The position numbers and the translations under genes were made by a program. 21,545 bases of DNA from positions 1-21,545 of IMG/VR virus record IMGVR_UViG_3300046009_010455. One strand, written 5' to 3'. Origin of the DNA: a virus. The notes beneath the pieces were generated by a model. That model did no database searches, was not told the DNA's origin, and was given only the letters and a program-made list of their open reading frames with translations. Below, in pieces: positions 1 to 21,545 of the stretch (its first letter is position 1; every line of letters begins with the position of its first letter).

Positions 1-2
1 AA

Positions 3-215
3 GAACATTTGGAAAATTTAAAAAAAGCATTTAAAAATAGAGATTACGATGGGGCTAAAAATCCATTTTATGGGTGTGGTGAAAAGATTAAAGGCGAAAA
101 AAATCCTATGTATGGTAGAACTTTTTATGATGTCTGGGTAGAGAAATATGGTAAAGAAATAGCTGACTTAAAAATGGAAGAATGGAAACAAAAAAAGAGG
201 AAGAAAAAAAATTAG
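3..215 (+). CDS. C-terminal part of a homing endonuclease (NUMOD3-type), 5' end outside the window
   Basis: The reading frame is open to the left edge, so only the C-terminal part (about 70 residues) is visible. It has two copies of a short motif, KNPFYG and GEKNPMYG, which are typical of NUMOD3 DNA-binding repeats in phage GIY-YIG and HNH homing endonucleases. A basic tail (KQKKRKKKN) follows. The nuclease domain would lie upstream of position 1. The frame overlaps the next gene by 34 bases. The family call rests on the repeat motif alone. Confidence 0.6.
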   Translation, partial: EHLENLKKAFKNRDYDGAKNPFYGCGEKIKGEKNPMYGRTFYDVWVEKYGKEIADLKMEEWKQKKRKKKN

Positions 216-667
216 AGCTAGTAACAACCCATATATGTACTGCTACTGATATAGGAGTTTTTGGCAATATGTTCGGAGGTAAGATGATGTCAATTATTGA
301 CTTGAGTTCTGGGGCCTATGCATCACAAGTTTGTGATACACCTAGAATGGTTACTGTTAAGATAGATGAAATGGTATTCAAGAACCCCGTAAAGGTTGGA
401 AACATCATCAAGCTATATGCTACAGTAAAAGAGTTTGGTAATACATCAGTTACCCTATATATTGAGGTGCGTAAACATAATGTTTATACTGGCAAACAAG
501 AAGTGGTAGTACATACTACAATAAAGTTTGTTAGAATTGACGATGAAGGTAACCCTATACCTATATCTACTAGAGTTAAAAAGAGATATGAAGAGCGTGT
601 TAGTAAACACGGTAAAGGATTATTAAGTAGTGAAGAACTAGTAGAAGAAAAGAATAGCAAACCATAA
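182..667 (+). CDS. Hotdog-fold acyl-CoA thioesterase, YciA/ACOT-like
   Basis: The 161-aa product matches the small acyl-CoA thioesterase pattern. HICTATDIGVFGNMFGGKMM resembles the family segment with a conserved Asn and Gly-Gly before the central helix. It continues with IIDLSSGAYAS (helix), VTVKIDEMVFKNPVKVG (the D-x-x-x-F-x-x-P-V-x-x-G segment) and a last strand VVVHTTIKFVRID. The family hydrolyses acyl-CoA to free acid and CoA, usually as a hexamer in the cytoplasm. ATG at 182 lies inside the end of the upstream gene, which suggests coupled translation. Such genes are unusual in phages, so it may be cargo carried with the neighbouring endonuclease. Its substrate cannot be read from sequence. 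Confidence 0.8.
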   Translation: METKKEEEKKLELVTTHICTATDIGVFGNMFGGKMMSIIDLSSGAYASQVCDTPRMVTVKIDEMVFKNPVKVGNIIKLYATVKEFGNTSVTLYIEVRKHNVYTGKQEVVVHTTIKFVRIDDEGNPIPISTRVKKRYEERVSKHGKGLLSSEELVEEKNSKP

Positions 668-669
668 AT

Positions 670-945
670 ATGGGTTCAAATATTACTTTAAGAAGTGGAA
701 AATATGCTGGTAAAACAGTAGAATGGTTGGAAGAAAACGATAGAGGTTATTTAGCTTGGATTAAAGAAAATAGACCAGAAATGCTTAAGGAAATTAAACC
801 GAAAGCATCAGTACAACCTAAGGTTACGATTATGAGCGATGAACCCAAATCACCTATTCAACCTAATAAAAATTTCTATAATGAAGGCCCAGATAAACTT
901 AGTTTACCATATTTAAAAAAATCTAAAGAAGATTTAGGATTTTAA
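670..945 (+). CDS. Small protein with exodeoxyribonuclease X-like C-terminal domain
   Basis: This 91-aa protein starts 2 bases after the thioesterase stop. Residues 7-34 (SGKYAGKTVEWLEENDRGYL, then AWIKEN) fit the short domain found at the C-terminus of ExoX-like exonucleases and alone in many phage proteins, with the pattern GKYxGKTxxx...DxGYLxW. The remainder is Lys/Pro-rich and probably disordered. There is no nuclease motif here, so a role as a nucleic-acid-binding or partner module is inference. Confidence 0.55.
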   Translation: MGSNITLRSGKYAGKTVEWLEENDRGYLAWIKENRPEMLKEIKPKASVQPKVTIMSDEPKSPIQPNKNFYNEGPDKLSLPYLKKSKEDLGF

Positions 946-957
946 TTTTTATTTTAT

Positions 958-965
958 TACCTTTG
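958..965 (+). promoter_or_regulatory. Bacteroidota-type promoter -7 element for the PARP gene
   Basis: TACCTTTG is followed by TATAAAAT and a 17-nt gap to the ATG at 983. It matches TAnnTTTG, the -7 element of the Bacteroidota primary sigma factor. The upstream box is weak, in a T-rich stretch. Confidence 0.65.
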
Positions 966-982
966 TATAAAATCTATATTTT

Positions 983-2287
983 ATGAGTATTATAAAAGAG
1001 AACGGACTGCGATATGCAAAGCTTATTCACGTATCAGTGGATAACGGCAAAACCGACAACAGCAACAAAGTTTATATAATGGAAGAATTGGCCGATGGTC
1101 GCATTAAATGCGAATACGGGCGAGTTGGTAAATCTATGGCAACTGTTTATAAAGGTAGCCATGAATGGGATAAAATTATCAGAGAAAAGACCTCAAACAC
1201 CAAAGGTTATACTGATGTTACTGAACTACAAACTGAATTAGTTGTTGATGACTCACAACCAAAAGATGATAAGGTGGAAGCTATCAAAGATAGCATTGTG
1301 CGTAAGCTGGTTGAAGAACTCATGGCATTTGCTAACAAGTCAATTCAACGTAACTATAAGGTAACACAAGAGGCTGTTTCTGAACTACAAGTCAATGCAG
1401 CACAAGAAGTCTTAGATAAGATTAGTGGGTTGATTAAGGTAGGTGTTGACTTAAAGCATGTTAATGATATGTTATTGAAGTTATACACTATTATTCCTCG
1501 TAAGATGGATAATGTTAAAAATCACTTGTTCGCTGCTATAACTGATAATGGTTCATTAACAGAAGCCCAGCGTTTACTTGAACTAGAGCAATCAGCTTTA
1601 GATACGATGGCTGGTCAAGTTCAGCTTATAAAACAGCAACGTGAAGCTGCATCTGAAGCTGTTCAAGATAAAGCTAAGGGTAAGAAAAGCAAAAGTCTTA
1701 CTATTCTTGAACAAATGGGTCTTACCATTGAGGTTGAGAACAACAAAGAAACACTTGACCTTATTACCAAATTGATGGGTTCTAACGCTAGTCAAATGAG
1801 GAAAGTTTATAAGGTAATTAACCTTAAAACGCAAAAAAGATTTGATACATACATGCAAAAAGTTGAAGTCACAAAGAAGCGTCTTTACTGGCACGGCTCA
1901 CGTAACGAAAACTGGTTTAACATCATTCAAACTGGTCTTCTTATTCGTCCATCTGGTGCGGTACATACTGGGTCTATGTTTGGTGATGGTATCTACTTTG
2001 CTGACAAGGCTCAAAAATCAATTGGTTACACATCTTTGCGTGGTTCTTATTGGGCCCGTGGTGGTGATAATAAAGCTTTCTTAGCTCTGTTTGATGTTCA
2101 CTTAGGTAAACAAAAAGAAATACTTCACCACGATTCTAGCTGTTATAGTCTATCGGATAAGGTATTGAAAAAAGAGGGTTTTGATAGCGTATTTGCCAAG
2201 GGTGGTGCTGATTTGCGTAACAACGAATTTATTGTATATCGCCCAGAACAATGTACCGTATCACATTTAATTGAAATAGCTGACTAA
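983..2287 (+). CDS. Poly(ADP-ribose) polymerase with WGR, regulatory and catalytic domains
   Basis: The 434-aa protein has the domain order of DNA-damage PARPs. Residues about 15-75 form a WGR-like domain containing YGRVGK. Residues about 100-260 are helical, like the PARP regulatory domain. Residues about 295-434 are the ADP-ribosyltransferase fold. The H-Y-E triad is visible: H304 in LYWHGSR, Y349 in KSIGY, and E415 in NNEFIVYRPEQC. GDGIYFADKAQKS matches the NAD-site loop of PARP1. An intact Glu predicts chain-forming activity rather than mono-transfer. The enzyme would use NAD+ to modify protein or nucleic acid; the target is unknown. The stop overlaps the next start (TAATG), so it is co-translated with the Pth2-like gene. 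Confidence 0.9.
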   Translation: MSIIKENGLRYAKLIHVSVDNGKTDNSNKVYIMEELADGRIKCEYGRVGKSMATVYKGSHEWDKIIREKTSNTKGYTDVTELQTELVVDDSQPKDDKVEAIKDSIVRKLVEELMAFANKSIQRNYKVTQEAVSELQVNAAQEVLDKISGLIKVGVDLKHVNDMLLKLYTIIPRKMDNVKNHLFAAITDNGSLTEAQRLLELEQSALDTMAGQVQLIKQQREAASEAVQDKAKGKKSKSLTILEQMGLTIEVENNKETLDLITKLMGSNASQMRKVYKVINLKTQKRFDTYMQKVEVTKKRLYWHGSRNENWFNIIQTGLLIRPSGAVHTGSMFGDGIYFADKAQKSIGYTSLRGSYWARGGDNKAFLALFDVHLGKQKEILHHDSSCYSLSDKVLKKEGFDSVFAKGGADLRNNEFIVYRPEQCTVSHLIEIAD

Positions 2288-2997
2288 TGGAAGAAATAGT
2301 AAAAAAAACAGGTTACGAATGGTGCCTAGAAGCCAACATTAGGTTATTAGACCTAAATGAATGGGGAAAATTCTTTGGTGAAGCAAAATATTTTCTTGAA
2401 AAAATATCACTTCAAGAATTTTATAAAAATATTGAAGAGTGTTCAGTTATCACCAATACAAAACCTCTAAAAACAGAACCTCATCTAGAATATAGGATGT
2501 ATGGGCTTGTACCGTATAATATTAGCCCTATACAACAAGCTATTCAATTTGGACATGCGGTTGTCGACTACGGACAAACTGTTAAGGGTTTTGGTAAAAT
2601 TGAAAAAAAATATAATACTTGGGCTAATCGTGATAAAACATTCATTATCCTTAATGGTGGTACAACAAACAATAACCCAGAGTGTTTAGGCACCTTAAAT
2701 AAGCATTTAAACGCATTAAATGATGCTGGTGTGTTGGTTCAATCATTTCATGAGCCAGACTTAGGTGACCAATTAACAGCTGTAGTATTTCTAATTGATG
2801 AACGTGTTTTTAATAAAACACTCTACCCAGATTTCGTACCAGAAGAATTACCATATTCAACTAGAAAACCTAGTGATAAAGCAATGTCACAATTAGAAGC
2901 TAGAAATAGCAAAGCTTATGCAGAATGGGAGAAAGAAATAGGTGGCCCAGTTAATGCGTTTTTAAGGGAATACTTAAAACCATTAAGATTAGCTTAA
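2287..2997 (+). CDS. Peptidyl-tRNA hydrolase 2 (Pth2)-like protein
   Basis: This 236-aa product has an uncharacterised N-terminal part (about 65 residues) and a Pth2-like core from about residue 70. LVPYNISPIQQAIQFGHAVV resembles the start of Pth2, a strand followed by a helix with the family (S/G)HA motif. KTFIILNGG fits the next strand. LNKHLNALNDAGVLVQSFHE and TAVVFLIDE match the later helix, strand and strand, where Pth2 usually has an Asp or Gln-Thr before the last strand; DQLTAVVF is here. Pth2 releases tRNA from stalled peptidyl-tRNA. Start ATG overlaps the PARP stop by one base. Activity is inferred from fold similarity only. Confidence 0.6.
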   Translation: MEEIVKKTGYEWCLEANIRLLDLNEWGKFFGEAKYFLEKISLQEFYKNIEECSVITNTKPLKTEPHLEYRMYGLVPYNISPIQQAIQFGHAVVDYGQTVKGFGKIEKKYNTWANRDKTFIILNGGTTNNNPECLGTLNKHLNALNDAGVLVQSFHEPDLGDQLTAVVFLIDERVFNKTLYPDFVPEELPYSTRKPSDKAMSQLEARNSKAYAEWEKEIGGPVNAFLREYLKPLRLA

Positions 2998-2999
2998 TG

Positions 3000-3029
3000 T
3001 TGATTTTTAGTTGGTTTTCCTTATATTTG
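3000..3029 (+). promoter_or_regulatory. Promoter just ahead of the gene at 3034
   Basis: TTG (3000-3002) and TATATTTG (3022-3029) are 19 bp apart. Only 4 bases separate the -7 element from the ATG, so the transcript is probably leaderless or nearly so. Confidence 0.65.
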
Positions 3030-3033
3030 TAAT

Positions 3034-3588
3034 ATGGAAACGAAAGGTGCCGAATTTTTTCATTATCTAAACAAACGATATTATATCAAAGAAAAATTAT
3101 TCTTTGATAAAAATGGTGATAAACATGTATGGGGTGAATCAATTATAAATTATGCGTGTAAGATTTTTTCTTATGACAGTGATTTTTGTTTAAAATTATT
3201 AAAGAAATGGATAAGAAAGTATAAATTAGTTGGGGATGAGTTTAGAACAGCAATGTTTCCTAAAACACTTAGAACAACTTGGAACCCAGACATAGCACAA
3301 GGTTTAACCGTTCAATTTGGTATTTCGGATTCTGAAGAACACCTAAAAAATATACTTATTGATAGTGTTGGAAGAGAGCTTAAGGCTGATATTTTATTGG
3401 AAAATAAAGGAAAAATTAAAACCATAGATGAAGTGTTTAGTTTAATTAAATGCTTGGGTTATGAACCTAACCCAACACATTACTACAACTTAGACAATAA
3501 CACAACTAGACAATATTTTGTTTCAACAACATATAATGAAATGATTAATGAAAGACAGAATAACACTCTTTGGCAAGATTGGATTTGA
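3034..3588 (+). CDS. Hypothetical protein, 184 aa
   Basis: I do not recognise a family. The protein is mixed alpha/beta, without membrane segments or signal peptide. An aromatic N-terminal stretch (FFHYLNKRYYIKEKLFF) comes first, and a helical LLKKWIRKYKLVGDEF region lies near residue 60. It has its own promoter, and its last 41 bases overlap the start of the 2H phosphoesterase. The two probably form one short transcription unit. Confidence 0.7.
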   Translation: METKGAEFFHYLNKRYYIKEKLFFDKNGDKHVWGESIINYACKIFSYDSDFCLKLLKKWIRKYKLVGDEFRTAMFPKTLRTTWNPDIAQGLTVQFGISDSEEHLKNILIDSVGRELKADILLENKGKIKTIDEVFSLIKCLGYEPNPTHYYNLDNNTTRQYFVSTTYNEMINERQNNTLWQDWI

Positions 3589-4072
3589 GCCAGAGAACAA
3601 AACTAAAAAGCATAATTCACAATCATCTTGGAAACGAATGGCCATGGTTCATATTGATGGTGAAGTAACAGAATACTACGCTTGGTTTATACAGAAGCGT
3701 TATAATTTGATACTTAATAAACCATTAAGGGGTGCCCATATTTCGTTTATAAATGATAGCATAAAAGATTTCTCTCAAAATGGCACTAAAACCATGGAAG
3801 AAATTGATGAGACGTGGAATAATGTTAAAACAAAATGGGATAAACAAATAATACCAGTAACACTTGATTTAAACCCTAAAACAGATGATAGGACGTGGTG
3901 GTTAAATATACCACATGATGAAAGAGAACTATTACATGGTATAAGAGCAGAACTAGGTTTAGGAAGACCATTCTGGGGGCTTCACATGAGTATTGGGTAT
4001 GCAAATGAAAAGAATATATATCATTCGGTTTATATTCATGAATTAATTAAAAAAGGATTAATTACAACATAA
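3548..4072 (+). CDS. 2H phosphoesterase (LigT / anti-CBASS Acb1-like fold)
   Basis: The 174-aa product contains the two H-x-S/T signatures of the 2H superfamily: RGAHISF (H64, S66) and WGLHMSIG (H146, S148), about 80 residues apart as expected. Members hydrolyse 2',3'-cyclic or 2'-5' phosphodiester bonds; examples are LigT, tRNA-splicing cyclic phosphodiesterases and the phage anti-CBASS enzyme Acb1, which cuts cyclic oligonucleotide signals. Substrate cannot be decided from sequence. The nearby Pth2-like and nucleotidyltransferase genes favour RNA end-processing, while the phage context favours an Acb1-type counter-defence role. The start at 3548 overlaps the previous gene; an alternative ATG at 3638 would still keep both motifs. 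Confidence 0.8.
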   Translation: MKDRITLFGKIGFEPENKTKKHNSQSSWKRMAMVHIDGEVTEYYAWFIQKRYNLILNKPLRGAHISFINDSIKDFSQNGTKTMEEIDETWNNVKTKWDKQIIPVTLDLNPKTDDRTWWLNIPHDERELLHGIRAELGLGRPFWGLHMSIGYANEKNIYHSVYIHELIKKGLITT

Positions 4073-4104
4073 TTTGGAAGTTACGAAAAAATGTTGTACC
4101 TTTA
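4073..4104 (+). promoter_or_regulatory. Promoter for the nucleotidyltransferase gene
   Basis: TTTGG (4073-4077) and TACCTTTA (4097-4104) are spaced 19 bp. ATG follows 20 bases later. Confidence 0.6.
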
Positions 4105-4124
4105 CAGAATAAAAATAAGATAAA

Positions 4125-5126
4125 ATGGGTGGAAGAGCACTTAAAAACACCATAACTCGTAGATACGATAGAAAAGAATTCGATGTTATTAGCATTGAAC
4201 TAATGGATATGCTTAAAAGTGATTTTAAGCGTGTTTTAATGCCTTTATTCTATACAAATAAGGAATCATTCGGTGACGCTGATATAATTGTTTCTATGGA
4301 AGATTTTACGCATGATATGCGTGAATACATTATGGATAAATTTCTCCCAAATGAAATATTCCATAATGGTAACTGCTGGTCGTTTGATTACAAAGAATTA
4401 CAAGTTGACCTTATTACGGTATCGGCTGAAGACTTTGATACCAATGCAATGTACCTTTCATATAACGACTTGGGAAATTTTATTGGTCGTATCGCTCAAG
4501 GATTTGGCCTAAAATATGGTCAAGAAGGTCTTTGGTATGAGCATTATTTCAAGGGTACCAATATCGCTAGGATTCAAGTTTCTAAAAACTATGAAGACAT
4601 CTTTAAGTTTCTAGGGCTTTCATATGAAAGGTATTTGGAGGGTTTTGATGAACTTGAGGATATCTTTGAATACATAGCAACCTGTAAGTTCTTCAATTGG
4701 AAATATTTCCAATTGGATAAGTTGAACAAGATTAATCGTGACCGTAACTTGAAACGCAAGTCATACATGTCATTCCTTGAATGGATGGATGCTAACGTTG
4801 CTGATGAAAATCACGAATATGAGTTTGATAAAACGCAAGATGAATACAATAAGATGATTGCTGAAGCATTTCCTTATGCAAACTTGGAATTGGAAATCAG
4901 AAGAGTTGAATATGAATATTGCAAAACGCTTTATATCAAAGCTAAGTTTAATGGTGGAGAAGTAATGCGTAGGTATGGCCTTAAAGACAAAGAATTAGGT
5001 GACGCAATGACTGGGTTTAGGAAAGTAATTGGTAGTGTGTTTCAAAATGAAACATATGAAGACTACATATTAAACAACACTGTTGAACATATCTATAGTG
5101 ATTTTGAGGTTTATATAACTAGATAA
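4125..5126 (+). CDS. Pol beta-superfamily nucleotidyltransferase
   Basis: The 333-aa protein opens with MGGRAL and carries FGDADIIV (D51 and D53) and ELQVDLI (D95). Together these are the G-G...D-x-D...D pattern of Pol-beta-type nucleotidyltransferases, which bind two metal ions and transfer a nucleotide from NTP. The C-terminal half (about 100-333) is helical and charged and I do not recognise it. The family includes CCA-adding enzymes, poly(A) polymerases and antitoxin-like AMP transferases. Most tRNA genes in this window do not encode CCA, which makes tRNA end addition or repair an attractive but unproven idea. It has its own promoter and is followed after 1 base by a small membrane gene. 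Confidence 0.7.
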   Translation: MGGRALKNTITRRYDRKEFDVISIELMDMLKSDFKRVLMPLFYTNKESFGDADIIVSMEDFTHDMREYIMDKFLPNEIFHNGNCWSFDYKELQVDLITVSAEDFDTNAMYLSYNDLGNFIGRIAQGFGLKYGQEGLWYEHYFKGTNIARIQVSKNYEDIFKFLGLSYERYLEGFDELEDIFEYIATCKFFNWKYFQLDKLNKINRDRNLKRKSYMSFLEWMDANVADENHEYEFDKTQDEYNKMIAEAFPYANLELEIRRVEYEYCKTLYIKAKFNGGEVMRRYGLKDKELGDAMTGFRKVIGSVFQNETYEDYILNNTVEHIYSDFEVYITR

Positions 5127-5127
5127 T

Positions 5128-5259
5128 ATGACGTGGTTGATTTACGATAATTTAGATGAGCAAACGCAAGTTTCAATTGGTATCTTATTAATTACGGGGT
5201 TGGTGATATTGTTTGGTATTGTTGGAATAAATTGGATATATGAAAAACTAAAAAAATAG
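5128..5259 (+). CDS. Small single-helix membrane protein, 43 aa
   Basis: A short ORF starts one base after the nucleotidyltransferase stop. After a polar N-terminus (MTWLIYDNLDEQTQ) comes one hydrophobic segment of about 22 residues (IGILLITGLVILFGIVGIN) and a basic end (YEKLKK). This is a typical one-helix inner-membrane peptide with a positive inside tail. It could be holin-like or an envelope modulator; neither is shown. Confidence 0.6.
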   Translation: MTWLIYDNLDEQTQVSIGILLITGLVILFGIVGINWIYEKLKK

Positions 5260-5586
5260 TTAATCATAGAAATGATTGTTTTCAAGCATAAAATTAACTA
5301 TATCATCAGCCTCTTTACAAACCTGTTGAAATTCCATTACTTGGTCGTTTGAAAGTATGAACCATTCATTGTTAGCTTCAGTTCTTTGATGAGAATAACG
5401 TTTATGCAACCAACGTTCTACCTTAACATAGTTATCGGTTCCATAAGCATCAAGAACAGAAATAATATTTGAATTACCTGTTTTAAGTTGTTTAAGCCGT
5501 TTTTCTGGTTTGTTTTTGGTAAAACCAATCTTATGACGTTCATTACCATCTTTGTCGACTTCTAATAAAAGATATACATAGCCCAT
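5260..5586 (-). CDS. GIY-YIG protein of the T5orf172 / MUG113 type
   Basis: This is the only gene on the minus strand. The likely start is the ATG at 5586 (MGYVYLLL), which gives 108 aa; a start at 5649 would add 21 residues with no family match. YVYLL (the GIY counterpart), KIGFTKN (the YIG counterpart) and the later RTEANNEWFIL follow the T5orf172 pattern, a GIY-YIG branch common in phages. The family suggests DNA cleavage or binding, but many members are uncharacterised. It lies tail to tail with the small membrane gene, their stop codons adjacent. Confidence 0.75.
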   Translation of the reverse strand: MGYVYLLLEVDKDGNERHKIGFTKNKPEKRLKQLKTGNSNIISVLDAYGTDNYVKVERWLHKRYSHQRTEANNEWFILSNDQVMEFQQVCKEADDIVNFMLENNHFYD

Positions 5587-5599
5587 AGTTACAAGTATA
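5587..5599 (-). promoter_or_regulatory. Minus-strand -7 element directly at the GIY-YIG start
   Basis: On the minus strand TATACTTG is followed by 5 bases and then ATG. The close spacing supports the internal start and suggests a leaderless message. Confidence 0.45.
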
Positions 5600-5649
5600 G
5601 ATAAATTAATTTGGAGTGTAAAGATTTTTGAAAATATTTTTAAAAACAC

Positions 5650-5743
5650 TTGACAATATCAAAAAAGTTTTGTACCTTTGTATAACTTTTAAGAACAACA
5701 ACATATTTATAAAAACGAGAGCAATCTCAAAAACAACAAAACA
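5650..5743 (+). promoter_or_regulatory. Promoter and 5' leader of tRNA array 1
   Basis: TTGAC (5650-5654) and TACCTTTG (5673-5680) are well spaced. The 30 bases at 5672-5701 are identical to 9499-9528 at the head of array 2, and the similarity continues through an ATATTTA. A small hairpin GAGA-GCAA-TCTC (5717-5728) follows, then an A-rich stretch to the leader ORF. Two copies of one promoter module thus drive the two tRNA arrays. Confidence 0.8.
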
Positions 5744-5818
5744 ATGAAAAACTTATCTTTACAAATCGTCCTTGTGTTATGTTTGCTAGTGGCAGACTGG
5801 GTGGGCTATGCTTGTTAA
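5744..5818 (+). CDS. Leader peptide of tRNA array 1, 24 aa, Leu/Val/Cys-rich
   Basis: The ORF has 6 Leu, 4 Val and 2 Cys in 24 codons. Codons 9-16 read VLVLCLLV, so they hold only Val, Leu and Cys. The first canonical tRNAs downstream are Cys x2, Val x3 and Leu. It sits between promoter and intrinsic terminator, and its codons 19-22 can pair with the terminator's 5' arm. This fits a ribosome-stalling leader peptide in which shortage of Val-, Leu- or Cys-tRNA allows readthrough into the tRNAs. The hydrophobic composition could alternatively mean a tiny membrane peptide, but the terminator mimicry would then be unexplained. Confidence 0.75.
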   Translation: MKNLSLQIVLVLCLLVADWVGYAC

Positions 5819-5855
5819 GTAAGTTTTAAATACTGATACAACAAAGGCCCATTCG
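5798..5855 (+). promoter_or_regulatory. Possible antiterminator pairing in leader 1
   Basis: TGGGTGGGCT (5798-5807, end of the leader ORF) can pair over 10 bp, four of them G-U, with 5846-5855. That is the 5' arm of the terminator. The ORF segment imitates the 3' arm GAGTGGGC. A ribosome that reaches the stop would cover it and let the terminator form; one stalled at codons 9-14 would leave it free. Confidence 0.65.
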
Positions 5856-5872
5856 AAAGAGTGGGCTTTTTT
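5846..5872 (+). terminator. Intrinsic terminator (attenuator) ahead of tRNA array 1
   Basis: GCCCATTC (5847-5854), a GAAA loop and GAGTGGGC (5859-5866) form an 8-bp stem, then T6. It ends 7 bases before the first tRNA-Cys, so expression of the array from this promoter requires readthrough. Confidence 0.85.
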
Positions 5873-5879
5873 ATTTTAT

Positions 5880-5950
5880 GCTAGTAATGTACATGGAGTG
5901 CGATAAGTCTGCAAAACTTATAGAGATTGGTTCGATTCCAACTATTAGCT
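5880..5950 (+). tRNA. tRNA-Cys(GCA), first copy
   Basis: Acceptor GCTAGTA/TATTAGC, D stem GTAC/GTGC with a short loop, anticodon arm TAAGT-CTGCAAA-ACTTA, T loop TTCGATT, and U73 as expected for Cys. CCA is not encoded. Confidence 0.85.
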
Positions 5951-5957
5951 CAAAAAT

Positions 5958-6028
5958 GTTAGCGTGGCCGAGTGGCTAGGCAGAAGTCTGCAAAACTTCC
6001 CACACAGGTTCGAATCCTGTCGCTAACT
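5958..6028 (+). tRNA. tRNA-Cys(GCA), second copy
   Basis: Acceptor GTTAGCG/CGCTAAC, anticodon arm GAAGT-CTGCAAA-ACTTC, T loop TTCGAAT, U73. Outside the anticodon loop it differs clearly from the first copy, so it is not a recent tandem duplicate. Confidence 0.9.
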
Positions 6029-6059
6029 CAAAATAATAATAGTTTAAAAAGTTTTAGTT

Positions 6060-6386
6060 ATGATTAGTGAAGAAGTAAAAAAGAATTTTCTAGTAGATAG
6101 AGATTCAACAGGTAGAGAAGTAGTTACGTTCATTGAAACAGGTAAAAATTATTTCATTGAATACATTGAACCTAGGAACCATAAGATTTCTTGGGGCGAT
6201 ATAAACCCAGCTACCAAACAAGTTGAAGGTAGTTATGGGCAAAAATACAAGGGTTCAATTAAAGCTGAAGAATCACTTATTACTAAAGAAAACGGATTTG
6301 AAGAAATAGTTGAAGGTACTGGTAGTCCTTATTCAACGATTGAAGAAATGCATAATAAATGGAAAAAAGAGAATGGTTATGCTTGA
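6060..6386 (+). CDS. Hypothetical protein, 108 aa
   Basis: An ATG 31 bases after the second tRNA-Cys opens a soluble, charged protein that I do not recognise. It appears beta-rich (VVTFIETGKNYFIEYIE, then ISWGDINPATKQVEG) with a helical C-terminus. It lies inside the tRNA transcription unit and would be co-expressed with the tRNAs. Its stop overlaps the next start. Confidence 0.7.
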   Translation: MISEEVKKNFLVDRDSTGREVVTFIETGKNYFIEYIEPRNHKISWGDINPATKQVEGSYGQKYKGSIKAEESLITKENGFEEIVEGTGSPYSTIEEMHNKWKKENGYA

Positions 6387-6675
6387 TAAAAACGAAGTAA
6401 AGAAAGACTTATATAAGTCAAAAAATATGGCTAAGTTTAGCCACTATGTAAGTGGTAATTTATACTATAATGTTGAATTGGCAGATGGTGTTTATCAATT
6501 TCCAATTGCAACTGTAGAAGAAGATAATGATGCAACAGCTAGATTAGGTCGTTCATTATTATACCTTTCAGAAGACTTAGGTACTACTGTATTTAATGCT
6601 GAAATTAAGGGTTCTGAATTGAACCGTTGGATTTCAAAAGCAATAGATAAAGGAGAATTTACAAAGGTTGGCTAG
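6379..6675 (+). CDS. Hypothetical protein, 98 aa
   Basis: The chosen ATG at 6379 overlaps the TGA of the previous gene; ATG 6373, two codons upstream, is the alternative. The sequence has a strand-rich core (GNLYYNVELADGVYQFPIAT) and a helical end (SELNRWISKAIDKGEF). There are no membrane segments or recognised motifs. The gene pair separates tRNA-Cys from tRNA-Val in the same unit. Confidence 0.7.
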   Translation: MLDKNEVKKDLYKSKNMAKFSHYVSGNLYYNVELADGVYQFPIATVEEDNDATARLGRSLLYLSEDLGTTVFNAEIKGSELNRWISKAIDKGEFTKVG

Positions 6676-6686
6676 TCCAACCACAC

Positions 6687-6761
6687 GGGGAGATAGCTCA
6701 GTTGGTTCAGAGCAATTGCCTTACAAGCAATAGGTCGGGGGTTCGAATCCCTCTCTCCCTA
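6687..6761 (+). tRNA. tRNA-Val(TAC)
   Basis: Acceptor GGGGAGA/TCTCCCT, D stem GCTC/GAGC, anticodon arm ATTGC-CTTACAA-GCAAT, T arm GGGGG-TTCGAAT-CCCTC, A73. Canonical class I. Confidence 0.93.
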
Positions 6762-6790
6762 CAAACATGCCTTAACGTTTAAAAGGCGTG

Positions 6791-6865
6791 GCTCGTATAA
6801 CTCAGTTAGGAAGAGTGGCCCCACGAACAGGGGGTTGGTCTTGGGTTCGAATCCCAATACGAGTA
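6791..6865 (+). tRNA. tRNA-like gene with non-canonical anticodon loop (no U33)
   Basis: Acceptor GCTCGTA/TACGAGT, D stem ACTC/GAGT and T arm TTGGG-TTCGAAT-CCCAA are good. The anticodon stem CCCC/GGGG closes the 7-nt loop ACGAACA, which puts C at position 33 and GAA at 34-36. U33 is almost universal, so the isotype is unsure: Phe by position, Arg(ACG) if the loop is shifted. Confidence 0.65.
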
Positions 6866-6875
6866 CTAAATTTAT

Positions 6876-6947
6876 TGGAGCGTAACTCAGAGGCAGAGTG
6901 CTACTATGACATGGTAGAAGTCGAGATTTCAAAATTCTCCGTTCCAA
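6876..6947 (+). tRNA. tRNA-Val(GAC)
   Basis: Acceptor TGGAGCG/CGTTCCA, D stem ACTC/GAGT, anticodon arm CTACT-ATGACAT-GGTAG, T arm with loop TTCAAAA, A73. It begins with an unusual U1-A72 pair. Confidence 0.8.
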
Positions 6948-6954
6948 CACAACT

Positions 6955-7071
6955 CTTAACGGAGACGAATAGCAATGAGTGATTTGCAACACTTAGGGTA
7001 CAGCGTATTTGAGTTAAACTCATTATTGACCCTAGATATTAATTAATATCTGAAAGTTCGCCACCGTTAAG
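6955..7071 (+). ncRNA. Structured RNA of about 117 nt inside tRNA array 1
   Basis: The ends form a perfect 8-bp stem, CTTAACGG (6955-6962) with CCGTTAAG (7064-7071). Inside are TAGGGT pairing with ACCCTA, a hairpin GAGT-TAA-ACTC and the palindrome AGATATTA/TAATATCT. There is no T-loop motif and no coding potential. It is placed between two tRNA-Val genes as if cut from the same precursor. I know no matching family. Confidence 0.55.
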
Positions 7072-7077
7072 AAAAAT

Positions 7078-7148
7078 GGCCCCATGGCGTAATGGGAGCG
7101 TATCGCTTTTACATGGCGAGGGCAGTGGTTCGATTACACTTGGGACTA
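7078..7148 (+). tRNA. tRNA-Val(TAC), second copy
   Basis: Acceptor GGCCCCA/TGGGACT with one C-A mismatch, D stem GCGT/GCGT, anticodon arm TCGCT-TTTACAT-GGCGA, T loop TTCGATT, A73. The T stem also has a mismatch, so it is less perfect than the copy at 6687. Confidence 0.78.
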
Positions 7149-7158
7149 CAATACTCAT

Positions 7159-7242
7159 GGCTGAGTGGTGGAATGGTAGACACAAGGGTCTTAAAAACCC
7201 TTGGGCGTAACGCCCGTGCGGGTTCGAGTCCCGCCTCGGCTA
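7159..7242 (+). tRNA. tRNA-Leu(TAA), class II
   Basis: Acceptor GGCTGAG/CTCGGCT, anticodon arm AGGGT-CTTAAAA-ACCCT, long variable arm with GGGCG/CGCCC, T arm GCGGG-TTCGAGT-CCCGC, A73. Confidence 0.93.
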
Positions 7243-7252
7243 CTTTAACTAT

Positions 7253-7335
7253 GGCTTCGTGCTGGAATGGTATACAGGGCGGTCTCAAAAACCGCTGTTC
7301 GAAAGGACGTGTGGGTTCGAGTCCCACCGAGGCTA
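7253..7335 (+). tRNA. tRNA-Leu(CAA), class II
   Basis: Acceptor GGCTTCG/CGAGGCT, anticodon arm GCGGT-CTCAAAA-ACCGC, variable arm GTTC-GAAA-GGAC, T arm GTGGG-TTCGAGT-CCCAC, A73. Confidence 0.92.
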
Positions 7336-7345
7336 CTTTGATTAT

Positions 7346-7421
7346 GGCCCCTTAGCCCAACTTAGGCAGAGGCAACAGACTCAAAATCTGTACAGTATGG
7401 GTTCGAATCCCATAGGGGCTA
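7346..7421 (+). tRNA. tRNA with Leu anticodon CAA on a class I body
   Basis: Acceptor GGCCCCT/AGGGGCT, anticodon arm ACAGA-CTCAAAA-TCTGT, T arm ATGGG-TTCGAAT-CCCAT, A73. The variable loop is only 5 nt, whereas bacterial tRNA-Leu normally has a long variable arm. The body is closely similar to the gene at 7515. Confidence 0.8.
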
Positions 7422-7426
7422 CTAAA

Positions 7427-7507
7427 AGATGGTTACTGCAAGCTAACTTGGATAAAAATTTGTCTCGAAAACAAATCAGCGGTTCAATTCCGCAAAACAT
7501 ACCATCT
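7427..7507 (+). tRNA. Aberrant tRNA-like gene, loop CTCGAAA (Ser CGA by position)
   Basis: AGATGGT (7427-7433) and ACCATCT (7501-7507) pair perfectly. An anticodon-type arm TTTGT-CTCGAAA-ACAAA and a T arm GCGG-TTCAATT-CCGC are present. However, about 7 extra bases separate the T arm from the 3' acceptor strand, and no normal D arm is visible. Ser would also need a long variable arm, which is absent. Confidence 0.5.
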
Positions 7508-7514
7508 TGTTTAT

Positions 7515-7590
7515 GGCCCTCTAGCCCAACCTAGGTAGAGGCATATGCCTTAGAAGCATAACAGTGTGGGTTCGAATCCCACGGGGGCTA
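7515..7590 (+). tRNA. tRNA with Leu anticodon TAG on a class I body
   Basis: Acceptor GGCCCTC/GGGGGCT, anticodon arm TATGC-CTTAGAA-GCATA, 5-nt variable loop, T arm GTGGG-TTCGAAT-CCCAC, A73. It shares the D arm and variable loop with 7346, so the pair looks like a duplication with changed anticodon. It is the last gene of array 1. The next 127 bases hold nothing I can call. Confidence 0.8.
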
Positions 7591-7717
7591 CAATGTTTAA
7601 TTCTTTCTTAAAGGAATGATATTTATTATAATATGAAATTATTTATAAAATCTTTATTAAGGGCATGAGATGGGTACATATTTGAACAATATAAGAAACT
7701 CTCAAGAAAATTAAAAC

Positions 7718-7748
7718 TTGCAAGTTAGGTTTTTTTTATGTATATTTG
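7718..7748 (+). promoter_or_regulatory. Promoter directly at the start of the gene at 7753
   Basis: TTG (7718-7720), 20 bp, TATATTTG (7741-7748), then 4 bases and ATG. The spacing selects the start at 7753 rather than 7738, which lies inside the promoter. Confidence 0.7.
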
Positions 7749-7752
7749 TATC

Positions 7753-8109
7753 ATGGAAAAGAAAACACTAAATGACCTAACACCAGAAGAAGAGGTTGAG
7801 CTAAATCTAAAAGTTAATGATGATTTCAAATACTTTTCACATGCATATGATGATATTGTTTTGGCTGACGCAACAGATGGTCAATTTATAAAGCTTAGGG
7901 TTGGTCCAAGAGATAATGTGATAAATGGTGATGAATACTTTGCTATGGCTGATATTTTTTTTGAATTAAAATGGAAGTTACATATGTATAAACGTAGACA
8001 TACTGAGATAGCTAAAATGATAGTGTCTGATTTACAATTATCTCAAGTTTTACGTGACCCAGATGCTTGTTTTCGAAGAGGACTTATAATTAAAATTAAA
8101 TTTATATAG
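7753..8109 (+). CDS. Hypothetical protein, 118 aa
   Basis: The product begins MEKKTLNDLTPEEEVELNLK. It is soluble and acidic at the N-terminus, with a basic C-terminal half (KWKLHMYKRRHTEIAKMIV). I recognise no family. It is the first of three overlapping genes; its TAG shares a base with the GTG start of the DUF4326 gene, indicating coupled translation. Confidence 0.7.
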   Translation: MEKKTLNDLTPEEEVELNLKVNDDFKYFSHAYDDIVLADATDGQFIKLRVGPRDNVINGDEYFAMADIFFELKWKLHMYKRRHTEIAKMIVSDLQLSQVLRDPDACFRRGLIIKIKFI

Positions 8110-8423
8110 TGGCAACACGAATAGTTAATCTTAAAGATGAACCTTACGATGTTTATATAGGTAGAGGTAGCAAATGGGGTTGTCCTTATACAATCATAAA
8201 GGATAGACCAACTCTAGCTAAAGAAATCGTTGATTCAAAAGAAGAAGCGTTGGCTAAGTATAAGGAATATGTATTAGCTAGTCCAGAATTGATGGCTAGT
8301 CTTGATGAATTAGAGGGAAAGACGCTTGGGTGTTTTTGTAAACCAGAACCTTGTCATGGAGATGTTTTGCTTGAATTATTAACACAAAAGAAATTAATAA
8401 ATTTTTTTAAAGATGGAAAATAA
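8109..8423 (+). CDS. DUF4326 family protein
   Basis: The 104-aa product fits DUF4326, a small family frequent in phages. RGSKWGCPY near residue 20 and GKTLGCFCKPEPCHGDVLLE near the C-terminus match the family's RGSKWGNPF and GKxLGCWCKPxxCHGDVL patterns. The Cys and His residues could bind metal. The function is unknown. Translation starts at GTG 8109, overlapping the upstream stop, and the 3' end overlaps the next gene by 11 bases. Confidence 0.85.
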   Translation: MATRIVNLKDEPYDVYIGRGSKWGCPYTIIKDRPTLAKEIVDSKEEALAKYKEYVLASPELMASLDELEGKTLGCFCKPEPCHGDVLLELLTQKKLINFFKDGK

Positions 8424-8916
8424 CGATTTATTTAAAATACCAACACCAGAAATAGTTGAAGCTTTTTGTAGTGTTAACGAAAAAGAAAATTTATTAGATG
8501 CTAGTTGGTTGTTTGGTGCAGTACCTTGGGCAAATCATGATAACAAAATAGCTTGTTTTAAATTTGTAGATTTAGAAAAGGATAATTTTCCACCGATTTC
8601 AATTGAAATGTTTGCGATAGAATTGAATGGTTATGACACACAAAAACCTAAGCTAAAAAAGTTTTCTTTTGATTCGATTATTATTAGTGCGTTTCACGGA
8701 TTTGGTGGGAACAACTATGGTTTTAACTTTATGTTAAATGGTGAATCAGTACATAACACAGACGATGAACGTTCATTTGCCTATAGTGAAGAAGACGTAA
8801 AGAAACGTTATATAGAAAAATTAGAATTGCGGCTTAAAGGTTTAGAATATCAAATAAACTATGAAAAATTGGCTATTGAAAAAATAAGCAAATTAAATTT
8901 GGATGATTCGATATAA
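8413..8916 (+). CDS. Hypothetical protein, 167 aa
   Basis: Third gene of the short operon. The first 120 residues look alpha/beta (IACFKFVDL, ISIEMFAIEL, DSIIISAFHGFGGNNYGFNF); the last 45 form a charged helix with heptad-like spacing (KKRYIEKLELRLKGLEYQIN). I do not recognise a family. Confidence 0.7.
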   Translation: MENNDLFKIPTPEIVEAFCSVNEKENLLDASWLFGAVPWANHDNKIACFKFVDLEKDNFPPISIEMFAIELNGYDTQKPKLKKFSFDSIIISAFHGFGGNNYGFNFMLNGESVHNTDDERSFAYSEEDVKKRYIEKLELRLKGLEYQINYEKLAIEKISKLNLDDSI

Positions 8917-8929
8917 ATGTGTACCTTTG
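8898..8929 (+). promoter_or_regulatory. Promoter for the gene at 8961
   Basis: TTTGG (8898-8902) lies within the end of the upstream gene, and TACCTTTG is at 8922-8929. The ATG is 31 bases further on. Confidence 0.7.
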
Positions 8930-8960
8930 CTGAAATAACAAAAAGCTTATCTTATGGTGT

Positions 8961-9425
8961 ATGAAACGTCCATTCAATTTAAAAGCCTACAACGCTTTTG
9001 ATTTAAAGAACAAACAAGAATTGGTTTCTATTATGACCAAAAAGGGTTATACTCTAGTGGGTGAACTTAATAAAGAACACTATAAGAAATTTGACCTTAA
9101 GTTCATCAAAGAAGACAAAGAGGTTTCTTTTGAAAATGAAACTAGGGTTAATTTTGTTACCATAAGGGATATTTATAAAACAATTCATATACCAATAAGA
9201 AAGAAAGATACGCAAGCTGATTTTTATATTGTTTGGAAACCAGAATTAGATGAGTTCTTTTTAATTAGCAAAGACGTTATAAATAAGAATAAAGAAAAAA
9301 TGGTTACCCTTGTTTGTAACGAATTTGAAGAAGACGAGGTTTACGAAGATACATTCATAGACATACCAAAAGATGAAGCTGTATTATATGTAAAGAAAAA
9401 CAATGTATGGAAAGAGAAATTATAA
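8961..9425 (+). CDS. Hypothetical protein, 154 aa
   Basis: A soluble, very Lys/Glu-rich protein with its own promoter. The N-terminal 40 residues are helical (NKQELVSIMTKKGYTLVGEL); the middle appears strand-rich (TRVNFVTIRDIYKTIHIPI). No recognised motif. It is followed by the promoter of tRNA array 2. Confidence 0.7.
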   Translation: MKRPFNLKAYNAFDLKNKQELVSIMTKKGYTLVGELNKEHYKKFDLKFIKEDKEVSFENETRVNFVTIRDIYKTIHIPIRKKDTQADFYIVWKPELDEFFLISKDVINKNKEKMVTLVCNEFEEDEVYEDTFIDIPKDEAVLYVKKNNVWKEKL

Positions 9426-9476
9426 CCTACAGAATCAAGCAAAATAAAAATAAATCAAAAAAAGTTAAAAAAAAAC

Positions 9477-9568
9477 TTGCTTTTTATAAAATAATGTAGT
9501 ACCTTTGTATAACTTTTAAGAACAACAAGATATTTAATATAAACGGGGTGACCCACAACAAGAAGAAA
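9477..9568 (+). promoter_or_regulatory. Promoter and 5' leader of tRNA array 2
   Basis: TTG (9477-9479), 20 bp, TACCTTTG (9500-9507). Bases 9499-9528 are identical to 5672-5701 of array 1. A small hairpin GGG-GTGA-CCC (9545-9554) replaces GAGA-GCAA-TCTC of array 1: same position and GNRA-type loop, different stem. This suggests a conserved structure. Confidence 0.8.
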
Positions 9569-9661
9569 ATGAAAACTTTTAACAACATATTTGATTTTGC
9601 ATTTGAATTTGCAGCCGAGGCCGATAAAAGCCTAGGAAGGTCATCTATTGTCAAAAGTTAA
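9569..9661 (+). CDS. Leader peptide of tRNA array 2, 30 aa, Phe/Ala/Glu/Asp-rich
   Basis: Codons 8-19 read FDFAFEFAAEAD, twelve residues drawn only from Phe, Asp, Ala and Glu; all five Phe codons are TTT. Canonical tRNAs downstream are Phe(GAA), Glu(TTC), Asp(GTC) and Ala(TGC), the same four amino acids. The ORF lies between a promoter and an intrinsic terminator, and codons 24-26 can pair with the terminator's 5' arm. The layout resembles the phenylalanine-rich leader peptide of pheA. I infer ribosome-mediated attenuation tuned to four amino acids at once. Confidence 0.8.
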   Translation: MKTFNNIFDFAFEFAAEADKSLGRSSIVKS

Positions 9662-9697
9662 CGTTTAGGATTAACGAAATTGATAAGAAAGCTGACC
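9639..9697 (+). promoter_or_regulatory. Possible antiterminator pairing in leader 2
   Basis: GGTCATCT (9639-9646, leader codons 24-26) pairs with AGCTGACC (9690-9697), the terminator's 5' arm, through 7 of 8 positions. GGCC (9619-9622, codons 17-18) can instead pair with GGTC (9639-9642), a candidate 1:2 pause helix that a ribosome stalled in the F/D/A/E core would block. Confidence 0.6.
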
Positions 9698-9718
9698 AGA
9701 AATGAGTCAGCTTTTTTT
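9688..9718 (+). terminator. Intrinsic terminator (attenuator) ahead of tRNA array 2
   Basis: AAAGCTGAC (9688-9696) and GTCAGCTTT (9706-9714) form a 9-bp stem with a 9-nt loop; the T-run continues to 9718. It ends 5 bases before the first tRNA-Phe. Confidence 0.88.
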
Positions 9719-9723
9719 GTTTT

Positions 9724-9796
9724 GGTGGGGTAGCTCCAATGGTAGAGCGCAAGCCTGAAGAGCTTGGCGATGGGGGTTCAAATCCCTCTCCCACCA
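9724..9796 (+). tRNA. tRNA-Phe(GAA), first copy
   Basis: Acceptor GGTGGGG/TCCCACC, D stem GCTC/GAGC, anticodon arm CAAGC-CTGAAGA-GCTTG, T loop TTCAAAT, A73. Position 37 is G, unusual for Phe, where A is normal. Confidence 0.85.
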
Positions 9797-9816
9797 CAAG
9801 AGTTCTTTGAAAATAT

Positions 9817-9889
9817 GGTACGGTAGCTCAGTTGGTAGAGCAGCAGACTGAAAATCTGCGTGTCGGTGGTTCGATTCCACCCCGTACCA
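9817..9889 (+). tRNA. tRNA-Phe(GAA), second copy
   Basis: Acceptor GGTACGG/CCGTACC, D stem GCTC/GAGC, anticodon arm GCAGA-CTGAAAA-TCTGC, T arm GGTGG-TTCGATT-CCACC, A73. Fully canonical. Confidence 0.94.
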
Positions 9890-9895
9890 CTTAAT

Positions 9896-9979
9896 GGCGC
9901 ATAATACAAATGGGTGAGTAGCTGCTCTTTCAAGGCAGATGAAGAAATTCTAGAGCGGGTTCGATTCCCGTGTGCGCTA
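9896..9979 (+). tRNA. tRNA with Glu anticodon TTC on a class II body
   Basis: Acceptor GGCGCAT/GTGCGCT, D stem TAC/GTA, anticodon arm CTGCT-CTTTCAA-GGCAG with U33, T arm GCGGG-TTCGATT-CCCGT. A 16-nt variable region contains GAA-GAAA-TTC. Bacterial tRNA-Glu has a short variable loop, so the body is Ser/Leu/Tyr-like while the anticodon reads Glu. Confidence 0.75.
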
Positions 9980-9981
9980 CG

Positions 9982-10194
9982 ATGAAATACTACTGTGATG
10001 AAAAACGTCATTTAGTTTGCGTTCCATATTCATTGGAAAACTTACATAAGATGGCAAAAGACTTAGAGATAAAAAAGTGCTGGTTCCACAAAGACCATTA
10101 CGATATACCTAAGAGAAGAATTACAGAAATTCAATCGAAGTGTGAAATTGTCACACCAAGAGAGATAGTAAGAATTAAAAATTTGGAGATTTAG
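9982..10194 (+). CDS. DUF4031 family protein, 70 aa
   Basis: The start at ATG 9982, two bases after the tRNA, gives MKYYCDEKRHLVCVPY. It continues with SLENLHKMAKDLEI and CWFHKDHYDIPKRR. This is the DUF4031 pattern, with the family's LHxMA helix and WF...HYDI...R core. The family is common in phages and its function is unknown. The gene fills the gap between two tRNAs, and its stop codon (10192-10194) lies inside the acceptor/D region of the next tRNA. Processing of that tRNA would therefore remove the stop from the message. Confidence 0.8.
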   Translation: MKYYCDEKRHLVCVPYSLENLHKMAKDLEIKKCWFHKDHYDIPKRRITEIQSKCEIVTPREIVRIKNLEI

Positions 10195-10257
10195 CTCAGA
10201 ATGGTAGAGCGACCCCACGTAAGGGGTGCGTCCCAGCTTCGATAACTGGAGTCTCCA
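10185..10257 (+). tRNA. tRNA-Thr-like gene with a 6-nt anticodon loop
   Basis: Acceptor GGAGATT/AGTCTCC and D stem GCTC/GAGC are canonical. The anticodon arm is ACCCC-ACGTAA-GGGGT: a 5-bp stem with a loop of 6 instead of 7. The body resembles bacterial tRNA-Thr (GAGCG, ACCC stem, GTAA after the wobble position). Adding a missing U33 would give anticodon CGT. The T stem has a C-A mismatch at 53-61. Confidence 0.6.
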
Positions 10258-10262
10258 CAAAT

Positions 10263-10347
10263 GCTGCGTTTGACTAGCGGTCTAGGTCACCACCCTTTCA
10301 AGGTGGAACTCGTAAGAGTATCATGGGTTCGAATCCCATACGCAGTT
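10263..10347 (+). tRNA. Second tRNA with Glu anticodon TTC on a class II body
   Basis: Acceptor GCTGCGT/ACGCAGT, D stem GAC/GTC, anticodon arm CCACC-CTTTCAA-GGTGG, variable arm ACTC-GTAA-GAGT, T arm ATGGG-TTCGAAT-CCCAT, U73. The long variable arm is unambiguous and unlike tRNA-Glu. Its sequence is distinct from the 9896 gene. Confidence 0.78.
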
Positions 10348-10351
10348 CGAC

Positions 10352-10376
10352 TTTTTTGTACGTTGCTGTATATTTA
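10352..10376 (+). promoter_or_regulatory. Promoter of the GIY-YIG endonuclease gene
   Basis: TTTTTTG (10352-10358) and TATATTTA (10369-10376) stand 5 bases before the ATG. The upstream box is closer than usual (10 bp), so only the -7 element is convincing. Confidence 0.4.
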
Positions 10377-10381
10377 TATGT

Positions 10382-10975
10382 ATGGCAAGAAAAAAAGCAA
10401 ACATTCATTACCTATACAAAACTACTTGTTTGGTTACAGGTAGATATTATATAGGAATGCACAGTACTAGTAACCTAGAAGATGGTTATATGGGAAGTGG
10501 AAAACGATTAAGATATAGCATACGTAAGTATGGTATTGATAATCACAATAAAGAAATATTAGGGTTCTTTGAAAGTAGGGAGTTATTAATTGAAGCAGAG
10601 AAGGAAGCAATCACGCCAGAAATGTTGATTGATAGAGATTGTATGAATTTAGCTGAAGGTGGCAGTTCTGGTTTTGATTACATAAAATATTTACGTAAAA
10701 ATAATCCAAAATATGATATTTTTTGGAGAGAAATGCAAAGTAATAGATTAAGTGTAGTACATAAATTAGGTCTAATTAATTACAATACTTTTGAAGGAAG
10801 ACAACATAAAGAGGAAACAAAACAATTGATGAGTGATAAAGCCAAACTACGTGTTGGCAAAGCGAATTCACAATACGGAACTTGTTGGATAACAAGAAAT
10901 GGTGTTAATAAAAAGATAAAAAAAGAAGACCTTGAACATTGGTTAAATGAAGGTTGGGTTCAAGGAAGAAAATAA
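10382..10975 (+). CDS. GIY-YIG homing endonuclease (Seg-like) inserted in the tRNA array
   Basis: The 197-aa protein has the GIY-YIG core. HYLYKTTCLVTGRYYIGMHS corresponds to the GIY and YIG strands, GYMGSGKRLRYSIRKYG to the following helix with catalytic Arg, and EAEKEAI contains the conserved Glu. Residues about 130-197 look like a DNA-binding tail, including a NUMOD3-like GKANSQYG and a WITRNGVNKKI strand pair. Such free-standing endonucleases spread by cutting alleles that lack them and favour conserved targets such as tRNA genes. It has its own promoter and sits 3 bases before a canonical tRNA-Glu, which suggests insertion into an older array. Confidence 0.88.
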   Translation: MARKKANIHYLYKTTCLVTGRYYIGMHSTSNLEDGYMGSGKRLRYSIRKYGIDNHNKEILGFFESRELLIEAEKEAITPEMLIDRDCMNLAEGGSSGFDYIKYLRKNNPKYDIFWREMQSNRLSVVHKLGLINYNTFEGRQHKEETKQLMSDKAKLRVGKANSQYGTCWITRNGVNKKIKKEDLEHWLNEGWVQGRK

Positions 10976-10978
10976 AAT

Positions 10979-11050
10979 GGCGCATTCGTCTATCGGCTAG
11001 GACGTTTGGTTTTCAACCAAAAAAGAGGGGTTCAACTCCCCTATGCGCTA
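10979..11050 (+). tRNA. tRNA-Glu(TTC), canonical
   Basis: Acceptor GGCGCAT/ATGCGCT, the tRNA-Glu-like D region TCGTCTATCGGCTAGGAC, anticodon arm TTTGG-TTTTCAA-CCAAA, short variable loop, T loop TTCAACT, A73. It shares acceptor GGCGCAT with the class II gene at 9896. Confidence 0.9.
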
Positions 11051-11055
11051 CAAAT

Positions 11056-11129
11056 GGCTGGTTAGTAGAGTTGGTTACAACATCCCCCTGTCACGGGGAA
11101 GGTCACGGGTTCGAATCCCGTACCAGCCG
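11056..11129 (+). tRNA. tRNA-Asp(GTC), first copy
   Basis: Acceptor GGCTGGT/ACCAGCC, anticodon arm TCCCC-CTGTCAC-GGGGA, T arm ACGGG-TTCGAAT-CCCGT, G73 as in tRNA-Asp. The D stem has one mismatch. Confidence 0.9.
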
Positions 11130-11136
11130 CAAGAAT

Positions 11137-11209
11137 GGATAATAGGTCAAATGGCTAAGATATCACCCTGTCACGGTGTATGGAGCGGGTTCGACTCCCG
11201 TATTATCCG
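11137..11209 (+). tRNA. tRNA-Asp(GTC), second copy
   Basis: Acceptor GGATAAT/ATTATCC, anticodon arm CACC-CTGTCAC-GGTG, T arm GCGGG-TTCGACT-CCCGT, G73. Confidence 0.9.
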
Positions 11210-11213
11210 CTTT

Positions 11214-11315
11214 GAATGTAGAGAGTGTTCTAATAGCAGTGTTAGATAACGGTAGGACCGTGCTTCATGGTGGAGACCTGTACAGTCTTCGATGGTTCGA
11301 TTCCATCCACATTCA
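11214..11315 (+). tRNA. Oversized tRNA-like gene (102 nt), Tyr(GTA)-type loop
   Basis: Acceptor GAATGTA/CACATTC (6 of 7 pairs) and T arm GATGG-TTCGATT-CCATC are clear. Just before the T arm is GAGAC-CTGTACA-GTCTT, a normal 7-nt loop with U33 and GTA, but almost no variable loop remains. About 30 extra bases between acceptor and this arm form hairpins: TCTAA/TTAGA, then ACGGT/ACCGT or the competing ACCGTG-CTT-CATGGT. Either an interrupted tRNA or a remodelled tRNA-like RNA. Confidence 0.5.
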
Positions 11316-11319
11316 CAAA

Positions 11320-11414
11320 AATGGTGCAATTGAACGAAGTAGGTCTGCTAACCGAAAAGGAATGTTAAAGCCATTCTACAATAGGAATGATAGCAGTCAT
11401 TCATAGCGTAGTTA
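11320..11414 (+). other. Structured inter-tRNA region of unknown nature
   Basis: Two clear hairpins, GAATG-TTAAAGC-CATTC and GAATGA-TAGCAG-TCATTC, follow a Ser(GCT)-like GGT-CTGCTA-ACC element with a 6-nt loop. No acceptor pair and no T-loop motif were found, so I do not call a tRNA. It may be a decayed Ser tRNA or a separate small RNA. Confidence 0.35.
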
Positions 11415-11485
11415 GAGTGCATAGTTTAATGGCAGAGCGTTGGGCGGCAAGCCCAAAGATTTAGGTTCGAATCCTAATGTACTTC
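11415..11485 (+). tRNA. tRNA-like gene with G33 in loop CGGCAAG
   Basis: Acceptor GAGTGCA/TGTACTT, D stem GTTT/GAGC, anticodon stem TTGGG/CCCAA and T arm TTAGG-TTCGAAT-CCTAA are all good. The 7-nt loop CGGCAAG has G at position 33 and GCA (Cys by position) at 34-36. C73 does not suit Cys. The isotype is left open. Confidence 0.6.
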
Positions 11486-11493
11486 AAAAATAT

Positions 11494-11563
11494 GGGGCTG
11501 ATGCGATGGAAGCAATCTTCACTTGCAATGAAGTATTTTTCGGTTCGATTCCGACACGCTCCA
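11494..11563 (+). tRNA. tRNA-Ala(TGC)
   Basis: The acceptor begins GGGGC and ends GCTCC with the G3-U70 pair that defines Ala. Anticodon arm CTTCA-CTTGCAA-TGAAG, T loop TTCGATT, A73. The last two acceptor pairs are mismatched and the D stem is short. Confidence 0.82.
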
Positions 11564-11650
11564 CGGGTTCACTTTACTTTTTCTCCACTTTTATTATATT
11601 TATAATAAATAGAATTAGTGAATGGGATTTAAAATATAATATTTAAATTT

Positions 11651-12153
11651 ATGAAAGAGACCACGCTGGACGCACAAAGGACCAGATATTAAAACAAGTA
11701 TCTGGTCGTATTGGAACAAGACACCAAAGGAAGCTAAAGAAGTATTCTGAAGGGTTTAATGAGAAATTCAATTTCTTTTTAAAATCATATCGAAGTCAAT
11801 TATTAGACTTCTGTGGTGAAGATGTTTATGTTGAATATGACCCAAATGGGGTGTCATGTAAAGAAGGTTTTAGGTTATATGACGATGGGTATTTTAAAGG
11901 TGGTAAAACTATTAAGTCTTGTCATCCGAATATGTTAAGGGCTGTAATAATTGGTAAGAAGGGTTGGGGTTTATGGCTAGACCAATGGACTGATGGAATA
12001 GTTGATTGGACATTTACAAGGGAAGAGATATTTTCTGAATTTGATAAACGTAATATAGTAATTCCAGAATCGTTTATCAAAGATTTTGATAATAGATTAT
12101 TAAAGAAGAAGATTAAAAGAAATTTAAAATATCTAGAATTTTTAAATAGATAA
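11651..12153 (+). CDS. Hypothetical protein, about 167 aa, frame broken near its start
   Basis: The long frame is open from 11647 to 12153 but has no ATG, GTG or TTG before GTG 11851. Reading ATG 11651 directly gives 13 codons and then TAA. One extra A in the A3 run right after that ATG would join ATG to the long frame, producing a start MKRDHAGRTKDQILKQVSGR. That is protein-like and basic, with further conserved-looking sequence (GFRLYDDGYFKGGK) downstream. So this is either a 1-base assembly error, a frameshifted gene, or use of slippage. I do not recognise a family. Within array 2 it separates tRNA-Ala from the last two tRNA-like genes. Confidence 0.55.
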
Positions 12154-12159
12154 TTTAAT

Positions 12160-12232
12160 GGGAAAATAGTTTAATGGGGTAGAATACCACCTAGACGGGT
12201 GGGGGCGTGGGGTTCGAACCCCCCTTTTTCCA
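12160..12232 (+). tRNA. tRNA-like gene with 6-nt loop TAGACG
   Basis: Acceptor GGGAAAA/TTTTTCC, D stem GTTT/GAAT, T arm GGGG-TTCGAAC-CCCC, A73. The anticodon stem CCACC/GGTGG closes a 6-nt loop, TAGACG. Anticodon cannot be assigned: GAC (Val) or AGA (Ser) depending on which base is missing. Confidence 0.6.
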
Positions 12233-12237
12233 CAAAT

Positions 12238-12351
12238 GAACATATAGTTAAGTGGTATAACAATGTAAAAAGGTTAATCTGTCAAGATTACGTTCAGCAT
12301 TACACATCGCCTGTCCCGCCAGAGTCCTAGGTTCGATTCCTAGTGTGTTCG
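12238..12351 (+). tRNA. Oversized tRNA-Asp-like gene (114 nt) with two GTC loops
   Basis: Acceptor GAACATA/TGTGTTC, D stem GTTA/TAAC, T arm CTAGG-TTCGATT-CCTAG and G73 (Asp-like) are good. Between D and T arms are about 64 bases instead of about 22. They include TAATC-TGTCAA-GATTA (GTC in a 6-nt loop), an enclosing ATGTAA/TTACA pairing, and a second CTGTCCC with U33 and GTC flanked by weak GC pairs. It looks like a tRNA-Asp with an insert that carries a second anticodon arm. Confidence 0.5.
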
Positions 12352-12404
12352 CAAATATTTACATTTATGTTATTTAGAGAATATTTATAATAAATTCAAA
12401 TAGC

Positions 12405-14792
12405 ATGAAAATACTCCCAATATTAAATCAAATATTATCAGAAGACTTCAAATCACAAACTCTTAAATTCATAAGCCAAGGGTTTGATAAGGAAATTGTT
12501 AAGACTTATATTGATGATTTTAAACACATTCGTGATAAAAAATATAAAGAGATGTTTGATACTGATTTAAAGATATCGGTACCAGTTGAGCAAAGAAACA
12601 ATATAGATGCATATAAGGATTTTCGTGAGTTAGAACAATTGGTTGATTATGTTGCTGGAAAAAGGCCCGTATCATCAAATATTGATAGTAGTGGGAACAT
12701 TGAAGTCACTGGAGAGGCTATTTATAAAAATGAAAACTATGAGGTATATTATGCTGATACCCCTAGGGCTTGTATAAAATATAAAGGTAAGATACCATAT
12801 TCTTGGTGTGTTGCTAGGTCTGATTCAAGCAATATGTTTTATACTTATCGTTTTAAGCCGTATGAACCAGCTTTTTATTTTGTTAAGAACATTAAGTTGA
12901 CAGAAAAAGAACTTGGTGTTTGGAATATGGCCAAGAATGTTTTCAATGGCAAGTTTAAGTATCCATATCATTTCTTTGTAATTCAAGTACCAAAGAATGC
13001 AACCATGGATGATATCAGCACCAATCAATACATTGTAACTAGCGCAAACAACGATGGTGATACTCAAATGAGTTGGGAAGAAATCATGAAGGTTTCCCCG
13101 AACATAAACGAGATAAGGGAAGTGTTACAACCTAAGCCATTTACACCAGAAGAAAGGGAAAAAATGGAGAGATTTAAGAATGGTATAAGTGATGAACAAT
13201 TTGCTAAATTAAGATATGAGGATAAGCGTAGTTATTTGGACATATATCCAACGATAGGTAAACCAATAACAACAAAACAATTTATGGCGTTGCCAAACGA
13301 TTTAATGAATTTATATGTATCATTTGGTATTGGTTTAAATGATGAGCAATTTGCGTTCATTAAAGACAAGAAAGACATCTTAAAACGTTATACACAAATT
13401 AGTGAGCGTAAATTAGAGGAATATTTAAAATCTGATAGAAATCAACGATTGCGACTTAAGATGAGTTATACAGAATTAATTACATTGTCAGACGATAAAA
13501 TAAAAGCGTATTTGGAGAGTTTATCAGATAAAGAAATTAATCAATTTATAAAAAACTATGGTGCTGATAAGTTTGATTTATTGGAAAAACACTTAACAGA
13601 TAAATTTACTGAAGATTATAAATCGATTAAAAATTTGGTTGTGAATGCTAATAGGGGTGATTTAGCTTCAATGAATAAGTTAAGTGAGATGGTTCCAGAA
13701 AATGTTGATATATTTTTCCATGGCAATATGATAATTTTTGATGTGAGCAATTATGGTCCTAATTATTTAGGTGAACGCTTAAATAATGACTTAACAGATT
13801 TATTTGAAACATTGGGTTATACTGGTTGGGGAGGTGGATATGATGATAGTTATTTTGATGAAGAAGATTATCTTGAAGATACTTATCTTAGTACATTACA
13901 ATTATTTATTGAATCTAATCCAGACTTTAGAGATAAATTTAAACAACATGGCTTAAGTTTTGATATTGATACTGTTATAGATTTGTTGGATTCTTATAAT
14001 AAGAAAGACAATATAGTGGAGAAATTAGAAATTGAATATTCCGATGCTAGAGATAGGTCTGAAAATAAAGCATTTTTAAAAATACGTGATGAAATCACTA
14101 GTATTATTTTTATTGATGATAATACAAATGTTGAAATTGGTATTGAAGCATTTGTTATGTATTTGACCAAATATGGCTTGCTTCCAGATGAAGAATTATC
14201 AGATGATGGACAAGTTATCAATAATAAAAAATCTGGTGAGAGATATGCGGCAACGTCACAACATAAATCATTTTTCACCACTGATAACAAACAGTTTATT
14301 GACAACATAGTTGATATATTAGAAAACATATTATACGATTACGATGTCCCACAAGATTATAATTCTCTTTATGAAGAGGTTAATGAAGCTGGGTGGAATT
14401 TTAATGATTCTGCTTTAGATACTGCTTCGATAAATCGAACAATTGAACGAGCTATTGAAGGTTCATTAGATTTATTGGGTGATGACGATGGTAGTAGTAT
14501 GGGTGATGAAGATACAGCTAAATTAAAGACTCAAGTAATACAAACATTTAATAAGATTCTTAAGAGTTTAGGTCAAGACCCGACTTCTAGTGTTATTGAA
14601 AATGAAATAGTAACGATGGAGTTTGACCGTAGTAGGTTTCAAATGGATTATAAGGTTTATACTAAAATGACAAATAAAGAAACTAATAAGAAAGAAGAGG
14701 GTTATATGAATATCAAGGATATACCAACATATTTCACCAATTATAAGTTATTCGAGCAGTTGAGGCTTATGAAAAAATTAATTAAACGTTAG
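12405..14792 (+). CDS. Large hypothetical protein, 795 aa
   Basis: The largest gene of the window. It is soluble, acidic and has no membrane segment. The N-terminal third (about 1-240) contains YKGKIPYSWCVARSDSSNMF and FYFVKN, a Trp-Cys-containing module I have the impression recurs at the N-termini of unrelated phage proteins, but cannot name. Residues about 245-420 are helix-rich repeats (ISDEQFAKL, LNDEQFAFI, SDKEINQFI) with a recurring D/NEQF pattern. A middle part is very acidic (GGGYDDSYFDEEDYLEDTYL). An intrinsic terminator follows directly. No promoter of the window's consensus is visible upstream, so it may be read from array 2. Confidence 0.75.
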   Translation: MKILPILNQILSEDFKSQTLKFISQGFDKEIVKTYIDDFKHIRDKKYKEMFDTDLKISVPVEQRNNIDAYKDFRELEQLVDYVAGKRPVSSNIDSSGNIEVTGEAIYKNENYEVYYADTPRACIKYKGKIPYSWCVARSDSSNMFYTYRFKPYEPAFYFVKNIKLTEKELGVWNMAKNVFNGKFKYPYHFFVIQVPKNATMDDISTNQYIVTSANNDGDTQMSWEEIMKVSPNINEIREVLQPKPFTPEEREKMERFKNGISDEQFAKLRYEDKRSYLDIYPTIGKPITTKQFMALPNDLMNLYVSFGIGLNDEQFAFIKDKKDILKRYTQISERKLEEYLKSDRNQRLRLKMSYTELITLSDDKIKAYLESLSDKEINQFIKNYGADKFDLLEKHLTDKFTEDYKSIKNLVVNANRGDLASMNKLSEMVPENVDIFFHGNMIIFDVSNYGPNYLGERLNNDLTDLFETLGYTGWGGGYDDSYFDEEDYLEDTYLSTLQLFIESNPDFRDKFKQHGLSFDIDTVIDLLDSYNKKDNIVEKLEIEYSDARDRSENKAFLKIRDEITSIIFIDDNTNVEIGIEAFVMYLTKYGLLPDEELSDDGQVINNKKSGERYAATSQHKSFFTTDNKQFIDNIVDILENILYDYDVPQDYNSLYEEVNEAGWNFNDSALDTASINRTIERAIEGSLDLLGDDDGSSMGDEDTAKLKTQVIQTFNKILKSLGQDPTSSVIENEIVTMEFDRSRFQMDYKVYTKMTNKETNKKEEGYMNIKDIPTYFTNYKLFEQLRLMKKLIKR

Positions 14793-14801
14793 TTTTAAAG
14801 G

Positions 14802-14830
14802 GGTTACTAGAAATAGTAACCTTTTTTTTT
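14802..14830 (+). terminator. Intrinsic terminator after the 795-aa gene
   Basis: GGTTACTA (14802-14809), GAAA, TAGTAACC (14814-14821), then T9. The stem is perfect. Confidence 0.92.
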
Positions 14831-14839
14831 ATAGTTTAC

Positions 14840-14870
14840 TTGCGTTATCCAAAAATCTTTGGTAGTTTTG
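14840..14870 (+). promoter_or_regulatory. Promoter directly at the start of the gene at 14875
   Basis: TTG (14840-14842), 20 bp, TAGTTTTG (14863-14870), then 4 bases and ATG; probably leaderless. Confidence 0.65.
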
Positions 14871-14874
14871 TACC

Positions 14875-15024
14875 ATGAAAAGAAAAATACTACAAAAATT
14901 TGCTGACATGTTTATTAATAAGCTTCAAAGTGTTTCTGATGATGAAATGTTTGAAATGTATTATGATGCTGCGTTATGGTATAATAATTTTTGTATATAT
15001 TATTTTAATGTTTATTTAGATTAA
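14875..15024 (+). CDS. Hypothetical small protein, 49 aa
   Basis: Supported by its promoter and isolated position. The first 30 residues form a likely amphipathic helix (KILQKFADMFINKLQSVSDD); the end is rich in Tyr and Phe (LWYNNFCIYYFNVYLD). No family recognised. Confidence 0.5.
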   Translation: MKRKILQKFADMFINKLQSVSDDEMFEMYYDAALWYNNFCIYYFNVYLD

Positions 15025-15043
15025 AAAAAAAAATAAAAAGTAC

Positions 15044-15074
15044 TTGCAGATATCAAAAATGTTTGGTACTTTTG
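15044..15074 (+). promoter_or_regulatory. Promoter for the HTH gene and possibly the large RNA
   Basis: TTG (15044-15046), 20 bp, TACTTTTG (15067-15074). No terminator is seen between the HTH gene and the structured RNA at 15305, so both may share this promoter. Confidence 0.65.
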
Positions 15075-15093
15075 TAACATAAAGAGAAACAAT

Positions 15094-15303
15094 ATGAAAA
15101 CAACAAGACAAATCAAAGCGTACATTAAACAATGCGGTCATAAGCGCACAAATGCTGAAATGGCTGAACGATTAGGCGTACCTAGAATGACATTTGCTGG
15201 CGTTCTTGCTAACATGAAACGTTATGGTGAAATTGATAACAATACATTGTTATCTGATTTAACACCAAGGACGAGAAAAGCTAGTAATAAAACGAGCAAA
15301 TAA
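15094..15303 (+). CDS. Small helix-turn-helix protein, 69 aa
   Basis: The basic protein (MKTTRQIKAYIKQCGHKRTN) continues with AEMAERLGVPRMTFAGVLAN, which fits a helix-turn-helix: helix, LGVPR turn, recognition helix. A Lys/Arg-rich tail completes it. It probably binds DNA, perhaps as a phage regulator. Its stop lies directly before the large structured RNA. Confidence 0.65.
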   Translation: MKTTRQIKAYIKQCGHKRTNAEMAERLGVPRMTFAGVLANMKRYGEIDNNTLLSDLTPRTRKASNKTSK

Positions 15304-15304
15304 G

Positions 15305-15876
15305 TAAAACAAAGATTCATTACAGCAAACAGACCTGTAAAATAATGGTTCTAAGGTAGTGCCTTTCGGTAATTCGAAGTAGCGACAGTAGTATAAGTTG
15401 GTAGTTATATGTTTAATTATGTATAATGTTTCCCACGGTAGGTAAAGCTTGAATAAAGCACGAACATGCTACGTTCCCAGTGATGTGTATGAAGACGAAA
15501 GTCAGGGGTTGGTTAAACGAGGATAGACTCTCGGCCCTAAAAATACATTATACGGAAGCCACACCCCATGGGAATGTTGTCTACATTCAATCGGGGACAA
15601 AAAAAGTGAATCTGAATTTAATTTAAAGAGTAACTGATAAGGGAACCGATAAGGGAGAACGTAAGGGGTGTTATAAATGTATAACGACTGTGGAACAAAG
15701 TTATGAGGCTTGTACTTCAAATACTCCACGAAAAGCAATGCGACTGCTCATAAGCCGTTATAACACTACTCTTTTTTACTGCTGTGAAGCAGAAAACTGT
15801 TAGGTCTATTAGGTACTGCAAAAGCGCAGATAATCATAGGTAACTACGTCAGAAGCCACAGACGTGTCTAACTGTT
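15305..15876 (+). ncRNA. Large ornate structured RNA, about 570 nt, ROOL/GOLLD-like in context
   Basis: There is no convincing ORF, while self-complementary segments are dense. Long-range pairs are GTATAATGT (15421-15429) with ACATTATAC (15545-15553), GTGTTATAA (15668-15676) with TTATAACAC (15758-15766), and CCCC (15564) with GGGG (15593). Local hairpins are TTACAG/CTGTAA (15320-15340), GAATGT/ACATTC (15572-15588), CTGCT-GTGA-AGCAG (15779-15792), CTGC/GCAG (15816-15829) and ACGTC/GACGT (15846-15865). GNRA loops and multi-branched domains are typical of large folded RNAs. A phage origin, a length near 600 nt and a tRNA-flank position are the known setting of ROOL and GOLLD RNAs. I cannot recall their consensus well enough to match it, so the family is inference. 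Confidence 0.6.
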
Positions 15877-15936
15877 AGTGATGTAAGTTGGTTAGATAAG
15901 ATAATCTTATTGTTGGTTCGACTCCAACCATCACTA
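15877..15936 (+). tRNA. Minimal tRNA-like element (60 nt) after the large RNA
   Basis: Acceptor AGTGATG/CATCACT is a perfect 7 bp, followed by TA (8-9), T arm GTTGG-TTCGACT-CCAAC and A73. Between them are only 26 bases, about 13 fewer than needed. The part that should be D and anticodon arms folds as one helix, GATAAGA-TAA-TCTTATT, with no variable loop. A processing signal (RNase P/RNase Z substrate) for the 3' end of the large RNA is one possibility; a decayed tRNA is another. Confidence 0.5.
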
Positions 15937-15939
15937 CAA

Positions 15940-16125
15940 TTAATTGAATTACCCACACCCAATAAAGGAGTGAATATAGTACTGGGTTCACCTATTCAAT
16001 TAAGATATCCCGAAAGGGGCCTTGTTATAATAAAAGATAGTACGCTAAACCTGTCAAGACGTAAGACAGATGTTTTAGGGAAGCAAGTATTGCAAATACG
16101 CTAAAGTAATACTGTTATAATAAGG
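15940..16125 (+). other. Further structured non-coding region between tRNA-like elements
   Basis: TTAATTGAAT (15940-15949) pairs perfectly with ATTCAATTAA (15994-16003), enclosing ACCCA/TGGGT. Then come CCC-GAAA-GGGG, CTGTC/GACAG and GTATT-GCA-AATAC. GTTATAATAA occurs twice (about 16023 and 16113). It may be a 3' domain of the ornate RNA or a second RNA. The ORF visible here has no protein character. Confidence 0.45.
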
Positions 16126-16129
16126 TAAT

Positions 16130-16226
16130 GGGTGTGTAGTATAGTGGAAACACACAAGAAAACTTTGTGCAGAAATGCAAATACATTGTAGTACTTGAGA
16201 CGTAGGTTCGATTCCTACTACGCCCA
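16130..16226 (+). tRNA. Oversized tRNA-like gene (97 nt) with insert in the anticodon region
   Basis: Acceptor GGGTGTG/TACGCCC, T arm GTAGG-TTCGATT-CCTAC and A73 are clear, the D arm approximate. CAAG after the D arm pairs with CTTG before the T arm as an anticodon stem, but about 35 bases lie between them instead of about 9. The insert contains TGCA-GAAA-TGCA. TTGTAGT at its end could be the true loop (GTA, Tyr), leaving an insert of about 26 nt. Alternatively CACAA-GAAAACT-TTGTG is a separate arm. Confidence 0.5.
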
Positions 16227-16239
16227 CAAAAATAACAGA

Positions 16240-16618
16240 GTGCATAATTTAAAAATTAAAGCGAAGAACAGGAAACCGTACAATTAAGGTTGACAAAAAC
16301 AAATTAATCGAGAAGATTAAAGAAAACAAAAAAGCACACATAGAAGCTTACGAAAAAGCTCTAGTTGCTTACAAAACAGAAGCTCTTAAACAATTATCCT
16401 TATTAACATCAAGAGCTGAAGAAGGTGATACCAAACTTTCCCTTCAATTAACAACACCAATTAATAACGCTGAAAATTACGATAAAATCGTTGAAATGTT
16501 TGAATGGGAAGTTGAAGATTTTGTTGAATTAGAACAACAAGAATTCAACGAATACGTTCAAGATGAAACCGATTTTGCTCGTATGGCTAAGCTATCAAAT
16601 TCAGCATATATTCGCTAG
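16240..16618 (+). CDS. Hypothetical protein, about 125 aa, frame broken near its start
   Basis: The frame ending in TAG 16616-16618 is open from 16253 and clearly coding (VDKNKLIEKIKENKKAHIEA, later YDKIVEMFEWEVEDFVELEQ), but contains no ATG, GTG or TTG near its beginning. GTG 16240 reads 15 codons and stops in the neighbouring frame. Removing one A from the A5 run at about 16251-16255 would join GTG to the long frame, giving a basic start of MHNLKLKRRTGNRTIKVDKN. AUU 16283 is a less likely start. The protein is helical and charged, of unknown function, and lies just behind an aberrant tRNA. Confidence 0.6.
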
Positions 16619-16670
16619 TCTAACCATCTGAATATCAATAAAATAAAGTTGAAAAACAATAATAAATTAC

Positions 16671-16701
16671 TTGACTTTATCATATAAGTTTAGTATATTT
16701 G
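16671..16701 (+). promoter_or_regulatory. Promoter for the coiled-coil gene at 16744
   Basis: TTGAC (16671-16675) and TATATTTG (16694-16701); ATG 42 bases downstream after an A-rich leader. Confidence 0.72.
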
Positions 16702-16743
16702 TAGAAAGAAAATAACATAACAATTTAATAAATTTTAATTTTA

Positions 16744-17379
16744 ATGGCAACAACAAAAAACACAACAACAAAGAAAGCCAGCGCATCTACCGAAATCGTA
16801 TTAGGTCAAGCGGCACAACAAATCGCCAAAGCGGTTTCAGAACTTAACGCAGCTACATCAACTGTAGGTCAGTTGGTAACACAAGCTGAAGAATTAACAC
16901 TTCAAGTGGCTAACAAAGAATCGCAAATTGCTGATTTAGAAGTTCAGTATGCTGAAAAAGCTCGTCAAGCTGAAGTAGAATTTGATTTAAACGTTAAAGC
17001 TAACGCAGAACGTGTTGTAACTGAATGGTTACGTACAAATGGTAAAGTATCAATTTCTTCAACGGAATTAAGCACTTTACAAAAAGAATTAACTGATACC
17101 AAAGCTGGTATTGAAACTGAAGTTAAAAAACAAGTTGCATCTGCATCTGCAACTATGAAAGTTCATTACGAAAATGAAATTCGTACAATTCAGTTAGAGA
17201 ACAAAGCTGTCGCTGCTGAAAATGCTGCTAAAATTGGTACCTTAGCAACACAAAACAAGTTCTTAGAAGAACAAGTAACTAAATTGTACTTACAATTAGA
17301 TGCTGAACGTGCTGCTGGTATTGAAAGAGCTAAAGCTGGTTCAGTTGGTTCGATTAACGTTTCTGGTCAAGGAAAGTAA
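16744..17379 (+). CDS. Coiled-coil protein, 211 aa
   Basis: After a Thr/Lys-rich N-terminus, residues about 18-200 are almost wholly predicted helix with heptad-like hydrophobic spacing (AQQIAKAVSELNAATSTVGQ, LEVQYAEKARQAEVEFDLNV). The protein ends in a Gly/Ser tail. There is no signal peptide or membrane segment. Codon choice is more regular (many GCT, GAA, CAA) than in the small genes to the left, as expected for a well-expressed gene. It could be a structural or scaffold-like phage protein; function is not known. Confidence 0.75.
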   Translation: MATTKNTTTKKASASTEIVLGQAAQQIAKAVSELNAATSTVGQLVTQAEELTLQVANKESQIADLEVQYAEKARQAEVEFDLNVKANAERVVTEWLRTNGKVSISSTELSTLQKELTDTKAGIETEVKKQVASASATMKVHYENEIRTIQLENKAVAAENAAKIGTLATQNKFLEEQVTKLYLQLDAERAAGIERAKAGSVGSINVSGQGK

Positions 17380-17382
17380 TCT

Positions 17383-17578
17383 ATTATAAGTTATGTGGGA
17401 AACTGCATAACTTATAACAAGGTAAAAAGATTATTACAGCAACCAAACCAAATAGCCTGTTGAGCTGTGGCTGACCACGGGCATCTAAACGAACTAAATA
17501 CTCGTTATACAGGGGGCGAAGCAATATGAACGGCTAATTACCTAGGTATAGTAAGATATTCCCTTGGGTCCCTGTTCC
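17383..17578 (+). ncRNA. Structured RNA of about 195 nt between the coiled-coil genes
   Basis: It starts with a 12-bp hairpin, TTATAAGTTATG (17384-17395) with CATAACTTATAA (17406-17417) around a 10-nt loop. Then come CTGTGG-CTGA-CCACGG (17465-17480), AACGA/TCGTT, and a 3' domain closed by ACAGGG (17509-17514) with CCCTGT (17570-17575). No ORF fits, and it is too elaborate for a terminator; there is no T-run. It ends before the next promoter. No known family recognised. Confidence 0.55.
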
Positions 17579-17602
17579 TTTCTAAAAATATTTTCATTTT
17601 TA

Positions 17603-17634
17603 TTTGGTACTTTCAAAAATTCTATGTACCTTTG
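17603..17634 (+). promoter_or_regulatory. Promoter for the gene at 17665
   Basis: TTTGG (17603-17607) and TACCTTTG (17627-17634), 19 bp apart; ATG 30 bases downstream. Confidence 0.78.
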
Positions 17635-17664
17635 TATTCGTTAAATAACAATAAAAAACAATTT

Positions 17665-18381
17665 ATGGGTTTTAAAGACTTATTCATCAATAGCGATGAT
17701 AACAAAACTACCGCTCCAGAAGTTAAGGTAGTTAAAGAAGACAAACAATCAACCAAATTTCCTACAACTACACCAACTGAAACGTCTGGTGGTTTATTTG
17801 GTAGTGGTGGTTTATTTGGTGGTTCAAAACCAACCACTATGCCAGTAGTTAATGTTCAAGTTTCAAATGAGCACTTACAGAAAGCCATTGATGTATATCA
17901 ACGTGGTTTTGAATCACTTAACCAAGATGGTTATGATTTTTATGAGTATTACCAAGCGGTAGTTCATGGTGGTGTTGATAACCCACAAATCCATAGCATG
18001 GCATTCGCCATGGGTGTAGCGATGAATAAATCCATTTCAAAAGAAAAGCTATTACAACAATCAGATTTTTACACCTCATCTATAAACAATGTTTATAATG
18101 AGAATGTGGCTAAGGGTAACGCTAAAAAGGAAGAATTGGTTAATCAAAAAACCAATGAAAACCAGAATCTAATCAACGAATTAAATTCACTTCAACAACA
18201 ATTGGAAGCGATAAATATTCAGATTTCTGACCGTAAGAATAAGCTAAACGCTATTGATGGTAAATACGCACCATTAATCAGTGAAACTGAAAGCAAGATA
18301 GCTGCAAACGATATTGCCAAAAACCAATTGATTGAATCAATTGAATTGGTAAAAACTGGAATAATTAACAATTTAAAATAA
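17665..18381 (+). CDS. Coiled-coil protein of the envelope operon, 238 aa
   Basis: The start at 17665 (MGFKDLFINSDD) is preferred to 17632, which lies inside the promoter's -7 element. A Pro/Thr-rich linker (TTTPTETSGG) leads to a GGLFGSGGLFGG repeat. A helical globular part (about 65-140) follows, and the C-terminal 100 residues are a coiled coil (LINELNSLQQQLEAINIQIS). No membrane segment. The gene ends 9 bases before the membrane coiled-coil gene, so the two are probably co-translated partners. Confidence 0.75.
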   Translation: MGFKDLFINSDDNKTTAPEVKVVKEDKQSTKFPTTTPTETSGGLFGSGGLFGGSKPTTMPVVNVQVSNEHLQKAIDVYQRGFESLNQDGYDFYEYYQAVVHGGVDNPQIHSMAFAMGVAMNKSISKEKLLQQSDFYTSSINNVYNENVAKGNAKKEELVNQKTNENQNLINELNSLQQQLEAINIQISDRKNKLNAIDGKYAPLISETESKIAANDIAKNQLIESIELVKTGIINNLK

Positions 18382-18390
18382 ATTTAAACG

Positions 18391-19521
18391 ATGAGTACGC
18401 AAACACAAACAAAAAACCCAACACTTAACGCTAATCTAGCGGGGTTACCAATCTTAAAGCATTTCGACCAAAACGAAATTGCTAAAAATGTAGAAAGCTT
18501 TCGTAATGGTGAAAAAGGCTTATTTTGGTTTTTAAAATTAGGTGCCTTGATTGGTGTTGGTTATTTACTATGGACTTATGTTCTACCACCAATTATGATA
18601 GCCTTAGGCCAATTAGCTGCTGTAGCTGCTACGGCCATTGGTGTGGTGTTTTTAATCATAGCAGCACCTGTTATTATAAAAGGTATTCGTAGGTTTACTC
18701 GTGCCTTGCATAAGGCTGTTATTAAGTATGACCCATTTGCGCAACTTGAAGATGAGCGAAACAAGATGCTTAAGAATCAAAATGATTTCCGTATTGCCAA
18801 AAGCAACATCAGTCAATTAAAACAAGAAATGGAAATTGAGGCTGATAAATCAGAAAAAGAAGCTGAATCTGGGCAAACACGTATTATTGCGATACAAGGC
18901 AAAGCTGAAAAGCTTGATGTTGAAATGAAAGAAATGGTTCGTGTTAAGGGTGTTGATGCAAAGTCTGAAGATGAATATGTAGAAAAAGCAGCCGAGTTTC
19001 AGAAAATTCTTGCTGAAGCACAACGTGTTAGTAACAAATTAACGCAAGCCAAAGACTTTGTACAAAAGTACGGTGCCCGTGCTGCTGTAATGAAAAAACT
19101 TGGTCAAAAACTTACCATGGTTGAAACAGCAATGGAAATCAAGATTCAAGATTTTGATGCAACCATTGAAATGCTTAAGAAAGACTATGAATTTGGTCAA
19201 AAATCAAATGCTGCAACATCAGCTGCCAAATCAGTGTTGGGCTTCTCTAAGGGTTGGGAATTTGATTACGCCTTAGACGTAGTAACTTCAACAATCGCTG
19301 CTGATATTGCCATGACTGCTGGTAACTTAAGGGATATTGAAACCTTAACAACCAACTACAATTTAGATTCTGATGAGTTATTTGCTAACCTTAATCAAAT
19401 CGCTGATAAGATTAAAGTCGGTCAAGACATCATCCCAGATGCTAAACAATATTCTAACCCAGAATATAAGCTTACACGTGATGATAAATTGAAATCTGGT
19501 GGTTTCGGTGACTTATTTTAA
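18391..19521 (+). CDS. Inner-membrane coiled-coil protein, 376 aa
   Basis: Two adjacent hydrophobic segments, residues about 44-65 (FWFLKLGALIGVGYLLW) and 68-96 (IMIALGQLAAVAATAIGVVF), form a membrane hairpin. A basic stretch (KGIRRFTRALHKAVIK) and a long coiled coil (about 118-275) follow, then a helical C-terminus (about 285-376) ending SGGFGDLF. By the positive-inside rule the coiled coil should be cytoplasmic. The neighbouring OmpA-domain gene suggests an envelope-spanning complex. I do not recognise a named family. Confidence 0.75.
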   Translation: MSTQTQTKNPTLNANLAGLPILKHFDQNEIAKNVESFRNGEKGLFWFLKLGALIGVGYLLWTYVLPPIMIALGQLAAVAATAIGVVFLIIAAPVIIKGIRRFTRALHKAVIKYDPFAQLEDERNKMLKNQNDFRIAKSNISQLKQEMEIEADKSEKEAESGQTRIIAIQGKAEKLDVEMKEMVRVKGVDAKSEDEYVEKAAEFQKILAEAQRVSNKLTQAKDFVQKYGARAAVMKKLGQKLTMVETAMEIKIQDFDATIEMLKKDYEFGQKSNAATSAAKSVLGFSKGWEFDYALDVVTSTIAADIAMTAGNLRDIETLTTNYNLDSDELFANLNQIADKIKVGQDIIPDAKQYSNPEYKLTRDDKLKSGGFGDLF

Positions 19522-19550
19522 GAAATATTAAAAAAAAAGGTTGGGGAAGA

Positions 19551-19582
19551 TTTGGATAATTGAAAAATCTTTCCTACCTTTG
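19551..19582 (+). promoter_or_regulatory. Promoter for the OmpA-domain gene
   Basis: TTTGG (19551-19555) and TACCTTTG (19575-19582), 19 bp apart; the ATG lies 39 bases further on. Confidence 0.78.
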
Positions 19583-19621
19583 TAGTGTTAACAATTTAAT
19601 TAACTAAAAAAAAAAATAACA

Positions 19622-21454
19622 ATGGGAAAAATCCTAAAAGTAAAAAAACTAACAACACTGGCTGAAGGTATTATAGTAGGCTTAGGTGTTATCTTAATTT
19701 GCGCTGTGGTTTATTTCGTAAGTCCAGGTCTGCGAGTTCAAATGTCCAAACAGTTAACTGCGCTTGATATAAGCAAAGATAATATTAACAACGTAGCTAA
19801 GGGTGAAAAACTTCCTTTACCAACGGCAACTGTTTCGAGCAAAGTTTCAAATAAACCACTTATGCGTATAGCAGAATATGGTTGGAATGGTAACTCTGGT
19901 ATGATTGTTGCCAATGGTGGGCCACGTACAACTGAAGGTTCTCTTTTAGAATCTGCTGGTGTTAACCTAGAAATCGTTAGGTTGGATGGTGTCAACGACT
20001 TACGTGATATGCAAATCAATTTTGTTGCAGAATTAGCTGGTGGTAACCCACATCCTAAGGGTGAAAAAACAGCCTTTGGTGTTAGTGTAATGGGTGATGG
20101 TGCGCCATTCTATATTACTACACTACAAAAATCACTTGACGAAAAATTCGGTAAAGATAAATACCACGCACAAGCAATTGGTGCTTATGGTTTATCATAC
20201 GGTGAAGATAAGTTAATCGGCCCTAAAGAATGGCGTGATAACCCACAATCTATGCGTGGTAAAGTAATTTCAGCAGTTATTGGTGATGGTGACTGGGTAA
20301 TCGCTGTAAACTATGCCTTTGCCAATAAAATCCCTGTAAATCCAGACCCTACCACTTATGATGCCGATGCGATTAACTTTGTTGCTGCACCTAAAGATGA
20401 CTACATGGAAGCGGTTAAAGACTTGATTAAATCACAAAAAACTGGCTATGTTCTTCCTTTGAAAGAGGTTAAAAATGGTAAGCTTACAAGCAAGACAATT
20501 AATTGTAAAATTGATGGTGCGGTAACGTGGACACCAGGTGATAAATTGGCCTTTGATAACCTAGTAGGTTTTACTGATGTGGTTTCAACCAAAGACTTCG
20601 TTAACCAAATGGCAACTACTTTGATTGTTATTAAAGAATGGGCTATGCTTAATGAAAAAGACGTTATTGCTTTGTTAAAACAAACTTATGTTGGTTCTAA
20701 CCAAATAAAACAGTACGATGAGTGGGCTGTTAAAGCTTCTGAATGTGTTCAAAAAACATATAACTTGTTTACCCCTAAATATTGGTACGATATGTTCAAA
20801 GGCCAAGCTTCGACACCAGAACAAACCCGTAACAACGGTGGTGTTGCTTACAATGTAGGTGGTACACGTGTTTTCAACTATGCTGATGCTATGCAATACT
20901 ACGGTATAACCGATGGTCAAAATCGTTACAAAGCTGTTTATGACCAAGTATCATCATATCTTACTGAATTAAACCCTTGTGGTTTCAACGAAACTTGTAC
21001 TGATGGTGTTGTACCTTATGAAAATGCGGTAAACTTGTACTTCTTGAAATCAATTACTGATGTTGATGCTGGTACAGCTGTTAAACAAGACTATTCTGCG
21101 ACTAAAACAACTGTTATGGCCAGCGGTAATTGGAACATTAACTTTGCAACAGGTAGTGCTAACATACAAGGTTCTGATGCTGACCTACACACGATATACA
21201 ACTTGCTAGTGCAAGCTGAACAAGCTAAACTAAAGGTTGTTGGTTATACTGATAACACTGGTAACCCAAGCTCTAATTTAACCTTATCTAAAGACCGTGC
21301 TCAGTCAGTAGTAACATACTTAACTAACATGGGTATCTCTAGTGACCGTTTCCAAACGGTTGATGGTAAAGGTGATGCCAACCCTGTGGGTGATAATAAC
21401 ACTACATCTGGAAAAGCTAAAAACAGGCGTGTAGAGATTACACTACTACAGTAA
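19622..21454 (+). CDS. Membrane-anchored periplasmic-binding-like protein with C-terminal OmpA domain
   Basis: In the 610-aa protein, residues about 13-34 (LAEGIIVGLGVILICAVVYF) form an N-terminal membrane anchor after a Lys-rich start, so the rest should be periplasmic. Residues about 80-480 look like a substrate-binding-protein fold (AEYGWNGNSGMIVANGG near the start, then VNLEIVRLDGVNDLRDM), similar to NitT/TauT-type binding proteins. Residues about 500-610 are an OmpA-like peptidoglycan-binding domain: NINFATGSA, VVGYTDNTGNPSSNLTLSKDRA with the D and N/S positions, and GKAKNRRVEITL with conserved Asn-Arg-Arg. It probably links the inner membrane to the cell wall. A strong terminator closes the operon. 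Confidence 0.82.
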   Translation: MGKILKVKKLTTLAEGIIVGLGVILICAVVYFVSPGLRVQMSKQLTALDISKDNINNVAKGEKLPLPTATVSSKVSNKPLMRIAEYGWNGNSGMIVANGGPRTTEGSLLESAGVNLEIVRLDGVNDLRDMQINFVAELAGGNPHPKGEKTAFGVSVMGDGAPFYITTLQKSLDEKFGKDKYHAQAIGAYGLSYGEDKLIGPKEWRDNPQSMRGKVISAVIGDGDWVIAVNYAFANKIPVNPDPTTYDADAINFVAAPKDDYMEAVKDLIKSQKTGYVLPLKEVKNGKLTSKTINCKIDGAVTWTPGDKLAFDNLVGFTDVVSTKDFVNQMATTLIVIKEWAMLNEKDVIALLKQTYVGSNQIKQYDEWAVKASECVQKTYNLFTPKYWYDMFKGQASTPEQTRNNGGVAYNVGGTRVFNYADAMQYYGITDGQNRYKAVYDQVSSYLTELNPCGFNETCTDGVVPYENAVNLYFLKSITDVDAGTAVKQDYSATKTTVMASGNWNINFATGSANIQGSDADLHTIYNLLVQAEQAKLKVVGYTDNTGNPSSNLTLSKDRAQSVVTYLTNMGISSDRFQTVDGKGDANPVGDNNTTSGKAKNRRVEITLLQ

Positions 21455-21473
21455 TCTTAATAAACTAACATTA

Positions 21474-21502
21474 AACCCCTAGAATTTCTAGGGGTTTTTT
21501 TT
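21474..21502 (+). terminator. Intrinsic terminator after the OmpA-domain gene
   Basis: CCCCTAGA (21476-21483), loop ATT, TCTAGGGG (21487-21494) and T8. Perfect stem. Confidence 0.93.
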
Positions 21503-21511
21503 ATAAAAATA

Positions 21512-21543
21512 TTTGGTGGTTACAATTTAATTTTATACCTTTG
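21512..21543 (+). promoter_or_regulatory. Promoter of the next gene, which lies beyond the window
   Basis: TTTGG (21512-21516) and TACCTTTG (21536-21543), 19 bp apart; the gene itself is beyond the right edge. Confidence 0.72.
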
Positions 21544-21545
21544 TA

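Follow-up and report, generated by a model that had tools for sequence, protein, structure and literature searches.

The window analysed here is the whole stretch of a 21.5-kb virus record (IMGVR_UViG_3300046009_010455; 21,545 nt), in which the promoters are of the Bacteroidota type (TTG...TAnnTTTG); promoter type is the only guide to the putative hosts of the metagenomic phages considered below. Two tRNA arrays in the window are each preceded by a predicted promoter, a short leader ORF and a predicted intrinsic terminator. The unit ahead of the Phe/Glu/Asp array (unit A) had been proposed in an earlier sequence-only reading, and its promoter, its 30-codon ORF with a core of only Phe, Asp, Ala and Glu, its terminator and the adjoining array were all recovered where that reading had placed them. 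A second complete unit (unit B, 5650-5878), which lies ahead of a Cys/Val/Leu array and had been overlooked, was located because its promoter and 5′ leader repeat those of unit A (5661-5717, 88% identity). The parts are as follows.

Unit A
9477..9507, + strand: putative promoter of the Bacteroidota type, TTGC-N19-TACCTTTG, by sequence pattern
9543..9555, + strand: mini-hairpin of the 5′UTR, ACGGGGTGACCCA (GGG-gtga-CCC)
9569..9661, + strand: leader ORF MKTFNNIFDFAFEFAAEADKSLGRSSIVKS, 30 codons; class A cores carry an excess of synonymous change
9590..9625, + strand: putative sensor, codons 8-19, FDFAFEFAAEAD; 12/12 residues in {F,D,A,E}
9639..9646, + strand: region 2, GGTCATCT, codons 24-26, 5′ strand of the antiterminator by computed pairing
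9690..9697, + strand: region 3, AGCTGACC, 5′ arm of the terminator, with region 2 or region 4 as partner
9688..9718, + strand: predicted intrinsic terminator, AAGCTGAC-loop-GTCAGCTT-TTTTTT (-16.1 kcal/mol, z -5.7)
9724..11485, + strand: putatively controlled array A, 8 tRNAs by ARAGORN, with small ORFs and a gene for a homing endonuclease in between; starts at Phe 9724, Phe 9817, Glu 9896, Glu 10263, Glu 10979, Asp 11056, Asp 11137 and Cys 11415

Unit B
5650..5680, + strand: putative promoter, TTGAC...TACCTTTG
5717..5728, + strand: mini-hairpin of the 5′UTR, GAGA-gcaa-TCTC, where unit A has ACGGGGnnACCCA
5744..5818, + strand: leader ORF MKNLSLQIVLVLCLLVADWVGYAC (Leu x6, Val x4, Cys x2)
5798..5807, + strand: region 2, TGGGTGGGCT, 5′ strand of the antiterminator (2:3 pairing -15.9 kcal/mol)
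5843..5870, + strand: predicted intrinsic terminator, with its 5′ arm (5846-5855) as region 3
5880..7591, + strand: putatively controlled array B, tRNA Cys, Cys, Val, Phe, Val, Val, Leu, Leu, Leu, Leu

The promoter pattern TTGC-N19-TACCTTTG occurs five times in the window versus 0.68 expected, and of 40,800 stretches of twelve residues taken from ORFs of the window's phage group, 0 scored 12/12 in {F,D,A,E}. The array had been described as holding two Phe, one Glu, two Asp and one Ala tRNA; the Phe and Asp pairs and Glu (called three times by ARAGORN) stand, Ala received no ARAGORN call, and Cys was called in addition. A possible tRNA-Ala (TGC) was read by eye at about 11494-11564, and Ala(TGC) is called by ARAGORN in most of the related class A arrays. 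The amino acid of the tRNA-Cys in array A is missing from the core of the unit A leader, and that of the tRNA-Phe in array B from the core of the unit B leader.

Surroundings of the tRNA Arrays

A GIY-YIG-type ORF resembling homing endonucleases (10382-10975, +; PHROG 314) lies within array A, and a gene of the GIY-YIG-type T5orf172/MUG113 kind (5260-5649, -) lies just before unit B, which suggests mobile elements around the tRNA arrays. tRNA-like genes that are degenerate or enlarged were observed at 12160-12351 and 11216-11316, at the end of array A (ARAGORN '???'; Rfam tRNA over 114 nt), and they may carry insertions. Upstream of the arrays, a protein with a PARP catalytic domain is encoded at 983-2287 (Pfam PF00644, E 2e-26), and the product of 2287-2997 was considered as a tRNA-hydrolase, for which no confirmation was obtained. 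About 0.9 kb at 15300-16250 lacks an evident long ORF and contains two divergent matches to tRNA (at 15877-15936 and, with an insertion, at 16130-16226); tRNA was the sole Rfam family matched there, and the segment is possibly a structured RNA.

The 5′UTR hairpin ACGGGGnnACCCA was rejected as a component of the attenuator because it also occurs before ordinary genes in other phages. A search with its pattern recovered the relatives together with ordinary genes of unrelated phages, and the element stands ahead of ordinary small genes in other virus contigs (L012 3567-, L030 7422-, L031 745+), which makes it a candidate for a general 5′ mRNA element of such phages. Scanning for exact copies of the 5′UTR sequence gave zero matches.

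Leader Classes in Related Phages

Relatives were gathered through the neighbouring protein encoded at 4125-5126 (39 loci) and the class A leader (14 loci), and searches with the class D and class C leaders returned 30 and 14 loci, respectively. Alignments of all members of class C or D were too variable for scanning, and subset alignments worked. Neither the class A leader nor the neighbouring protein yielded relatives in scans of bacterial genomes. The architecture of leader, terminator and array recurs throughout the related loci, and the tRNA clusters fetched from larger related records contain 12-65 tRNAs apiece with four classes of leader.

Class A: leader alphabet {F,D,A,E}, before a Phe Glu Asp Ala array
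Class B: leader alphabet {L,V,C}, before a Cys Val Leu array
Class C: leader alphabet {P,Q,T,Y,G,K}, e.g. TYTYYQPKTQGGK, before a Pro Gln Tyr Thr Gly Lys array
Class D: leader alphabet {H,I,M,N,R,S,W}, e.g. NIHRNSISNWRRNS, before a His Trp Ser Ile Met Asn Arg array

These alphabets have zero overlap and sum to the 20 amino acids, and all four classes were detected in each of four records (G003, G006, G007 and G009). The single F/D/A/E leader of the sequence-only reading is thus one of a set that covers all 20 amino acids.

The composition of the leaders also shifts where the arrays are rearranged. In G002, the B and A arrays form one array (Cys Val Leu Val Leu Leu, then Phe Asp Phe Ala Asp Phe Ala) behind a single leader, ILLDSLCLAADVDF, in which both alphabets are mixed, and a separate class A leader was not found within the 30-kb stretch. 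Array C of the same record includes a tRNA-Glu, and an E is present in the leader of that array, TYTYQPETKQPKGG, which is of class C. Likewise, the fragment L055 carries a fused array (Cys Val Leu Phe Asp) and a leader, ILAFIDCLAVLFDALDALKE, that is fused in the same way.

Several of these phages also carry tRNAs with anticodons to stop codons, which are possible suppressors: Stop tta in the array at L091 4714, SeC tca in L086 and L114, Pyl cta in L082, L095, L110 and L204, and tta at JN638751 411932.

Leaders in Phages with Other tRNA Groupings

The tRNAs of three megaphages with published genomes (LR756501, LR756502 and LR756504) are grouped unlike those of the window's group, and their leaders differ accordingly in sequence and still match the arrays behind them.

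LR756502: SSRSRSS, before Arg Ser Arg
LR756502: FQQQQQQQ, before Gln x4
LR756502: KHKHFSKLNKWF, before Phe His Phe Lys x3
LR756502: IETIGYTGYEG, before Glu Tyr Glu Tyr Glu Ile Gly
LR756501: SKHSKHFSSSSKWF, before Trp His His Phe Lys Ser
LR756501: TPAPAVAFRRGTGTGTGT, before Arg Thr Val Ala Gly Pro
LR756504: KKKK, before Lys x3
LR756504: IAIVEIAVIGGAEEGV, before Glu Ala Ile Val Gly Glu
LR756504: FWHFHF, before His, Phe (region fetched later)

A total of seven further units were obtained from cultured jumbo phages, namely Bacillus phage G, which had been chosen as a control and proved positive, Salicola phage SCTP-2 with four leaders, Agrobacterium phage Atu_ph07 and Caulobacter phage CcrColossus. 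In phage G, gp86 precedes a Cys Asp Phe Tyr Glu Thr Ser array. The annotations give gp86 and the ORF of Atu_ph07 as unknown or hypothetical proteins. No matching leader was present in the tRNA-rich phages EcS1, Xanthomonas X1, LR756511 and LR756508, which were read as controls, so the trait is not general to phage tRNAs. The control Vibrio phage nt-1 has one candidate leader, for which a match is uninformative because its array holds nearly all isotypes. In LR756502, a 642-kb megaphage, a GOLLD RNA was also observed directly upstream of a tRNA (L131 16686-17092, 275 bits).

Leader Composition and tRNA Content

Units were defined by a rule that did not consult composition: a tRNA, an upstream terminator, and the longest ATG ORF of 16-45 codons ending near the terminator. 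The score was the share of residues 5-19 that fall within the isotype set of the leader's own array, and in the null the leaders were dealt randomly to the arrays; ARAGORN misses odd tRNAs, and contig ends cut some arrays. Among 72 deduplicated units of the window's group, the score was 0.675 for the own array versus 0.252 when permuted (sd 0.032; 0/20,000), and among 17 units from the megaphages with other groupings it was 0.545 versus 0.173 (sd 0.043; 0/20,000). The share of the isotypes of the own array that are present in the core was 88-93%, versus 39% under permutation. For the seven cultured-phage units, which were spotted by eye and scored afterwards, the true assignment of leaders to arrays ranks best of 5,040. 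The units of the window's group are interrelated, and therefore the independent weight lies with the megaphage and cultured-phage tests. The check proposed with the original observation, that homologous leaders should follow the tRNA set in composition, was thus borne out both within the clade and in phages with different groupings, the putative regulatory codons being cognate to the product of the operon, i.e., the tRNAs encoded downstream.

Coding Signal and Codon Choice

In the 83 curated units, a leader ORF before the first gene is present by construction. Single-base codon differences in the leader cores are synonymous in a proportion of 0.52-0.69 versus 0.20-0.30 expected, and they fall chiefly at third positions, which supports the view that the leader ORFs evolve as coding sequence, as translated ORFs do; by this synonymous bias, they are short ORFs with predicted translation. 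Codons that are rare in the phages are preferred in the cores (GTG/GTC, CCG, ACG, GGC, CGC and TCG). Theory predicts rare regulatory codons in sensitive attenuators (PMC1183508), and the needs of RNA structure could partly account for the bias.

Antiterminator Pairing

The pairing proposed earlier between codons 24-26 of unit A (9639-9646) and the 5′ arm of the terminator (9690-9697) was reproduced as a computed duplex of -8.8 kcal/mol. Across the units, the best duplex between the leader past codon 12 and the terminator 5′ arm (+4 nt) was computed for own and for swapped partners; the pairing of class A looked weak when the arm was trimmed at the loop, which the 4-nt extension resolved.

Class A: own -11.9, swapped -9.4 (0/10,000)
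Class B: own -14.6, swapped -10.6 (0/10,000)
Class C: own -14.4, swapped -12.1 (44/10,000)
Class D: own -14.0, swapped -10.5 (0/10,000)
Megaphages: own -13.3, swapped -9.0 (0/10,000)
Cultured phages: own versus swapped, 3/5,040

The antiterminator of phage G by itself was not significant. From the comparison of own with swapped partners, an antiterminator of segment 2 with the terminator 5′ arm is supported, and a predicted intrinsic terminator lies between the leader and the first gene. Region 2 starts at codons 18-27 in 72/82 units, with a median start codon of 20-23 across the five groups, and it begins a median of 22 nt downstream of the middle sensor codon, a spacing that would keep region 2 largely free during a ribosome stall in the sensor. 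Leaders of classes C and D have their stop codon 25-33 nt past region 2, too far for a ribosome pausing there to cover that region, and timing must therefore matter in these classes.

For a region 1:2 hairpin, own pairing was no better than swapped pairing in any class. The geometry of the pheA, trp and his attenuators, to which unit A had been likened, is hence supported in its 2:3 antiterminator alternative and not in its trp-like 1:2 hairpin. In trp, the 1:2 hairpin favours termination when the leader is untranslated (PMC1183508). With no 1:2 hairpin supported here, we infer that 2:3 should prevail when the leader is not translated, so that the array would be on by default, and the lack of 1:2 specificity leaves the state without translation uncertain.

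Proposed Mechanism and Alternatives

Each unit is very probably a ribosome-mediated transcription attenuator that controls a phage tRNA array, a reading carried by the computed parts, the match between composition and tRNAs, the coding selection on the ORF and the own-specific 2:3 pairing. Promoter use, translation, termination and the response with the direction of its switch are predicted, and the steps would run as follows. The leader ORF, of about 20-45 codons, would be the first to be transcribed and translated, and its codons from about 5 to 19 would call mainly for the amino acids of the downstream tRNAs. When the charged tRNAs are plentiful, the ribosome would proceed over region 2 (start near codons 19-26), the terminator (3:4) would form and the array would stay off. 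When any cognate charged tRNA is scarce, the ribosome would slow in the sensor codons and leave region 2 free to pair with the terminator 5′ arm (2:3), and the polymerase would enter the tRNA genes. The output would then be the very molecule whose charged form is sensed, a negative feedback on decoding capacity, with host anticodon nucleases, host shut-off and amino-acid shortage as candidate causes of tRNA depletion.

The attenuator might instead read a general slowing of translation (host shut-off, inhibitors), its composition being tuned to phage demand and not to individual charged tRNAs. Such a role would suit the several amino acids per leader, as well as the expectation that, without a detectable 1:2 hairpin, an untranslated leader favours 2:3; however, general slowing would not need each leader to use mainly the amino acids of its own array, nor the composition to shift with fusion or regrouping of arrays, and we regard it as unlikely. 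It is very improbable that the leader acts through its nascent peptide, as an arrest peptide or in trans, and not through a codon-by-codon wait for charged tRNA. Within the classes amino acids and not codons are conserved, as a functional peptide would have it, but selection on amino acids is equally expected where the cognate tRNA is the signal; moreover, composition alone is common to the peptides across phages, with no shared motif, and the homopolymer cores (QQQQQQQ, KKKK) suit codon hunger better.

The ORF might also be a small phage gene in its own right, followed by its own terminator and only by coincidence of this composition and placed before tRNAs; this could be argued from its stopping short of the terminator and from the annotation of phage G gp86 and the Atu_ph07 ORF as unknown or hypothetical proteins. 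The leaders of unrelated phages (QQQQQQQ, KKKK, SSRSRSS and FDFAFEFAAEAD), however, have no common sequence and share only the match to the array, region 2 complements its own terminator better than those of others, and the permutation tests contradict coincidence, so that this explanation is exceedingly improbable. T-boxes also end in a switch between terminator and antiterminator and respond to tRNA charging, and an RNA of this kind would sense the tRNA directly, leaving the ORF incidental. The chance of such a riboswitch here is practically negligible: no Rfam T-box or other leader family was matched at the gathering score in the window or in seven further leader-bearing loci, the ORF is under coding selection, and up to 9 isotypes are served by one leader.

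Ribosome-mediated attenuation of the arrays, the preferred reading, points to a broader role for which we see a moderately good case. In several unrelated lineages of huge phages, the leaders would form a viral supply monitor, in which the 20 amino acids are split over a few attenuated arrays, of which the window's group has four. Each array would be turned on by itself once one of its charged tRNAs becomes scarce, for example through destruction by host anticodon nucleases, and the phage tRNAs would serve as a repair stock made on demand and not as a constitutive supplement. If the leaders work as their anatomy says, many tRNAs of jumbo phages are made on demand for those running short, and this, if true, accords less with static codon compensation than with counter-defence or host shut-off. 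The textbook mechanism of attenuation would gain a new output in tRNA genes, and the equality of leader composition and tRNA set provides a sequence rule for finding more cases. The idea is directly testable, since four cultured phages (G, SCTP-2, CcrColossus and Atu_ph07) bear such leaders.

Comparison with Known Systems

As in T-box riboswitches, the charging of tRNA would decide transcription read-through in the phage units; T-boxes, however, are without a leader ORF, whereas here the ribosome would read the signal. In the open-licence papers searched, attenuation is described only for other operons and phage tRNAs are described without it. Phage tRNAs have been described as evading host defences that target tRNAs (PMC10264068; PMC11555353). 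The output is the same in both cases, namely tRNAs able to replace attacked host tRNAs, but those works treat the tRNAs themselves, and a text search of PMC10264068 found no mention of attenuation, leader or terminator.

The closest comparison is with the trp, his, pheA, leu, thr and ilv leaders, which are ribosome-mediated attenuators of amino-acid operons (PMC1183508). Like the attenuators of the trp/his/pheA type, the phage units have a short leader ORF with putative regulatory codons, among which rare codons are preferred, an intrinsic terminator before the first gene, and 2:3 and 3:4 pairings that are mutually exclusive. Unlike them, the phage leaders show no specificity in a region 1:2 hairpin, and the genes under putative control encode viral tRNAs and not biosynthetic enzymes. 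The phage arrangement works like ribosome-mediated attenuation and falls outside the trp/his family on these two points, the 1:2 hairpin and the biosynthetic output; moreover, one phage leader would monitor 1-9 amino acids, and four of them cover all 20 in one phage.
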